DNA of 64,000 bases, taken from the NCBI GenBank assembly GCA_035712365.1, contig DASTAW010000021.1:1-64000 (forward strand). Reading direction: 5' to 3'. The first letter of the stretch is position 1; every line of letters begins with the position of its first letter. Under the pieces are notes generated by a model. It saw only the letters and a list, made by a program, of their open reading frames with translations. It was not told the DNA's origin and searched no databases. Below are positions 1 through 64,000 of the stretch, piece after piece. The DNA comes from Terriglobia bacterium. GTDB lineage: Bacteria; Acidobacteriota; Terriglobia; UBA7540. The translations under genes and the position numbers were made by a program.

Positions 1-1851
1 GATGGCCGGCGGCACCTGCACGAATGCGTTGATGCCCGGCACGCGCGAGAGCTTGCGGCGCAGCTCGTTGGAAAGGTCCTGCGCCGACAGCCGGTGCCCG
101 CGCGGCTTGAGCGTCAGCATGAGCCGGCCCGAGTTGGACCCGCCTCCCCCGCCCCCGCCTCCCACCGACGACATGACGGCCGCGATGTTGGTGTCGCGCC
201 GCACGATGGCCTCCACCTGCCGCTGGTGGCGCACCATCTCGTCGAACGAGATGCCCTGCGCCGCCTGAGTCGAGGCGTTCAGCGAGCCGGTGTCCTGGTC
301 GGGGATGAACCCCTTGGGCACCAGCCGGAAGAGCAGCACTGTGCCCACCAGGATCACCAGCGAGAAGAGCAGCACCAGCCCGCGGCGCTCCATGGACCAG
401 TCGAGCGTGCGGCGGTACTGGTCGAGCAGCCAGTCGTAGCCGCGCTCGGTGACCTGGTAGAAGCGCCCGTGCCGCTCGTTCGCCTCGGGCCGCAGGAAGC
501 GGCTGCTGAGCATGGGCGTCAGCGTGAGCGACACCGTCATGGAGATGATGGTGAAGCCCACCTCGCGCGCGCCGTCCACGGCGGCGCGCATGGGCGGCTT
601 TCCCATCTCCAGGTGCCGCACCACGTTCTCGAGCATGACGATGGCGTCGTCCACCACGAAGCCCACGGCGAGCACAAGGGCCATGAGGGATAAGTTGTCC
701 ACCGTATAGCCCGCAAGGTACATCACGGCAAAGGTGCCGATAATCGACATGGGAAGCGCCAGGCTGGGGATGATGGTGGCGGACACGTTGCGCAGGAAAA
801 TAAATATCACCAGGATGACCAGGCAGAGCGTCAGGTAGAGCGTGAACTTGACGTCATTGATGGAGTCCCGGATGGTTTGAGACCGGTCGTATTGAATCTG
901 GAAATTGATGGAGGCCGGGAATTCCGACCGGAAGCTGGGCAGCAGCTTCCTGATGTTATTCACAACTTCAACAGTATTCGTTCCCGGCTGGCGCTGGATG
1001 GCCAGTACCATTGCCGGATGCTGGCCAAACCACATCGCGATCTTGTCGCTTTGGCTTCCGTTGACCACGTTGGCCACTTCATCCAGGCGGACCGGAGCGC
1101 CGTTGCGATAGGCGATAATCACAGGCCGGTAGGCGGCCGCGTCGGTAAGCTGCCCTTCGGCCTGCACCACAAAAGACTTGTGGGCGCCGTAGAGAGTGCC
1201 CGTCGGCAGATTGACGTTGGCGTTCTGAATGGCCTGGGTGGCTTCATCGATTCCAATCTGCCGCGCGGCCAGCGCCTTGGGGTCAAACTGCACGCGCACC
1301 GCGTACTTCTGTTCACCAAAAACCTGGACCTGCGCCACCCCGCTGATCATCGAGATGCGCTGCGCCATCATTGTGTCCGCGTATTCGCTGGTGGTGTACA
1401 GCGGCAGCGTGTCAGACCAGACCGACATGTAAATGATCGGCTGGTCGGCTGGATTCACTTTGCGGAAGGTCGGCGGGGAGGGCATGTTCGGGGGAAGTTG
1501 CCCTTGGGCCTGGGTGATCATCGACTGCACGTCCTGGGCCGCCGCGTCAATATTCCGGCTCAGGTCAAACTGCAGGCTGATCTGTGTGCCTCCCTGGGTA
1601 TTGGTGGACGACATCGAATCGAGGCCGGCAATGGTTGAGAATTGCCGCTCGAGAGGCGTCGCCACCGATGAGGCCATCGTTTCCGGGCTGGCCCCGGGCA
1701 GACTGGCGCTCACCGTGATGGTGGGATAATCGACGCTGGGCAGATCGCTGACCGGCAGGAAGCGATAGGCCATGATGCCGAACAGCAGAATGCCGAGCAT
1801 GATCAGCGTCGTCATGACCGGACGGCGGATGAAAAGTTCAGAGAGATTCAT
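1..1851 (-). CDS. RND multidrug efflux permease (HAE1 family), 3' end off window, with internal deletion
   Basis: Inner-membrane drug/proton antiporter of the MdtB/AcrB type. It begins MNLSELFIRRPVMTTLIML, typical of the family, and the first 617 codons are in the window. The proton-relay Asp pair sits at residues 401-402 (GFVVDDAIVMLEN). The ATG at 1851 overlaps the stop of the adaptor gene (ATGA), so the two are probably translationally coupled. Oddity: at about residue 440 the chain goes directly from GFTIISMTVSL to TLTPMLSSRFL. Family members have about 37 more residues there (end of TM5, the GGxxGR loop, most of TM6). The frame stays open. The pump may be inactive, or this may be an assembly error. 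The family call is very secure; activity is doubtful. Confidence 0.93.
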   Translation of the reverse strand, partial: MNLSELFIRRPVMTTLIMLGILLFGIMAYRFLPVSDLPSVDYPTITVSASLPGASPETMASSVATPLERQFSTIAGLDSMSSTNTQGGTQISLQFDLSRNIDAAAQDVQSMITQAQGQLPPNMPSPPTFRKVNPADQPIIYMSVWSDTLPLYTTSEYADTMMAQRISMISGVAQVQVFGEQKYAVRVQFDPKALAARQIGIDEATQAIQNANVNLPTGTLYGAHKSFVVQAEGQLTDAAAYRPVIIAYRNGAPVRLDEVANVVNGSQSDKIAMWFGQHPAMVLAIQRQPGTNTVEVVNNIRKLLPSFRSEFPASINFQIQYDRSQTIRDSINDVKFTLYLTLCLVILVIFIFLRNVSATIIPSLALPMSIIGTFAVMYLAGYTVDNLSLMALVLAVGFVVDDAIVMLENVVRHLEMGKPPMRAAVDGAREVGFTIISMTVSLTLTPMLSSRFLRPEANERHGRFYQVTERGYDWLLDQYRRTLDWSMERRGLVLLFSLVILVGTVLLFRLVPKGFIPDQDTGSLNASTQAAQGISFDEMVRHQRQVEAIVRRDTNIAAVMSSVGGGGGGGGSNSGRLMLTLKPRGHRLSAQDLSNELRRKLSRVPGINAFVQVPPAI

Positions 1852-3023
1852 GAGCTACTTTCCTGCTGGGTGGCGGGTTCGCTCTTGAACGAAACCTTGG
1901 CGCCCGGATAAAGCCGAAGCTGCCCGTTGGTTACCACCGTTTCTCCGGGTTGGACACCCTTTTCCACAATCGTGACGCCCTCGAGAGTGTTCCCGACCGT
2001 CACGGGACGAAAATCAGCCGTGTGGTCCGGTTTGACGACATAAACGTACTGCCCCTGCTCTCCGTTCTGCACCGCCTGCGAAGGCACCACCGTCGCGTTT
2101 CGCTGCACAGTGAGATCGACCACAACATTGACAAACTGCCCGGGCCACAATTTCCGGTCGCTGTTCTGAAACGTTCCCTTCAATTCAATGGTTCCGGTGT
2201 TGGCGTCCACTGTGTTGTTGATAAACGTCAAATTCCCCTTCGAGCCGTTGGCCTTGTCTCCTGACGGATAGGCCAGCACTCGCAGCTTTCCCTGCTGCTG
2301 GTGCTGCTTCACTTGCGGGAGGTCCTGCTCCGGAACGGAGAAATCCACGTAAATGGGGCTCACCTGATTGATCACCACCAGGCTGGTATCGTTGGTTTTC
2401 ACCAGATTGCCGGGATGGACCAGAAGGCTTCCCGTCCGCCCGTCGATGGGGGACGAAATGGAGCAATAGCCCAACATGATATTGGCATTTTCCACGGCGG
2501 CCTGGTCGGCGCGGACGGCAGCATCCAGCGCCTGCGCGTTGGAAGAAAACTGCTCAAACTGGATTTGGGAAACAATGCCTTCCTTTTCCAACTCCGTGTA
2601 GCGTTTGGCCTCGGCCTTCGCGTACTCGGCCTGCGCCTGGTCCCGCGCCAGGTTCGCTTCGGCCTGGTGGAGCGCCGCCTGGAACGGCCGGGGGTCAATG
2701 GTGAACAGCAAATCTCCTTTTCGGACGTCCTGCCCTTCGGTGAAATAAGCTTTCTGGATTTCGCCGTCCACCAGCGATTTCACGGTTACAGTGGAATACG
2801 CCTGCACGTTGCCAATGGCGGTCACCTGCACCGGCATGTCCCGCTGGCTCGCCTTGGCTACAACCACGGGCACGGCGGCCGTTGCCATCGATGAAGACGA
2901 CGCGGCGTTTGCAGGGTTCTTCTCAGAACAGCCAGAGAACACGAGGGCAACCACGGACAATGTCACGAGGAGCCCTATGAGTTTTTTTGTGGAAAGACGC
3001 ACTTCTACCAAGCCTCGCTCCAT
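1848..3023 (-). CDS. RND efflux periplasmic adaptor (membrane fusion protein), lipoprotein
   Basis: 391-residue adaptor that would link the inner-membrane RND pump to an outer-membrane channel. The N-terminus has a hydrophobic stretch and a lipobox ending at Cys32 (LVFSGC), so it is probably lipid-anchored in the periplasm. The order is as in MdtA/AcrA: a biotinyl-lipoyl-like half (SLVDGEIQKAYFTEGQDVRKGD), an alpha-helical hairpin rich in Ala/Gln (about 115-170), the second lipoyl half, a beta-barrel and a C-terminal membrane-proximal domain (PSQAVQNGEQGQYVYVV). It lies first in the pair, overlapping the pump by 4 nt. No outer-membrane channel gene is seen; it may lie beyond the left edge. 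The Val at codon 6 could be an alternative GTG start. Confidence 0.92.
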   Translation of the reverse strand: MERGLVEVRLSTKKLIGLLVTLSVVALVFSGCSEKNPANAASSSSMATAAVPVVVAKASQRDMPVQVTAIGNVQAYSTVTVKSLVDGEIQKAYFTEGQDVRKGDLLFTIDPRPFQAALHQAEANLARDQAQAEYAKAEAKRYTELEKEGIVSQIQFEQFSSNAQALDAAVRADQAAVENANIMLGYCSISSPIDGRTGSLLVHPGNLVKTNDTSLVVINQVSPIYVDFSVPEQDLPQVKQHQQQGKLRVLAYPSGDKANGSKGNLTFINNTVDANTGTIELKGTFQNSDRKLWPGQFVNVVVDLTVQRNATVVPSQAVQNGEQGQYVYVVKPDHTADFRPVTVGNTLEGVTIVEKGVQPGETVVTNGQLRLYPGAKVSFKSEPATQQESSS

Positions 3024-3404
3024 TCACGTTTTGACGTATCGAGACGCCGAAATGTTACAAACAAACAGTTACGAAACCACGCCGGCCACCGCCCCCGAGT
3101 AGCTGCTGAAACGTCTCTCACAACATTCGAACACGCACAGAGGCGCAAGTGGACCCACCGCGTGGCCCGTTCGGGCATCACAAGGGAATAGGTAGACTCA
3201 GGAACGAGTCAAACGAAGACCTCGCAAACCCTCCTCCAACAACTGATCGCCTGTTTGCGCTCGATCTCATTATAATTGAAAACCGGACCGGCTGATACTC
3301 CACGGGTGGCGACTTGTTTTCTTGCGGGTTGTGGCACGGCCATCCTGGTCCCGCCCAGGCGGGAGCGACAACGCCCGGCCACCTAATCCAGAATTGAGGC
3401 CGCC
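3024..3404. other. Intergenic region between divergent efflux and SIS genes
   Basis: 381 nt without a convincing gene. It must hold the promoters of both divergent genes. TATAAT occurs at 3271-3276, and the overlapping complement can also be read on the other strand, but no clear -35 partner was found. A palindromic repeat lies at 3331-3382. Confidence 0.5.
3331..3382. repeat. Dispersed palindromic repeat, GTGGC...GCCAC type
   Basis: Outer inverted pentamers GTGGC and GCCAC enclose the hairpin CCCGCC-CA-GGCGGG (3350-3363). It belongs to the double-hairpin family also seen at 5205, 10171, 17872, 19143, 20842, 22843 and 57186, although the second hairpin is decayed here. Confidence 0.55.
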
Positions 3405-4436
3405 GTGAACCTTAGGAATGATCTTTCGCAAATCCCCAACGCTTTGCGGCAGATGCGCGAGGAAGGGCTGCCGCTTTACGATGCCCTCGTCCGCCGTGGC
3501 GGCTGGGGCGAAAGGCCGGTCTTCATGCTGGGTGACGGACCCTCCTATCCAGCGGCATTAGCCGGCGCCTGGGCTTTTCGGTCGCTGCTCGGAATGCCGG
3601 TGGTCGTCGAGCGGCCGGGGGATTTCAACGCTTACACCTTCCGAGCGCTCGCCCCGCGCTCGCTGGTGATCGTGGTTGCCGGCCCGCAGGAAGGCGAAGA
3701 GACCCTGGCGGCAGCCAGAAAGGCCCGCAGCCATGGCGCGGTCGTCTGGGCCGTCGCCCCGGACTCTGCAAGCGAACTGGCGGCGCTGGCTGATGCCGTC
3801 GTGAATGACTATTCCGTCAGCCCCGTCGCCGATGCGAGCAGCTCCATGTTCTGTCGTCACGCAGCCATGCTTTTTCTGGCCGTAGCGGCGGCACGGGTGT
3901 TGAAAGCGCCGGCAAAATCACCGAACGCGCAGGAAGAGGAACTGGCAAAACTTGCGGGCCACGTTGATTGGGTGCTGGGTCAGGTTTCTGACGCAGCCGC
4001 CGCGCTGGCAAAGCAGTTGAGCTCGCTGTCGGGGCTTTACTTAATCGGAGGCGGAGCGTTTTATTCCGTGGCGCTTCAGGCGGCCAACCGGCTGCGGCGG
4101 TTGGGAAACCTCTCCGCCCAGGGCATTGATCTGCTGGATTTTGAGCAGTCCCTTAGGGCAATTCCGCAGCCCGGCTCGGGAATCGTGTACCTTTCGTCGT
4201 CACGCTGCGGACTGAAGCAGCAGGCGCACCGGTTGGTTCGCGAGGCAAGGCAGGATGGGAGCCGGAAGATCTTTGCGATTACCGATGGCAACGACCATCA
4301 ATTGTCGGAGCGGGCGGACATGGCAATTTTGCTTCCCATCCTCACGGAAGCCGGCGCGGCACTGCTCTCACTGGTTTTTCTTGAGCTTGCAGCCTCTTAC
4401 GCGGGACCGCCTGCCCGGCGTCCGGCGGGGACCTGA
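3405..4436 (+). CDS. SIS-domain protein (GlmS isomerase-like / AgaS-like)
   Basis: 343 residues with two sugar-isomerase (SIS) folds: about 35-165 (FMLGDGPSYPAALAGAWAFR) and about 195-335 (LIGGGAFYSVALQAANRLRR). This matches the isomerase half of glucosamine-6-phosphate synthase. The N-terminal glutaminase domain is absent, so a phosphosugar isomerase or deaminase, or a sugar-phosphate-binding regulator, is more likely than GlmS itself. The usual Ser/Thr-rich phosphate loop is weak in the first domain, where VAGPQEGEE replaces the common SQSGET-like motif. That makes the substrate uncertain. The start is GTG at 3405, preceded by a GAGG-like site. It stands alone, followed by an AT-rich promoter for the XRE gene. 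Confidence 0.8.
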   Translation: MNLRNDLSQIPNALRQMREEGLPLYDALVRRGGWGERPVFMLGDGPSYPAALAGAWAFRSLLGMPVVVERPGDFNAYTFRALAPRSLVIVVAGPQEGEETLAAARKARSHGAVVWAVAPDSASELAALADAVVNDYSVSPVADASSSMFCRHAAMLFLAVAAARVLKAPAKSPNAQEEELAKLAGHVDWVLGQVSDAAAALAKQLSSLSGLYLIGGGAFYSVALQAANRLRRLGNLSAQGIDLLDFEQSLRAIPQPGSGIVYLSSSRCGLKQQAHRLVREARQDGSRKIFAITDGNDHQLSERADMAILLPILTEAGAALLSLVFLELAASYAGPPARRPAGT

Positions 4437-4468
4437 TGTAAACGCAGAATCGGGCCCCGGTAACCGTC

Positions 4469-4556
4469 TATTACATACTGTTAAATCGTATTACATATCT
4501 CTAAACATAGAATTTTATAACAATCATTGACAAGAAACGGCAGTTCTGATTTTATA
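4469..4556 (+). promoter_or_regulatory. Promoter and candidate operator of the XRE regulator
   Basis: An AT-rich island in GC-rich DNA. TTGACA (4527-4532) and TTTATA (4551-4556) are separated by 18 nt and end 5 nt before the ATG at 4562, so the transcript would be leaderless or nearly so. Upstream, TATTACATA occurs twice (4469-4477 and 4489-4497), exactly 20 nt apart, about two helical turns. This suits a dimeric or paired repressor, possibly the XRE protein itself. The regulatory role is inferred. Confidence 0.45.
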
Positions 4557-4561
4557 AATAT

Positions 4562-4900
4562 ATGGAGATAGGAAAACGCATACGAAGCCTCCGTGAAGCA
4601 AAAGGCCTCTCGCAGGGCGATATTGAAAAGCGGTCAGGGCTGCTCCGATCATATATTTCACGGGTCGAGGGAGGGTACACGGCGCCCTCTCTGGCAACTC
4701 TGGACAAATTCGCGAAGGCGCTCGAGGTTGAACCGTATCAGTTGCTGTTTCGAGGACCTGGACATCCTACAGCGCCGCGTGTTCCGCCGCAGGCAAGCCA
4801 ATCCAAATCGGTCCGCAAGCTGATCAAGTACTTCGAAGACATGAACACCCCCAATCGCAAGCTGATCCTCACACTTGCCAGCAAGCTGAACAAGGAATAA
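4562..4900 (+). CDS. XRE-family helix-turn-helix transcriptional regulator
   Basis: 112 residues. A canonical Cro/C1-type HTH covers about residues 5-62 (IGKRIRSLREAKGLSQ, then the recognition region RSYISRVEGGYTAPSL). A proline-containing linker and a short helical tail (KLIKYFEDMNTPNRK) follow. It acts as a DNA-binding regulator in the cytoplasm. No sensor domain is present. The start is fixed by the domain; no Shine-Dalgarno site precedes it, which fits the promoter placed only a few nt upstream. The flanks are more AT-rich than the surroundings. The target is unknown and autoregulation is plausible. Confidence 0.88.
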   Translation: MEIGKRIRSLREAKGLSQGDIEKRSGLLRSYISRVEGGYTAPSLATLDKFAKALEVEPYQLLFRGPGHPTAPRVPPQASQSKSVRKLIKYFEDMNTPNRKLILTLASKLNKE

Positions 4901-4968
4901 CCACCCGAAGGGCCTGCAAGGAAAGCGCGGCCGGCAATAACAGGAGCTTGAAGTGTACTGGAGCGCAC

Positions 4969-5175
4969 CTAGAGGGACATGCCGGAGCCAGCCGCGCCTT
5001 CGCCCCCTGAGAACCGTCTCGCCAGAAGCTGGTCCAGGCGCTGATTGATGCCCACCGCCTGTCTTCGGATCCTGCCCAGCAGATACAAACCGTAGAACAA
5101 GCACAAGATAACGACGACAACAAAAGCCAGGGAAATAACGGCCGCGATCATTAGCATGGTTTGCGGATCATACAT
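4969..5175 (-). CDS. Small single-span membrane protein
   Basis: 68 residues. One strong transmembrane segment occupies about residues 7-33 (MLMIAAVISLAFVVVVILCL and beyond), followed by a basic helical tail (GRIRRQAVGINQRLDQLLARR) that would lie in the cytoplasm. The start is supported by ACGGAGA eight nt upstream. The family is not recognised. It is convergent with the XRE gene and transcribed away from the oxidoreductase. The membrane segment plus the ribosome site make it likely to be real. Confidence 0.6.
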   Translation of the reverse strand: MYDPQTMLMIAAVISLAFVVVVILCLFYGLYLLGRIRRQAVGINQRLDQLLARRFSGGEGAAGSGMSL

Positions 5176-5204
5176 GGTGCGTCTCCGTTTTCATTCGCGG
5201 TCTT

Positions 5205-5254
5205 GTAGCGCCGACCTTCAGGAGGGCAGGCGCCGGGCTAAAGCTCGGCGCTAC
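5205..5254. repeat. Dispersed palindromic repeat, GTAGCG...CGCTAC type
   Basis: Perfect 9-bp outer arms GTAGCGCCG (5205-5213) and CGGCGCTAC (5246-5254), with an inner imperfect hairpin around GGGCTAAAGCTC. Apart from this and the half-copy at 5409, the 340-nt gap 5176-5515 shows nothing recognisable. Confidence 0.65.
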
Positions 5255-5408
5255 TGCTACCTGATTCTCGCAGAAAAACCACGTTATAACGAGCCCCACT
5301 TGAAATCAAGCTATCGCCCTCCCGCGCGCCCGGCCCTGTGGGCAAAGAGGGTCTCGAAGAACTTTCCTTTCACTCTTTGCCGCAATGTGATAAGAATTGC
5401 TGCGCAAT

Positions 5409-5432
5409 GTAGCGGCGGCTTCATGCCGCCAC
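5409..5432. repeat. Single-hairpin copy of the GTAGCG repeat family
   Basis: GTAGC followed by the hairpin GGCGGC-TTCAT-GCCGCC (5414-5430). The closing GCTAC half is missing, so this looks like a truncated copy. Confidence 0.5.
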
Positions 5433-5515
5433 GGGTGATGGCCAGCGCCAGGCAGTCACATGACGAAAAAAATCCTATGGCTCCGCCCAGAAAAAACATG
5501 GAGGACTAATACATC

Positions 5516-6886
5516 ATGGCCGAACAAGTTGACCGACGTGAATTTATAAAAAAGGCTGCCATCGCGACGACCGGAGCCGGACTCAGCTTCCCTGCCCTCG
5601 GCAAAGCGGCGCAGACGGCTCCCAGTGACAAAGTGATTGTGGGAGTCATCGGCACGGGCCGCCAGGGGCGCGGCGATCTCAGGGCATTTCGAGAGCAGCC
5701 GGACGTTGAAATCGCCGCAGTCTGCGATGTTTTCAAGGATAATCTCGACCAGGGGTTGAAGGACTCCGGAGGCAAGGCCCAAACCTACACCGATTTCCGC
5801 CAGGTTCTCGACCGCAAAGACATCGACGCCGTGGTCGTCGGCGCGCCCGACCACTGGCACCCGCTGTTGATGATCGAAGCCTGCAAGGCCGGCAAAGATG
5901 TCTACGTGGAAAAGCCCATCTGCCACACCATCGACGAGGGCATTCTGATGGTGGAAGCGGCGCGAAAATACAACCGCGTGGTGCAGGTGGGGACCCAGCA
6001 GCGTTCCGGCATCCACTTCCAGAAAGCCGTCAAGCTGGTGCAGGACGGATTCATCGGCAAGGTCAGTTTTGTCCGCACCTGGAACTACGGCAACTCCTGC
6101 CCGGAAGGCATCGGCGATCCTGCCGATTCGAACCCGCCAACCAGCCTCGATTGGGACGCCTGGCTCGGCCCGGCACCCAAAGTTGCGTTCAACTGGAACC
6201 GCTTCGGCCCTGATCCCGCGATTCCGCCGCGATGGTCAACCTTCCGCTATTTCTGGGACTACGCAGGCGGTTTCATGACCGATTGGGGCGTCCACCTCAT
6301 CGACATCGTGCAATGGGCCATGCAGGTTGAAGCGCCTTCAGTGATCGCCAGCCTGGGCGGGAAATACTACATCAAGGACAATGCCGAAACGCCCGACACG
6401 CTTCAGGTGACCTATGAATACCGCAATCCTGATTTTGTCTGCGTCTATGAAAATCGCTGGGACAACGCCAATTCCATGTACGGCAAGAGCTATGGAATTG
6501 AGTTCCACGGCACCGACGGCACCCTGTTCGTTGATCGCGGCGGATTCGAGGTGTTTCCTGAAAACCGCGCCGAACCTTCACGGCGTGCAGGAGGAACACC
6601 GCTTGAGTTGCCGAGGACCGCTTCCATGCAGATGAAGTCCGCCAACAATGCTCATTCCGATCACGTGCGGAACTTCCTCGACTGCATGAAGTCGCGCCAG
6701 CGGCCGATTTCTGACATTGAAATCGGGCACCGCTCCACCAGCGCCTGCCTGCTGGGCAACGTCGCACTGCGCAGTAAGGAGCGGATCGAGTGGGACGTGA
6801 AAAACCAGAAGCTCCTGGCCGGCGGCAGCAAGGCCCAGCAATACGTCACCCGCGATTACCGCGCGCCCTGGAAGCTGGCGGTGTAA
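5516..6886 (+). CDS. Gfo/Idh/MocA-family oxidoreductase, Tat-exported
   Basis: 456 residues. The N-terminus carries a twin-arginine signal (DRREFIKKAAIATTGAG, residues 6-22), so a folded, cofactor-loaded enzyme is exported to the periplasm. A Rossmann NAD(P) domain follows (VGVIGTGRQGRGDLRAF, about 41-57), with the family EKP motif (VEKPICHT) and the C-terminal alpha/beta domain containing TDWGVHLIDIVQW. Such proteins oxidise or reduce sugars or inositols, or act as glycosidases by an NAD-dependent route; the substrate is unknown. It begins with ATG after GGAGGACTAATACATC. The last 25 nt of the coding sequence recur at 7687-7711 beyond the higBA pair. Confidence 0.9.
   Translation: MAEQVDRREFIKKAAIATTGAGLSFPALGKAAQTAPSDKVIVGVIGTGRQGRGDLRAFREQPDVEIAAVCDVFKDNLDQGLKDSGGKAQTYTDFRQVLDRKDIDAVVVGAPDHWHPLLMIEACKAGKDVYVEKPICHTIDEGILMVEAARKYNRVVQVGTQQRSGIHFQKAVKLVQDGFIGKVSFVRTWNYGNSCPEGIGDPADSNPPTSLDWDAWLGPAPKVAFNWNRFGPDPAIPPRWSTFRYFWDYAGGFMTDWGVHLIDIVQWAMQVEAPSVIASLGGKYYIKDNAETPDTLQVTYEYRNPDFVCVYENRWDNANSMYGKSYGIEFHGTDGTLFVDRGGFEVFPENRAEPSRRAGGTPLELPRTASMQMKSANNAHSDHVRNFLDCMKSRQRPISDIEIGHRSTSACLLGNVALRSKERIEWDVKNQKLLAGGSKAQQYVTRDYRAPWKLAV
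6860..6884 (+). repeat. 25-bp direct repeat, left copy (3' end of the oxidoreductase gene)
   Basis: Positions 6860-6884 encode the last residues up to Leu-Ala-Val before the stop and are identical to 7687-7711. Both copies read into a stop codon (TAA here, TGA there). The two copies bracket higBA. Confidence 0.85.
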
Positions 6887-7038
6887 GGGCTGATAATCCC
6901 TCATTGTCGTGACAGGGTGCAAACCATAGCAAGTGCAGGTTGGGTTTCCTTGAAATCGGGAAGTTGCCGGCGGCCACGCCAGCCGTGAATCAATACCGGG
7001 CAATCCGGTATGGAGCGAAAGGCCAGCCTTAATGTCTA

Positions 7039-7344
7039 TTAGGCCACAGCGGCCTTGATCGGCTTTACTTCCCGCTCGACTTTGGCCTTTTCCTTGTCAC
7101 GGGTGATCTCCAGATCGTGGCGGGTCTGAAGGTTGAGCCAAAATTCCGGGGAAGTGCGGAAAAATCTGCCCAGACGCAACGCCGTATCGGTGGTGATGGC
7201 CCGGCGCTCATGCACAATTTCAGCTATTCGCGTCACCGGCACGTGCAGGTCAAGCGCCAGCCTGTTCATGCTCAGGCCGAGCGGTCCCATGAACTCTTCA
7301 CGAAGAACCTCTCCAGGATGGATCGGCTTCAATTTTGCAGCCAT
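7039..7344 (-). CDS. higA: HigA-type antitoxin (XRE family)
   Basis: 101 residues from the ATG at 7344, which has GAGGA nine nt upstream; longer readings overlap the toxin gene. It has the HigA signature MxxxxPIHPGEVLREEFMxPLGLS and an HTH (LALDLHVPVTRIAEIVHERR) followed by RLGRFFRTSPEFWLNLQ, typical of this antitoxin group. It neutralises the HigB ribonuclease by binding and represses its own promoter. The gene order toxin then antitoxin is the usual one for HigBA. It is followed by about 150 nt of unassigned sequence. Confidence 0.92.
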   Translation of the reverse strand: MAAKLKPIHPGEVLREEFMGPLGLSMNRLALDLHVPVTRIAEIVHERRAITTDTALRLGRFFRTSPEFWLNLQTRHDLEITRDKEKAKVEREVKPIKAAVA

Positions 7345-7358
7345 GATTTTGGTCCTCA

Positions 7359-7637
7359 CTAGTGATAGTCCTTTATTTCGACGCCGTAGGCGTCGCCATC
7401 TCGCCAGACGAAACAGACGCGCCACTGATCATTAATTCGGATGCTATGTTGCCCCTCGCGGTCCCCACGCAGCGGCTCAAGCCGATTGCCCGGTGGCGCT
7501 GCAAGGTCCAGCAATTCCTTAGCTGCATCCAACATCACGAGCTTTCTCAACGCTGCCCGCTCAATGGACTGAAACTCCCGCACTCTCTCGCGGTTAAAAA
7601 GGCGCTCCGTCTGCTTCGAGCGGAACGATTTAATCAC
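7359..7637 (-). CDS. higB: HigB-type toxin (RelE superfamily mRNA interferase)
   Basis: 92 residues: MIKSFRSKQTERLFNRE at the start, a central LVMLDAAKELLDLAAPPGNRLEPL, and the family's closing pattern (QHSIRINDQWRVCFVWRDGDAY, EIKDYH). HigB enzymes cut mRNA in the ribosome. The start is GTG at 7637 without a ribosome site, so the message may be leaderless. The stop lies 14 nt before the higA ATG, which implies co-transcription. The pair sits between direct repeats, which suggests acquisition as a unit. Confidence 0.92.
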   Translation of the reverse strand: MIKSFRSKQTERLFNRERVREFQSIERAALRKLVMLDAAKELLDLAAPPGNRLEPLRGDREGQHSIRINDQWRVCFVWRDGDAYGVEIKDYH

Positions 7638-7645
7638 AATGCCAG

Positions 7646-7672
7646 AGTATAACGTCGCGCGTCACACGTCAA
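7646..7672 (-). promoter_or_regulatory. Candidate promoter of higBA
   Basis: On the minus strand, TTGACG (7672-7667) and TATACT (7651-7646) are separated by 15 nt, shorter than ideal. GACGT/TGACG words recur around them and could form a HigA operator. The HigB start lies only 9 nt downstream of the -10 box. Confidence 0.35.
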
Positions 7673-7686
7673 GCATTAAACGTCAT

Positions 7687-7711
7687 CGCGCGCCCTGGAA
7701 GCTGGCGGTGT
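7687..7711 (+). repeat. 25-bp direct repeat, right copy
   Basis: Exact copy of 6860-6884, 827 bp away, on the far side of higBA. Upstream similarity continues with an 11-nt gap (ACGTCA at 7680-7685 matches 6844-6849). The following 250 nt (to 7961) have no gene; they contain AATTAC/GTAATT inverted words around 7757-7835. Confidence 0.85.
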
Positions 7712-7961
7712 GACCGTACCGCCCCTTCGCCGTCTCTTTCCACCCAGGAATCGGGGTGTAAATTACGAATTACAGTACCCGTCGCGCGTCCGGCTTGTGC
7801 CTGGTAATCCGTAATTCATAATTCGGAATTTGCTTTCATCGCGTGTGGCGTTGAGGCTGAACCGCAGAGCGACATCAATTGACCTGGCCTATCACGGCTT
7901 GGCCAAAAAACGCCTACCGCAGGTCCAGCCGGAGCTTTTATCAATATAACAATTGTGCGCA

Positions 7962-8465
7962 TCAGCGCGGCTCGAATTGATAAACCACTCCGGGATCTGA
8001 GAATTTGGGACTCGACCGGCGCAACCCGGCAAGGTCCTCTAACGCACTGTCAGGAGCCGCCCTCTCAATGTGATTGCTCCACATTCCAAACATCAGCGGC
8101 TTGATCTGGCGCACAGATAGATAACATGTTGTTCCAGGCTGAATAATGACAGTAACCGTACTCCCGAGTTTGCCATGTTCGCCTGGCGCGTGGTCGCCGG
8201 AATACGTTCCACCCTTCGAGGGATTTGCGTCAAAAACATATTCGCCGGATTTTATCGGCATCTGGAAATACGTTTTGTCGGGAATTTTCACTAGGTTTTT
8301 TCCATCGATTGCGACGACAGGATTGAGATTTGCGGGTTCCCAATGGTGCTTGTAATCGTGCCGATAGATTACGAGCAGCGCGGATTGCCCACCGGGCGAC
8401 TGGCCGAAACCGGCCAGCGGGGCCATGAGAAGAATTATGATTGTTGTTAACAGTGACGTTTTCAT
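7962..8465 (-). CDS. Secreted protein of unknown function
   Basis: About 167 residues from the ATG at 8465. That start gives a clean signal peptide (MKTSLLTTIIILLMAPLAGFG, then Q-S); longer starts add an unlikely leader. The mature part is beta-rich, with a pattern reminiscent of DUF2846-like proteins: a carbohydrate- or peptide-like turn region (IDGKNLVKIPDKTYFQMPIKSG), then GSTVTVIIQPGTTCYLSVRQ. The DUF assignment is a resemblance, not a demonstrated match. It faces neighbours of unrelated type and appears to be a single gene. Confidence 0.7.
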   Translation of the reverse strand: MKTSLLTTIIILLMAPLAGFGQSPGGQSALLVIYRHDYKHHWEPANLNPVVAIDGKNLVKIPDKTYFQMPIKSGEYVFDANPSKGGTYSGDHAPGEHGKLGSTVTVIIQPGTTCYLSVRQIKPLMFGMWSNHIERAAPDSALEDLAGLRRSSPKFSDPGVVYQFEPR

Positions 8466-8599
8466 CGTTTTACTCCATGCAATTACAGAATACCCGAACA
8501 TCTGGCTTTGTCGATCTCCACGCTTCACCCTTCAGGACTATGTTCCGGCTTTTTCTCGAATCCAATGAGAACGCGGAGACAAGCAACATCAAGCAGGCT

Positions 8600-9829
8600 T
8601 CAGGGCGTATCACACAGGAAGATGGCGTTCGAGCCGCGCTGCGTTCCGACCGGAGCGATCAGCGCCACCGCTCCCTGCCCGTCGCCTGCAAAAGAACTGA
8701 TCGGGTCTCCGGCCAGATTGCCGAGGAGCAGGCCGAAATCCGCCTGAGTGGTGAGGCGGACCACCTGTCCGTCACGGATGGAAAAGATGCCGAACCCGTC
8801 CGCCTGGCCCGAGGGAACTCCCGCAAAGATAATACTCCCCGCCTCCCGGCCCGCCGCCTGGCCCTGGATGACCTCAAAGGAAGAGCCGCTTGCCACGCCC
8901 CCGCCGGGAGCGATCTGCGCTTTGACTGGCTGAGAAGGATCGCCGGCCAGCTCCGCAGTTTGCGCCTCATTGCCTTGCAGCAGGATCAGCAGCAACCGCA
9001 CAGGCTTCTGGTTCGGCCGCGCTGGAAGCACCTGGGCGGTGGCAGAGGGCTGGGGCGGTGGGTTGAGCTGCTCAAAATTCCGGACGGCAACAGCGCGGAA
9101 GAATTGTTCCCGCGCCGCCGCCATGTCCGTGCCGTGCCGCACAAATACGGCTTCGTCGCGGCTGGCAAACAGCAGTTCCAGAATGTCGCGGGGCCCCAAC
9201 TGGAAATCTTTGGGCAGCGCCACCTGGCGAATTCCTCCCGCCGCCCAGAGGTAAAGTCCCGAATGCGGGCTCGCGCCCCCGGTGCGGGCCGCAAACAGGA
9301 CCGCTCCACTCGACCCGATCACCGGGGCTGAAAACGCCTGGAAACCGGCGCCGGAATTCTGTTCTCCGCTGGCGTTGTCAGCCACCAGCTCCGCCTTCGT
9401 GCCGTCCACCCGAACGATGGCCTCCGTCGGCGCATCACCGCCGCCGCCCTTCAGGGTCGCCCTGAAGGCCACAATTCCAGCGTCATTGATGCACGGTGCG
9501 CTGAAGGATTCATACTGTTCGTGCGAGGCGGGCGAAACCAGTCCCTCGAAGGCTATCACTGAAAACGATACTCCCTGTGACCTTACCAGTGCCCGCATCG
9601 TGCTGCGTGGGCTTTCGAGCGTGGTGCGGAACGCGATCTGATCGTTCCCATTCATGGCCAGGTCGTAAAACGGGCCGAAGGTGAAACCGGCATGGCCGGG
9701 AACTTCCGAGCCGCTCACCAGCAGCAGCCGCGCGCTCACCTGGGCGTGGGCAGGGAGCGCCGCGAGCCATGCCATCAGCACAACGCACAGCCCAGCCGTG
9801 ACCATAAGTCTCAGGCGCGTTTTCCCCAT
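8600..9829 (-). CDS. Secreted NxxGxxAF tandem-repeat protein
   Basis: 409 residues from the ATG at 9829 (GGAGG nine nt upstream), giving a signal peptide that ends at LPAHAQ. The mature chain repeats the motif N-x-x-G-x-x-A-F: MNGNDQIAFRTTL, INDAGIVAFRATLKG, IGSSGAVLFAARTGG, and weaker copies. These form a beta-propeller-like series. Proteins of this choice-of-anchor repeat class are common in Acidobacteriota and Planctomycetes and have no proven role. There is no anchor domain at the C-terminus (ends IFLCDTP), so it is probably released or periplasmic. Confidence 0.78.
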   Translation of the reverse strand: MGKTRLRLMVTAGLCVVLMAWLAALPAHAQVSARLLLVSGSEVPGHAGFTFGPFYDLAMNGNDQIAFRTTLESPRSTMRALVRSQGVSFSVIAFEGLVSPASHEQYESFSAPCINDAGIVAFRATLKGGGGDAPTEAIVRVDGTKAELVADNASGEQNSGAGFQAFSAPVIGSSGAVLFAARTGGASPHSGLYLWAAGGIRQVALPKDFQLGPRDILELLFASRDEAVFVRHGTDMAAAREQFFRAVAVRNFEQLNPPPQPSATAQVLPARPNQKPVRLLLILLQGNEAQTAELAGDPSQPVKAQIAPGGGVASGSSFEVIQGQAAGREAGSIIFAGVPSGQADGFGIFSIRDGQVVRLTTQADFGLLLGNLAGDPISSFAGDGQGAVALIAPVGTQRGSNAIFLCDTP

Positions 9830-9994
9830 CTGCTGTTTCCTCCCAGGTCCCATTCCCCGATATCTCACCCGCGGCCTCTGCGGCCTGCCGGGCCGCTGCC
9901 CGCACCAGCATTATAGGCCACCCGTCCAGAAAAACTTCCCGGAATGCGCTAACGGTTAAAAAATCAGGATGTTGAGGATGATGGCCGGCGCATA

Positions 9995-10095
9995 CGGTCA
10001 TTCCGGTCCCGCAGAGCGGGAGAGGAATCTGCTGTTGCTCCGGCCCAGAAGCAGATTCCCCGGCCCGGAAGAGCACCGCCTTCTCGGAATGACCG
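9995..10095. repeat. GTCATTCC-type palindromic element, copy 1
   Basis: Outer arms CGGTCATTCCG (9995-10005) and CGGAATGACCG (10085-10095) and inner arms GGAATCTGCT (10024-10033) and AGCAGATTCC (10050-10059). Same plan as 11200-11289, on the other side of the PilZ gene. Together with 10171-10231 it fills most of the gap 9830-10284, where no gene is seen. Confidence 0.75.
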
Positions 10096-10170
10096 GCGCC
10101 CCGTGTTGTTAAAAAGCTATGCGGGACGCCACATTACTGAGGATTACAAAATATGGTGACAAGATCGTTT

Positions 10171-10231
10171 GTAGCGCCGCCGTCCCGGCGGCAATTTTCA
10201 GCGCCGGTCCCGCTTGGCGGGACCGGCGCTA
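10171..10231. repeat. Double-hairpin dispersed repeat, GTAGCG type
   Basis: Hairpin 1: GCCGCCG-TCC-CGGCGGC (10176-10192). Hairpin 2: a perfect 14-bp stem (10200-10213 with 10217-10230) around TTG. The outer words are GTAGC and GCGCTA. It is the clearest full-length member of this repeat family in the window. Confidence 0.8.
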
Positions 10232-10284
10232 TGGAAGGCCGTCCCTCGATTATGCAATCCTCATTAGGTAGCGCAATCCGCAGC

Positions 10285-11082
10285 CTATTTCAGGTAACAG
10301 GCGCCATAATAGCGTCCTGATTTGGCCATCCGCGTCCAGACGACCTTTGCCGGGGTCTCCACTGGCGCCTGATTGTCGGCGAAGGGGAGGGTGATGAAGA
10401 GTTCGTCGCCTACGTTATAGACCCTTGTGCTCACAAAACAGAGCCCGCCTTTTGAGACGTTGCAGGTTTGAGCAATGTCCGTTACACCCCAACTGTTGCG
10501 GACCATCAGCCGCATGACGAGCTGCAGGCGCCTGGACCTGCGACGCTCCTTCGCCGGAGCAGCCTGGTTGCCCTGCTGAATCATTTCAGAGGTGACAGGC
10601 TGGTCACTCGGTTTCCAGCGCGTCGTTTCTCTGCAGCGGTCGCAGTGGCGGGAAATCAGCCCGGTGGCCAGCAGAACATCGTATTCGATGGAGGAAAGTG
10701 GACTCTGAGCTGCATTCCTGCAGGCCGCGCACTCAATCAGTACCTTGGGCTGCACGCCATCCGCCGGCGGCGAATAATCGATGCCCCAGATTCCGCTCCC
10801 GGGGTTCAGCGCCTCCACGCCCCACTCGCGGCGGTCGCCAAAAACCTGCTGGAACGCGCCCACCACGCGGAACTCCTCCTCGATGTTGTTCGCCAGGTTT
10901 TTGATGAGGATGATGTCGTCCGGTAGAAGTGGATGAGTGAGGCTGATGCGGGCGCCGCCCGGGCTGAAGCTTACGGTGATGGTCTCTTCACTGAACGATA
11001 CGCCGGAAACATCATTCCCGATCACTCGAATGCGAACGGGCGCCAGCACGCGATCGATCCGTCGTTTGTGCTCATCCGGCAT
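10285..11082 (-). CDS. PilZ-domain protein with Cys-rich middle
   Basis: 265 residues. The C-terminal third (about 165-265) is a PilZ domain: the basic motif RRRSRRLQLVMRL and the downstream NVSKGGLCFVS fit the c-di-GMP binding RxxxR and D/NxSxxG elements, with N replacing the usual D. The middle has four cysteines in two pairs (CAAC, CDRC) that could bind zinc. The N-terminal 130 residues are beta-rich and unassigned. It likely reads c-di-GMP in the cytoplasm; the output is unknown. It is flanked on both sides by GTCATyC palindromes. Confidence 0.82.
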   Translation of the reverse strand: MPDEHKRRIDRVLAPVRIRVIGNDVSGVSFSEETITVSFSPGGARISLTHPLLPDDIILIKNLANNIEEEFRVVGAFQQVFGDRREWGVEALNPGSGIWGIDYSPPADGVQPKVLIECAACRNAAQSPLSSIEYDVLLATGLISRHCDRCRETTRWKPSDQPVTSEMIQQGNQAAPAKERRRSRRLQLVMRLMVRNSWGVTDIAQTCNVSKGGLCFVSTRVYNVGDELFITLPFADNQAPVETPAKVVWTRMAKSGRYYGACYLK

Positions 11083-11199
11083 CGGTCAGTCGAGACAACC
11101 TCCGCTCCCCTCGCTCAACACTCCCCTACAGCGAGACCTTCTGGCCTGATGAGTTAGAAATCGGCTGGTTCGGGAAAAAGGATTAGCTCCCGCTGCAGT

Positions 11200-11289
11200 G
11201 TCATCCTGAGCGCAAGCGAAGGATCTGCTTTATTCGTTTCGCAGGAGGGTACAGCAGATGCTTCTCCCGCTTCGCGGGATCAGCATGAC
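11200..11289. repeat. GTCATCCTGA-type palindromic element, copy 2
   Basis: Outer arms GTCATCCTGA (11200-11209) and TCAGCATGAC (11280-11289), one mismatch. Inner words are AGGATCTGCT (11220-11229) and AGCAGAT (11253-11259). Related to 9995-10095. Confidence 0.72.
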
Positions 11290-11311
11290 GGGTGCCTTTT
11301 TCTACAGGGTG

Positions 11312-11692
11312 TCAGGAAGATTTCGCAGAAGCCGCTGGTAGGGCAGGCGCCGCCTCGCTGAGATGGGCCATGCCCCCGGCTTCGTCTTCGGCAATCACGA
11401 AATAATCGGAAAGCTTCACTTCATCCAGCACGCGCCTGACACGTTCATCCACCGACGCCAACACCAGTCCAGCGCCCGCCTTCTGGGCTGCGGCGCGGCA
11501 GCCGGCAAGAAATCCCAGGCCCGTCGAATCAATGTAAGGCACGCCGGAAAAATCAAACAGGAACTTCCGTTTGCCCGATTGGATCAATTCTGTCAGTTTT
11601 TCGCGGCACTGCGGCCCGTCCCCGTCTGCCAGGAACTTCCCCTGCAGCCGCAGAATCGTCACGTCGTCGCGCGAATCGATGTTTATTTCCAT
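11312..11692 (-). CDS. STAS-domain anti-sigma factor antagonist
   Basis: 126 residues from the ATG at 11692; 18 more codons upstream are open but not part of the domain. The STAS fold is complete: MEINIDSRDDVTILRLQGKF, then FDFSGVPYIDSTGLGFLAGC, with the phosphorylatable Ser in DSTG, and VDERVRRVLDEVKLSDYF. Proteins like SpoIIAA/RsbV release a sigma factor by binding its anti-sigma kinase. No kinase or sigma gene is adjacent, so the partner is elsewhere. The C-terminal tail is Ala-rich. Confidence 0.85.
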   Translation of the reverse strand: MEINIDSRDDVTILRLQGKFLADGDGPQCREKLTELIQSGKRKFLFDFSGVPYIDSTGLGFLAGCRAAAQKAGAGLVLASVDERVRRVLDEVKLSDYFVIAEDEAGGMAHLSEAAPALPAASAKSS

Positions 11693-12208
11693 GGCTTCTT
11701 CTGCTTTCTCAACCCCTATGCTAGGGAACCTCGAAAGGGGTGTCAACCATCATTCTGAACGCCCACGGCGATCGCCTTGACTCGCAGGCATTCAGCATTT
11801 CCGCGACCTCTGTGTCTTCAAAGATTTACCACAGACAGCACAGAGGCCCTGTGCTTTCCGTGTTTCGCTTTTCTCCCTGCACAGAGGACACGGAGGAAAG
11901 CCTATTAATGAATACGCCCACGGCGCTCCAAAGGTTCCAAAAGCCGTCGATTTACTGAAAGCAGCGACCGCAAGCTTGCACGTAGAGTGCCAGCCAGCCG
12001 GCCGGCGCAGCAAAAAAAATGCCGGCGCGAAGCATTTATCTCCGCGCCGGCAGCCGTTGTTGAATCAAATTACAGGAGCCGCCCGATAGCTCGTCACCTG
12101 AGCACCGCGAAGGGTCCCTGCATTTCTTTTCGCGAAATGCGGCGATGCTTCGCTTCGCCCATCATGACGGCGGGCGTGTTATGGGTTTCACCCTTTTGCT
12201 TAACGCCG
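11693..12208. other. Intergenic region between the STAS gene and pnp
   Basis: About 516 nt with no convincing gene. CCTCTGTG (about 11808) and CACAGAGG (about 11837) form an inverted pair, with further CACAGAGGACACGGAGG words to 11894. This is a dispersed intergenic word in this genome type. The pnp terminator lies at 12012-12052. Confidence 0.5.
12012..12052 (-). terminator. Intrinsic terminator downstream of pnp
   Basis: On the minus strand, a perfect 10-bp GC-rich stem (12052-12043 with 12029-12020, TGCCGGCGCG/CGCGCCGGCA) and 13-nt loop are followed directly by eight T residues. It is placed about 155 nt past the pnp stop. Confidence 0.85.
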
Positions 12209-14311
<2,103 letters not shown>

Positions 14312-14515
14312 TAATTTATCCTCCGAATTTCGCTGGCTCGCCTGCCCCGTCCACTTTGTGCCATGAGAACGCTCCGGATTCGCTTCCGGCGCCAGCCTTT
14401 GGCGGCAGGGACTTCAGATAGCCTTGTTAAGTTTGGTTGTGGGAACCACGGACCGAGGCAGGTCTTTGATCAAAAAATTCAAACCCCATCGACGCCCGCA
14501 AATGCCCCATTAAGC

Positions 14516-14550
14516 AAAAAGCGACCCGAGGCACTCCTGCCGGGGGTCGC
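14516..14550 (-). terminator. Terminator or attenuator between rpsO and pnp
   Basis: On the minus strand, GCGACCC pairs with GGGTCGC and an inner GGCA pairs with TGCC (14550-14521), followed by TTTTT. Its position after rpsO and before pnp matches the partial terminator known in enterobacteria, so some read-through into pnp is expected. The rest of the 293-nt gap shows no gene. Confidence 0.75.
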
Positions 14551-14604
14551 TCAATCCAGTAGGGGCAGTTTGACGCGGTGTCTTCTCGCTTTGCTTCACA
14601 GCCG

Positions 14605-14874
14605 CTATTTGCGGATTCCCAACCGATCGATCACCTGTTTGTAACGGTCGGCACTGTGCCGCCTCAGATATTCAAGCAGCCGTTTGCGCTTGCTGACCAT
14701 GGTCAGCAGGCCGCGTCTTGAAGCGTGATCTTTACGGTGCACACGAAAGTGCTCTGTCAGGTAAGAGATGCGCTCGGTCAAGAGAGCGACCTGCACCTCA
14801 GGCGAACCCGAATCCGAAGCATGAACCTTAAAGCTTGAGATAATTTTTGACTTTGAATCCGGACTTAACGCCAT
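14605..14874 (-). CDS. rpsO: 30S ribosomal protein S15
   Basis: 89 residues, the usual length. It shows the S15 signature: [26 protein letters not shown] and [28 protein letters not shown]. It binds 16S rRNA in the platform of the small subunit. The ATG has GAGGAG ten nt upstream. A promoter candidate lies at 14951-14922. Confidence 0.99.
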
Positions 14875-14921
14875 CCGCTAATTCTCCTCGTCTCCGACTA
14901 TTTCCCACATTTTCATCGATT

Positions 14922-14951
14922 AGCATAGCATTGTTTCCGTCCCTTTGGCAA
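14922..14951 (-). promoter_or_regulatory. Candidate sigma-70 promoter of rpsO
   Basis: On the minus strand, TTGCCA (14951-14946), 18-nt spacer, TATGCT (14927-14922). It predicts a leader of about 40 nt before the rpsO ATG. Confidence 0.45.
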
Positions 14952-14991
14952 AAGTTTAGGTATTGGCGGGCTTTCCTTTTTGACATGGATA

Positions 14992-15138
14992 TTATTGCTG
15001 TCTCTTTCCCAGCAACTCACGCGCGGACTTGTTGAGGTCACCAAACGGACGCGCGCAACCAGCTAGCGTAATCATAGCGAACTCGACAACCAGCGCTATC
15101 GCGGCAGAGAGACCCTTCGCAAAGCTATTCGCGCTCAT
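14992..15138 (-). CDS. Very small lipoprotein (48 aa), entericidin-like size
   Basis: 48 codons from the ATG at 15138 to TAA at 14992. GGAGG lies six nt upstream, a strong ribosome site. The sequence starts MSANSFAKGLSAAIALVV and has a lipobox LAGC at residues 25-28, leaving a mature peptide of 21 residues, CARPFGDLNKSARELLGKRQQ apart from its first Cys being lipidated. Size and layout resemble entericidin-type lipoproteins, but the mature part is not clearly homologous. A Glu at residue 19 inside the hydrophobic stretch is unusual. It lies between rpsO and the SDR gene on the same strand. Confidence 0.5.
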   Translation of the reverse strand: MSANSFAKGLSAAIALVVEFAMITLAGCARPFGDLNKSARELLGKRQQ

Positions 15139-15311
15139 CACCCACCTCCATCAACATGGTAATTTTGGCACTCAGACGCGTGTTTCTCAAGTGTACAGTT
15201 CCGGAAATTTCAAATATAGGATGCTACTAAAGTTTGGCACTAGAATCCGGCCTTGTAGAGACACAGACAGGTTGCGGGCAGGACGGCTGGCCGGCAAGCT
15301 TCCGAAAAGCG

Positions 15312-16022
15312 CTAAACCGCGCCCGCCGCCGGCATCAGCACCACCTCGTGGACGGCCGTCCGCGCTGGTTGCTGAAGAGCGGAAATCACCGCTGCGGCGA
15401 CGTCTTCCGGCTGCATAACGTTGTCGCGCGAAATCTCAAATCCAAATTCCTTCAGCATCTCGGTGTCGGTCAATCCCGGCAGAATGGCCGTCACCCGGAT
15501 GCCCTTCGGCTGCAACTCTTTCCTCAGCACCCGCGTCAGCCCCAGCCCTCCGAACTTTGCCGCCGTGTACGCTGAGCAGTTCTCAAAGGCGTTCCGGCTG
15601 GAAGTGGAGAGAATATTCACCAGGTGCGCGTGACGGCTGCCCTCCCAAAGCGGAAGCGCCGCCTTCGACGTCAGAAAAATTGAGCTGAGGTTTGTTTCGA
15701 TGTTGCGCCGCCAGTCTTCAAGCGTGGTTTCGGTAAACGGCTTGTAAGTGAAAATGCCCGCGCAGTTCACCAGGATGTCCAGCCGGCCATGGCGCTTTTT
15801 CACCTGCGCGAACAGGCGAGTGACATCGGCAGGCTTGCCGACGTCTGCTACAACAACACTCGCGCCCGCCCGCAGAGTCTTCCTGGCCGACTCCAGCGCC
15901 TTCCGGTTGCGCGACACCAGCACCACTTCGGCGCCCGCCCGCGCCAGCCCCCGCGCAATCGCCAGGCCGATGCCGCGGCTGGCGCCGGTCACAACAGCAA
16001 CTCTATTTTTCAATGTGGCCAT
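15312..16022 (-). CDS. SDR-family NAD(P)-dependent oxidoreductase
   Basis: 236 residues, classical short-chain dehydrogenase/reductase length. The cofactor motif TGASRGIG is at residues 13-20, NAG at about 87-89 (VNCAGIF), the catalytic Ser in NILSTSSR and the catalytic YxxxK in YTAAK. The residue after beta-2 (VSRNRKAL) favours NADPH. The substrate cannot be told. It is on the same strand as, and downstream of, the pterin operon, but a 201-bp inserted element separates them. A sepiapterin-reductase-like role is therefore possible but unproven. Confidence 0.88.
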   Translation of the reverse strand: MATLKNRVAVVTGASRGIGLAIARGLARAGAEVVLVSRNRKALESARKTLRAGASVVVADVGKPADVTRLFAQVKKRHGRLDILVNCAGIFTYKPFTETTLEDWRRNIETNLSSIFLTSKAALPLWEGSRHAHLVNILSTSSRNAFENCSAYTAAKFGGLGLTRVLRKELQPKGIRVTAILPGLTDTEMLKEFGFEISRDNVMQPEDVAAAVISALQQPARTAVHEVVLMPAAGAV

Positions 16023-16143
16023 TGATTAGCGCTGTATAGAGTTTCTTCGCAATTCGTAATTCCCGTTCCCTAATCCTTTGGTGACCGGTGCTAAAGGTAC
16101 CGCCTTAGGTGAAAGTTCATCGACTAATCACTATTCACTAATC

Positions 16144-16344
16144 ACTAGAAGTCATTTCAAAACCCCCTGAAGTCCATTGAACTGAGGTTAGTTGGCATGA
16201 CCATTCCCAATTTGGAGGAGCCACGAGGCATGCCTGTACTGAAAATAAAAGACTTAATCCGAACGTCTACTCCCTCGTTTGGAATTGCTCGCGTCTGGTC
16301 AAGCATTTCAATAGGTTCCATGGGGTTTTGAAATGACTTCTAGT
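16144..16344. mobile_element. MITE-like element with perfect 23-bp terminal inverted repeats
   Basis: 201 bp. The left end 16144-16166 (ACTAGAAGTCATTTCAAAAC then CCC) is the exact reverse complement of 16322-16344. The similarity continues inward imperfectly (ATTGAA words at about 16177 and in complement at about 16309). TA dinucleotides flank the GAAGTC/GACTTC core and could be the target duplication. It contains no open frame. The right end lies 9 nt from the folE stop. The gap 16023-16353 holds nothing else but AATTCGTAATT and CACTAATCACT words. Confidence 0.82.
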
Positions 16345-16353
16345 CACTATTCT

Positions 16354-16962
16354 TTAACTCCTCTCCCTCACCAACCGCAGGAATTCCGCGCGCGTCTGAT
16401 CACAATCGCGGAAGACGCCCAGCATCGACGACGTCACCGCCACGGAATTCTGTTTTTCCACGCCGCGCATAATCATGCACAGGTGTCGGGCTTCAATAAT
16501 GACGCCCACTCCCTGCGGCTTGATCGCCTCCATGATGGTCTCGGCAATCTGCGTGGTCAGCCGTTCCTGGATCTGCAATCGTCGCGCAAAAACATCCACG
16601 AGCCGCGGAAGCTTGCTCAGCCCGATCACTTTCTCCGTGGGGACGTAGGCCACGTGGCAGCGCCCGAAAAACGGCAGCATGTGGTGCTCGCACATGCTGA
16701 AAATCTCGATGTCCTTCACAATCACCATCTGGTCATAGGCGACGGAAAAGATGGCGCTGTTCAGCACCTTCTTCACGTCCTGACGGTAACCCCTGGTGAG
16801 GAACCGCAGCGATTTGGCCACGCGCTGAGGCGTTTTCAACACTCCTTCGCGACCGGGATCTTCTCCCAGTTCGCGCAGCGTGGTGCGCACCGCTTCCTCC
16901 AGCGGATCGAGGTTCACCGCCTGTCCCGCTTCTACAACGGTTGGTGTCTCCTTGATATTCAT
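16354..16962 (-). CDS. folE: GTP cyclohydrolase I
   Basis: 202 residues. Converts GTP to 7,8-dihydroneopterin triphosphate, the entry to folate and other pterins. The zinc and catalytic motif [20 protein letters not shown] is at about residues 89-108, followed by [20 protein letters not shown] and the second zinc Cys in [13 protein letters not shown]. The ATG overlaps the upstream pterin synthase stop by 4 nt (ATGA), so the three genes form one operon. The close link to two PTPS genes points to a tetrahydropterin or deazapurine use of the product beyond folate. Confidence 0.98.
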
Positions 16963-17411
16963 TCCTTTACTCTCGTTGCCGCCGCGGTGGAATCCCTGCC
17001 CGAGTACTCGAAGGAATTAGAGTTCGTCTCTTCCAGGCGCACTTTCTCGAGATCTGCGCTTCCCTTCGTGCCCTCGAGTTTCCGGCGGAGCAGGTTATAA
17101 ATCTCCACGCAGAGGTTCTCCGTGGTCGGCACCTTTCCTTGAAAATTGGGGACGTCCAGGTTCAGATAGGTGTGGCCAAACGGTTCCAGCACTTCCTGCT
17201 CGACCGCCTGGTCCAGCACCCCCAGGTCCATCACCATTCCCGTCGCCGCATCCACCGGTCCGCGCACCGTCACTTCCACAATGTAGTTATGCCCGTGCCC
17301 ATAGGGGCTGTTGCACTTGCCGAACACGCGACTGTTCTCTTCCGCGCTCAGCCCCTCGTTGTGCAGGCGGTGCGACGCTGAAAAGCGGTATCGTTTGGTG
17401 AGTGAAACCAT
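16959..17411 (-). CDS. 6-pyruvoyl-tetrahydropterin synthase / QueD-family protein, divergent paralogue
   Basis: 150 residues. Zinc ligands FSASHRLH and GHGHNY and the catalytic Cys in [12 protein letters not shown] are present, as is the late Glu (EETN). However the Asp of the catalytic Asp-His pair is replaced: PFGHTYLN where the neighbour has RMDHKFLN. Activity may be altered or the reaction different (for example carboxy-tetrahydropterin synthesis or side-chain cleavage). It starts on the nucleotide directly after the stop of its paralogue and overlaps folE at its end. Confidence 0.9.
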
Positions 17412-17819
17412 TCAGTCTCCGTAATAATCCACAAACAAGTCGTCTGTTTCGTACAAGCGAATTCGATGCAATCGGCCGCTCGGAAGTTTCGCCGCCAGCA
17501 GGTTCCAGATTTCCACCGCGATGTTTTCCGTGGTGGGGATCGTGGTGGCGAACACCGGCACTTCCTTGTTCAGAAACTTGTGGTCCATCCGCTGCATGAC
17601 TTCCGATTCCAGCACGGCCTTGAGGTCCTTGAGATCGAGCACCATGCCGGTGGTTTCGTCCACCTCGCCCGCCACCGTCACCTCAACCGTGTAGTTATGC
17701 CCGTGGCCGTGCGGGTTGTTGCACTTGCCGAAGATTCGCCGGTTCTCTTCCGGGCTGAAATCCGGATTGTGGTAGTAATGCGAAGCCGAAAATTCGGCGC
17801 GCCGCGTCAGGTAGATCAT
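17412..17819 (-). CDS. 6-pyruvoyl-tetrahydropterin synthase family protein
   Basis: 135 residues. All catalytic features are present: FSASHYYHN and GHGHNYTVEVTV for zinc, Cys in FGKCNNPHGHGHN, the Asp-His pair in RMDHKFLN, and YETDD near the end. FGKCNNPxGHGHNY, TGMVLDL and TTENxAVEIWNLL resemble the eukaryotic PTPS of tetrahydrobiopterin synthesis more than short QueD enzymes. It converts dihydroneopterin triphosphate, the FolE product. It is the first gene of the operon PTPS-PTPS-folE; the queuosine partner genes queC and queE are not nearby. Confidence 0.92.
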   Translation of the reverse strand: MIYLTRRAEFSASHYYHNPDFSPEENRRIFGKCNNPHGHGHNYTVEVTVAGEVDETTGMVLDLKDLKAVLESEVMQRMDHKFLNKEVPVFATTIPTTENIAVEIWNLLAAKLPSGRLHRIRLYETDDLFVDYYGD

Positions 17820-17871
17820 TATGTTTTCCGTCCCCCTGTCAGGCTCCTGCTAGTTTTCAGACTGCTATCTT

Positions 17872-17930
17872 GTGGCACGGCCATCCTGGCCGTGTCTCTT
17901 GACCGCAGCACGGGCGAGGACGCCCGTGTC
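17872..17930. repeat. Double-hairpin dispersed repeat, GTGGCACGG type
   Basis: Hairpin 1: CACGGCCA-TCC-TGGCCGTG (17876-17894). Hairpin 2: CACGGGCG-AGGA-CGCCCGTG (17909-17928). Both stems are perfect 8-bp. It lies between the glycosyltransferase and the pterin operon. Confidence 0.78.
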
Positions 17931-17958
17931 ACACGCAGCGAGGAATCTGCTTTTCGGG

Positions 17959-19008
17959 TCACGCCCGATACTTCCGGCCCTTCCACCGGACGCTGCCCGC
18001 CACCCGGTGCGCCCACACAGAATTCAGCAACAGCAGCGCAAACAGCCCGGCGCCCGGCATCTGGTAAGCCCCGAGCCGCGAATCAAAACCAAGCTGTATC
18101 AGGCTGCGCTCATAATTCCATTCTCGCAGAATCGAGCCCGTGAAGCACACGACAAGCGCCATCACCATCCAGCCGCCGTCCTGCCCCAGCGCAATCAGGG
18201 CCGCCAGCACAAGGAACCCGAGCGGCAGCAGGAAATCCAGAAGGAGCGCCGCGCATAAAGCCGCCAGCAGCGGCGCGAGCTTCCGTCCATAGAGCAGATA
18301 GAGGTTCTTGCTCCAGCCCTGCCACATGTCGCGAAAATTCGAGTACATCCGCGTACGCACCCATTCCGCGCCCGGCAGAAAAACCAGCCGCCCTCCGCCC
18401 TGCTTCACCCGGCGGGCCAGCGCAACGTCGTCCAGGATTTCGCCCCGCACAGCTTCGAATCCGCCTACTTCATTGTAAACGCTTCTCCGCACCAGCAGGT
18501 ATTGCCCGTTCGCGGCGGCCTCAGGCGATGCCGGGTCTGAAATTCTTTCAAATGGAAAAATCCGCGCCAGTTGGACGAACACAAAAGGGATGATCGCCTT
18601 CTCCCACCAGGTCGGCGTCTGCTGCCCCGGCGAGAGCGATAGCAGCGCGGCATTTTCCGCTGCGGCCCGATCGAGCATCGCCTCCAGGCTACCCGGCAGG
18701 TGCTCGGTGTCGGCGTCGGTGAACAGCAGCCAGTCGCCTGTGGCCTGTTCCGCTCCCGCCGCCGCGGCATGGCTTTTGCCGGTCCATCCATTCGGCAGCG
18801 CCTTTATCCGCAGCGTGCGCAGCAGTGGAACCTCATGCTCGAGCCCGGCCAGGATTTCCGCCGTGCGGTCGGTGGATTCATCGTCCACCACAATCATTTC
18901 CCGCAGGCGCCGCTGCGGTGCAATCGACCGCACCACGCGCCCAATGTTCAGCTCTTCGTTGCGGGCGGGAATGATGACGGACACGGTGCCTTCATCGGAT
19001 CCAGGCAT
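17959..19008 (-). CDS. Family 2 glycosyltransferase, membrane-anchored (HpnB/CrtQ-like)
   Basis: 349 residues. GT-A fold at the N-terminus with VSVIIPARNEELNIG, the metal-binding acidic motifs VVDDES and LLFTDADTEH, and an acceptor-site motif GEILDDVALARRVKQGG. Three or so hydrophobic segments occupy the last 110 residues, so it is held in the inner membrane with the active site in the cytoplasm. The layout and the FxDADTxH pattern resemble hopanoid-associated HpnB and carotenoid-type glycosyltransferases, but no hopanoid cluster is nearby and the acceptor is unknown. Confidence 0.88.
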   Translation of the reverse strand: MPGSDEGTVSVIIPARNEELNIGRVVRSIAPQRRLREMIVVDDESTDRTAEILAGLEHEVPLLRTLRIKALPNGWTGKSHAAAAGAEQATGDWLLFTDADTEHLPGSLEAMLDRAAAENAALLSLSPGQQTPTWWEKAIIPFVFVQLARIFPFERISDPASPEAAANGQYLLVRRSVYNEVGGFEAVRGEILDDVALARRVKQGGGRLVFLPGAEWVRTRMYSNFRDMWQGWSKNLYLLYGRKLAPLLAALCAALLLDFLLPLGFLVLAALIALGQDGGWMVMALVVCFTGSILREWNYERSLIQLGFDSRLGAYQMPGAGLFALLLLNSVWAHRVAGSVRWKGRKYRA

Positions 19009-19142
19009 GTTGCGGCATAGTCCTTTTGCGTTGCGCCGGGTCTCAGCCCGGCCATAACCGGTGTTCCCCCAAAATTCGCCAGCCCTCTCCGAGGGGAGAG
19101 GGTGCCCCGCCGCGACGGGGCGGGTGAGGGGTGGTTAGGAGC

Positions 19143-19245
19143 GCCGGGCTTCGGCCCGGCATCATTCTGACAATGGCTCAGCAACTCGTAGCGGCGATCC
19201 CGCCGGGGACGGGATCGCCACATGGCGGCATAAAGCCGCCGCTAC
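19143..19245. repeat. Cluster of hairpins: GCCGGGC stem plus a GTAGCGGC double-hairpin repeat
   Basis: GCCGGGC-TTCG-GCCCGGC (19143-19160) is followed by the full repeat 19188-19245, bounded by GTAGCGGC and GCCGCTAC, with the inner stems GGCGATCCCG/CGGGATCGCC (19193-19219) and GGCGGC-ATAAA-GCCGCC. More stems (CTCTCC/GGAGAG, CCCCGCC/GGCGGGG) lie just before, from about 19086. Confidence 0.75.
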
Positions 19246-19297
19246 ATCAAACCGTCCACTTTCAAACAACCACGCGATTATAATAGATGTCTGAATT

Positions 19298-19834
19298 ATG
19301 CGTAGAGTCACCCTTGCCAAATGGATTGTGGTTGCCGCCGCGGCGGTTGGCGTTCTGTGGCTGGCGCTGCGTCCCCGGCAGCAGAACCCGGTCAGCCTGG
19401 GTGATCGCGCGCCCGGATTCACGCTGCCGCAGACGCCGTCGGGCAGATTATCGCTGTCGCAGTTCAAGGGACAAGTGGTCGTCCTGAACTTCTGGGCCAC
19501 CTGGTGCCCGCCCTGCATCATGGAAGCGCCCAGCCTCGAACAGTTTGCCGCCCAAATGGAATCCCAGGGCGTCACTGTTATCGGCGTCAGCATGGATCAA
19601 GACCCGCAGGCCCTCTCGAAATTCATCCAGTACTATCATCTCAGCTATCCCGTGGCCCGCGATCCCAGCTACCGGCTCGCCCACCGCTACGGCACCTACA
19701 AGCTTCCTGAAACCTATATCATCGGGCGCGACGGCCGCGTGGCGGAAAAAATCATCAGCGATATCAATTGGACCGATCCCCGCATGATTACGTTCATCAA
19801 ATCCCTCGCCGGCAACACCCAGGCATCGCGATAA
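19298..19834 (+). CDS. TlpA/ResA-type thiol-disulfide oxidoreductase
   Basis: 178 residues. An uncleaved N-terminal membrane anchor (about 6-23) is followed by a redoxin domain with the active site WCPPC at about residues 69-73 (NFWATWCPPCIMEAPSLEQF) and the cis-Pro region KLPETYIIGRDGRV. It probably reduces or rearranges disulfides on the periplasmic side, for instance for cytochrome c maturation; no cytochrome genes are adjacent. There is no clear ribosome site before the ATG. It follows a cluster of hairpin repeats. Confidence 0.93.
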   Translation: MRRVTLAKWIVVAAAAVGVLWLALRPRQQNPVSLGDRAPGFTLPQTPSGRLSLSQFKGQVVVLNFWATWCPPCIMEAPSLEQFAAQMESQGVTVIGVSMDQDPQALSKFIQYYHLSYPVARDPSYRLAHRYGTYKLPETYIIGRDGRVAEKIISDINWTDPRMITFIKSLAGNTQASR

Positions 19835-19861
19835 GCACGCAGCCATCAGCACTCAGAAGGA

Positions 19862-20186
19862 TAGTAGCAAGGAGTCAGAAGCAAGGAGCCGGGAGCCAGA
19901 AGGCGAAACATCGAGTTCCGGCGGGTCGCGTCCCGCCCTGCGGGATCGCGCCGTTTGCGTATGCGGACACTGTGGCCGAATCCTCACCGCCGGCTTTGCT
20001 CTGCAATCTCAAATCTGAAATTTCAAATACGTGTCCTGCTCCGCTGCCTTCTGGCCTCTGGCTCCTGATCCCCGGCTTCCGCCTTCTGGCTCCTGGCTTC
20101 TTCCTTCCGGCGCCTGCTTACTGCCTTCTACCTTCCGGCGCCTTGCTCCTGGCTCCTGGCTCCTGACTTCTGGCTCCTGGCTCCTG
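19862..20186. repeat. Low-complexity GGAGCCAGAAG / CTTCTGGCTCC tracts
   Basis: The strand carries purine-type words (AAGGAGTCAGAAGCAAGGAG, about 19867-19905) and, after a spacer, their pyrimidine complement in many imperfect copies (TGGCTCCTGGCTTCTTCC and similar, about 20045-20186). Together they could fold into a long imperfect hairpin. Minus-strand reading gives only repeated Arg-Ser-Gln-Glu-Pro, judged not to be a protein. The 356-nt gap 19835-20190 has no gene. Confidence 0.7.
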
Positions 20187-20190
20187 TGCG

Positions 20191-20652
20191 TCATTCCGCG
20201 TGATCGGTCAAAACCATGACATCTCGATGGGCTATTTCATGAGAGGCTGCCGTCTCCTGCATGAACTCATTGAAATCCTTATCCGGATAGACTTTCTTGA
20301 ACACGTTTTGAAAGTCGGGATATGGATTTTCGAGGTCGCTCCAATTTTCAAAAGCGTCCACGGTCACATAGTCGCACCTGTCGTCTGATCCAGCGAACTG
20401 AAACTGGAACACCGCCCAACCTCTCCTTTTGCCCGCCGCGTTGTATGCCTGCTCAATCCGCTTCCATTCACTCTCATTCTGCATGGCCTGCTGGTATTTG
20501 CCGGCCTTCACTTTCATGCAGTTGATGATGCGGTATTTCAGCGGCTGCGACTCGGCCGTAGCCGGAGGCGCCGACTGCCCCGAAGGGACCATCGTGCCAC
20601 CCAGAAAACAAAACACACCCACCATGACCAGAACAATTAACCTGCTCTTCAT
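20191..20652 (-). CDS. Secreted protein of unknown function, possible alpha/beta-barrel dimer
   Basis: 153 residues with a signal peptide (MKSRLIVLVMVGVFCFLGG, cleavage around SAPPA). The mature part has LKYRIINCMKVKAGKYQQAM at its start and GWAVFQFQFAGSDDRCDYVTVDAF in the middle. This alternation resembles dimeric ferredoxin-like (NIPSNAP/EthD type) proteins. The ATG has AGGAGG about eight nt upstream, a strong site. The function is not recognised and the fold suggestion is weak. Confidence 0.75.
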   Translation of the reverse strand: MKSRLIVLVMVGVFCFLGGTMVPSGQSAPPATAESQPLKYRIINCMKVKAGKYQQAMQNESEWKRIEQAYNAAGKRRGWAVFQFQFAGSDDRCDYVTVDAFENWSDLENPYPDFQNVFKKVYPDKDFNEFMQETAASHEIAHRDVMVLTDHAE

Positions 20653-20841
20653 GTCCCCCTCCTTTTATTTTTGGTTATCGCGTGTGACTTACCCAGGGAA
20701 GAATACCCAAACGAATCTGGCCCGTCCGGCAGTGTACATCCCGCCGCAGGCGAATGCAAAGGGTCGCTTGGTCAGATAACAGGGTCGAGCGGGTGGCGCA
20801 TCCATCGCGGCCTCTGAAGAGTGTGCGCGAAAGGGCAAAAG

Positions 20842-20895
20842 GCCACGGATTCATCCGTGGCGAAAAAGGCCACCCAACCGCGCGGCTTCAGCCGC
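20842..20895. repeat. Double-hairpin dispersed repeat with CCACGGAT stem
   Basis: GCCACGGATTCATCCGTGGC (20842-20861) is a 20-base near-perfect palindrome, followed by GCGGC-TTCA-GCCGC (20882-20895). The rest of the gap 20653-21011 contains the regulatory repeats at 20958 and no gene. Confidence 0.7.
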
Positions 20896-20957
20896 CGAAG
20901 ATGTTTGCGGATCAAGTCCGAGCCACGGGGCCAGCCCCACACCCTGATGACGAACAA

Positions 20958-20986
20958 TTGTAGAATTTCACGGCGGGTTGTAGAAT
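20958..20986 (+). promoter_or_regulatory. Two TTGTAGAAT direct repeats upstream of the 21012 gene
   Basis: TTGTAGAAT at 20958-20966 and 20978-20986, exactly 20 nt apart, each followed by CACGGC. TAGAAT resembles a -10 box, and the second is 26 nt before the ATG. It could be a repeated promoter or operator. Confidence 0.3.
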
Positions 20987-21011
20987 CGCACGGCACGGAG
21001 AGGCTCGAGCT

Positions 21012-21326
21012 ATGGCCAGCGAGAAACACGTTTTCACGGCCAGCCGATGGACGGACGGGAATCTGTTCTTCCCGGTCCGAATTGAAATTACACCGGAACA
21101 CGTCACCCGCATTAAACCGCACCTGATCGGTTCGGATGAAGAAAGCATAGCGATTTCCAAAGTTGCCTCGGTCCGCATAAGGACCGGTATCCTCTGGTCA
21201 GCAATCCGGATTGATTCGAGCGGCGGCACCGATCCCATCATGAGCAATGGCCATCGGAAAAAAGACGCCTGTCGCATCCGCGACATCATCGAGGGCCTGC
21301 AACAGCAGCGAAGCGGGCAGGGCTGA
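21012..21326 (+). CDS. Hypothetical protein, PH-like fold suspected
   Basis: 104 residues, no signal peptide. Pattern: FTASRWTDGNLFFPVRIEIT, then RIKPHLIGSDEESIAISKVASVRI, then ILWSAIRIDSSGGTDPI, ending in a helix KKDACRIRDIIEGLQQQR. Several beta strands with the phrase 'I..V.SV' and a closing helix resemble small bacterial PH-like domains. No family name can be given from sequence alone. It is transcribed alone, between the secreted protein and the REP transposase locus. Confidence 0.6.
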   Translation: MASEKHVFTASRWTDGNLFFPVRIEITPEHVTRIKPHLIGSDEESIAISKVASVRIRTGILWSAIRIDSSGGTDPIMSNGHRKKDACRIRDIIEGLQQQRSGQG

Positions 21327-21340
21327 GTTGCGAGCGCCAG

Positions 21341-21390
21341 GCCTTTCTGCCTCCTGCGTCCTGCCTCCTGCCTCCTGCCTTCTGCGTTAT
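21341..21390. repeat. CTGCCTCCTG low-complexity tract
   Basis: Short array of CTGCCTCCTG/CTGCGTCCTG words (about six imperfect copies). Similar in type to the 19862-20186 tract, and immediately before the left REP unit. Confidence 0.55.
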
Positions 21391-21400
21391 GCTTCCTGAG

Positions 21401-21490
21401 GCCCGGAGGGCCGGAAGATTTTAGCCCACGTCGTGAGCCGTGGGATTCGATCCGCGCTACAATCCCACAGAGCCCCGGAGGGGCGAAAGA
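21401..21490 (+). repeat. REP unit left of the REP-type transposase gene
   Basis: Two-part unit: GCCCGGAGGGCCGGAAGATT, TTAGCCCA with a CACG..CGTG hairpin, and finally AGCCCCGGAGGGGCGAAAGA (21471-21490), one nt before the transposase ATG. The last 20 bases are an exact inverted match to 21946-21965. Confidence 0.85.
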
Positions 21491-21491
21491 T

Positions 21492-21943
21492 ATGGCCCAT
21501 ACCTTCGCGAACCTCTTGGCTCACGTCATCTTCAGCACCAAAGACCGCGAGCCGCTCATCGCCTCGGATCTCAAGCCTGACTTGCTCGCCTACATGGGCG
21601 GGATCGTCCGCGAGCTTCAAGGCAAGCTGCGGCAGCAAATTCCATGCCTGACCACGTTCACATGCTCCTGTGGCTGCCGCCCGGCGTGCCCGTCGCCGAG
21701 GCGATGCGCGTCGTGAAAACCAATTCATCCCACTGGGTGCATCAGACCCGAAGCCGGCTGCGCGGCTTCGCGTGGCAAACAGGCTACGGCGCTTTCAGCG
21801 TCAGCCAGTCGAATGCCGCTTCGGTGGCGAAATACATTCGCGAGCAGGAGACGCACGACCGCCATATTACATTTCAGGAAGAATTCATCAGCTTTCTCAG
21901 GAAGAACGGCGTCCGCTACGACGAGCGGTATATCGGGGAATGA
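21492..21943 (+). pseudogene. REP-associated tyrosine transposase (RAYT, Y1/HUH), frameshifted
   Basis: Reads MAHTFANLLAHVIFSTKDRE (typical N-terminus) to GIVRELQGK at about 21624, then must shift frame to reach MPDHVHMLLWLPPGVPVAEA. One missing G after GGCAAG (21621-21626) restores GKAAAANSMPDHVHM. The HUH metal motif HVH is in the second part, and the catalytic Tyr is in VAKYIREQETHDRH near residue 120. The C-terminus is complete. These single-domain enzymes move REP sequences; this copy is probably inactive unless the base is an assembly error. It is flanked by inverted REP units. Confidence 0.9.
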
Positions 21944-21945
21944 AT

Positions 21946-22040
21946 TCTTTCGCCCCTCCGGGGCTTTATAGTGTTTTGATGGCGCGTTTTCCCATCCCGC
22001 GAGGCGGGATGGGCTAAAGTCTTCCGCCCCCTCCGGGGGC
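21946..22040 (-). repeat. REP unit right of the REP-type transposase gene
   Basis: The inverted counterpart of 21401-21490, read on the minus strand: GCCCCCGGAGGGGGCGGAAG, CTTTAGCCCATCCCGC hairpin, AGCCCCGGAGGGGCGAAAGA. The middle differs but the order of parts is the same. It begins 3 nt after the transposase stop. Confidence 0.85.
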
Positions 22041-22166
22041 TGCGTTCGCACCGTCGTGGCACTCAAACCCCGAGGTCTGCGATACCACCTTCCTTGATGT
22101 AAAATTCATACGAGGCTTGAGCGGGCGGCGTCTCAAGGAATAGACGCATGCGAGTAAGACGTTAAT

Positions 22167-22745
22167 GTGTATCTCAATATGAAACAGTTCAAGAACTGGT
22201 CGGATGTGAAGGACTATGACGAACTCCCAATTCGAGTGCGACGGAGCGAGTACGAGAGAATGTCAAGCAACGACCGCAAGCGAATGGGTGAATTACGTGT
22301 TTTCATGGGTTTCGCGAGCGTGTCCGGCCTCTCAATCGATCTGTCTTCGGTGGAATCAATCGACTCACCGTTTCCCGACATCCGTTGCAATCTGAGCGGG
22401 TCTCCGTACTTTTTCGAACTGGCCGAGGTCACGGATGAGAATCTCGCCCGGCGGTACAACGAGTCTCTTAGGACGAGAAAGATAACTGGAGGATCTTACA
22501 GCCACGACGAGCCGCTCATCAAACGGATAATTACATTCAAGTCGCAAAAGAATTATCAGACAAAAGGTGCTCCCATCGACCTGGTCCTCTATTACTGGAA
22601 ACAGACGCCACACAGAGCGGATGTGACAAACACAGTTTCCAAGCTCCGACCAGTATTCGAACAACTCCGCTCATCCACGTCTTTTTCGAGAATCTGGCTC
22701 TACGAACATCCTGTCCCAAAAGTGCTCAGCGTTATATCGATATGA
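22167..22745 (+). CDS. Orphan protein with PD-(D/E)XK-like pattern
   Basis: 192 residues from GTG 22167 (or 188 from ATG 22179; neither has a good ribosome site). No signal or membrane segment. The middle reads DSPFPDIRCNLSGSPYFFEL then AEVTDENLARR. The arrangement P-D-(x11-13)-E-L-x-E resembles the core of PD-(D/E)XK nuclease-like orphans, followed by PIDLVLYYWKQ. The typical Lys is not obvious, so enzymatic activity is uncertain. Base composition is lower in GC than most neighbours, which with the REP locus beside it suggests acquired DNA. Confidence 0.65.
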   Translation: MYLNMKQFKNWSDVKDYDELPIRVRRSEYERMSSNDRKRMGELRVFMGFASVSGLSIDLSSVESIDSPFPDIRCNLSGSPYFFELAEVTDENLARRYNESLRTRKITGGSYSHDEPLIKRIITFKSQKNYQTKGAPIDLVLYYWKQTPHRADVTNTVSKLRPVFEQLRSSTSFSRIWLYEHPVPKVLSVISI

Positions 22746-22842
22746 GGGATAGGAAACGAACCACCCCACGGGTCGCGCATACGTCGCGGCGTGCTCAATG
22801 TATGCGGTCAAGCGTAACCCATGTTACAGCGGCAGCTCTCAT

Positions 22843-22922
22843 TTGTGGCATGGGCGTCTCGCCCATGAAAACCAGCTGAACACTCCACGCAAACGCTTCA
22901 TGGCCCAGAGGGCCATGCCACA
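22843..22922. repeat. Double-hairpin dispersed repeat, GTGGCATGGG type
   Basis: TTGTGGC and GCCACAA bound two perfect 8-bp stems: CATGGGCG-TCT-CGCCCATG (22849-22867) and CATGGCCC-AGA-GGGCCATG (22899-22917). It lies 6 nt from the stop of the P-type ATPase gene and might also act as its transcript end. Confidence 0.8.
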
Positions 22923-22928
22923 AGCTCA

Positions 22929-25391
22929 TCAAAGCGCCAGCCGCCTTAACCGCAGGGCATTTGAAATCACCGAGACGGAGCTGAAGGTCATGGCGGCGCT
23001 AGCGACCAGCGGGCTGAGCAGCAGGCCGAAAAACGGATAGAGCACGCCGGCGGCAAGCGGGATGCCGAGCACGTTGTAGACGAACGCGAAGAAAAGGTTC
23101 TGGCGGATATTCTTCATAGTGCCGCGGCTCAGGCGGCGGGCCCGGGCGATGCCGCGCAGGTCGCCTCCGAGCAGCGTGATGCCGGCGCTCTCGATGGCCA
23201 CGTCGGCGCCGCTGCCCATGGCGATTCCCACCTGCGCCTGCGCCAGCGCCGGAGCATCGTTGATGCCATCACCTGCCATGGCAACGATGCGGCCTTCGTT
23301 CTGCAGCCGCTTCACCAATTTGCTTTTCTGCTGCGGCAGGACTTCCGCTTCCAGCTCGTCGATGCCGAGTTTCCTGGCCACGGCTTCCGCTGTAGTGCGG
23401 CTGTCGCCGGTGAGCATCACGATGCGGATGCCTTCTTCGTGCAAGAGGCGAATGGCTTCCGGCGTCGATTGCTTGATGGGGTCGGTCACGCCCAGGAGGC
23501 CTGCGGGCTGCCCGTCCACGATGACAAACATCACCGTCTGGCCGTCCCTGCGCAGGGCTTCGGCACGCTGCTCCAGCCGGCTCGCGTCCGCGCCTTGCTC
23601 TTCCACCAGGCTGCTGTTGCCCACGCCCACCGTGCGGCCGTCCACTTTACCGATGACGCCTTTGCCCGTGACGGATTCGAAATCGCGCGCTTCCGCAAGT
23701 TCCACGCCTTTTTCGCGTGCGCCGGCGACGATTGCCTCCGCCAGCGGATGCTCGCTTGCGAGCTCGAGGCTGGCGGCCAGGCGGAGCAGGTCGTGCTCGT
23801 TCCAGCCTTCCATCAGCTCGACGGTAACCAGGCGCGGCCTTCCTTCCGTGAGCGTGCCGGTCTTGTCGACGATCACAGTATCAACTTTCTCAAGAACCTC
23901 AAGATTCTCCGCGTTTTTGATCAGCACGCCCGCCGTGGCGCCGCGGCCCGTGCCCACCATGATGGACATGGGCGTGGCCAGCCCCAGCGCGCAGGGGCAG
24001 GCGATGATCAGAACGGCGACGGCATTAACCAGCGCGTAGGCCATGCGCGGCGATGGGCCCACAATCGACCAGACGATAAACGTCACGATGGCCGCCAGCA
24101 CCACCGCTGGAACAAAATATGACGACACAACGTCTGCCAGGCGCTGGATGGGCGCGCGGCTGCGCTGCGCCTCGCTCACCATTTTCACGATTTGCGCGAG
24201 CAGCATCTCGCTGCCTACGCGCTCGGCGCGAATCACCAGGCTTCCCTTCCCGTTTACCGTTCCGCCTGTGACGCGCCCGCCCGCCGATTTTTCAACCGGC
24301 GTGGGCTCGCCGGTGATCATCGACTCATCCACGTAACTCGCGCCGTCGAGCACCTCCCCGTCCACCGGAACTTTTTCTCCCGGACGCACGCGCAAGCGGT
24401 CGCCGTGAATCACGCGGTCGAGCGGGATGTCCGCTTCCGTGCCGTCTTCGGCGAGGCGCCGCGCAGTTTTCGGAGCGAGTCCCAGCAGCGCCTTGATGGC
24501 GCTTGAAGTCCGGCTGCGGGCGCGCAATTCCAAAACCTGCCCCAGGAGCACCAGCGCCGTGATGCCGGCGGCCGCCTCGAAGTAAACGCCGACCGTCCCC
24601 GCCGGGCCGCGAAAAGACACAGGAAAAATTCCCGGCGCGACGGTTGCGATCGCGCTGTAAACAAACGCCGTGCCCGTGCCCATGGCGATCAGCGTGAACA
24701 TGTTGGGGCTGCGATTCACAATGGAAGCCCAGCCGCGCTCAAAAAACGGCCAGCCGCAATAGAGCACCACCGGCGTGGCAAGCGCGAACTGGACCCAATT
24801 CGCTGCTCCGCGTGAAACCATCGAATGGCCCGAAATCATGTGCGCCATTTCAAGGGCCATCAGCGGTGCGGTCAATACCACGCTGATCCAAAAGCGGCGC
24901 TTCATGTCCACGTATTCAGGATTGGCTTCCTCTTCCAGCGTCACCGTGCGCGGCTCGAGCGCCATGCCGCATATGGGACATGAACCGGGCGCATCGCGGA
25001 CGATTTCCGGATGCATGGGGCACACGTATTGCGTTTTCGTTCGCAGGGCCGCAATCGTGGTGGGTTCGAGCGCCATGCCGCATTTGGGGCAGGCGCCGGG
25101 CTTCGATTGATGGACTTCCGGGTCCATCGGGCAGGTGTAGGCAGCGCCGCGGACGGCTTCGGCGGGTTTGGGCGCTGCGTTGGCTGCGCCAAGGTAATCT
25201 TCGGGCGACGCGTGGAATTTTTCGAGGCACGCCTCGCTGCAGAAATAGTAGGTGGTCCCTTTGTAATCGTAGCTTCCAGCCGCGGTGGAAGGCTCCACAT
25301 CCATGGCGCAGACGGGGTCCTTGTACTCCGCGCCCGCTCCCGCGCGGCTGCCTTCATGTGTGGAGCTGTTCGGGTGCAATTCGTCACTCAC
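22929..25391 (-). CDS. Copper/silver-type P1B ATPase with YHS and two CPM-C domains
   Basis: 820 residues. N-terminus: a YHS metal domain ([20 protein letters not shown], about 25-65), then two heavy-metal-binding domains ([20 protein letters not shown] and [20 protein letters not shown]). There is no classical HMA domain. Then eight membrane helices, with the transport motif CPC near residue 464, the phosphorylated Asp in DKTGTLTEG (about 505) and the hinge [10 protein letters not shown] (about 707). It should export Cu(I) or Ag(I) from the cytoplasm. GTG start at 25391 has GGAGGA eight nt upstream. A Cys-bearing short frame ends 3 nt before the start. Confidence 0.96.
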
Positions 25392-25394
25392 CGA

Positions 25395-25526
25395 TCAATC
25401 CTCCGAGCGTTCTGGAATTCCCAAGTGAACGGCCGCATAATCGAATGGCAATTCCGCCCGGCAAGTAGGATGCAGCAGCCCGCAGGTTGAGATCAGCCCG
25501 CTCGAGCATTTGTCCAGTGCGTTCAT
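25395..25526 (-). CDS. Possible short Cys-containing frame upstream of the copper ATPase
   Basis: 43 codons from ATG 25526; the stop lies 3 nt before the ATPase GTG. It contains three Cys (DKCSSGLISTCGLLHPTC), spaced as a metal ligand set might be. The ribosome site is poor (GATAGG only). The frame is open further upstream, but that part has low-quality composition. It could be a coupled leader peptide or chance. The rest of the gap to 25855 shows no gene. Confidence 0.25.
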   Translation of the reverse strand: MNALDKCSSGLISTCGLLHPTCRAELPFDYAAVHLGIPERSED

Positions 25527-25855
25527 CCTATCAGACCAGCGGCAGGCGCGGCATTTACGGCTGCCAGGGTCTGCGTGGTTGGCGGCCATCGAAGCTGCGA
25601 CCTCTGGCTCCATCCTTGCAGCAGAATATCCCCCGTTGCAACCCCCACGACCCGGAATCGAACTGTCGGCGAAAGTCGGAAATCCCGCGACGGGCCGGCC
25701 AGCCAGGGCACTGAAAGATCGTCTCCGGCTGGAGTTCAACAAAAGGCTGACTGAACAAGCAGCCGGAGACGAAGCCACCCCAGGCGCAAGGTGTTGCAAG
25801 TTTTGGACTTGACCGGACCGCCCGACCGTCCGTAAGCTCACATTGAGGGTTTTAT

Positions 25856-27157
25856 ATGGCGAACAATGGTCACGTTCCGTTGAGCAGTTTTAAACTTCTT
25901 GAGCGCACCTCGCCGAGTTTGCCCGGGGTCTCAGACCTCGAGGGCGAAATACGGCAGTCGCTCTCCGGGCTCGCCATTCCCCGGGACCGCCTGGCCGGAC
26001 GACGTATTGCCGTTACGGCCGGAAGCCGCGGCATCGCCAATCTGAAGGAGATCATCAAGGCGTCATGCGACTGGCTGAAGTCCGAGGGCGCGCAGCCCTT
26101 TGTGATTCCCGCCATGGGAAGTCACGGCGGGGCCACCGCCGAAGGCCAGCGCCTGATCCTTGAGGAGTACGGCGTCACTCCTGATTTTGTCGGCGCCGAG
26201 GTCATATCTGACATGGCCACAGTGGAAGTAGGACGGACGGCAGAAGGCTTCGAGGCGAACGTGGACAGGAACGCGTGGGAGGCCGACAGCATCCTGGTGG
26301 TGAACCGCATCAAGCCCCACACCGATTTCAGCGGAACTATCGAGAGCGGCCTGCTGAAAATGATTGCCGTCGGCCTGGGCAAGCGCGAGGGCGCGGCGGT
26401 GACGCATCGCGGGAGCCGCAGATACGGCAACGAGCGGGTGATCCGGTCAATCGCCGGCGTTATACTCGACACGGGAAAAATTCTTTGCGGGCTGGCTGTC
26501 GTGGAAAATGAGATGCACCAGATAGCCCTCGTGCGCGCCGCGCTCCCGGGAGGAATCGCTGCCGTCGAGGAGGCGACGCTGCCTATCGCGCGCAACCTGG
26601 TTCCGCGCCTGCCGTTTGCGAAATGCCATCTACTGGTGGTGGACGAAATGGGCAAGAACATCAGCGGGACCGGCCTGGACACGAAGGTTGTGGGACGGGG
26701 CGCGCGGCCGATACCGGCTGATAGCCCTGAGATCGGGCTGATTTACGTGCGCGACCTGACCACTGAGAGCGACGGAAACTCGATCGGAGTCGGCATGGCG
26801 GATGCCATACACGAGCGATTCTACCGCAAAATAGATCTCAGCAAAACGTACATGAATGCCCGGACCTCGCTAAACCCATTCATGGCACGCGTGCCAATGT
26901 ATCTGGCTACCGACCGCGAGGCCCTCGATTATATGCTGGCCACGCTCGGCGGACCTGGTGAGCAGGAGCAACGCGTCGTCTGGATTCGAAACACTCTTGA
27001 ACTCAACCGTGTGGCCGTTTCCTCATCCTTTACGGAGGAGGCTGGCGCGCTTACCGGCTGGCGAATGCTGCCCGAAGGATTCTCAGCGCGTTTTGACAAT
27101 GCCGGCAATCTCGTATCGCCTTTTGCGAGGGCAGCCGGAAAGGCCTCCGTGTCTTGA
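25856..27157 (+). CDS. LarA-like (lactate racemase N-terminal domain, DUF2088) protein
   Basis: 433 residues, cytoplasmic. The DUF2088/LarA N-terminal signature is present: VTAGSRGIANLKEIIKASCD, IPAMGSHGGATAEGQ and VNRIKPHTDFSGTIESGLLK with GLGKREGA. LarA itself needs a nickel-pincer cofactor made by LarB, LarC and LarE; none of these genes is near. The usual LarA histidines are partly present (SHGG, KPHTDF). It is therefore a relative whose substrate and cofactor are unknown. The ATG follows TTGAGGG. Confidence 0.85.
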   Translation: MANNGHVPLSSFKLLERTSPSLPGVSDLEGEIRQSLSGLAIPRDRLAGRRIAVTAGSRGIANLKEIIKASCDWLKSEGAQPFVIPAMGSHGGATAEGQRLILEEYGVTPDFVGAEVISDMATVEVGRTAEGFEANVDRNAWEADSILVVNRIKPHTDFSGTIESGLLKMIAVGLGKREGAAVTHRGSRRYGNERVIRSIAGVILDTGKILCGLAVVENEMHQIALVRAALPGGIAAVEEATLPIARNLVPRLPFAKCHLLVVDEMGKNISGTGLDTKVVGRGARPIPADSPEIGLIYVRDLTTESDGNSIGVGMADAIHERFYRKIDLSKTYMNARTSLNPFMARVPMYLATDREALDYMLATLGGPGEQEQRVVWIRNTLELNRVAVSSSFTEEAGALTGWRMLPEGFSARFDNAGNLVSPFARAAGKASVS

Positions 27158-27206
27158 CTCGGCCCTTGAAGAAGGCCAGAATGATAGCATTCGAGGGCTA
27201 CAAAAC

Positions 27207-27743
27207 ATGAGCAGAACATACTGGAAAACTGCGCTGCTTGTTCTGGTGATGTGCGTGTCCCTGTCCCCGGCAGCCACCGCGCAGGAGCAGAAGACTGCCA
27301 GCCCGCATGCGGCAGATTCCCAGAGCGGGAAAGCTGTGAAGCCTGCGGCCAATCTGCCGCTCCAGTCCGTGACTCTGGTGAGCACTGAAGAAGCAGCCCG
27401 CAGGGCGGCGGAGGAAGTGAGGGCCCGGGCGCAAACGAGCAAGCTGTCTTCCGAGCCTTCAAAAGAGGGAGCAGCCAGCAAGGCCGCAGAAGGTGCGGTG
27501 CTTGAGTTCCACCCGACTGACAGCCTGCCTGCAAAAGATGCGGTCAAGGGCCGGGTCCAGCAAAAAGACCAGAGTAAATCGGTGCTGAAGAACATTCACG
27601 GAAGCGCCTACGGGGCGGCGGCGTCCGCTGCCGGGCGCGCAAACGGCGAGGGTGGAGACGTCGGTGCCGAATCGCGCGGCGGCAAGATCAACATCTATGT
27701 GGAAGGCGAGCGTACCCATGCCAGCACGCCTGCACCCCATTAA
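27207..27743 (+). CDS. Secreted low-complexity protein of unknown function
   Basis: 178 residues from the ATG at 27207, which gives a signal peptide ending at ATAQ (MSRTYWKTALLVLVMCVSLS). The mature chain is rich in Ala, Lys, Ser and Glu and probably mostly disordered, with a helical part (STEEAARRAAEEVRARAQTS) and a Gly-rich C-terminal quarter ending in GGKINIYVEGE. No domain is recognised. It begins 50 nt after the LarA-like gene and ends 3 nt before the esterase, so they may be co-transcribed. Confidence 0.65.
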   Translation: MSRTYWKTALLVLVMCVSLSPAATAQEQKTASPHAADSQSGKAVKPAANLPLQSVTLVSTEEAARRAAEEVRARAQTSKLSSEPSKEGAASKAAEGAVLEFHPTDSLPAKDAVKGRVQQKDQSKSVLKNIHGSAYGAAASAAGRANGEGGDVGAESRGGKINIYVEGERTHASTPAPH

Positions 27744-27746
27744 TCT

Positions 27747-28724
27747 ATGAGCAGAACAATTTGTTTTGAGGACCGTGGTTCCGCTTGTGGACGACTGCAC
27801 GGCGCCGGCCAGTACGCGGCCGCAATCTTGTTCATCGCGTGGGCCCTCGCCTCTGGCAGCGTCGCTCTGGCTGCCGCGCCAGGCACGATCCAGTGCGACT
27901 CTGTCCCAAGTAAAATCCTGGACCATCCGGTAGATTATTGCATCGACCTCCCGGCTGATTATGCGAGCTCGAGCCGGCGGTACCCGGTGCTCTATTTTCT
28001 GCACGGTTTGTTCGAAAACGACCATCGCTGGATTGACCGCGGCGGCAAGGAGAATTTCGATCGCCTGACGGCCGATGGGACCATTGGGCAATTTATTGTG
28101 GTGCTGCCAAATGGAGGAGAGACCTTCTATATCAATTCAGAAGATGGCAAGGACCGATACGAAGATTTCTTCATTCAGGAGCTTGTGCCGTTTATCGATC
28201 ACCACTACAGGACCATTGACACGAAAGGAGCGCGGGGCATCAGCGGCCTCTCGATGGGTGGCTATGGCGCGCTGCACCTGGCCATGCGCCATTCCGATCT
28301 GTTTGGCTCCGTGGCGGCCACCAGCGCTGTGCTGATCGATAAGCTGCCTAATCCTCTTCCTGCCGAGGGCCGCTGGCAATTCTACTCACGCATCCTGAGC
28401 CATGCGTTCGGTTCGCCGCTCAATCAGGCGTACTGGGAAGAAAACAGCCCGCTGACGTTGGCCAAAGATCCTTCAAAATTCCAGGGCCTCAAGATCTATT
28501 TCGACGTCGGAGACCAGGACCGTTTTGGGTTTGACAAGGGCGCCGGCATCCTGGACGAAATTCTCAGCAGGGAAAACTACCCTCATACTTACGCGCTGCG
28601 GCAGGGTGGCCATGGATGGGAATTCCTCGACCAGTACATCCAGTATTCGCTGGGCTTTCAATGGCAGTCGTTCGAAAAAACAACGCAAGCGGCAAAATCA
28701 TCTGCGGAGGCCCGCAGCCATTGA
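27747..28724 (+). CDS. Esterase D / S-formylglutathione hydrolase-like secreted esterase
   Basis: 325 residues; N-terminal hydrophobic segment (about 22-44) with probable cleavage before APGTIQ. Alpha/beta hydrolase with RYPVLYFLHGLFENDHRW (oxyanion side), nucleophile GLSMGGYGAL at about residues 165-174, Asp in FDVGDQDRFGF and His in RQGGHGWEF. It belongs to the putative-esterase group (FrmB, antigen 85-type). Export and the absence of aldehyde-detox genes argue for hydrolysis of cell-wall or plant-derived esters rather than formaldehyde detoxification. It begins with the same 12 bases as the preceding gene. Confidence 0.9.
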   Translation: MSRTICFEDRGSACGRLHGAGQYAAAILFIAWALASGSVALAAAPGTIQCDSVPSKILDHPVDYCIDLPADYASSSRRYPVLYFLHGLFENDHRWIDRGGKENFDRLTADGTIGQFIVVLPNGGETFYINSEDGKDRYEDFFIQELVPFIDHHYRTIDTKGARGISGLSMGGYGALHLAMRHSDLFGSVAATSAVLIDKLPNPLPAEGRWQFYSRILSHAFGSPLNQAYWEENSPLTLAKDPSKFQGLKIYFDVGDQDRFGFDKGAGILDEILSRENYPHTYALRQGGHGWEFLDQYIQYSLGFQWQSFEKTTQAAKSSAEARSH

Positions 28725-29644
28725 AGAATCTGCTTCAGTCTGTGGTGGTTGCGGCCGCAACCCTGGGCCTCGGCGTCGGCTGCCTGCTGGCGCAGGCCGA
28801 TCCCCAGGCAAAAATCCTCAGCTATATTCGTGACCACCTGAAGGCCGGTCAGCCGGTACGCGTGACAGATTTGTACAACACGGTGTTTACGACCCCTGAA
28901 GATCACGCGGCGCTGGGCAAGCTCTATAAGGATTTCTTCCGGATTCCAACCTTCGTCGTCCAGTATCAGCAGAGGTTTTCCGCGCCACCAAACCTGAAGA
29001 CCATTGCCGAACAGTTTTCGCTGAAGAATCCGGAGGAAGCCGACACGCTGCTCCGCGTCATGGAAGCTGATCCTCGCGTACCGAAATTCATCACGCGCGA
29101 TCCGGCGACGGGAGAAATCACCAAAGTAGACGCGGAATTGATCCGGGACGATCCCCGGTTTGCAGCGGGAGCGAAGCACGAACTCGGCGGCTGGGTCGGG
29201 AAGACCGCGCCCTCCTTCAGTCTGGCGGCAGCCGGCAACAAGCAACTCACCTCCGCTGGGCTCGACGGAAAAGTTGCTCTGCTGTACGTCTGGTTCACAG
29301 GTTGCCCGCCTTGCATGAAAGAGGCGCCGGAGCTTGCCCGGATTCAGCGCGATTTTGGATCCAAAGTGTTTGAAGTGGTGGGGGCCAACGCTGATGATCT
29401 ACTGGGGCTCGGCATCAGCGACGAGACCCGCCAGCGGTATGCGGAGAAGGAAGGAATCACCTTTCCCATTGCTCGCTGGAACAAGGAAAGCAACCAGTCG
29501 TACGGCGGCATCTCTATTTATCCCACGCTTTTTCTCATTAATCGGCAAGGCACGATTACAGGCCACTGGGTTGGGTTTACAAGCCCGGCAACGCTTCGGG
29601 AAGCCATCGCGAAGGCCATAGCTGGATCATCCGGAAAGCATTAA
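28721..29644 (+). CDS. Secreted TlpA-like redoxin with long N-terminal extension
   Basis: 307 residues from the TTG at 28721, which overlaps the esterase stop (TTGA) and has GGAGG ten nt upstream. This start gives a signal peptide (KNLLQSVVVAAATLGLGVGC). About 150 residues of helical sequence of unknown function (DLYNTVFTTPEDHAALGKLY) precede a redoxin domain with GCPPC at about 192-196 and GISIYPTLFLINRQG. It is likely a periplasmic thiol-disulfide protein. The overlap implies translational coupling with the esterase. Confidence 0.85.
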   Translation: MKNLLQSVVVAAATLGLGVGCLLAQADPQAKILSYIRDHLKAGQPVRVTDLYNTVFTTPEDHAALGKLYKDFFRIPTFVVQYQQRFSAPPNLKTIAEQFSLKNPEEADTLLRVMEADPRVPKFITRDPATGEITKVDAELIRDDPRFAAGAKHELGGWVGKTAPSFSLAAAGNKQLTSAGLDGKVALLYVWFTGCPPCMKEAPELARIQRDFGSKVFEVVGANADDLLGLGISDETRQRYAEKEGITFPIARWNKESNQSYGGISIYPTLFLINRQGTITGHWVGFTSPATLREAIAKAIAGSSGKH

Positions 29645-29703
29645 TCTAACTTCAACGGGTCTCATCAGCGATCCTGAATACAAGATTAAAGGAGGGTACA
29701 TCG

Positions 29704-30222
29704 ATGAAGTGCCTCAAACGCACCGGTATCAGCATCGTTGCCATCGCGATAGCTAGTCTCGGAGCTGCTCTGCTCCTGGCGCAGGGCGGCGATCGAGGAG
29801 AAGCCACCGCAACCATCGGCTCCGCCCATGTCTCGATTGATTACGGTCGCCCAATGCTCAAAGGTCGCGATCCTTTGGGCATGCTCAAGCCCGGCCAGGT
29901 ATGGCGTATGGGAGCAAATACGCCTACAACCATCGAATCCGACCACGACCTGCTGTTCGGAAATACGCGAGTCCCAAAGGGAAAACATATTCTACTGGCC
30001 GAGTTGGCCGAACCCGGTAAGTGGGTCCTGGTGGCGTCCACCAAGCCCTATGACGAATACGATTCCAGCGCGAAGGTCGCTGAAACACCTATGAGAGTGG
30101 AAAATGGCCAGGACTCGGTGGACCAGATGACCATCAAACTTTCCGCCAACGGGAGCCATGGTGATCTTGAAGTTGCCTGGGGGACGTCCCGCCTGGCAGC
30201 AACCTTCAGCGTGGCTGAGTAG
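29704..30222 (+). CDS. Secreted DUF2911 protein
   Basis: 172 residues with a signal peptide (KRTGISIVAIAIASLGAALL). The DUF2911 pattern is clear: VSIDYGRPMLKGRDPLGML, GQVWRMGANTPTTIESDHDL and RVPKGKHILLAELAE. The molecular role of this family is unknown. The ATG has AAGGAGG eight nt upstream, one of the best ribosome sites here. It closes a run of same-strand exported proteins starting at 27207. Confidence 0.88.
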   Translation: MKCLKRTGISIVAIAIASLGAALLLAQGGDRGEATATIGSAHVSIDYGRPMLKGRDPLGMLKPGQVWRMGANTPTTIESDHDLLFGNTRVPKGKHILLAELAEPGKWVLVASTKPYDEYDSSAKVAETPMRVENGQDSVDQMTIKLSANGSHGDLEVAWGTSRLAATFSVAE

Positions 30223-30307
30223 CCGCGACGGCAAACCGTCTGATCTTTTGCCCGGGCCGGCGGAGATGGAGCATGTCCGCCTGTGCCACTAACGGAGCTC
30301 CGACCTG

Positions 30308-31072
30308 ATGCCCAAGGCCATCAACGTTCTGGCGGTTTTCGCGCATCCCGATGATGCGGAGTTCCTTTGTGCGGGAACGCTGGCTCTTCTCGCTGCGCGC
30401 GGCGCCAGGATCCAGATGGCAACCCTGACGGCGGGAGACTGTGGCAGCACGACCGTTCCGGCAGCCAGGATTTCGAAGGTGCGGCAGCAGGAAGCGTCAC
30501 GCTCCGCCACACTGATTGGCGCACGGTACCGCTGCCTGAAGAGCAAGGACCTTCTGGTTTTTTACGACCGTCCTCACCTGAACAAAGTCATGGAACTTGT
30601 CCGGCAGACGAATCCCGCTCTGGTGCTGACGCATTCTCCGGTTGATTACATGATTGACCACGAAATGGTGAGCCACCTCTGCCAGAGCGCCTGCTTTGGC
30701 GCGATGGCCCCCAATTTCAAGACGGGCACCGGGCGTCCGGCTCCACCGCTCAAGAGCGTGCCCCACCTCTACTACGCCGAGGCGTTTGGCAGGCGCGACA
30801 TTGTCGGACACAAAATTGAATCCACAATCTGCGTGGATATCAGCACAACGCTCAAACGCAAGGAAGAAATGCTCGCCTGCCATGAGAGCCAGCAGGCATG
30901 GCTCAAATCGCAGCAGGGGATACCTGAAACAATTGCCACCATGAGGAAGATGGCGAAGGCGGCAGGAAAGCGGGCCGGTTTTCGTTGGGCGGAAGGCTTC
31001 CGCCAGCATCTCGGCCAGGGGTTTCCGGCATCGAACCTGCTGAAGGAGCTATTGGGGGGTATCGTCCGCTAA
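30308..31072 (+). CDS. PIG-L / LmbE family deacetylase
   Basis: 254 residues. The metal motif AHPDDAEF is at residues 12-19; the second His is in THSPVDYMIDHEMVS. This is the layout of N-acetylglucosaminyl deacetylases and of MshB/BshB-type thiol enzymes. It probably removes an acetyl from a sugar-like substrate in the cytoplasm. No glycosyltransferase is adjacent to define the substrate. The C-terminal helices (KRKEEMLACHESQQAWLKSQ) fit the BshB group. Confidence 0.93.
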   Translation: MPKAINVLAVFAHPDDAEFLCAGTLALLAARGARIQMATLTAGDCGSTTVPAARISKVRQQEASRSATLIGARYRCLKSKDLLVFYDRPHLNKVMELVRQTNPALVLTHSPVDYMIDHEMVSHLCQSACFGAMAPNFKTGTGRPAPPLKSVPHLYYAEAFGRRDIVGHKIESTICVDISTTLKRKEEMLACHESQQAWLKSQQGIPETIATMRKMAKAAGKRAGFRWAEGFRQHLGQGFPASNLLKELLGGIVR

Positions 31073-31317
31073 CCGGCTGCTGACCGCTGCGCTCCGGATG
31101 TTCCTTCCCTGGACGGGACCGGACTGGGCAGTAACAGTCAGTCCAGGGACCGGAGGCCACCGAGGCCAGACGGCCCATCCCGTGCGAAGTGGGCCTTCTC
31201 GGTGCTCCCCTGAAAAGAAATATATAATAGGACTTGTTTTAGGCGGCGAAAAACGATAGGGAGCAACGACTGATCTGTTGGAAAAGGAATTGCGGCAAGC
31301 AATCGTATCCCCCAACT

Positions 31318-34290
31318 TTGGCGGACACAGCCAGCGAGCGCCACGGGTTCCGTTCAGCTTCGACTTCCCCCCGCAAGTACATTTTTCACGCTGGATTTCT
31401 TTTGCTGTTTATCTGGCTGGGATGTACTGTTCTCGCAATTGCCCAGTCCCCTGAGTGGGGCCAAAGGGTCGTACGTATTGAGCTGAAGACGGACGCGCAG
31501 CTTTATCTGTACCAATTCAAGACACAGATTGTGCAGCAAATCGGGGAGTTACTCGATCCGGCGAAAGTTGATGAAAGCCTGAAAAATCTTTACGCGACCG
31601 GCCGCTTTGCCAGCCTTCGCGCCGACGCGGAGCCGGAAGCAGGCGGCGTGGTGCTCACCTTTGCAGGCAAGGCACGGTATTATATTGGTTCTGTGCAAGT
31701 CACCGGGACGCCCAAACCGCTGGACGCCAGCACCCTCGTAGCCTCCGCCCGCCTGCCGCTGGGACATCCTCTTTACCCGGACGAGCTTGCAGCGGCCATG
31801 CAAGACATCCTTGCCGTACTTCACGACAACGCGTTCTATCAAGCGAAGGTTCAGAACTCAGTCGCGCCGAATCCAGCCACCGAGGAAGCCAATATCCTGG
31901 TTGCGATAACGCCGGGACCTCAGGCCCGATTGAAGGCCGTAATCTTCAATGGTCATTCGGCCTATTCTCCCGACCGGCTTCGGTCGGTAACGGGCTGGCA
32001 TCCGGGCAATCAGATCACATCAGCGGACATCGAAAAGGGCCTTTATAAGATCCATAATTTCTACCTGCAACGCGGCTATATCCAGGCCAGCGCCACGGTT
32101 CAGAAGCGCGTATTTGCTCCCAAAACGAACACGGAAACCCTTTTTGTCCAGTGCGAAGCCGGGCCGGTGATCGAGGTCCACGTCCGAGGCGCGGACATCT
32201 CCCGTCGCAAACTACGGGATATACTTCCTCTCTACCAGGACGGTGTAATTGACCAGCCTTCCCTCGAAAGGGGAAACGAAGCGTTGACCGACTTCTACCA
32301 GCAGAAAGGCTATCTGCGGGCCAAGGTCACCGTCGAACCCGTCGAACACGTCACGGCCGATCACATGCGGGTGACCTACAAGGTAGCGCGAGGACCGATC
32401 GGGAGCTTTGAAGGATACAAGTTCACCGGGAATAGCCACCTTCCCGATGCAACCCTCGCGCCAACCATGACGGTCCGCAGAGCAGAATTCCCGTTCCAGA
32501 GCGCCGCATTCAGCAATAAAATGCTCAACAATGACATCAAAGCCCTGAAGGGTGTATACGAATCGCAGGGCTTCCTGGACGCAAAGATAACTCCCCGTTT
32601 CAATTTCTACTATCGGGATTTGCCGCAGCATCTTTTCGTCACGCTCGATATTCAGGAAGGAGAAAGAACGATGGTGGGGAAGGTTGAAATCCAGGGCGTT
32701 ACCGACGACCAGCGTAAACTGCTGATGGCGCGCCTGGCCAATCGACCCGGCTCATTCTACTCGCCCGAAAACGAACAAAACGATCGTGACTCGATCCTTC
32801 GCTATTTCACCAACCATGGCTATTCTCACGCCAGCGTCAACACCAGCAGTGCCGCGGCGGGGCAGGACCATCTGATGAACGTGAATTACGCCGTCGTCCC
32901 TGGAAACCAGCAAACGATCGAGCGGGTGGTTCTGCTTGGCAACAAGCACGCGCGCGATGGAGTTGTGCGGCGCGAACTGACGTTCGGAAGAAATCAGCCG
33001 ATCAATGATAGCGCCCTGCTGGAGTCTCAGCGGAAGCTCTACGATCTCGGACTGTTTAACCAGGTGCAGATTGCGCCTCAGAACCCGCAGGCGGAAGAGA
33101 CCCAAAAGACCGTTCTGGTCAGCATGGAAGAGGCGCCCCGTTGGACGCTGGGATATGGCGGCGGCGTCGAAGTCCAGCGGCTGGGCAGCAACGAACCCCA
33201 GGGCCAGTTGAAAGCCAGCCCTCGGGTTTCTCTGGAGGTCTCGCGCATCGGCGTAGGCGGCCGCGACCAGACGCTGAGCTTTCGTGGCAGGTTTTCAACC
33301 CTCGACAAGGGGGCTGACGTCAGCTACTTCATCCCCAAATTTCCGACGCGCCGCGACATCAGTGTGCGGCTCATCGCCAATGCCGACTCCAGCCGCAATG
33401 TTTTAACCTTTACGGCAAGACGAAAGGAAGCGTCGGTGGTCCTGGAAAAGCGTTGGAGCCAGACTACTTTCCTGTCGGCGCGTTATTCTTTTCGCAACGT
33501 CCAGGCGCTCGACCTGTCGAATAAGATCTCACCTGAACAGATCCCGCTTGCCAGCCGTGCGGCTCGGATCGGCATGTTTGCGCTCAGCTACGTTAATGAT
33601 CATCGTGACAATCCGGTCGATCCTACGCGCGGGTCGTATTCGCTGGCTGACGCAGGCATCTCCTGGTCCGGCCTGGGGTCAGCAGCCAACTTCCTTCGGC
33701 TTGTAACTCAAAACGCCACCTACTACCGCCTGACTCCATTCCTGGTTTTCGCACGTAATACGCGGTTGGCAATTGAGTCGCCCTACGGCAGTCTCAGGCA
33801 GGTGACTGTCACTAATCCTGACGGGTCACAGCAGGTCATTCTGACCCATGAGATTCCCCTCCCAGAGCGGCTCTTCTCGGGCGGAAGCGATTCACTCCGC
33901 GGATTTTCCATCAACCAGGCTGGGCCGCGCGACCCGCAAACCGGGTTTCCGATCGGCGGAAACGCCCTTTTTCTGAATTCACTCGAACTCCGCTTTTCTG
34001 TCGCTCAGGACCGCATGGGCGTGGTGCTTTTCCACGACATGGGGAATGTATACTCCACCGTCCGCAGAATGCGCCTGCTGAAGGTCTCGCAGAGTTCTCC
34101 AACGGATTTGGATTACACGGTCCACGCGGTGGGTGTGGGACTGCTTTATAAAACACCCGTCGGCCCGCTGCGGTTCGACGTGGGTTATGCTCTGAACCCG
34201 ACACAGTACCAGGTTGCCGGCCAGAATGGCCTGGAGGTGCTCCGATTACCACGCATACAGTATTTTTTAAGCATCGGCCAAAGCTTCTGA
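31318..34290 (+). CDS. BamA/TamA-family outer-membrane protein
   Basis: 990 residues. The start (TTG 31318) is uncertain because no ribosome site is seen; a hydrophobic segment ends at AIAQ (about residue 43). Several POTRA domains cover about 50-590, including RLPLGHPLYPDELAAAM and ERVVLLGNKHARDGVVRREL. The C-terminal beta-barrel (about 610-990) has the loop-6 motif SLRGF near residue 859 and ends in Phe, as needed for BAM recognition. It is followed by SurA-like and TamB-like genes, so TamA or an acidobacterial equivalent is favoured over BamA. Confidence 0.93.
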   Translation: MADTASERHGFRSASTSPRKYIFHAGFLLLFIWLGCTVLAIAQSPEWGQRVVRIELKTDAQLYLYQFKTQIVQQIGELLDPAKVDESLKNLYATGRFASLRADAEPEAGGVVLTFAGKARYYIGSVQVTGTPKPLDASTLVASARLPLGHPLYPDELAAAMQDILAVLHDNAFYQAKVQNSVAPNPATEEANILVAITPGPQARLKAVIFNGHSAYSPDRLRSVTGWHPGNQITSADIEKGLYKIHNFYLQRGYIQASATVQKRVFAPKTNTETLFVQCEAGPVIEVHVRGADISRRKLRDILPLYQDGVIDQPSLERGNEALTDFYQQKGYLRAKVTVEPVEHVTADHMRVTYKVARGPIGSFEGYKFTGNSHLPDATLAPTMTVRRAEFPFQSAAFSNKMLNNDIKALKGVYESQGFLDAKITPRFNFYYRDLPQHLFVTLDIQEGERTMVGKVEIQGVTDDQRKLLMARLANRPGSFYSPENEQNDRDSILRYFTNHGYSHASVNTSSAAAGQDHLMNVNYAVVPGNQQTIERVVLLGNKHARDGVVRRELTFGRNQPINDSALLESQRKLYDLGLFNQVQIAPQNPQAEETQKTVLVSMEEAPRWTLGYGGGVEVQRLGSNEPQGQLKASPRVSLEVSRIGVGGRDQTLSFRGRFSTLDKGADVSYFIPKFPTRRDISVRLIANADSSRNVLTFTARRKEASVVLEKRWSQTTFLSARYSFRNVQALDLSNKISPEQIPLASRAARIGMFALSYVNDHRDNPVDPTRGSYSLADAGISWSGLGSAANFLRLVTQNATYYRLTPFLVFARNTRLAIESPYGSLRQVTVTNPDGSQQVILTHEIPLPERLFSGGSDSLRGFSINQAGPRDPQTGFPIGGNALFLNSLELRFSVAQDRMGVVLFHDMGNVYSTVRRMRLLKVSQSSPTDLDYTVHAVGVGLLYKTPVGPLRFDVGYALNPTQYQVAGQNGLEVLRLPRIQYFLSIGQSF

Positions 34291-34301
34291 TCGCCTCCTG
34301 C

Positions 34302-34937
34302 ATGCTGCTCGTGATAGCGGGTCTCCTCCCCGTTCCTGCGGGAGCTGAGACGCTCAACAGCGTGGTCGCCTCGGTTGGCGATGACGCCATCACCCAGCGC
34401 GACGTTACCGAGGAATACCGATTCGAACGTTTCCTGGACGGGAAAACGCCGGCGGGCGGGCCGACCCCTGAAGAGAGCAAAGACGCTCTCAGCAGGCTCA
34501 TCAGTCAAAGGCTGCTCGCTGAACAGATCCAGCGGTCAGTGGGACCCTCAAAGGACGGGACGAAAAACGCCGAGGATACGCTGAAGAGCGTCCGCGAGAA
34601 ATTTCACGACCCATCAGCCTACAGCGAGTCGCTCCAATCACTGGGAATGACAGAACCGCAGGTGTTGAAGCGGCTTGAGCTTTACCAGCGTACCCTGCAA
34701 ATGATTAACAACCGATTGCGGCCCGCGGCGACGCCGGATCCCAGTGAAGTGGAAGACTACTACAAAAACACTTTTGTCCCTGAGTATGCGAAGGCCCATG
34801 GCGGCCCGCCACCTGCTCTGGACGACGTTAGAGAACAGATCAGTGAAATTCTGGTGCAGAAGAAAATGAACGGGTTGCTCGACAACTGGCTCGATCGGCT
34901 GAAGTCAACCCATCGGGTGACCATTCACGCAGAATGA
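34302..34937 (+). CDS. SurA-N-like periplasmic chaperone domain protein without PPIase
   Basis: 211 residues from ATG 34302, giving a short signal peptide (MLLVIAGLLPVPAGA) that lacks basic residues. The mature part has the SurA N-terminal pattern: TLNSVVASVGDDAITQRDVTEE, LSRLISQRLLAEQIQR, and a closing helix LVQKKMNGLLDNWLDRLKS. No rotamase domain is present. Upstream in frame, ATT at 34245 with GGAGG seven nt before it would add HRPK and a full hydrophobic core, a better signal peptide. The gene lies between TamA-like and TamB-like genes, so it probably assists outer-membrane protein transit. Confidence 0.85.
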   Translation: MLLVIAGLLPVPAGAETLNSVVASVGDDAITQRDVTEEYRFERFLDGKTPAGGPTPEESKDALSRLISQRLLAEQIQRSVGPSKDGTKNAEDTLKSVREKFHDPSAYSESLQSLGMTEPQVLKRLELYQRTLQMINNRLRPAATPDPSEVEDYYKNTFVPEYAKAHGGPPPALDDVREQISEILVQKKMNGLLDNWLDRLKSTHRVTIHAE

Positions 34938-34938
34938 G

Positions 34939-37900
34939 ATGGTGAGGGTCCGAAGGTTGAACTCGAAGGATTCGAAATTGCGGAGACTGGTACGCTGGCT
35001 GATTTACTCGGCCGGGATTATCGTTGTTCTCGTGGCCGTGATCATCGGCCTTGCCAGTACGGCGTGGTTTCGCAATATCCTTCAGCAGCGTATTGAGGCA
35101 GGCCTGACGCAGGTCACCGGAGGACTAGTCGAAATTGCAGGAATGAAGTTCAGCCCTCTCCGCCTCAGGGTCAGTTTTGACCGGCTGGTGGTCCACGGGC
35201 TTGAGAAAGACACTGTACAACCTCTGTTTTCAGCGAGTGATGTGGTGGCGAATGTCAGTCCACAATCGCTCGTGGAGTTCCGGCTCTTGCTTCGGACCCT
35301 ACAGTGGCAGCAGGCTGAAATCTGTGTCCACACCTACGCAGACGGCTCAACGAACCTTCCTGGCGCCACTGCAGTAGCCCGCAACGGACGTGCCCTGGCT
35401 GACCTCTTGAATCTGGAAATCAAGCGCATGACGCTGAGCCGCACCACCCTGCAATGGAATAACCAGCGGATCCCTCTCGAGGTGGGCGGCAACAGCGTCG
35501 CCATCCAGTTGCACCTCAGCCAGGACCGCCGCTATTCTGGCTCGATCGCCTCGTCCGACACCGCGCTCGACTGGCAGGGACATACCTGGCCGCACCTCTC
35601 CTTTGCCACTACATTCAAGCTCTCAGACCAGCAGATTGACGTGCCCGGTTTAAGCTGGCAAATCGCAAACTTTCGCGGACATCTCGCCGGCACCCTCCAC
35701 TGGACGCCAGAATTTGCCGCAAACTTTGACTTCCGCATGAACGGCGGTCTTCAGGAATTTGCCCGCGCCCTCAGAATCACACCACTCGAAAGCGGTTACC
35801 TTTACGTGGACGGCACAGGGAGCTATAACCCAAAGGGGATTTCGGCTAAGGGCCGCATCCGCGCGCGCGATCTGAAGCTGAGGACGCGGGAAGTCAACCC
35901 GGGTAAACTGAACTTCACTTCCGATTACGAGCTTGCCGGGAACGTGTTGAGGGTCCCAGGCTTCTCCCTCACCGGCCTGAAGGCAAGGGCAGACGGCGAC
36001 GCCACCCTGAATCTGCTCAAAGCCCGGCGGCGGGTTGTTCTGCGCAGTCAAGTAAAGAACCTGGATCTTGGCGTCTTAATGCAAGCGGCGCCCCGTGCGC
36101 TGGCCTCCATTGGGGATTTCCATCCTCAGGCTGTTATCAACGGAACTGTCAAGGCAAATTGGGAAGGGCCCTCCGGTTTGAAAAGCCAGTTCGAGCTTCG
36201 ATTCGGTCCTCCAAAACGGCCGAAGATTTCAGGACTTCTGTTGAGCGGACAGGCGCAAGGATCGTTTGACGTGGGGAAAAAGGTCCTCTTGACTCTCGAC
36301 CACGCAGAGATATCGACTCCCCGCTCGACATTGGACGCCCTGGGCACACTCGGCGATGCCGGATCATCGTTGGCGGTCAGGTTCGTGACTTCAGATTTCG
36401 AGGAATGGCGCCCTATCGCCCGGATCATGATCGAAACCCGAAACCCACTTCCAGTCACGCTCCACAGCCAGGCCGTGTTCACAGGTCATTTATCCGGAAC
36501 TTTATCGAAGCCCCAAATCGCAGGCCAAATCAGCACCGGGAAATTCAATTATGGAGGATGGCTGTGGGACAGCTTCGATGCGAACGTCGTCGTCTCGCCC
36601 CTGGAGACACGAATCCAGTCAGGGCGGCTCAAGCTGGGCAGGAGTTTGCTCACTCTGAATGCCGACATCGGCTTGGTGGATTGGAAACTCGAACCTTACA
36701 GCACCGTGCGTCTCGATGCGGCAGCCCATGAAACTCCTGTCGCAGGCCTGCGGGCCGCCCTGAGTTTGAAGCCTTCGATGCAGGGCTTGCTTTCGGGTCA
36801 GGTGCAGGTGGAAGGCACAGTTGAAAGCCTCTCCGGGCGCGGTCAGGTTTCGATCGACAAAGGGGAGTTTGCTGGGGTCCCGTTTGACTCGTTGTCGGCG
36901 GAAATTATCGCCACCAGATCCAACTGGAACATCCGGGCCTTTAAGCTCACGGAAGGCCAGGGGCGTGCAGACGGAACCATGCAGGTGGATCCGGTGGAGC
37001 GCACGTTTTCCGCCAGCGTGCGTGGCCGGAATTTTCCACTCGAGCACATCCACTTCCTCAATCCTCAAACAGCCGGCACAAAAACGAGTGGCGGAATTTC
37101 CGGCCTTGTCGGTTTCGACCTCCAGGGTGGTGGAGCTTTTGACAGGGCGCAATTGCATGCGGGAATTGATATCACGGGCCTCGCGTGGAGAGGGCAGCAA
37201 CTCGGAAGCGTGCACGCCGACGGCGATTGGCAGGACCGGCAGATAAAGCTCCAGGTCAAGGGCGGGGGCGGACAGGCTGGCAATTTCCAGATGGCCGGAG
37301 ACATCGAGACGCGAGACAACTGGCCCCTGCACCTTTCGGGACAATACTCCGGAATGCGCATGGACCCCTGGATCCAGGAGCTTTCGGGCCACTCGATGGC
37401 GGCCGCAGTTTCCGCCAGCGGCGCGTTTTCTTTGGAAGGCCCGTTCAGGCAGATCGGTAAGTTGACCGGAAGCAGCGAAGTCCAGCAGCTCCGGATCAAC
37501 TTCCCCTCCCTCAGCCTTTCAAACGATGGGCCTGTCGAGATCAGCTACGCCGACGGAAGTCTTAAACTTAAACAGCTTCGACTGGAGGGGCCGTCCACTA
37601 ATTTTGAAGCGGGAGGGTCGGTCCGTTTTGGGCGCCTCGCGACGCTTGATATCTCCGCCAAGGGCAAAGCGGCGGCGACGTTGATCGGCCTGCTGGCGAG
37701 TGATGTCCAGGCTACCGGAGAATCAGACCTGCAATTGAGGATCAGGGGCCCATTGTCAGAACCGCAACTGAGCGGCGAGATCCAGGTTAAAGACGTTGGG
37801 CTCGGTTACACAGACCTCCCCTTCCGGCTGAATGCGCTGAACGGCGCCATCAAGCTGGAAGGAGAGCGGGCAGTCATCTCTGCCCTGAAAGGAACCATCG

Positions 37901-38922
37901 GTGGCGGGACCGTCCGCCTTTCCGGATTCCTGGTCCTGCAGGACGCCCCTCGCTATCAGATCCGGGCGGAACTTTCCCAGGTTCGCGTGCGCTATCCGGC
38001 TGAATTCACATCCGTCCTGGACGGCAACCTCACGCTCGCCGGGACCACTGCGCAAGGTCAGCTCAACGGCAATGTCGTGGTGCGCAACCTTTTTGCCAGT
38101 GAAAGCCTGAACCTGGCAGACTTCATCTCCGGACCCAGCCCGTTTGGCGGAACGTCTGTCAGCCACCCTTCATCGCTCGCTTCCAGCATCAGCCTGAACG
38201 TGGGGCTCGCCTCGCTCCGGCCCGTTCGCATTGAAACCCATGACCTCCGTCTTGTTTCGGACATCGATCTCCATGTTCAAGGCACCCTTGCCAATCCCGT
38301 CGTGGTGGGCAACGTCTATCTGCGCAGCGGTGATGCCATCTTCCGCGGCAATCGCTATACGCTGACCCGCGGCGATATTTCCATGAGCAACCCTTTTCGG
38401 ACGGAGCCCGTCCTTGACCTGCAAGCGCAGACACGCGTCGAGAAGTACGACTTGACCCTTGAAATCTCCGGACCGCCTGACCGGATTCGATTTTCCTACC
38501 GGTCTGATCCTCCCTTGCCAACCTCGGACATACTCTCACTGCTGGCATTCGGATACTCCAGGCGCCTGGAAGAATTCGCTCCCGAAAGCAGGAACCCGTT
38601 CTCCACGACCGGCGCAAGCGCCCTGCTTTCGCAGGCGCTCTCAAGCCAGATGACGGGAAGAATCCAGCGCCTGTTCGGGGTGAGCCGCATCAAATTTTCG
38701 CCCGCCAGCACTGAACTCGGAACGCTGAGCGGCCCCGTCCTCACCGTCGAGCAGCAACTTTCCCCAGCCCTGACCCTCACCTATGAAACCAGTACGGCCA
38801 ACTCGCAATACCGCGTGATCGAATTCGAGTTCACCGTAAACCCTCGCATGTCCGTGCGGGGCTTCCGTGACCAGAACGGCATTTTTGGCCTGGAGCTGAA
38901 ATTCCGTAAGCGGTTTAAGTGA
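34939..38922 (+). CDS. tamB: TamB-like (DUF490) translocation and assembly module protein
   Basis: 1327 residues. One N-terminal membrane anchor (IYSAGIIVVLVAVIIGLAS, about 21-40) is followed by a very long periplasmic beta-rich chain of AsmA-like repeats, and a C-terminal DUF490 domain (about 1030-1327), with LASLRPVRIETHDLRLVSDI, ANPVVVGNVYLRSGDAIFRG and the SDILSLLAFG motif. TamB-like proteins form a hydrophobic groove spanning the periplasm for lipid or barrel-protein delivery to the outer membrane. It starts 1 nt after the SurA-like stop, which shows one operon with the TamA-like gene. Confidence 0.95.
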   Translation: MVRVRRLNSKDSKLRRLVRWLIYSAGIIVVLVAVIIGLASTAWFRNILQQRIEAGLTQVTGGLVEIAGMKFSPLRLRVSFDRLVVHGLEKDTVQPLFSASDVVANVSPQSLVEFRLLLRTLQWQQAEICVHTYADGSTNLPGATAVARNGRALADLLNLEIKRMTLSRTTLQWNNQRIPLEVGGNSVAIQLHLSQDRRYSGSIASSDTALDWQGHTWPHLSFATTFKLSDQQIDVPGLSWQIANFRGHLAGTLHWTPEFAANFDFRMNGGLQEFARALRITPLESGYLYVDGTGSYNPKGISAKGRIRARDLKLRTREVNPGKLNFTSDYELAGNVLRVPGFSLTGLKARADGDATLNLLKARRRVVLRSQVKNLDLGVLMQAAPRALASIGDFHPQAVINGTVKANWEGPSGLKSQFELRFGPPKRPKISGLLLSGQAQGSFDVGKKVLLTLDHAEISTPRSTLDALGTLGDAGSSLAVRFVTSDFEEWRPIARIMIETRNPLPVTLHSQAVFTGHLSGTLSKPQIAGQISTGKFNYGGWLWDSFDANVVVSPLETRIQSGRLKLGRSLLTLNADIGLVDWKLEPYSTVRLDAAAHETPVAGLRAALSLKPSMQGLLSGQVQVEGTVESLSGRGQVSIDKGEFAGVPFDSLSAEIIATRSNWNIRAFKLTEGQGRADGTMQVDPVERTFSASVRGRNFPLEHIHFLNPQTAGTKTSGGISGLVGFDLQGGGAFDRAQLHAGIDITGLAWRGQQLGSVHADGDWQDRQIKLQVKGGGGQAGNFQMAGDIETRDNWPLHLSGQYSGMRMDPWIQELSGHSMAAAVSASGAFSLEGPFRQIGKLTGSSEVQQLRINFPSLSLSNDGPVEISYADGSLKLKQLRLEGPSTNFEAGGSVRFGRLATLDISAKGKAAATLIGLLASDVQATGESDLQLRIRGPLSEPQLSGEIQVKDVGLGYTDLPFRLNALNGAIKLEGERAVISALKGTIGGGTVRLSGFLVLQDAPRYQIRAELSQVRVRYPAEFTSVLDGNLTLAGTTAQGQLNGNVVVRNLFASESLNLADFISGPSPFGGTSVSHPSSLASSISLNVGLASLRPVRIETHDLRLVSDIDLHVQGTLANPVVVGNVYLRSGDAIFRGNRYTLTRGDISMSNPFRTEPVLDLQAQTRVEKYDLTLEISGPPDRIRFSYRSDPPLPTSDILSLLAFGYSRRLEEFAPESRNPFSTTGASALLSQALSSQMTGRIQRLFGVSRIKFSPASTELGTLSGPVLTVEQQLSPALTLTYETSTANSQYRVIEFEFTVNPRMSVRGFRDQNGIFGLELKFRKRFK

Positions 38923-38936
38923 ACACGGGAAAGGCT

Positions 38937-38982
38937 CGATGTGGCCGCCGCAGGAAGGCAGCGGGAATGGCGTGCCACATCG
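38937..38982. terminator. Possible two-way stem between convergent genes
   Basis: CGATGTGGC (38937-38945) pairs with GCCACATCG (38974-38982) around a 28-nt loop, in the 79-nt gap between the convergent tamB-like and DUF481 genes. No T-run follows on either strand, so the call is weak. Confidence 0.25.
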
Positions 38983-39001
38983 ATGATTGCAGATCATTCG
39001 A

Positions 39002-40072
39002 TCAAAAGTTGACGCCCAGGCCCGTGCTCAAGATCAGGACATTGCCCTGCGTTCCTGGCACCGGCCTGCTGAGATACTGGTCGGTGAGGCCGACGTTGAA
39101 GGAGAAATGCTTCGAAATGGGTGCGTTCAGCGCGGTCAGTGAGTTGAACCGGTAGTCTCCAGCGGACGTCAGGCTGGGGAAAAAGTCAAATTCATGGTCG
39201 ATGTTCAGATGTTTAAAACCGGCCCAGACGATCTTCTCCCCCGCCAGTCCTTCCATTTCGTTGCGTAGTTCCCCGGTTGCGAAACTCGTTCTGACGTAGG
39301 TGGCCCCCCCCTGGATGCTGAAAGTAAAAGCGGCGTGCCGGATCAGGTCTCTTCCAATGCCGCCGCCGTAGCTCTGTCGTAGGTCCAATTCCTGTGGCTG
39401 GAGGTGGTCCCACTGGCCTTGCACAAAAAGAAAATTGCGCGCATCGCCACCGATAAAAAAGTCCTGCCGAAGAACGGAGGTCAGCGTATTGGCCCGGGTC
39501 GTCACTCCCGATTGGGTAATGGTGGCGTTGGCCAGATTGAAGCCGAAACTCGTGCGCTGCCGAGGCGGGAGCCCTTCCAATCGTGGTTCTTGACGTTTGC
39601 TGGCAAAAATTATCGAAAGCGACCTGGAATCCTGGCTGGACTGCTGGAGGACGTAGCCCAAAGCCCCTCCTCCCTTCCAATCCTGCCACGGCAGTCGATG
39701 CCCTTCAGGGTTTTCCTTCATGAAAACCTCGGACGGGTAGATCGCCACCACGTCCCCCGGCGACAGCGGCGTAGTAGCGTTGTTGGATTGCAGTTGCCAG
39801 GCGCCTGAGCCGGTCACCGAAAAAATTCCGTCCGCTCTTTTCCCGCCCTTGAGAAGGACAACGACCGTTGCCGCGGAAGTGAAATTCGTGATGTTGGCGG
39901 CAGGTATGGTCAGGGTGCCCAGGTTAGCGGTTTCAAAGATGACATTGCCACCCAGCAGCCGTTGGAAGGTGCCGTTCAGGTGGTCACCGTTCTTTAGTTG
40001 AATGATTTCAGCCTTGGCAATTACAGACATGCAAACGAACATGAAAATTAAACCCAGCCTGGATAACCGCAT
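39002..40072 (-). CDS. DUF481 family outer-membrane protein
   Basis: 356 residues. Signal peptide to about residue 21 (LIFMFVCMSVIAKAE). The N-terminal region holds a short SH3-like/LSM-like piece (IIQLKNGDHLNGTFQRLLGG). A C-terminal beta-barrel of the YdiY type (about 150-356) has repeated strands such as TSFGFNLANATITQSG and ends in NF. It probably inserts in the outer membrane. The role of the family is unknown, though some members are salt- or stress-induced. It has a leader of over 100 nt without a recognised RNA element. Confidence 0.85.
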   Translation of the reverse strand: MRLSRLGLIFMFVCMSVIAKAEIIQLKNGDHLNGTFQRLLGGNVIFETANLGTLTIPAANITNFTSAATVVVLLKGGKRADGIFSVTGSGAWQLQSNNATTPLSPGDVVAIYPSEVFMKENPEGHRLPWQDWKGGGALGYVLQQSSQDSRSLSIIFASKRQEPRLEGLPPRQRTSFGFNLANATITQSGVTTRANTLTSVLRQDFFIGGDARNFLFVQGQWDHLQPQELDLRQSYGGGIGRDLIRHAAFTFSIQGGATYVRTSFATGELRNEMEGLAGEKIVWAGFKHLNIDHEFDFFPSLTSAGDYRFNSLTALNAPISKHFSFNVGLTDQYLSRPVPGTQGNVLILSTGLGVNF

Positions 40073-40280
40073 TTCTCCACCTCGTCATGGCGTTTGCGTC
40101 CCCCCAGCAGTAGATTCGGCTTCCCGAGTGGCACAAGGAAGACGAAAATTCAGCCCTAAATGCGTGTTTCTTAGATTAGCACACTGGACATACGGGGGGG
40201 TAGCAAGTCTCAACACGAGAAAGCGGGTCATTATGGCGTAGTAGTCCTGCCCGTGCCAAAGACTTAAATTGTCACAATAC

Positions 40281-40296
40281 GGCCAGCTAGCTGGCC
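40281..40296. repeat. Perfect 16-bp palindrome
   Basis: GGCCAGCTAGCTGGCC, self-complementary, in the 291-nt gap between the minus-strand propeller gene and the DUF481 gene's upstream side. It may be a regulator site for the DUF481 gene or simply part of a decayed hairpin. Nothing else was seen in 40073-40363. Confidence 0.5.
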
Positions 40297-40363
40297 AGCC
40301 GCGAAAAACTCTCCGAAAAAAGCAGTAGTGAGCATCCGGCCCTTTGCAGGACCTGTTGGGGCG

Positions 40364-41929
40364 TCACTTCACGGGCGAGTTTAAGCGCTGAGGCCCTGAA
40401 ATTGGCATTACGCTGGCGCTGGCGGAATTGCCTCCAATACCAACAGTGACCGCTATGGGGGTGGGGAGGCCCGACAAGTCAATCTGCTTGCCGAAGACGG
40501 AGATCTGAAACTGATTCTGGCCGAGCGGCCTAATCAGCACTTTCAGGTTGGTGTTGCTGAGTGTACCCTGGAAAACGTAGCTTCCTGAATTCTTTCCGTT
40601 TTGGGCGAACTTGAACGAGCCTGCAGGCAAACTGGTCGAAAGAGTTCCAATCTGAATGTTAACCACTTGCGTCAGCGGATTGACTACAATACTTGAGTCG
40701 AGGCTGAGCGTTGCTTCCAGGTCAAATCCGGGCGGCGGTCCGGCCAAAATCTGCAGGGTTGCAGACAGGCCCGCCGAGGTCGATCCGGACGAGCAGGCTT
40801 TTGCAGGGAAAGCGGCAAGGGAATGCAACGGTGATATCGTGGAAGTCAGCGTGCCGAAGATGAGCGGCGATGATCCTCCCAGGACAAACGACGAAACCGC
40901 ACTGAACGTATCAGCGGCGAAAAGGAGAGTGCCATCGTTGCTGACCGACAGCCCGCCCGGAAGAGTGTCCACCCCAGCGGTCCCAGCGGCGTTGACCGAA
41001 GTTCCTGGCAGCGTTAAGCCGCCAGTTGAATCCACGGCGAACGCCGTTACCGTATTGTCACCCTGATTGCTGGAAAAGAGCGTCTTGTCGTCGGTGCTGA
41101 GGGTCACCACCTGGTTGCTGGCATGCCCCGTACCAAAGGGCGAACCCGTAACTGCTGTGAGCTGTCCATCGGAAGCGATATTGAATGCGTAAATATTCCC
41201 CGATGGCCCGCCGGCATAGAGCAGATTACTCGCACAGTTGATATCGACGCCGGTGGCAGAACCCGAAGTCAGCGTGAATGGAGAATTGGCAACTGCCTGC
41301 AAGCTCCCATCGGACTGAATGGCGAACACCGCTATTTGACCGAGCTGAGAGAGGGCAACCGCAAGGAATTTACCGTCAGGGCTCACCTTCAGGCCAGACA
41401 CCGCCCCACCCGCAAAAATCGGACTTCCCAGCATCGTTAGCGCGCCTGTCGCTGAGTTAATACTGAAGATCGATATCTGCCCGCCAAAACCCGTGCTGCC
41501 CGCATAGAGAAAATTCCCGCCCGGCGTAGCCGCCAGCGAAATGCCGGAATTGGACGGATCGTCGAAAGCATTTGTGGGAAATGGAGTTCCGCTTACGGCG
41601 GTCAAAACGCCGGTGCCTGTATCAACGGTGAAAGCACTGACGTTGTTGCTGGCGGCATTCGAAGCATAAAGGAAGTTGCCAGCAACAACAATGCGGCTGG
41701 CAGAGGAAAGACCTCCACCGTTGCCGGTGCCGTTGGTCGCAAAGGGCGAACCAGGAATAGGACTCAAGTCGCCATTCGTATCCACCGAATAGGCAGAAAC
41801 AGAGTTAGCATTGGCGCTCGCAAGGTCGTTATTCGTATAAACGAAATTTTGAGCATAGAGACTAGTCGAAAACACAACCAACAGGGCAAAAATCCAGACA
41901 CACGATCTCATGGATTTCAGCATTGGCAT
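40364..41929 (-). CDS. Secreted YncE/lactonase-like beta-propeller protein
   Basis: 521 residues from ATG 41929, preceded by AGGAGGGGGGC; an 80-codon extension upstream is open but has no such site. The signal peptide ends at SLYAQ. About seven blades follow, each with the pattern FVY..N...NTVSAFxVDxxTG-L-PxxGSPF (for example NVSAFTVDTGTGVLTAVSGT), the acidobacterial relative of 6-phosphogluconolactonase-fold proteins. The last 130 residues form a separate beta domain (LQILAGPPPGFDLEATLSLD). It is exported; enzymatic activity is unlikely to be that of PGL. Confidence 0.88.
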   Translation of the reverse strand: MPMLKSMRSCVWIFALLVVFSTSLYAQNFVYTNNDLASANANSVSAYSVDTNGDLSPIPGSPFATNGTGNGGGLSSASRIVVAGNFLYASNAASNNVSAFTVDTGTGVLTAVSGTPFPTNAFDDPSNSGISLAATPGGNFLYAGSTGFGGQISIFSINSATGALTMLGSPIFAGGAVSGLKVSPDGKFLAVALSQLGQIAVFAIQSDGSLQAVANSPFTLTSGSATGVDINCASNLLYAGGPSGNIYAFNIASDGQLTAVTGSPFGTGHASNQVVTLSTDDKTLFSSNQGDNTVTAFAVDSTGGLTLPGTSVNAAGTAGVDTLPGGLSVSNDGTLLFAADTFSAVSSFVLGGSSPLIFGTLTSTISPLHSLAAFPAKACSSGSTSAGLSATLQILAGPPPGFDLEATLSLDSSIVVNPLTQVVNIQIGTLSTSLPAGSFKFAQNGKNSGSYVFQGTLSNTNLKVLIRPLGQNQFQISVFGKQIDLSGLPTPIAVTVGIGGNSASASVMPISGPQRLNSPVK

Positions 41930-42349
41930 GCCCCCCTCCTGAATTTCAATTAGCGGCTTACTTACTTCTGGACCCCGGCCCCCGGCTGGATTCTCTGAAT
42001 CCACTGGAGAGAACTTGAAGGAAAAGAGCGGTGATTGGGAAACAGCTAACGCGCTTCCGCTCAAGTCTGGTAAAGCGCTCGAACTGAGCAGGCCCGGGGC
42101 GACTGGTCTGGCCGGGTAGCAACTTGCCCTCGAACCTTTGCATTTACGATATTCAAAATCTTCAAACAAGCGGCCAATCGTTATCTTACTGAAAACAGGC
42201 CACCTGGTCAGCGGAACATGCCGCCGATGAAGGGATTCTAAGATGCGTTGGTTGCAATGTCAAGTCCGGATCAGTGATTAATTATATAGTAAACGCTTCA
42301 TAGCTTCGCGCCTGGAAAGACTCTGGTGTGAACCTGTATCCGCTCGGAA
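41930..42349. other. Long 5' region of the propeller gene
   Basis: 420 nt with no gene. On the minus strand it serves as leader of the propeller gene and contains CCGGGCC-type hairpins and GGTTCGAGGGCAAGTTGC around 42110-42135. I could not match it to a riboswitch class; a structured leader is possible. Confidence 0.4.
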
Positions 42350-42697
42350 TTATTCCTTTGAGGCTATGTTCTGTACGGAGGGTCCTACCGCATCAGCTAC
42401 CCACTGCAGATAGTTAGGGGACCCATCAATGATAGGCAGGCAAATGATCTCTGGAGTGTGGTAGGAGTGGATCAGCGCAATCTCTGATCTGATCTGCGGG
42501 AACAGATCACGGGTTGTCTTAATGAACATCAGGAATTCCCTGCCGTGATCGATCTTCCCTTCCCAGCGGTAAACGGACTGGATGGGTTGGGTAATGTTGA
42601 CGCAGGCCGCCAACTTCTCCTCAATCAAACGTCGGGCAATCCTGCGGCACTCCCGCCGGCTGGAAGCCGTTACCATAATGACAACTTTATCGGTCAC
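42350..42697 (-). CDS. cutA: CutA-family divalent cation tolerance protein
   Basis: 115 residues from GTG 42697, which has GAGGAGG four nt upstream; a longer frame adds an Arg-rich leader without support. The CutA signature is complete: VMVTASSRRECRRIARRLIEE near the start (shown in part), ACVNITQPIQSVYRWEGKI, and SYHTPEIICLPI. CutA is a very stable trimer of unclear role, first linked to copper tolerance; the copper ATPase is 17 kb away. Confidence 0.96.
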   Translation of the reverse strand: MTDKVVIMVTASSRRECRRIARRLIEEKLAACVNITQPIQSVYRWEGKIDHGREFLMFIKTTRDLFPQIRSEIALIHSYHTPEIICLPIIDGSPNYLQWVADAVGPSVQNIASKE

Positions 42698-43038
42698 GTG
42701 ACCTCCTCGTGGACGGAGAGGGCGCTGCTCGCAACCTGTCATGCGTCGAACGCCCGGTCAACAGGGTAGGCTCCCTGGAGATCCCGATGTTGTTCGCTCT
42801 TTTGCAGACCTCATCTTCAAGATACACCAGACACTCTACAGCCGCCACCCGAATCGTTTCCGGGAATCCCGGCGTGCCCCTTGAGTGGTTAGGCCGATGA
42901 AACGCAACCGGAAAGCAATAGTTTGCAACTTTCTGCGCAAACAGTGATATTCTGGCAACTGCGTCGGCTTGCACGCCTTGGGAAGGCGCGTTCCAGGCGG
43001 CTCGGAACCCGATGGGATGAGGTTGCTCTAACTGCTTT
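42698..43038. other. Divergent promoter region of cutA and ftsB
   Basis: 341 nt without a convincing gene. TTGCAA (about 42925) and ATATTC (about 42949) make a weak promoter towards ftsB. No repeats of the dispersed families were seen. Confidence 0.35.
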
Positions 43039-43407
43039 ATGAATCTCCTTAATTGGGACCGCAAAACGCTCAGGCGTAATGCCCTCTTCGCGATGGCCTT
43101 GCTCAGCCTCGTCCTGCTGATGCATGAGATTTTTGGCAGTAATGGGTATATGACGCTGCGGCGGGAAAAAAAGGACTACACCGCTCTGCAGCGGCAGATT
43201 CAAAAAGTTTCAATTGAGAACCAGCAACTCGAGCAGAAAATCCATGCTCTGAAGAACAATCCCGAAGCCATTGAAAAACAGGCCCGCGACCAGTTGCGAC
43301 TGGCCAGGCCCGGCGAAATCATTTACACGCTGCCTGACAAGGGATTGGCTGAGTCGTCGGCCGGTCCACGGCAGGGACCACCCGCACAAACCCCCACCCG
43401 CCGCTAA
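43039..43407 (+). CDS. ftsB: FtsB/DivIC-type cell-division protein
   Basis: 122 residues. A short cytoplasmic N-terminus, one membrane span (ALFAMALLSLVLLMHEIFG, about 15-33), and a coiled coil (TALQRQIQKVSIENQQLEQK) ending in the conserved motif NPEAIEKQARDQLRLARPGE. FtsB joins FtsL and FtsQ at the division septum. The Pro-rich tail (GPRQGPPAQTPTRR) is extra. No eno or other usual neighbour is adjacent. Confidence 0.93.
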   Translation: MNLLNWDRKTLRRNALFAMALLSLVLLMHEIFGSNGYMTLRREKKDYTALQRQIQKVSIENQQLEQKIHALKNNPEAIEKQARDQLRLARPGEIIYTLPDKGLAESSAGPRQGPPAQTPTRR

Positions 43408-43493
43408 ATCCGCCACATCACAGATCGTTGTGGGCTGATCACAGTCAGGGTATCTTCAGCTCGCGAAGTCGCCCTTTAGCCGTCTTCCGCCAG

Positions 43494-44273
43494 TCAGCGA
43501 ACCACGCCCTCCAGAGGGCTGGATGCGGTTGCATAGAGTTTCCTCGGTATGCGGCCGGCCAGGTAGGCCTTGCGCCCCGCCTCGATCGCCTGCTTCATTG
43601 CCTCGGCCATCAAGACCGGGTCCTGCGCGCCGGCGATTCCTGTATTCATCAGCACGCCGTCCGCTCCCAGTTCCATCGCCAGCGCTGCGTCGGAAGCGGT
43701 GCCGACCCCGGCATCCACGATGAGGGGGACCTCCGTAATCATCTCGCGCAGAATCCGCAAATTGGCAGTATTCTGGATTCCCATCCCCGACCCGATGGGG
43801 GCGCCCAGCGGCATCACGGCCGCCGCGCCGGCGTCGATCAGACGACGGGCAGTGACCAGGTCGTCGTTTGTGTAAGGCATCACCACAAACCCTTCGCGCG
43901 CCAGAGTCTCAGTTGCTTTCACCAGTTCGAAATTGTCCGGGAACAAAGTTTTCTGGTCGCCGATGACCTCCAGCTTTACCCAGTTTGACAATCCAACTTC
44001 ACGTGCCAGCCGAGCTGCGCGCACCGCCTCATCCGCATTGTAGCAGCCGGCCGTATTGGGAAGGATGAAGAACCTTTTCCGGTCGATATAATCGAGCATC
44101 GATTCCTTGCTCTTGTCTGTAAGGTTTACGCGCCGCACGGCCACCGTCACGACCTCGGCGCCGGAAGCTTCGTGCGCGCGCACCATTTCGTGAAAGCTCT
44201 TGTACTTGCCCGTACCCACAAATAATCGCGAGCGGAATTCCCGGTCCGCAATCCGCAAAACGTCGTTGTCCAT
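43494..44273 (-). CDS. thiG: Thiazole synthase
   Basis: 259 residues. TIM barrel of thiamine synthesis that joins deoxyxylulose phosphate, dehydroglycine and ThiS-thiocarboxylate. The motifs are present: [13 protein letters not shown], the Schiff-base Lys in [23 protein letters not shown] and [23 protein letters not shown] with AAGGAG eight nt upstream. ThiS, ThiF, ThiH or ThiO genes are not adjacent, and no TPP riboswitch was seen in the 116-nt upstream gap. Confidence 0.98.
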
Positions 44274-44350
44274 GGATCCAAAATCTCCTTCTGACTATTT
44301 TAATACAAAGGCATGCGAGCGGGCGGAATGAAAGGGAGGCATCATTCCAT

Positions 44351-44384
44351 CTGCATCCCGGCGCCCACTGCCACCTGGATGCAG
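44351..44384. terminator. Hairpin between the serine hydrolase and thiG
   Basis: Perfect 8-bp stem CTGCATCC (44351-44358) / GGATGCAG (44377-44384) just past the serine hydrolase stop. There is no T-run, so termination is only a guess. Confidence 0.3.
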
Positions 44385-44389
44385 TCGGC

Positions 44390-46333
44390 TCAATAGCGAA
44401 AGCCCAGCAGGTTCCAATAGACAAAAAACCAGACAAACATCAAGCCCGCTGCGGAAATCACGCTGTAGTGCACGCGCTCCCACACGGACCACGATTGGTT
44501 GCTCCACGCCCGCACAGCAAAGTAGAGCACAACGACGGCGAGTAGAGTGGTGAGGATAGGAATCCAAAGCAGCGCCTTGATCGCAGTTGGAACTCCGTAG
44601 ACAAAATTCCAGTCGTCCATCCGCGTCAGCAGGTGGAGCATCGCGACGATGAAGAACACATTCAAAACGCCCAGCGCGGCGGCGCACCAACGTCCCCAGC
44701 GCCACGCGACTTTTTGGGGTCTCCTGCGCAATCGCCGAACCAATGCCTGGAGCGGCCACCAGACGCAGCCCGAAAGGAGAATCAGCATCAACGCCTTCAC
44801 CAGCGCAACCTGGAACGCCGCCACTCCGTACCATGGCAGTCTTTCGTAGCTGTCGCGATCCGTAAACAGGTGAACGACGCTATCACCTGAATCCAGGTCG
44901 AATACGGCATGACCCTGGCCGTCGCTGCACAAGAAATAGTCCGGCGCCAGCGGCGTCCAGCGCGCCGAAGGTTTGAAGTTATGAGGATAATGGAATTCCA
45001 GTGACCCATCCGGGTTCGGCGTAATGCGAAACTGCCAGTAGAGCGTAAGCAGCTTCTCGAACGTGAGGCGGGAATAGGGATTGCTCCTGTAGCTGCCAGT
45101 TAGCTTATTGAGATCGCCTGGGGACAAGCGCACTGGCTCCGACGGCGCATCGCCATTGGCTTCCGGGTAAAAGCGGGCGAAGAAGCTGTTGATCAGGGAA
45201 TCTTCAAACCGCGACTCGTCACGATTGAAGGCCAGGAAAAATCCCAGATGCTCCTTCGGCACCAGCATCAGCAGGCTTGCAAAGCCACGGATGTTGCCAC
45301 CGTGGCCAATCGCGCGGCGTCCATTAACAAAACGCTCGTAAAAGCCGAAGGTGCGTCCCGCCAGCCGAGGGTCATCGGTGAACTGCCTGCGATGCATTTC
45401 TCGCGCGGAGGCTTCGCTCAGAATTCGTAAGCCATCGTATTGTCCATCGTCCAATTGGGCGATCAAAAAGTGCGCCATGTCGGTGGCTGTTGAATAAAGT
45501 CCCGCCGCGGGAGCAATATTGAAGTAGTCGATTGGCTGCGCAGTGTAGTGATCGCGATGATATTCATAACCCGTGGCGAGATGCGAGGCCAGTTGCGGGG
45601 TCAATTGGAAGCTGCTGTCGTGCATATCGAGCGGCAGAAGGATGTGCTTGTCGATATAAGCGTCAAAAGGCTCGCAGGAAATCTTCTGCACCAGGTAACC
45701 TTCCAACGCAACCCCAAAACTCGAATAGCTGTAAATCTTTCCCGGCGGCATCATCACGGGAGGCATCTTTCTTGCCAGGAACTCCTTAATCGGAGTCATC
45801 TGCGAAGGGCTCCTCGCAGCGATCCCGATAACGCTGGCATCAAGACCCGCCGAGTGCGTCAGTAGTTCGGCCAGAGTAACAGGCTGCGGGTATGGATCTT
45901 GCAATTTGAAATTCGTCAGATACTGATTCACATTTGCATCGAGATCGAGCTTGCCGCTCTCCACCAGCTGCAAGACCGCCGTTGCTGTGAAGACCTTTGA
46001 AACGGACCCTGCACGAAAGACGGTTTGCCCCGGAACCACCGGCGTTTGCTTTTTCAGGTCCGCATACCCATAGCCCTTGCTGAATACCACCTTGTCGTCT
46101 TTCACCAACACAAAAGCAGCGCCGGGAATGTGCCACCTGGGCATTTCCCGCGCGAAGAAACGGTCAAAGAATGTTTCCACTTCCTGTGCGTTCGACAACG
46201 CCTCGCCGCCTTGCCGGGTATCGGGCTTTGCGGCCGCCATGGGCGCCGCCGGATATACTCCCGCCCCTCCAATGAACAGCAGCAGGAGCAGAATGCAAGC
46301 CGTACACCTCGTCTGGCGCCGTGTGCGGATCAT
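44390..46333 (-). CDS. Serine beta-lactamase-like hydrolase with C-terminal membrane domain
   Basis: 647 residues. A signal segment (about 9-27), then a class-C beta-lactamase/PBP4*-like domain (about 50-395): SxxK in GSVSKVFTATA near residue 113, and HxG in GHGGNIRGFA. The second motif reads YSSFGVALEG where YxN is usual, so catalysis may be altered. A middle beta-rich linker is followed by four or five membrane helices (about 510-647). The active domain should face the periplasm. Such proteins hydrolyse D-amino acid peptides or esters; the substrate is unknown. Confidence 0.9.
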   Translation of the reverse strand: MIRTRRQTRCTACILLLLLFIGGAGVYPAAPMAAAKPDTRQGGEALSNAQEVETFFDRFFAREMPRWHIPGAAFVLVKDDKVVFSKGYGYADLKKQTPVVPGQTVFRAGSVSKVFTATAVLQLVESGKLDLDANVNQYLTNFKLQDPYPQPVTLAELLTHSAGLDASVIGIAARSPSQMTPIKEFLARKMPPVMMPPGKIYSYSSFGVALEGYLVQKISCEPFDAYIDKHILLPLDMHDSSFQLTPQLASHLATGYEYHRDHYTAQPIDYFNIAPAAGLYSTATDMAHFLIAQLDDGQYDGLRILSEASAREMHRRQFTDDPRLAGRTFGFYERFVNGRRAIGHGGNIRGFASLLMLVPKEHLGFFLAFNRDESRFEDSLINSFFARFYPEANGDAPSEPVRLSPGDLNKLTGSYRSNPYSRLTFEKLLTLYWQFRITPNPDGSLEFHYPHNFKPSARWTPLAPDYFLCSDGQGHAVFDLDSGDSVVHLFTDRDSYERLPWYGVAAFQVALVKALMLILLSGCVWWPLQALVRRLRRRPQKVAWRWGRWCAAALGVLNVFFIVAMLHLLTRMDDWNFVYGVPTAIKALLWIPILTTLLAVVVLYFAVRAWSNQSWSVWERVHYSVISAAGLMFVWFFVYWNLLGFRY

Positions 46334-46648
46334 CCCACCAGTTTATCTATGAATGCGTCGATGATGCGTGGAAAGAAAAACCCCAGTCTGCGACCGGTAG
46401 GTCAGGGGTACATCATTAAAAGGGCAAGCGGGAGGCTTGCGGCGCAGAAGCGCTTCAGGTCCTGTGGAAAATCAGAAGCACAAATCAGCGGCCCCTGAAA
46501 AGGCCCTTAGACAGACTAATGGAGCGATGGGGACGATACCCGCGGGCCAGCTATCCCCGGTATCTCGCCTTGTCCATTAGCTTTGCTTTTGCTGCGACGT
46601 CACGAGACCAAATGCCGCAAACGGCATAGATCGGCGTGGCTGTCTCGG
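46334..46648. other. Intergenic, no feature
   Basis: 315 nt between the PEGA and serine hydrolase genes, upstream of the latter. Only short words such as GCCCCTGAAAAGGCCC (near 46490) were seen; no promoter or RNA was identified. Confidence 0.4.
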
Positions 46649-47296
46649 TTACCAGTCTTTGTGCAGTGTGGGATTGACGCTAAGGTCCTTGCCATTATTG
46701 ATGTCAAGTTCCTTTGACCAAGTGTCATAGCCCCACTTCGTGACGGATACCAGATGCTTGCCAACGGGAATCTGCGCCGTGGCGGGCGTGTTGCCAACAA
46801 AATAACCGTCAACTGTGATGGTGGCGCCTGCTGGGGCCGATTTGAAATCCACGGCGAGAGTTTTGCCGGACTTTGCCTGCTCTTCAAGGGACTTTTTCTG
46901 GGTCGAGTAAGTCAGGTACTGAGGTTTTTCAGGAGGTGCTTCTTCCTTGGTCTGCCCCTGGTTATTCTGAGTTGAATTCTGTGTCTGAGGCTGGGTCTGG
47001 TTCTGGCTCTGATTCTGGGTCCCATTAGTGCCCTGGGTCTGGGTCCCGTTTTGACCCTGCGCCTGGGTTCCATTGGTTTGCTGCTGGCCATTATCTTGTG
47101 TTTTTGGAGTGGGGGCATAGACATAATGGGAGGCCGAACCCCCATCCTGATAAGCAGCCGAGTGCTGGTAAACGGGATGATGGCCGGGAACGGGAGCCAG
47201 ACCACCCACTTCACTTACGTTCTGCCCCTGAGTCAGCGTCGCCACCGTGAGGAAAGAAACCGCACAAACGCAAACAACCCAAAGTCGATGTGACAT
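46649..47296 (-). CDS. Secreted PEGA-domain protein with Gln/Asn/Thr-rich spacer
   Basis: 215 residues from ATG 47296 (GGAGA upstream), with a signal peptide ending at LTQGQ. A long tract of Gln, Asn, Thr and Gly in repeating NGTQ/QNQ units (about residues 70-125) leads through a Lys/Glu-rich helix to a PEGA domain (AGATITVDGYFVGNTPATAQ, about 150-205) with KHLVSVTKWGYDTW. PEGA domains are surface-anchoring or structural beta modules. The spacer suggests an extended cell-surface stalk. Confidence 0.85.
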   Translation of the reverse strand: MSHRLWVVCVCAVSFLTVATLTQGQNVSEVGGLAPVPGHHPVYQHSAAYQDGGSASHYVYAPTPKTQDNGQQQTNGTQAQGQNGTQTQGTNGTQNQSQNQTQPQTQNSTQNNQGQTKEEAPPEKPQYLTYSTQKKSLEEQAKSGKTLAVDFKSAPAGATITVDGYFVGNTPATAQIPVGKHLVSVTKWGYDTWSKELDINNGKDLSVNPTLHKDW

Positions 47297-47832
47297 CGTA
47301 ATTCTCCATTCCGTCAAAATTCGTATTTCTCCCCTCCACCAGCACAACGGTCCCGCGCCGGACACCGGCAAGACCCGCTATCATGGTCCTGTCATCTGGC
47401 AGCCCGGCAAAATCCACAAGAAGCCGAATACTTGAGCAGGAGCGCCCGGGACAGGCGTTCCCAAAATACCACCTGCAACGCCCCAATCATAACACGGAAT
47501 TCCGTTCGTATTTGAAAGTCCTAAGGCAGGATCTGCCTTGAGGACGTCTCTCCGCCTACTGCCTGCCATGTACGGTTTCCCACACGCATGGCTTATCGGC
47601 TGCGATATTGATAATAAAGCACTTAATATTTTCACAGTGGTTTCCGGCGGGTCCGCCGAATCGAATTCCTTCTACCCGCCTGAACGGCCTCTTCCCCAGA
47701 GGTCGCGCATCTGCGTAACCTGCGGGTAAAGCCTTACACACTCTGGCATTAGCCAGCGCCAGTCCTCGCGTCCGAGCTGGCAATAGGAGCCCTGGTCTCG
47801 TCAGGGGTTATAATATCCATCAGGTGGGCAAG
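47297..47832. other. Divergent region between the PEGA and lytic transglycosylase genes
   Basis: 536 nt without a convincing gene. AAGGCAG-GAT-CTGCCTT (47523-47539) is a small perfect hairpin. An AT-rich stretch lies at 47605-47640. TATAAT occurs at 47809-47814, 18 nt before the transglycosylase ATG, with a poor -35. Confidence 0.45.
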
Positions 47833-49098
47833 ATGAGGCCGAAATCCTCTCGCGCGCTTCTGTTGCTTCTGGCGGGGATAGGGGCACTTGCGGCCCTTTC
47901 CGCCTGGGTTGAATATCGTACCCGGCCCCTGAAGCTTGACTTCACGCTTCAGCCGGTGCTGCCTATTATTAAAGTAGAGGGCGGCGCCGTAGCTGTGCAA
48001 CTCCGCGCCGACGCACTGGTTGCGAAAGTGGGCGACTATAGCTCAGAGCTTGAGGCCTATCTCCATTTCGAGTATTTGAAGACGCACGCCGGCCTTGACG
48101 GTTCGCGTGTCCTGCTTACCGTAACCAACGCGAGACCGGGCCCGCGGTATCAGCTCTTTCTGGTGCTCGACAACAACCTCCTTTCCGACGTTACCTACCT
48201 GGGAGGCCTGAAGGGCAACGGCTACATCCCCGATTTTGAAATTTACCCGGTCAGCTTCGAGCGCCTCGCCCGCCAGCGCCTCGAAACTGCTGTGTTTCTG
48301 GGCAGCTACAATCCCACTCACACGCTGCGGCTGGCTGATGTGCCCCCTGCGCGCCTTCTAGAGCCGCTGGCCAGCTTCCTGGTGTTCAAGTCCAGGACCG
48401 ACCGCCGCATCAGGGAGAACATCCAGCCCGTTCCCACCGCGATTTCCACGGACCAGGCGAACGAGCTGGCAGCAGACATTCTTGACGTGGTGCATTTTTA
48501 CGATCTGCCGCTGGAAGTCTTTCTGGGCATCGGAGCCATGGAGAACAACTATATGAATGTCCGTGGCGATCTGGACCACGCCGTCTGGAAGAGGCGGCCG
48601 CAGCCCGGTGACATCGTCCTGAGGCGCACGCGCTCGCGGGTATTGGTCAGCGATTACGCCATGGGCGTGTGGCAGATAACCCGCGAAACCTTGCGGCGCG
48701 CGCACGATCTCTATCTGCAAGACAAGCGGGATTACTCCGCTCTGCCGCCGCGGCTCCGGCCGGCAAAAAAACTCAGCTTCGATCTGGACAATTCCGAAGT
48801 ACTCACTACTTATGCCGGGCTGCTGCTTCGTCATCTCCTGGACAGGAGCGATGGCGACATTGCCAAAGCTGTAGGGGCATATAACGGCAGCCTTGCAAGA
48901 CCCAATTACCAGTATGCCGCCGGTGTCGAGGCCGTGGCGCTCTATGCGCGAGACTTCCTGGAGCGCGCCGCGCACCTGGACGGTATAAATATTGCAAAGT
49001 CGTGGCTCGCGCGTTCCACTTCGCTCCAGCCACGCGCAGGAACTGTGAGAAACGCGTCCTCGGAACCACGAAAGGTCTTAACTCCCGGTTCCGAATAA
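47833..49098 (+). CDS. SLT-type lytic transglycosylase-like protein
   Basis: 421 residues from ATG 47833 (AGGTGGG upstream; GTG 47824 is possible). One N-terminal membrane anchor (about 9-27). An unknown beta domain spans about 35-190. A transglycosylase SLT domain follows (about 215-385): catalytic Glu in IGAMENNYMNVRGD, the SxxxMGxWQ-like motif SDYAMGVWQITRETLRR and AVGAYNGS. It would cut peptidoglycan glycan chains from the inner-membrane face of the periplasm. The tail is positively charged. Confidence 0.85.
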   Translation: MRPKSSRALLLLLAGIGALAALSAWVEYRTRPLKLDFTLQPVLPIIKVEGGAVAVQLRADALVAKVGDYSSELEAYLHFEYLKTHAGLDGSRVLLTVTNARPGPRYQLFLVLDNNLLSDVTYLGGLKGNGYIPDFEIYPVSFERLARQRLETAVFLGSYNPTHTLRLADVPPARLLEPLASFLVFKSRTDRRIRENIQPVPTAISTDQANELAADILDVVHFYDLPLEVFLGIGAMENNYMNVRGDLDHAVWKRRPQPGDIVLRRTRSRVLVSDYAMGVWQITRETLRRAHDLYLQDKRDYSALPPRLRPAKKLSFDLDNSEVLTTYAGLLLRHLLDRSDGDIAKAVGAYNGSLARPNYQYAAGVEAVALYARDFLERAAHLDGINIAKSWLARSTSLQPRAGTVRNASSEPRKVLTPGSE

Positions 49099-49358
49099 CC
49101 CAGCCACACCTTCCCGCGGAATGACAGAGGTGTCATTGCGTCCACCTCGATTATGGCTGCTCGCTTTCACAAATCGGTTCTGCTCTAGCAGGGGCGCGTT
49201 CACCTTATCCGTGGCACGGCAAATTTCCACGATGGGTCCCTTCGTTTTGACATCGCTCGATCAGGAGCGTACGATGGGAAATTAGGGGCCGGGCCCGTTA
49301 GAACAGTGTACTCTGTGTTCGTGCTTCCTCATTTGCTAATCCAAATCAAGCGGAGGTA

Positions 49359-50885
49359 ATGTTGCGTGTTCTCTTCTACGTTCCCGACAATCGAATCACA
49401 CACAGCTACATGCCGACTCTGTGGCCCTACGTTCTCAAGGCGCTGACTCCTCCCGGCCACAACGTCACAACCCTCGACGGCAACGTCGTCCGAATGGATC
49501 CTGCAGAAATTGCTGAGTATGTCCGACGGGAAAAGTTTGACCTCGTCGGAGTTGGAGGTATGACACGGACAATCCACCGCTCCTACGCGGTTGCCGACAG
49601 CGTCCGCGCTCTCGGAGTGCCGGTGGTGATGGGAGGCCCACATGTCACCGAAGAGCCCGAGGAGGCCCTCGAACACGCCGACAGCGTCGCCTGCGGCGAG
49701 GCTGATGACCTTTGGCCGCAGATGATTCAGGATTTTGAGGCAGGCCGTCTTCAACCTGTCTACCGATCGTGCGAAAAGCCCAGCCTGGAAAACTACCCGC
49801 GCGTTCCCTGGGAACAGACCGATTTCAGGCAGTTTAGTGTGCTGCCACGCTGGGCCTCCAAGCTTTTGCGGGCGCTCGGCTGGGGACGCTTTGACGTCAG
49901 CATCTCCCCGGTCGAAACAGGCCGGGGCTGCCCCTACCGCTGCGATTTTTGCACCGTCAGCCCGTTTTTCGGGGAGAAAATCCGCTTTCGGACCAATGAA
50001 AACGTTATTGAAGAACTTAAATTGTTGAAGCGCCTGGGACGCACCCTGGTTTTCTTTGTTGATGACAACTTCGCCATCAATCCGCGCCGCGCCAAATCCC
50101 TGATGCGGGCCATGATCGAAGCGGACGTCCGTATTCCCTGGGTCGCACAGATCTCCATGAACCTTCTGCGCGATCAGGAATTGCTGGACCTGATGAAGCA
50201 GTCCAAGTGCATCTGTGTCTTTATCGGGCTGGAATCAGTGCTGCCGGAAAGCCTGAAGGAAGTGAGCAAGACCTTTAACAAGCCGGAAGAGTACGGCCAG
50301 ATCATCGGCCAGCTCCAGCGCCGGGGCATTTACTGTGTCACGGCATTCATCATGGGCATCGATGGTGACCGTCCCGGCGTGGCGGGTAAGACCTGGGAAG
50401 TGGTCCGGAACTGGCCACCCGGGTTCTTTCCGGTGTTCAGCCAGCTTACGCCGCTGCCCGGGACCCCACTCTACAAATCTTTGCGTGAGCAGGGACGGCT
50501 GGAGGAGCGCCACTGGCTCAAGTATCGCCCCTACGGCGCCGCCTTTACTCCCAAACATATGACGCCCGCGCAACTCGAAAGCGAGGTGCGGACTGCCTGG
50601 GGCGTCGCTTACAGTGCCGAAGGAGTCTACCGACGCGTCAGCCGCATGAAGCAGATGCGGTTCGTCTCCAAGCTGATCTATGTGTTCGCTACGCTGGCGT
50701 TCCGCGGCATTTATTTCCGCCAGATGACCGCCCGCGCCTGGCTGAAACTGATCTGGCAAAACCGCCGGTCTGTGCGGCAGGTCTTCTCCCTGCGCTCGTT
50801 CACTAGTCATGGAATCGCTCCAATTCCGGAAGGCAGCTCGCTGCCGGTACAGAGTACCTCGCCCACTGCGATGCCGGGAACCTGA
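49359..50885 (+). CDS. B12-binding-domain radical SAM protein
   Basis: 508 residues. N-terminal cobalamin-binding-like Rossmann domain (about 1-145, with DLVGVGGMTRTIHRSY and GVPVVMGGPHVTEEP). A radical SAM core follows with the 4Fe-4S motif GRGCPYRCDFC at about 188-198 and the segment FFVDDNFAINPRRAKSLM. The C-terminal part (about 400-490) is hydrophobic in places, with RFVSKLIYVFATLAFRGIYF. The layout resembles the HpnP/HpnJ/BchE group, but no pathway genes are adjacent. ATG 49359 is only 2 nt after GGAGG; TTG 49362 has better spacing. Confidence 0.9.
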   Translation: MLRVLFYVPDNRITHSYMPTLWPYVLKALTPPGHNVTTLDGNVVRMDPAEIAEYVRREKFDLVGVGGMTRTIHRSYAVADSVRALGVPVVMGGPHVTEEPEEALEHADSVACGEADDLWPQMIQDFEAGRLQPVYRSCEKPSLENYPRVPWEQTDFRQFSVLPRWASKLLRALGWGRFDVSISPVETGRGCPYRCDFCTVSPFFGEKIRFRTNENVIEELKLLKRLGRTLVFFVDDNFAINPRRAKSLMRAMIEADVRIPWVAQISMNLLRDQELLDLMKQSKCICVFIGLESVLPESLKEVSKTFNKPEEYGQIIGQLQRRGIYCVTAFIMGIDGDRPGVAGKTWEVVRNWPPGFFPVFSQLTPLPGTPLYKSLREQGRLEERHWLKYRPYGAAFTPKHMTPAQLESEVRTAWGVAYSAEGVYRRVSRMKQMRFVSKLIYVFATLAFRGIYFRQMTARAWLKLIWQNRRSVRQVFSLRSFTSHGIAPIPEGSSLPVQSTSPTAMPGT

Positions 50886-51081
50886 GAATCTGCAGCAGGC
50901 GATTGAATCTGTCAGAAAGTGGAGGACTCAGCCGACTGAACTTGACGGCAAGCCAGTTGCCGCTTCAAGTCCAGTGGCCGTTTGCTTCAATCAGCCCGTC
51001 GTTTAGTGGAACCGGCACACGAATCAGAACGCTGGCCGCATCAGAATTGAGATCGCAGGCAGGCTTACTGCGGGATGAGAT

Positions 51082-51510
51082 TCAGGCTGCCACCGCTCGG
51101 GCACCCAGACAAGTCTCCACGGCGCGGACCATCTCCTGTTCCCGAACCGGCTCTTCCAGGTAGTCTCTTGCGCCTAGCTGCATTGCTTCCAGATAGCAAC
51201 TCATGTTCAGGACCCGCGCCACCACCAGCACCTGCCTGTCCCGACCCATCGTGATGGCTTTTTCCAGCACGCCGCGCCCCTCAAAAGCGGAACTGCCCTG
51301 GCTCAGCACGACAAGGTCGAAATGCTCGGCCTCAAGGCAGCCCAGGGCGTCGTCATACGAGTTGCACGTCACCACCGCGCATCCCGCGCGCTGGAGTAAG
51401 GTGCGATAATAAACCAGATCGCCAGCGTCTTTGTGAATGACGAGAGCGTTGCCTTTCGCCGCAATCCGGCACTGGTTGTCTTTCTTCGACACGCTGAGAT
51501 GGTATGGCAT
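51082..51510 (-). CDS. Pseudo-receiver domain protein
   Basis: 142 residues, a lone CheY-like receiver fold (about 20-140) with KGNALVIHKDAGDLVYYRTL, FDLVVLSQGSSAFEGRGVLE and LGARDYLEEPVREQEMVRAV. The phospho-acceptor Asp is replaced (VVLSQG where LLDxxMP is usual), and the conserved Lys before Pro is Glu (LEEPV). It cannot be phosphorylated in the normal way and is probably a binding or scaffold module. No kinase, output domain or partner is adjacent. Confidence 0.8.
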   Translation of the reverse strand: MPYHLSVSKKDNQCRIAAKGNALVIHKDAGDLVYYRTLLQRAGCAVVTCNSYDDALGCLEAEHFDLVVLSQGSSAFEGRGVLEKAITMGRDRQVLVVARVLNMSCYLEAMQLGARDYLEEPVREQEMVRAVETCLGARAVAA

Positions 51511-52044
51511 ATGACCCTCCGCAATCTCCCGGCCCCATCACCTGGAAACCGGGATAAGGTTTGTCTTCGCCTTCCCCGTGGCGCAACCCGAGACTTCGAA
51601 CGTCAGAAGGTTGCACCGAGGACCTTCGTTGAGCGGCCGTTTTTAACTTTCCCAAACCTGACTCAGCAGCCAGTTTGAGAATCTGTGGAGATGTTGAACC
51701 GGAGATTGAACGTGTTGATCAGACCCGATGAAAACTTTGATGAACTTGCTGCAGGATGGGCCTTCCGTTTAAGGAGTGGCGCTGAGGAAACGAGCTTGAT
51801 GAAGCGCAAGAAAGGACCCGGAAAGAGTGCTCTGACCTCCTTTCCGAAAAACAATTTCGCACACTCAATCAACTGTATCGTAACACAGTGATTGGCTAAG
51901 TCAAGCCGATAAATGAGTCGCTGATAAATGAGTCGCATGGAAGTACATCCGGCTGGACGGTTTATCCAACGCACGCCCCACGGCCTGATCGCACATTGCC
52001 CCTCCACCGCCCACAACCGAGTTGTCAGATTCCTCCCCCCTACT
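51511..52044. other. Intergenic region upstream of the pseudo-receiver
   Basis: 534 nt, no convincing gene. A small tandem repeat lies at 51908-51936. A 68-codon frame at 51685-51891 lacks a ribosome site and was rejected. Confidence 0.45.
51908..51936. repeat. 15-bp tandem repeat
   Basis: GATAAATGAGTCGCT (51908-51922) followed directly by GATAAATGAGTCGC (51923-51936). Two copies only. Confidence 0.7.
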
Positions 52045-54300
52045 TCACGGCTGACCCGGCAATAGAACAAAGTTTGCAAATAGCTTCCCCTCTGCCTGGG
52101 CATCCCGCGGCACCGACTGTACAACCTGATAACTTCCCGCCAAAAAATCGTGCGTGTCGAGCGTGCCAATCAGGACGGCCTCTTTCTCTGCCGGATCAGG
52201 GATGATCTTCCAGTTGATATTGAAGTGGCGGACAGGAATGTGGTTTCTCAGCAATTCGGTCCGCGTGGAAGCAGCAAGGTCGTTGAAATCGTACGACGGC
52301 GGGTTGTAAAGCTCATAGAGCAGATAAATCCGGTCGCCCGCGTAGAACGTGGCGTCGGGCTGGGGAACAAAGTCCATCTGCCCCGCGCGCACCGTCCCGG
52401 TCAGATGCATAGCCTCTCCATTCACCTTTACCGTAGCGCCGGCAGGAGCAGGGGTCGCGTGATAGGTCACCAGCAACGTGCTTGCCGACGGGGCGCCTTC
52501 GTAATCCGGCGCCTCAAAGCGCACCTCCTCGGCTCCCAGCTTGCCGGTGTTGTCGTCCCGGAACACCACCTTGCAGATGTGTTTCCCCGGCGAAACAAAC
52601 ATCCTCGTATTGAACGTCACGAATTCCGTTGGACTGGCGGCCGCGCGGCTGAACGCCGGGTTTGCCACCGTGATGTTCGCAACCTGTCCGTGATAGAGGG
52701 GAAGCGTTCCGCCGGTAGCCGCTGCAATCTCTGCCAATTCGGTCACGTGGATCCGGGAGGAATCCTTCTTCCGGGTAGCGGCAAGCGAGCCGAGATGGAC
52801 GCCGGTGCTCATCAGGGCCACAGATTGTCCGTTAGCTCCGCGGAACACGTTCACGCTGGCCGCAACGTTTAGGTCGCGCGGCATTTCCGACTGCAGGGCC
52901 TGCCACAGCACAATTTCTTTCTCTCTTTTGGAAAGCTTGTCGTAGGGCCGCGGCTCATAATAGCCTTTTGGCGCGAAGACACTGGCCTGCGGCACGTTCA
53001 CAGAAATCTTCAGTTGCCTGAATCTGCCCAATTGCCGTTGGTCTGCCGGATAGAAACCGATGACGTAATACCCGCTCGCGGCTTCCACTACGTCATTGAA
53101 CACCTCGTGAAGGTCATTCGTATCGGTGACCGATTTGCCCCCGGTCAGCATGGCAATATCTACCAGCCCTTCTTTCCGTCCATTTTCCAGCTCTTCGGTT
53201 CGCGTGTAGTCGTTCAGGGCCAGTTGGAACTGCAGCGGCGAGCCCATGCTCCAGGTTGGAATGGGGACCCCGTAACGCAGCAGCTTCGAGCGATTGGTCG
53301 TAGGATCGATATTAATCAGGCCTCGGGTGTCAACGGTGTAGAAAACGATCTGGTGCCGCATGGCATCGGCCGCAAACTGGTGCAAAAGCGACATGCTCTC
53401 CGGGTCAGTCCGCAACCCGGACCGGAGAACAACCACCACCTTCTCGCCCTGAAGGCCTTCGAGCCGGTAAATGACGTCAAGATACCGGAACAGGGCCGAT
53501 CGGACGTAAAACGACATCTCCCGCTCCGTCTCGCTCATCTCCAGTTTGAGATCAGCCTCGCGCATTGAGATGTCTGCGCGGCCGGCAGGCACAAGCCCCG
53601 GCCTCAGCGTCAAACTGCCGAAGCCCGGCGGTGGCGCCGTACCACTGCCGCCCCAAAGCAAGGCCGAATAAAGCAGCCATTCGTAATCGGCCTGCTTCTC
53701 CATGTCCAGCGTTGAATTGATCAGCGGAGGCACTTCGGGCAGTCGCCCGTAAGGGTGCTGATGCATTTGCTCAAGCGTTCGCAGCAGCTTCGTCCCGTCG
53801 TCGGTAAAGGGCAGCCCGTCCAGTGACACCATAAAATCCGGTTGGACCTGGCTCGACACGAACTGCTTGATGGCCTGGTACGCTTCGGGGACTTCGCTGG
53901 AGTCAATTTCACTGTCAATGTAGACCCACACACGGTGTCGGGAAAGCTGCCCGGTGGCCGTAGCAGTTTTCACTTCCGGCGGCACTTTCTGGACGGATCC
54001 CGGAACTGGAATGTAGTCCAGCGTCTCCACCTGGCGCTGGCGGCCGTTCTCCCGGACGTTAAAATCGGATTTTCCCAGGCCGTTGACGGGTTTGCCGTCA
54101 CGCCCGATAACGCGCACACGCACCTGGACGAGTTGCGTCTCAACCTTCACGCTGAACGGCTGCTTTGATGGCTCTTGAGCGGCAACTGCCAGGACCGGAA
54201 GAACGAAGGCGACCAGCACGCAAACCGCCCTTCCCGCCCGGAAGACTGTGGATTTGCAACTTGATTGTCGCGCTTGATGTGCATCGATTGCGGCTTCCAA
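52045..54300 (-). CDS. Acidobacterial VWFA-related domain protein, secreted
   Basis: 751 residues from TTG 54300, chosen because AAGGAGG lies seven nt upstream; an 18-codon longer frame has no site. The signal peptide is AVCVLVAFVLPVLAVAAQ. The acidobacterial VWFA-related pattern is clear: VQVRVRVIGRDGKPVNGLGK, SDFNVRENGRQRQ, then a von Willebrand A fold in which the metal site is degenerate (VYIDSEIDSS for DxSxS), with SGYYVIGFYPADQ at its end. A 330-residue beta-rich C-terminal part follows, ending in a Ser/Thr-poor tail. Exported; partners unknown. Confidence 0.92.
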   Translation of the reverse strand: MEAAIDAHQARQSSCKSTVFRAGRAVCVLVAFVLPVLAVAAQEPSKQPFSVKVETQLVQVRVRVIGRDGKPVNGLGKSDFNVRENGRQRQVETLDYIPVPGSVQKVPPEVKTATATGQLSRHRVWVYIDSEIDSSEVPEAYQAIKQFVSSQVQPDFMVSLDGLPFTDDGTKLLRTLEQMHQHPYGRLPEVPPLINSTLDMEKQADYEWLLYSALLWGGSGTAPPPGFGSLTLRPGLVPAGRADISMREADLKLEMSETEREMSFYVRSALFRYLDVIYRLEGLQGEKVVVVLRSGLRTDPESMSLLHQFAADAMRHQIVFYTVDTRGLINIDPTTNRSKLLRYGVPIPTWSMGSPLQFQLALNDYTRTEELENGRKEGLVDIAMLTGGKSVTDTNDLHEVFNDVVEAASGYYVIGFYPADQRQLGRFRQLKISVNVPQASVFAPKGYYEPRPYDKLSKREKEIVLWQALQSEMPRDLNVAASVNVFRGANGQSVALMSTGVHLGSLAATRKKDSSRIHVTELAEIAAATGGTLPLYHGQVANITVANPAFSRAAASPTEFVTFNTRMFVSPGKHICKVVFRDDNTGKLGAEEVRFEAPDYEGAPSASTLLVTYHATPAPAGATVKVNGEAMHLTGTVRAGQMDFVPQPDATFYAGDRIYLLYELYNPPSYDFNDLAASTRTELLRNHIPVRHFNINWKIIPDPAEKEAVLIGTLDTHDFLAGSYQVVQSVPRDAQAEGKLFANFVLLPGQP

Positions 54301-54479
54301 GGTCGTCCTCCTTTTGCGCACTATCTTACACCCACGGCCTCTGATCTCAATCACGAGATTGTTCAGCCAGCGACCGTTCTGTCCCAGAAAACCTTTGGCG
54401 GCAGTTACCCAATCAGACTACGATGGGCGTGCAGTCGGGCAAGCTGGTCGTTCGACATTGCAGTCTCGTGGAGGATCTC

Positions 54480-55733
54480 TTGGCAGACACGACGGAACTT
54501 CAAGCCAGTCGTTCCTCCATGCCTGCGCCGTGGATCGTGGGCATGGCGGTCTTCCCTTTTGGACTCGTGGTAGGATTCACCATCACCGCCTTGCCGTTCC
54601 TGCTGACGCACCTTGGCGTTTCCCTCGACAAAGTGGCCGTGATGAGCGCCACCGTGATGACTCCTACCTTCTGGGGATTCTTATTGCAGCCTCTCATGGA
54701 CACTGGACTGACGCGCCGGGCCTATGCCTGGATCACAGCCGCGTGTGCGGCGATTTGTCTTGCGGCAGCGTTGTTCGTTCTATCCCCCGTTCGGTTAGGG
54801 CCGGCAACGGGGCTGCTTCTGATCGGGGAGCTATCGATCGTGCTCTACTCAGGCGCGATCGGCGGCTGGACTGCGCAATTCACGCCCGATCACCTGCGCG
54901 GTTCCGTGAGCGGGTGGACCAACGTCGCCAATCTCGGCGGGGGCGCATTGGGTTCGCTGGCAGTCATGTCTCTGGCGCCGCACGTCGCCCTGCATTGGCT
55001 TGGGCTGGGGCTGGCCGTCTGCATCATCATTAGCACCTTGCCGATTCTGTTTTTTCCTGAAGCCGTCAAATCGTCGTTCCGATTACGGCAGATTTTCACC
55101 GATACCCTGAAGACCACGTGGCAGGCGAGCAAAACCAAAGAGGTCTTGACGGGCTTTTGTCTTTTCCTGGTGCCGGCCAGCGCGGAAGCGGCCATCAACC
55201 TGTTCTCCGGCATGGGCAATGATTTCCACACCAGCGCCTCGACGGTGATCTGGGTGACGGGAGGCGGGTGCGCGATAACCGCTTCGATCGGGGCGCTGCT
55301 CGGCGGGCGCGCCGCAAACCGCGTCTCCCGCGGCTATCTCTACCTTGGCGCGGGACTGACCACCAGCATCGTCTCCTTGGCCATGGCCATTGCTCCGCGC
55401 GTACCTCTCACCTTTATTCTGGGAGCACTCGTCTACAACGGCCTCGCCGGAGTCTGTTATGCGGCGTTCAACGCGCTGGGTTTTCAGCTCGTGGGCCAGG
55501 AAAGCCCCGTTGCCAGTACGCAACTGGGTCTGTTTGCCGCGGCCACCAACTTCGCGATCGATTACATGACCTGGGCTGATGGGCTTGGCTTCAAGCATTT
55601 TGGCGTGCGTGGGCTTCTGCTTACTGACGGCCTTGCCAGCATGATTTCTGCCCTCGTGCTGTTGGCCCTGCTGGGCAGCCGGCTCAGGAAGCGGCATATC
55701 GAGAGTTACCCCGTAACGGCGGCAGCAGATTGA
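54480..55733 (+). CDS. Major facilitator superfamily transporter
   Basis: 417 residues from TTG 54480, with GGAGG five nt upstream; longer frames lack a site. Twelve predicted helices, starting WIVGMAVFPFGLVVGFTITA, with the family loop motif DHLRGSVSGWTN between helices 4 and 5 and GRAANRVSRGY between 8 and 9. The sequence is closest in style to AmpG/PAT-type permeases. The substrate is unknown; a muropeptide, drug or siderophore is possible. It is divergent from the VWFA gene. Confidence 0.88.
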   Translation: MADTTELQASRSSMPAPWIVGMAVFPFGLVVGFTITALPFLLTHLGVSLDKVAVMSATVMTPTFWGFLLQPLMDTGLTRRAYAWITAACAAICLAAALFVLSPVRLGPATGLLLIGELSIVLYSGAIGGWTAQFTPDHLRGSVSGWTNVANLGGGALGSLAVMSLAPHVALHWLGLGLAVCIIISTLPILFFPEAVKSSFRLRQIFTDTLKTTWQASKTKEVLTGFCLFLVPASAEAAINLFSGMGNDFHTSASTVIWVTGGGCAITASIGALLGGRAANRVSRGYLYLGAGLTTSIVSLAMAIAPRVPLTFILGALVYNGLAGVCYAAFNALGFQLVGQESPVASTQLGLFAAATNFAIDYMTWADGLGFKHFGVRGLLLTDGLASMISALVLLALLGSRLRKRHIESYPVTAAAD

Positions 55734-55840
55734 TGACGCTGATGAATGACCCGGAAGAATAAATCCGATTCATGGTCTTCGAGGCATGGTAAACTGCGGC
55801 TGCGAATGCGTCTCAATTCTTTCTCAACAGGGAGTGGCTT

Positions 55841-57184
55841 ATGCCTGTGCCATCCGTCCGGAAAATCTACCGGGGGCCGCTGGTCGTTGCTGCGGCATTT
55901 CTTCTGGGAGTTGTGCTCTATCCGGGCTGCAGCTCCAATAAAGGGGCCGGCATGACCGTCACCGTCGGCCCTGCAAACGCGGACGTGATTGGCACGGACA
56001 ATCTCGCCATCCAGAAAGCCGTTGACCGCGTAGCTGCGGCCGACGGCGGCACGGTGCTCGTCAAGGCCGGCGCCTACACTCTGGCCAACTCCGTGCGCCT
56101 GGCAAGCCACGTGACTCTGCGCGGCGAAGGCCCCGACAAAACGATCCTGAAGAAAGCGGCGGGCGTCGAGAGCAAGTTGAAGCTTGATGCCGATTACGGG
56201 GAATACAAGGCCACGGTGGAAGACGCCAGCGGCTTCCGTCCGGGCATGGGCGTGACTGTAGTTGACAAAGAGCAGCGCAGCGGCTGGACGCCCAGCGTGC
56301 GCACCATCACTCGCATTGACGGCGATACGCTCTACTTCAACAACTTTTTGCAGATGGATTACCACGTAGCGCTGGACGGCGAAGTCTTCAACACTTTCCC
56401 TCTGATCGCCGGCTTTGAGGTGACGGACGTGAAGGTGGAAGACCTGACGGCAGACGGCAGCCGCGAAGGCAGCGGCATTCTGGACGGCTGCCAGACAGGC
56501 GCCATCTACTTCTTCCACTCCACGCACATGACCGTTCACAATGCGGTGGCGCGCGATTATCCCGGCGACGGCATCAGCCTGCAGTTTGTGGAAGACCCGA
56601 TCGTGGACCACTGCGATTCCTACAACAACGCCTATCTGGGCATCCACCTCGGCACCGGCGCGCTGCGCGGCATCGTGGAACACAACCAGGCCCACCAAAA
56701 CGGCGAGGACGGCATCTATCTCTGCTGGCGCGTCCAGCACGCCCGCTACGCCGACAACCGAAGCTGGAACAACGGCCGCGACGGAATCTCGCTGGGCCAC
56801 AAAGATTCCGACAACCTGTTTGTGAACAATACTTCGACCGGCAATGGCCGCGCCGGAATCTACTTCCGCGAACAGTCGAGGTCGAACGCCCCCGATCGCT
56901 GCACCTTTGAGCACAACACCATCGCGGACAACGGACGCAATGGCGAAAAGCCCGCCAACATCCACATCAACGGCATGGTCGAGAACTTGAAGTTTTTGGA
57001 CAACACCATCGGTTCCGACGACGCAAAAAGCAAATCGCCGCAACTCGTCGGAATTTACATCGCTCCCCAGACGGACTTCATCACCCTGAGCCAGAACACC
57101 TTCACCGGCCCGTTCAAACAGAACATCATGAATGAGTCCAAAGGCGCCCACAACCAGATCACCGTGGAAGAAGCGCGGCGGTAG
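55841..57184 (+). CDS. Right-handed beta-helix lipoprotein (NosD/pectate-lyase-like)
   Basis: 447 residues. Signal peptide with lipobox ending at Cys30 (LYPGC), so membrane-anchored. The mature chain begins AIQKAVDRVAAADGGTVLVK, the standard start of a pectate-lyase-like helix, and then repeats PbH1 coils: YPGDGISLQFVEDPIVDHCD, NNAYLGIHLGTGALRG, NGEDGIYLCWRVQHARYADN, and GRDGISLGHKDSDNLFVNNT. Aligned Asn and Gly ladders are visible. It probably binds or cleaves a polysaccharide; no catalytic residues could be assigned. Confidence 0.88.
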   Translation: MPVPSVRKIYRGPLVVAAAFLLGVVLYPGCSSNKGAGMTVTVGPANADVIGTDNLAIQKAVDRVAAADGGTVLVKAGAYTLANSVRLASHVTLRGEGPDKTILKKAAGVESKLKLDADYGEYKATVEDASGFRPGMGVTVVDKEQRSGWTPSVRTITRIDGDTLYFNNFLQMDYHVALDGEVFNTFPLIAGFEVTDVKVEDLTADGSREGSGILDGCQTGAIYFFHSTHMTVHNAVARDYPGDGISLQFVEDPIVDHCDSYNNAYLGIHLGTGALRGIVEHNQAHQNGEDGIYLCWRVQHARYADNRSWNNGRDGISLGHKDSDNLFVNNTSTGNGRAGIYFREQSRSNAPDRCTFEHNTIADNGRNGEKPANIHINGMVENLKFLDNTIGSDDAKSKSPQLVGIYIAPQTDFITLSQNTFTGPFKQNIMNESKGAHNQITVEEARR

Positions 57185-57185
57185 C

Positions 57186-57248
57186 GTAGCACAGCCACTC
57201 CTGGCTGTGGCATTGGGATAAATACACCGGCATGAGTGCCGGTGCTAC
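57186..57248. repeat. Double-hairpin dispersed repeat, GTAGCACAG type
   Basis: Between GTAGC and GCTAC: CACAGCCA-CTCC-TGGCTGTG (57190-57209) and CACCGGCA-TGAG-TGCCGGTG (57225-57244), both perfect 8-bp stems. It starts 2 nt after the beta-helix gene stop. Confidence 0.85.
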
Positions 57249-57293
57249 GGGCAAGGCGAGCCAGCCGCTCGATACTGAGTCTGCAGCGCTTCA

Positions 57294-58529
57294 GTGTCAG
57301 GACGTTCGGAGGCCGAAATGGGAATCCCGGATTGCTCTTCCTTCACCACTATAAAAGATCAAACCGGGCACGTCGGGCCCGTGGGCAAACCGGACCTGCG
57401 AACGAAGATACTCGCTGTCACAATCATGGTGGTCGTTTGGTCACTGTCCACATTGCCTGCACGGCCGGCCAACGCCTACCCGCAGGACGCCGGAGCCATC
57501 CTCAGCCAGGTCGGCGATACCTATCGACATCTGAAATCCTATTCATTTAACGGAGTAGTTCAGGCCACCATCGAAGTTGACAATAGCGAGTATCGGTCGA
57601 CATACGCTATGGAGCTCGTATCCCCAGGGGATCCCCACGTAGGCGTCCGCTTCAGCAGGGCTACCCCGATCAGAAAAATAGCTGGCACCGGCCCTGCGAA
57701 ACCCGGCTTGGCGTATCCGGCTCCATCCGGGCTAGGATTTCAATTTTATCGTCTTCCTGAAGCAGTGGACTCGGCCAAAATCATGGGGCAAGGTTCTGTA
57801 GCCGCCAACGGCAAGGCAATCTCCTGCCTGATCGTTGAGATACATTGGCGGCTAACCGCTAACAACCAAGAAGCGGTGAAGGGCGGTGTTGAAAAACTGT
57901 GGGTGGACAAAGCCAGCCACCTTGTTCTCAAGGCAAGCTTCGCCGGGTTCAATGATAAAAACCCCGCCCATCCCCACCTTGTGGAGCATTGGGTCATAGC
58001 GTTCCAGTCTTATCAACTCAATGGAGCGGTTCCGTCTTGGTATCACGCCAATGATCACCCCCTTGGGGAAGGAGAACCGAACTCCGGCGTCGCAGCACCC
58101 CGGCACATGTCTCCGCCTCCGGCAATTGGCAGCATTGTGCCCGAGTTTACCCTCAAGGACCTGCAGGGCCAGAGCGAGAGCCTAGCAGGCGCCCGCGGCA
58201 ATCCTGTTCTGATTGACTTCTGGGCGACATGGTGCGTCCCGTGCAGGGGTGTAGAAGCCTCTCTCGAACGGTTGAAGAAGCAATTGCCACCTGGGTCACT
58301 GACGATTTTTCGGATCACCAACGAGGAACCTGGCCGGGTGCGAAGCTTCCTTGCCGAGAACCACGAGAATTTTCCTACCTTGGTTCTGGGCCAGAAAGTC
58401 TGGGACCGCTTTGATGTCTATGTGTTGCCCACTCTAGTGCTGATCAACAGCACCGGGAATGTCGTCCTATACCACAAGGGATCGTTGACTGAGAACGAAC
58501 TGCTCTCTGAGCTCAAGAAGATCGAGTGA
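57294..58529 (+). CDS. Secreted lipid/outer-membrane-type domain fused to TlpA redoxin
   Basis: 411 residues from GTG 57294 (ATG 57318 is the alternative). A hydrophobic export segment lies at about 40-58 (ILAVTIMVVVWSLSTLPARP). The first domain (about 65-235, QVGDTYRHLKSYSFNGVVQA) resembles the LolA/DUF2092-type unclosed beta-barrel. The second is a redoxin domain with active site WCVPC near 313-317 and a cis-Pro VLPTLVLINSTG. The role is probably periplasmic disulfide exchange on a bound partner. Third TlpA-like protein in the window. Confidence 0.87.
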   Translation: MSGRSEAEMGIPDCSSFTTIKDQTGHVGPVGKPDLRTKILAVTIMVVVWSLSTLPARPANAYPQDAGAILSQVGDTYRHLKSYSFNGVVQATIEVDNSEYRSTYAMELVSPGDPHVGVRFSRATPIRKIAGTGPAKPGLAYPAPSGLGFQFYRLPEAVDSAKIMGQGSVAANGKAISCLIVEIHWRLTANNQEAVKGGVEKLWVDKASHLVLKASFAGFNDKNPAHPHLVEHWVIAFQSYQLNGAVPSWYHANDHPLGEGEPNSGVAAPRHMSPPPAIGSIVPEFTLKDLQGQSESLAGARGNPVLIDFWATWCVPCRGVEASLERLKKQLPPGSLTIFRITNEEPGRVRSFLAENHENFPTLVLGQKVWDRFDVYVLPTLVLINSTGNVVLYHKGSLTENELLSELKKIE

Positions 58530-58692
58530 GCACCGCCGCGCCTTCGCGGCCAAGGTTTGCCCGGTTGGAGCAGAAGATCTTTGCAGCTTTCGCTTATTGC
58601 GAACGAAGATCTTTTATCCGCTGCAGCCAGCTCGTGCCCAGTCGTATGCCGTGCGCTTGCCTATCAAGCCATTTAAGAAAGTAACTTTGGGT

Positions 58693-59960
58693 TGTACATG
58701 TCGCGCCATCTAAAATGTAACCGAGCTTTGAGACGAATTTGGAGCTTTGGGGCTGAGGCGTCGGTCGGCCAGGGCGTGAATCTGCTCCAGTTTGCGATCA
58801 ATGGTCTGGGCCAGGGCGAAGGGATCGAGGCGCCGGCGCAGGGTCTGGAGTTCGGCTGCCCGCTCCCGATCGACGCCGGGTGAAGCCAACAGGCGGTCGA
58901 GCGGGGTCTGGGCGGGGCCGTAGAGGCGCCTCAACTTGGAGCCCACCCGGGATTTGCGGATCAGCTTCACCGAGGGCAGAAACAGATTCATCCACAATCG
59001 CAGCTCGTGGCCGTACAGGTCATTCATCGCCTCGACGGCCGCCGGCGTGTCGTAGCGGTCCCAGCCCAGCAGCTTGCGGACATGCGTCCAGTTCTTCTGC
59101 TCGATGTGGGCGTTGTCGTCTTTTTTGTAGGGGCGTCCGCGGGTGAACTGGATGTCACGCCGGGCGCACCAGCGACCCAGGTGCCAGTTGATAAACTCCG
59201 AACCGTTGTCGGAGTCGATGCCCAGCAGGCGGAAAGGCAGGGCGGTGGAAATCTCTTCCAGCGCGTCGCGCACCGCAGTCTCGCCCTTGCCGAGCACCGC
59301 ACGGGTCTCGGTCCAGGTGGTGTGGATATCGGTGACGTTCAGCGAGTGGGCGAATTCGCCGCTGGCGGCGTTGCCCGAGTGCGAGACCAGGTCCACTTCG
59401 GTGAACCCCGGGACCTTCACGTCCCAGGAGTCGGTCTTGATGGCAATCTGGTGCTTGAGCAAGGCGCCGGGCTGGGTGCGCCCATACCGGCGCCTCTTCA
59501 ACCGCTGCTTCCGCGCCCGCAGGCGGCGATCGATCTGGCGGGCGCTGATCGAGCGCAATTGGCGCTCCACCTCGGCGCTCACCCGGAAGCGCCTCTTCAC
59601 CCAAGGCATCCATAGCGGCACTAGCGCCTTCAGCCGCACCGACCAGGGATAGCCCGCCGCTTCCCAGACCGCCGCCAGCACCGCCATCACTCCCGGCCCG
59701 TAACTGGGCGACCGTGGCCGTCGCGGGCACGGCCGCACCCGGCTGGGCGGAGGCCCGTTCAGCATCCGGATGGCGTACTTCCGGTGGTAGCCCGTGTTGG
59801 CACAAAATTCGTTCAAGATCACCTGCTTCAGCTTTCGGTCCGCTCGGCGATAGCGGCCGTAGATCGAAAGAAAATACTCCCGTCTCGAGTGACGACTCAT
59901 GGCAACCCTCCTCCATCTCCCTGGATTCGGGTTACACCTAAAACGGCGCGACGGGTTACA
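58693..59960 (-). mobile_element. Complete insertion sequence, about 1268 bp, DDE type
   Basis: Ends judged from imperfect inverted repeats: TGTACATGTCGCGCCATCTA at 58693 against, in reverse, TGTAACCCGTCGCGCCGTTT at 59960, both ending TGTAACC further in. It carries one transposase gene. No clear target duplication was found, so the ends are approximate. It lies in an intergenic site and breaks no visible gene. Confidence 0.78.
58710..59900 (-). CDS. Transposase (rve/integrase-core DDE)
   Basis: 396 residues. An N-terminal helical DNA-binding part (YGRYRRADRKLKQVILNEFC, RKYAIRML) is followed by an integrase core: first Asp in TEVDLVSHSG, second in IDSDNGSEF, and Glu in DNAHIEQKNW with 35 residues between, giving DD(35)E. 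The ATG has GGAGGAGGG five nt upstream. The reading frame is intact, so the element may be mobile. Its stop lies inside the left terminal repeat. It belongs to the IS481/ISNCY-like group with this core. Confidence 0.92.
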   Translation of the reverse strand: MSRHSRREYFLSIYGRYRRADRKLKQVILNEFCANTGYHRKYAIRMLNGPPPSRVRPCPRRPRSPSYGPGVMAVLAAVWEAAGYPWSVRLKALVPLWMPWVKRRFRVSAEVERQLRSISARQIDRRLRARKQRLKRRRYGRTQPGALLKHQIAIKTDSWDVKVPGFTEVDLVSHSGNAASGEFAHSLNVTDIHTTWTETRAVLGKGETAVRDALEEISTALPFRLLGIDSDNGSEFINWHLGRWCARRDIQFTRGRPYKKDDNAHIEQKNWTHVRKLLGWDRYDTPAAVEAMNDLYGHELRLWMNLFLPSVKLIRKSRVGSKLRRLYGPAQTPLDRLLASPGVDRERAAELQTLRRRLDPFALAQTIDRKLEQIHALADRRLSPKAPNSSQSSVTF

Positions 59961-60090
59961 TCCTTAAATGTCTCGACAGCCTCTCATCAGTTACATTTAA
60001 CATGTCTCCATACGGCTTGTAGACTTTTACGGAACCGGATAGTACACTGGCAGTCTTTATTTCCTCTGATCTGCTGACAAGGAGCAATTG

Positions 60091-61266
60091 ATGGCGCCGA
60101 AGCCAGGCCTGAAGCTGATGGTCATCTCGTCCGCAATTCTATTTTTATTCCTGGCGTGCGCAAGCCCCGCAGCGCGAGCTCAAGAGCTGGCTGCTACTCC
60201 GCCCATGGGCTGGAACAGTTGGAACCATTATGCCTGCAAAGTGAGCGATGCGATTGTCCGCGAGCAGGCCCGCGCCATGGCCGCCAACGGCATGAAGGCC
60301 GCGGGCTACGAATACATCAACATCGATGACTGCTGGCAGGGCAAGCGCGACGCCAAAGGAATCATACATCCGAACGACCGCTTCCCGGATATGAAAGCGC
60401 TCGGCGATTACATCCACAGCCTGGGCCTGAAGTTCGGCATCTATTCCTCGCCCGGCCCCAAGACTTGCGCAAAGTACGAAGGCAGCTACCATCACGAGAA
60501 GCAGGACGCTGAAACCTACGCGTCCTGGGGCGTGGATTATCTGAAGTACGACTGGTGCAGCGCCCGGACTGTTTACAAGCCGTCCGATATGCCCGCCGCC
60601 TACAAGAAGATGCACGAGGCGCTCGTGGCAACCGGCCGGCCGATTGTCTACAGCCTGTGCCAGTACGGAATGGACCGCGTGTGGCGCTGGGGACCGTCGG
60701 TTGGCGGCAATCTTTGGCGGACCACGGATGACATCGAGGACAATTACGCGCGCATGGCGTTCATCGGTTTTGGGCAGGAGGGTCTCGCCAAATTCGCCGG
60801 CCCGGGCCATTGGAACGATCCCGACATGCTCGAGGTGGGCAACGGGCATATGAGCGCGGATGAATACCGCACCCACATGAGCCTGTGGTGCATCCTGGCG
60901 GCGCCGCTGATTTCCGGCAATGACCTCGCCAGCATGTCGCAGGAAACCCTCGCTACGCTGACCAATCCGGAAGTGATTGCCGTGGACCAGGACCCGGCTG
61001 GAACTGAGGGTTACCGTGTGTCGCAGGAAGGTCCGTTGCAGGTGTGGGTTAAGCCGCTGGCCGACGACAGCAAGGCGGTGGGGCTTTTTAATGCGGGCGA
61101 ATCGCCCATGCCGGTCACCATCCGCTTCAAGGACATCGGACTCAGCGGCGAAGTTTCGGTGCGTGACCTGTGGGAGCGGAAGGACCTGGGCGGCTTCAGT
61201 GGAAGCTACTCGGCCAGGGTCCCGCGGCACGGCGTCGTGATGGTCAGGCTAAAATCAGGGAGTTAG
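60091..61266 (+). CDS. Glycoside hydrolase family 27 alpha-galactosidase
   Basis: 391 residues from ATG 60091, with AGGAG seven nt upstream. Signal peptide ending at ARAQ. GH27 features are present: LAATPPMGWNSWNHYACKVS at the start, GYEYINIDDCWQ, the nucleophile Asp in DYLKYDWCSA (about residue 153) and the acid/base Asp in RTTDDIEDN, then GHWNDPDMLEVGNG. A C-terminal beta sandwich completes it. It should hydrolyse terminal alpha-galactosyl (or N-acetylgalactosaminyl) groups of plant oligosaccharides in the periplasm or outside. Confidence 0.97.
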   Translation: MAPKPGLKLMVISSAILFLFLACASPAARAQELAATPPMGWNSWNHYACKVSDAIVREQARAMAANGMKAAGYEYINIDDCWQGKRDAKGIIHPNDRFPDMKALGDYIHSLGLKFGIYSSPGPKTCAKYEGSYHHEKQDAETYASWGVDYLKYDWCSARTVYKPSDMPAAYKKMHEALVATGRPIVYSLCQYGMDRVWRWGPSVGGNLWRTTDDIEDNYARMAFIGFGQEGLAKFAGPGHWNDPDMLEVGNGHMSADEYRTHMSLWCILAAPLISGNDLASMSQETLATLTNPEVIAVDQDPAGTEGYRVSQEGPLQVWVKPLADDSKAVGLFNAGESPMPVTIRFKDIGLSGEVSVRDLWERKDLGGFSGSYSARVPRHGVVMVRLKSGS

Positions 61267-61336
61267 ATACGCGAAGGCAGCTCGCTTTGTCAGGACGCCA
61301 CGCCAGGCCACGCCACCCGGAGGCAAGGATTGGAGT

Positions 61337-61537
61337 ATGGATTTTAAGGACTCACTCAAGGTCGCAAAGCCCCTGGCAGGGACCTGCGAACATCAGTGGC
61401 TGGAACAGGAGAGCCCCTTTCTTGTCGCGCAGCTCTGCAAACTGTGCCGGCTCTACCGCTACAAGGTAGCTCCCATCTCCGACTGGGAGTACCGCGCCCC
61501 AATCCCGCGGTCCACCTTCGGCATGGACACCGCCTGA
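61337..61537 (+). CDS. Small protein with zinc-ribbon-like Cys/His set
   Basis: 66 residues, no signal. It has TCEHQWLE followed after 14 residues by LCKLCRLYRYK: Cys, His, Cys, Cys in a CxH...CxxC pattern that could hold a zinc ion, then YKVAPISDWEY. The ATG follows AAGGATTGGAGT. Not recognised; a small metal-binding protein is an inference. Confidence 0.55.
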   Translation: MDFKDSLKVAKPLAGTCEHQWLEQESPFLVAQLCKLCRLYRYKVAPISDWEYRAPIPRSTFGMDTA

Positions 61538-61672
61538 TTCTTTATCGCAGTCAGTAAACTTCTGCTGAGCGTCACGGGTTGAGTTTTCGAATCGCGTGAA
61601 CTATCTTTAATTTTCGGGCTCCGGAGTTCGGGCGGACCCTTGCGGCCACGCAACAGACCCTCAAGAACGCCA

Positions 61673-63052
61673 ATGGACCCTATATTCCCAACCCGGGCTT
61701 TGCTGGTCGATCTTTACGAACTCACCATGGCGGCGGGGTATTTCGAGCACGCCATGGATTTCCAGGCCACCTTCGAACTGTTTGTCCGTTCCCTGCCCGC
61801 CGAACGGTCCTTCCTGGTTGCGGCAGGAGTGGATGATGCGCTCGATTATCTCGAAAGCCTGCGCTTCTCCGACGATGACATCGCCTACCTCCGCGGTCTC
61901 GCGCTCTTCCGGGCGTTACCGGAAGATTTCTTCGAATACTTAAGAACGTTCCGTTTTGAAGGGGACGTTGCGGGCGTTCCGGAAGGCACTGTCGTTTTCG
62001 CCGAAGAACCCATCCTGCAATTGACGGCGCCGGTGGCGGCTGCGCAAATCGTCGAGACCTACCTGCTTTCCGTCATCAACTTTGAAACACTCGTGGCCTC
62101 AAAAGCCGCGCGCGTAGTGCATGCCGCCGCGGGACGCAGCGTGCTGGAATTCGGAACACGCCGCGCGCAGGGGCCGGAAGCCGGCCTGCGGGCCGCCCGC
62201 GCCGCTTATCTTGGCGGCTGCGACGCCACCTCCAACGCGGAAGCCGGCCGTCTCTATGGCATTCCCGTCGCCGGAACGGCAGCCCACTCCTGGACGCAGG
62301 CTTTTCCCTCTGAGCGTGAAAGCTTTGAGGCACTGCTCGAAGTCTTCCCGGACACCGGCGTGCTGCTGATCGATACTTACGATGATCTGGCAGGCGCGGA
62401 AACGGCGGCATCGCTCGGCAGAAAATTCAGCGCCGTGCGGCTTGACAGTGGAGACTTGATCGAGAAGAGCCGCAAGGTCCGCGCCATCCTTGACGAGCAT
62501 GGGCTCCGTGACGTAAAGATCATCGCCAGCGGCGATCTGAACGAAGACCGGATTGAAAAGCTGGTTGAAGCGGGAGCGCCCATCAACTCCTTCGGCGTCG
62601 GCACGGACCTTGCAACCTCGCGCGACGTGCCGGCGCTGAGCGTGGTTTACAAGCTGGTGGAGATAGACCGCGGCGGTCAGGTGGAATACAAGGCCAAGTT
62701 CAGCGAAGAGAAAGTCTACTGCCCGGGACGCAAGCAGGTCTTCCGCTTCAGCCATGAGGGCAAATACCATCACGACGTCATCGCGCGCTTCGGCGAGACT
62801 TACGCGGACGGCGAGCCTCTGCTCCAGCCGCTGATGCGCAACGGGCGCCGTCTCGAGGCGCGGCGCAGCGCGTCGTCAATCCGCGAAACGGTGCTGGCCG
62901 GTCTGGGCCGGCTTCCAGCGCCATACCGACGGCTGCGCGGTGCTCCCGACTATCCCGTAGAGAAGAGCCGCGCACTCCTCGAACTGCACGAGCAGGTGCG
63001 CAGCCAGTACGTGACGGCACGCAAGCCTGCTGGCGCGCCGCGATCAAGCTGA
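61673..63052 (+). CDS. pncB: Nicotinate phosphoribosyltransferase
   Basis: 459 residues from ATG 61673; 11 more codons upstream are open. Makes nicotinate mononucleotide from nicotinate and PRPP in NAD salvage. The family signatures are present: LVDLYELTMAAGYFEHAMDF, SVLEFGTRRAQGPEAGLRAA, the catalytic His in GTAAHSWTQAFPSE and the phosphate-binding RLDSGDLIEKSRKVR. The gene ends 16 nt before a nicotinamidase-like gene, forming a salvage pair. Confidence 0.97.
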   Translation: MDPIFPTRALLVDLYELTMAAGYFEHAMDFQATFELFVRSLPAERSFLVAAGVDDALDYLESLRFSDDDIAYLRGLALFRALPEDFFEYLRTFRFEGDVAGVPEGTVVFAEEPILQLTAPVAAAQIVETYLLSVINFETLVASKAARVVHAAAGRSVLEFGTRRAQGPEAGLRAARAAYLGGCDATSNAEAGRLYGIPVAGTAAHSWTQAFPSERESFEALLEVFPDTGVLLIDTYDDLAGAETAASLGRKFSAVRLDSGDLIEKSRKVRAILDEHGLRDVKIIASGDLNEDRIEKLVEAGAPINSFGVGTDLATSRDVPALSVVYKLVEIDRGGQVEYKAKFSEEKVYCPGRKQVFRFSHEGKYHHDVIARFGETYADGEPLLQPLMRNGRRLEARRSASSIRETVLAGLGRLPAPYRRLRGAPDYPVEKSRALLELHEQVRSQYVTARKPAGAPRSS

Positions 63053-63067
63053 CGCGCGGAGGATCGA

Positions 63068-63661
63068 ATGGCACTGCCTCTGGCCCTCTTTGATGTTGAT
63101 ACCCAAATTGACTTTATGGAGCCGGCAGGGAAGCTTTACGTTCCGCACGCAGAAGACATCATTCCCAATCTGGTCCGCTTGATGGCGTACGCGCGCGAAA
63201 GGAATATTCCTGTAATCTCCTCCGCTGATGCTCACGCACCCGACGATCCCGAATTCAAAGTGTGGCCGCCCCACTGCGTTGCCGGCACGCGCGGCCAGCA
63301 GCACATCAAGGAAACCTTTCTGCCCGGAGCCCTGACTGTTTCGATGGGCTCCGGGCCTTTCATTCCGCCTGAGAAGTGGCCGCCGCAGATCATTCTCGAA
63401 AAGGATGTCTATGAGACCACGGCAAACCCGAATTTTGACGGCATTCTGCAGGCCCTGGGTCCGCGCCGCTATATCGTCTTTGGCGTTGCCACGGAGTATT
63501 GCGTGCGCGCCGACGTGCTCGCGCTGCGAGAACGCAACAAACCCGTCGCGCTGGTCGTGGACGCAATCAAAGCGATCAGCGAGGAAGGCGGGCGCAAGGC
63601 GCTTGACGAAATGGCCGCCGCCGGAGTCGAACTGGTGACGACCGCCGACGTGTGCAAGTGA
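63068..63661 (+). CDS. Cysteine hydrolase, nicotinamidase/isochorismatase family
   Basis: 197 residues. Catalytic triad visible: Asp in FDVDTQIDFME (residue 9 or 11), Lys in LEKDVYET and Cys in VATEYCVRADVLA. The metal-binding ADAHAP follows VISS. Next to pncB, the expected reaction is nicotinamide to nicotinate, feeding that enzyme. The middle segment VSMGSGPFIPPEKWPPQII differs from textbook PncA, so another amide is possible. It begins 16 nt after pncB with GGAGGATCG before the ATG. Confidence 0.9.
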   Translation: MALPLALFDVDTQIDFMEPAGKLYVPHAEDIIPNLVRLMAYARERNIPVISSADAHAPDDPEFKVWPPHCVAGTRGQQHIKETFLPGALTVSMGSGPFIPPEKWPPQIILEKDVYETTANPNFDGILQALGPRRYIVFGVATEYCVRADVLALRERNKPVALVVDAIKAISEEGGRKALDEMAAAGVELVTTADVCK

Positions 63662-63759
63662 AACTGCATTGTGCCTGCTAAGGCGGCTCGGCAGAAAACC
63701 CGGAAGCGTTAACGGCCCTGCAGGAATCCGCTCCCATCCTGATAGCGGCCCGGAGGTGT

Positions 63760-64000
63760 TTATTCGAGCGAGCGACCCCCTGCTCCGCCCCAGTATCTCC
63801 AGGCGTAGTAGAGCGGGACGCCCGCCAGAATAATGGCCAGTCCCAGCGCGGATTCCAGCGGCTTGGTCATCATCGTATTGGCCACGATGGCCAGGGCGGC
63901 AAGGATGAAGGCGATGGGCAGCACCGGATATCCCCAGACGCGGTAAGGACGATCGAGATCAGGCAGGCGCCGTCGCAGGATGATCACACCGGCAATCGCC
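63760..64000 (-). CDS. Amino acid permease (APC family), C-terminal fragment
   Basis: The last 79 codons of a gene that begins beyond the right edge. LPDLDRPYRVWGYPVLPIAF is typical of the C-terminal part of APC amino acid transporters, followed by two helices (IVANTMMTKPLESALGLAII, then GVPLYYAW) and a Gly-rich tail. Inner-membrane transporter; the substrate cannot be told. Confidence 0.88.
   Translation of the reverse strand, partial: AIAGVIILRRRLPDLDRPYRVWGYPVLPIAFILAALAIVANTMMTKPLESALGLAIILAGVPLYYAWRYWGGAGGRSLE

Follow-up and report, generated by a model that had tools for sequence, protein, structure and literature searches.

We identify the 193-bp element that lies between folE and a short-chain dehydrogenase (SDR) gene, at a probability of about 0.93, as a non-autonomous MITE of an IS5-family, IS427-type insertion sequence. 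The window, by which we mean the whole 64,000-nucleotide stretch analysed, is part of contig DASTAW010000021.1 of Terriglobia bacterium assembly GCA_035712365.1. The element is short, has terminal inverted repeats and carries no transposase gene; copies are dispersed over three loci of its own genome, a target-site duplication flanks it, element-free sites are found in relatives and its ends are common to an autonomous element. The MITE-like reading of the preliminary description is thereby supported by the genome copies, the same-ended insertion sequence and the element-free gaps. It is a genuine, recently active, low-copy MITE within one acidobacterial family, new but ordinary in a well-known class of elements that depend on the transposase of a larger one. 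The features of the element, with the evidence for each, are as follows.

16148..16340, minus strand: MITE, 193 bp (191 bp AAGTC..GACTT plus one G/C per end); genome copies, family relatives, ends compared with the insertion sequence, boundaries from 21 elements
16148..16166, plus strand: left terminal inverted repeat, 19 bp, GAAGTCATTTCAAAACCCC; exact repeat and 21-element boundaries
16322..16340, minus strand: right terminal inverted repeat, 19 bp, the perfect partner; exact repeat and 21-element boundaries
16146..16147, no strand: target-site duplication TA, left copy (target CTAG); 21-element comparison
16341..16342, no strand: target-site duplication TA, right copy; 21-element comparison
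16240..16258, minus strand: conserved central block of the MITE family, about TTAAGYCYTTTRTTTTCA; conservation profile and alignment
16157..16321, minus strand: open reading frame of 54 aa within the element, considered non-coding; codon-position divergence and premature stops

The minus strand is given to the MITE as the orientation in which its left end best fits the transposase-start end of the parent insertion sequence. Exact inverted 23-mers are present at 16144-16166 and 16322-16344, as had been claimed, and the imperfect pairing seen inward of them is borne out by a repeat search in the window, in which the arms reach 46 nt at 83% identity. The 18-mer core of the ends occurs twice in the window, where chance would predict 0.04 occurrences. 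Set beside 20 other elements, each 23-mer resolves into one chance flanking base, a C, the duplicated TA and a 19-bp terminal repeat. The 23-mer therefore stands as an exact match and falls as an element end, the remainder being TA and two target bases; the element proper spans 16148-16340 with perfect 19-bp inverted ends. The TA noticed at both edges was correctly read and is the duplicated dinucleotide.

The boundaries rest on a table of 21 elements (14 MITE copies and 7 insertion sequence copies), from which G016d, whose end bases are missing at a contig edge, other contig-cut copies, and G007b and G007c, both identical to G007a, were omitted. The inner dinucleotide is identical on both sides in 17 of the 21, the whole 4-mer in only seven. 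Because TA agrees while the outer bases mostly differ, the duplication is TA and the outer G/C belongs to the element, and a 4-bp CTAG duplication was rejected. Restoring the target in the 17 elements with a TA pair gave CTAG in 11, TTAG in three and CTAA in two, one being cut by a contig end, so that all 16 complete cases fit YTAR; G016a, G007d, G017 and G016e (4/21) have no clean TA pair. In silico excision of the window element leaves an intact CTAG inside a degenerate TAATCACTATTCACTAATCAC repeat, which surrounds the target at 16120-16145 and 16340-16357.

Two further copies are present in the genome assembly, which comprises 65 contigs and 4.67 Mb: a full one at C30:11259-11458, one base different from that in the window, and one at C29:1-127, identical at 127 of 127 bases before the contig end cuts the rest; a search for other copies had been proposed in the preliminary description. 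Since their flanks differ, the three are separate insertions, and the C30 and C29 copies adjoin genes unrelated to those of the folE locus. The C30 copy (L026:3244-3270, G000) lies where a CxxCH-rich gene, which we read as cytochrome-like, has its TAG stop codon; the stop is itself part of the target, and duplication of the target preserves it. The refuting pattern, a lone copy retained as a conserved portion of the operon, was seen neither in this genome nor in relatives.

Of 39 family genomes, six were found by DNA search to contain relatives of the MITE, and a sequence-only profile matched 12 of 399 genomes of the class. Eleven of these 12 belong to the window's family, and in some of them the match is weak or incomplete; the twelfth, G209, has the central block alone, without ends. 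Full-copy counts omit G209 and the weak profile matches in G003, G005 and G008, which have one end or a different interior. The homologous elements in other genomes of the family are 190-192 bp long and sit at YTAR sites with TA duplicated. Copy number is low: each draft genome with the element showed between 1 and about 7. A pattern scan of genome contigs returned 102 stretches. By a loose criterion, 12 of them had an end beside the block; relatives account for 11 of these, all Acidobacteria/Terriglobia MAG contigs, and the last, from Bizionia, was judged a chance match. Records with matches include the MAGs DBS2-1.bin74 (of the window's genus), NC_groundwater_1260, JOPF155 and YP4.bin65, and plasmid and phage collections gave no match to the element. 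Elements at L056 (G003) and L059 (G008) have related ends, or one related end, around different interiors, which suggests further miniature types moved by the same insertion sequence group. Among the papers listed in literature searches for MITEs with Acidobacteria or IS5, none describes the element, judged by title and the start of the abstract, and a literature search with part of the end sequence found nothing related.

A full insertion sequence with the same ends, which the preliminary description expected to name the parent family, was found at C31:73539-74453 and places the parent in IS5. It is 915 bp long and the only full insertion sequence of this kind detected in the genome. It carries two frames that overlap, one of 162 and one of 174 aa. 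They match Pfam DUF4096 and DDE_Tnp_1 and, above its cut-off, both halves of NCBIfam model NF033580 (IS5 family). An A5G5 run lies within the frame overlap and could serve as a slip site. Relatives of the transposase occur in 15 of 39 family genomes; seven insertion sequence copies were delimited (884-915 bp), and those of relatives have the same ends. Left ends of MITE and insertion sequence are 0.48 identical at positions 16-40, compared with 0.25 in permutations (P about 0.002), and right ends 0.59 identical at positions 16-25, compared with 0.29 (0/500). At the level of sequence, the likeness between the two was shown to extend past the terminal repeat. Roughly 120 bp of the MITE interior has no match to the insertion sequence, and therefore a simple internal deletion cannot account for the whole element.

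The right end of the C31 insertion sequence is broken by a nested second one of about 1 kb, IS5-type, with a 9-bp duplication, AAATGACTT. As this end is interrupted, the C31 element may no longer move itself; its transposase frames are still open despite the nested copy, and we infer that its transposase could mobilise the MITE in trans. Nesting of this kind was observed in two genera, at L025:4455-5458 (G000 C31) and L182:2398-3400 (G019), where a second insertion sequence of ~1 kb with the same ends lies inside the end of the first and occupies the same 9 bp, AAATGACTT, with the 9-mer duplicated. The nested copy in L025 encodes a single 308-aa IS5-type transposase. Either the insertion is target-specific or a composite has spread as a unit.

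The genes around the element are listed here.

16354..16962, minus strand: folE, GTP cyclohydrolase I, upstream neighbour; stop codon 13 nt from the element
15312..16022, minus strand: short-chain dehydrogenase (SDR), downstream neighbour
16959..17411, minus strand: PTPS/QueD-family gene 1
17412..17819, minus strand: PTPS/QueD-family gene 2

Gene order and orientation in PTPS-PTPS-folE-SDR (window 15312-17819) are conserved in the family. We found folE in 37 of 39 family genomes, and at the 30 loci examined, the window included, PTPS genes adjoin folE in 27 and the SDR gene follows in 17. FolE, PTPS and sepiapterin reductase are given, in part of PMC5041015, as the three steps of tetrahydrobiopterin synthesis, and by this analogy the SDR may be a sepiapterin-reductase-like enzyme. 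The folE-SDR gap measures 335 nt in the window and 18-302 nt at the 16 other loci; without the element and one TA it would be about 140 nt. Ten of the 16 other gaps were read in search of an empty site, as had been proposed, and none contains the element ends (at up to 2 mismatches). Two of the ten belong to the window's genus. Their gaps contain TAGGAAATAGGGAATAGG-like repeats and, set against the joined window flanks, show the same kind of short TAG-rich repeat in a weak alignment; because of this weak alignment we deduce the precise empty site from the element and not from the congeners. As all ten gaps are without the element, an insertion after the split from the two congeners is more likely than loss in them. 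The suggestion that the element had split an older operon is not upheld: one spacer is longer within a conserved, co-oriented gene order. The element is a clean insertion, with its parent named, in a pterin gene order that is conserved, and otherwise ordinary genome biology.

All 14 two-ended MITE copies are 190-192 bp long and ten are 191 bp; G007d, G006 and G016e are one base shorter. Interior identity between genera nevertheless falls to about 0.5. At MITE positions of about 81-104 a central block retains identities of 0.70-0.80, against 0.29-0.46 in the adjoining stretches. A MITE selected for more than its ends, whether for an internal site used in transposition (for a host bending factor or as a second transposase site) or for an effect on the host, would explain both the 190-192 bp length in 14/14 copies and the block, and we regard this as possible, if clearly the lesser expectation. 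IHF-like sites have been suggested for IS427-group elements, in part of PMC3281130; here, IHF-like matches in the copies are not clearly above those in shuffles, save in one copy (1/200). In the G007 type the right half can hardly be aligned, and the independent lineages are few, which also speaks against selection on the interior. The narrower proposal of a length-fixed transposition unit, rather than a decaying deletion relic, in which the 191-bp spacing and the block near its exact centre are needed for the transposition complex, appears to us improbable. If true, length would have been kept while sequence was lost across genera of one bacterial family. Constant length and a conserved centre together form a small, testable puzzle about how IS5-type transposases recognise very short elements.

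A mobile cassette carrying a passenger micro-protein gene is very unlikely. The 54-aa frame starts at an ATG just within one end and stops within the other, it is open in the window copy and several relatives with start and end alike, and element length is nearly constant; however, divergence by codon position is flat (0.45/0.39/0.41 in 45 pairs of 10 copies), and therefore no frame on either strand has a third-position excess. Premature stops interrupt the frame in 7 of 14 copies (C30, G037, G016b, G016c, G016d, G038a and G038b), some others lack its ATG, and the three one-base-shorter copies are also at odds with a gene. The earlier reading of the interior as non-coding was right in effect, a frame being present without coding signal.

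We give equally little credence to a structured regulatory RNA or operon transcription terminator that is not a mobile element: a long hairpin is indeed predicted for the 201 nt (-75.8 kcal/mol, z -6.2, equalled by 0/200 shuffles), but the genome copies lie beside unrelated genes, the same gap in relatives is without the element, a search of Rfam up to E 1 gave no match, neither promoter- nor terminator-like sites were found in 15900-16500, and the consensus fold recovers mainly the terminal repeats, with a covariation term of -0.24. By consensus, the hairpin would not act as an intrinsic terminator, and since no intrinsic-terminator-like site was found, the idea that the element supplies the operon's transcript end finds no support.

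For the MITE itself, we propose that an insertion sequence transposase, supplied in trans, would recognise the 19-bp ends and perhaps also conserved inner blocks, and would have moved the element into the folE-SDR gap, at the CTAG of a short degenerate repeat. Such an insertion would add 195 bp to one spacer in the co-oriented PTPS-PTPS-folE-SDR order, and the long hairpin in the transcript may change mRNA stability or SDR expression. The effect on the host is likely that of a longer, hairpin-forming spacer before the SDR gene and nothing more.

The parent insertion sequence resembles the IS427 group of the IS5 family. Members of this group are described, in part of PMC3281130, as 832-865 bp long, with terminal repeats of 13-21 bp and a direct repeat mostly of 2 bp, some having two overlapping frames with a frameshift motif. 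The parent likewise has a size of about 0.9 kb, short ends, a TA duplication, two overlapping frames and IS5-family profile matches, and its assignment is by size, ends, duplication, frames and profiles and not by a transposase tree. The MITE has its ends in common with this insertion sequence and differs from it in having no transposase. Mobile insertion cassettes (MICs), which are also named in PMC3281130, are similar to the MITE in having insertion sequence ends without a transposase; unlike them, it has no passenger gene with coding signal. Prokaryotic MITEs are characterised, in part of PMC3852290, as derived from insertion sequences, below 500 bp, with no recognisable frame and often similar to an insertion sequence only at their ends. 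The window MITE is like them in all the traits named there, and is set apart from the MITEs that this part of PMC3852290 describes by its low copy number, its near-constant length across genera and its conserved central block.
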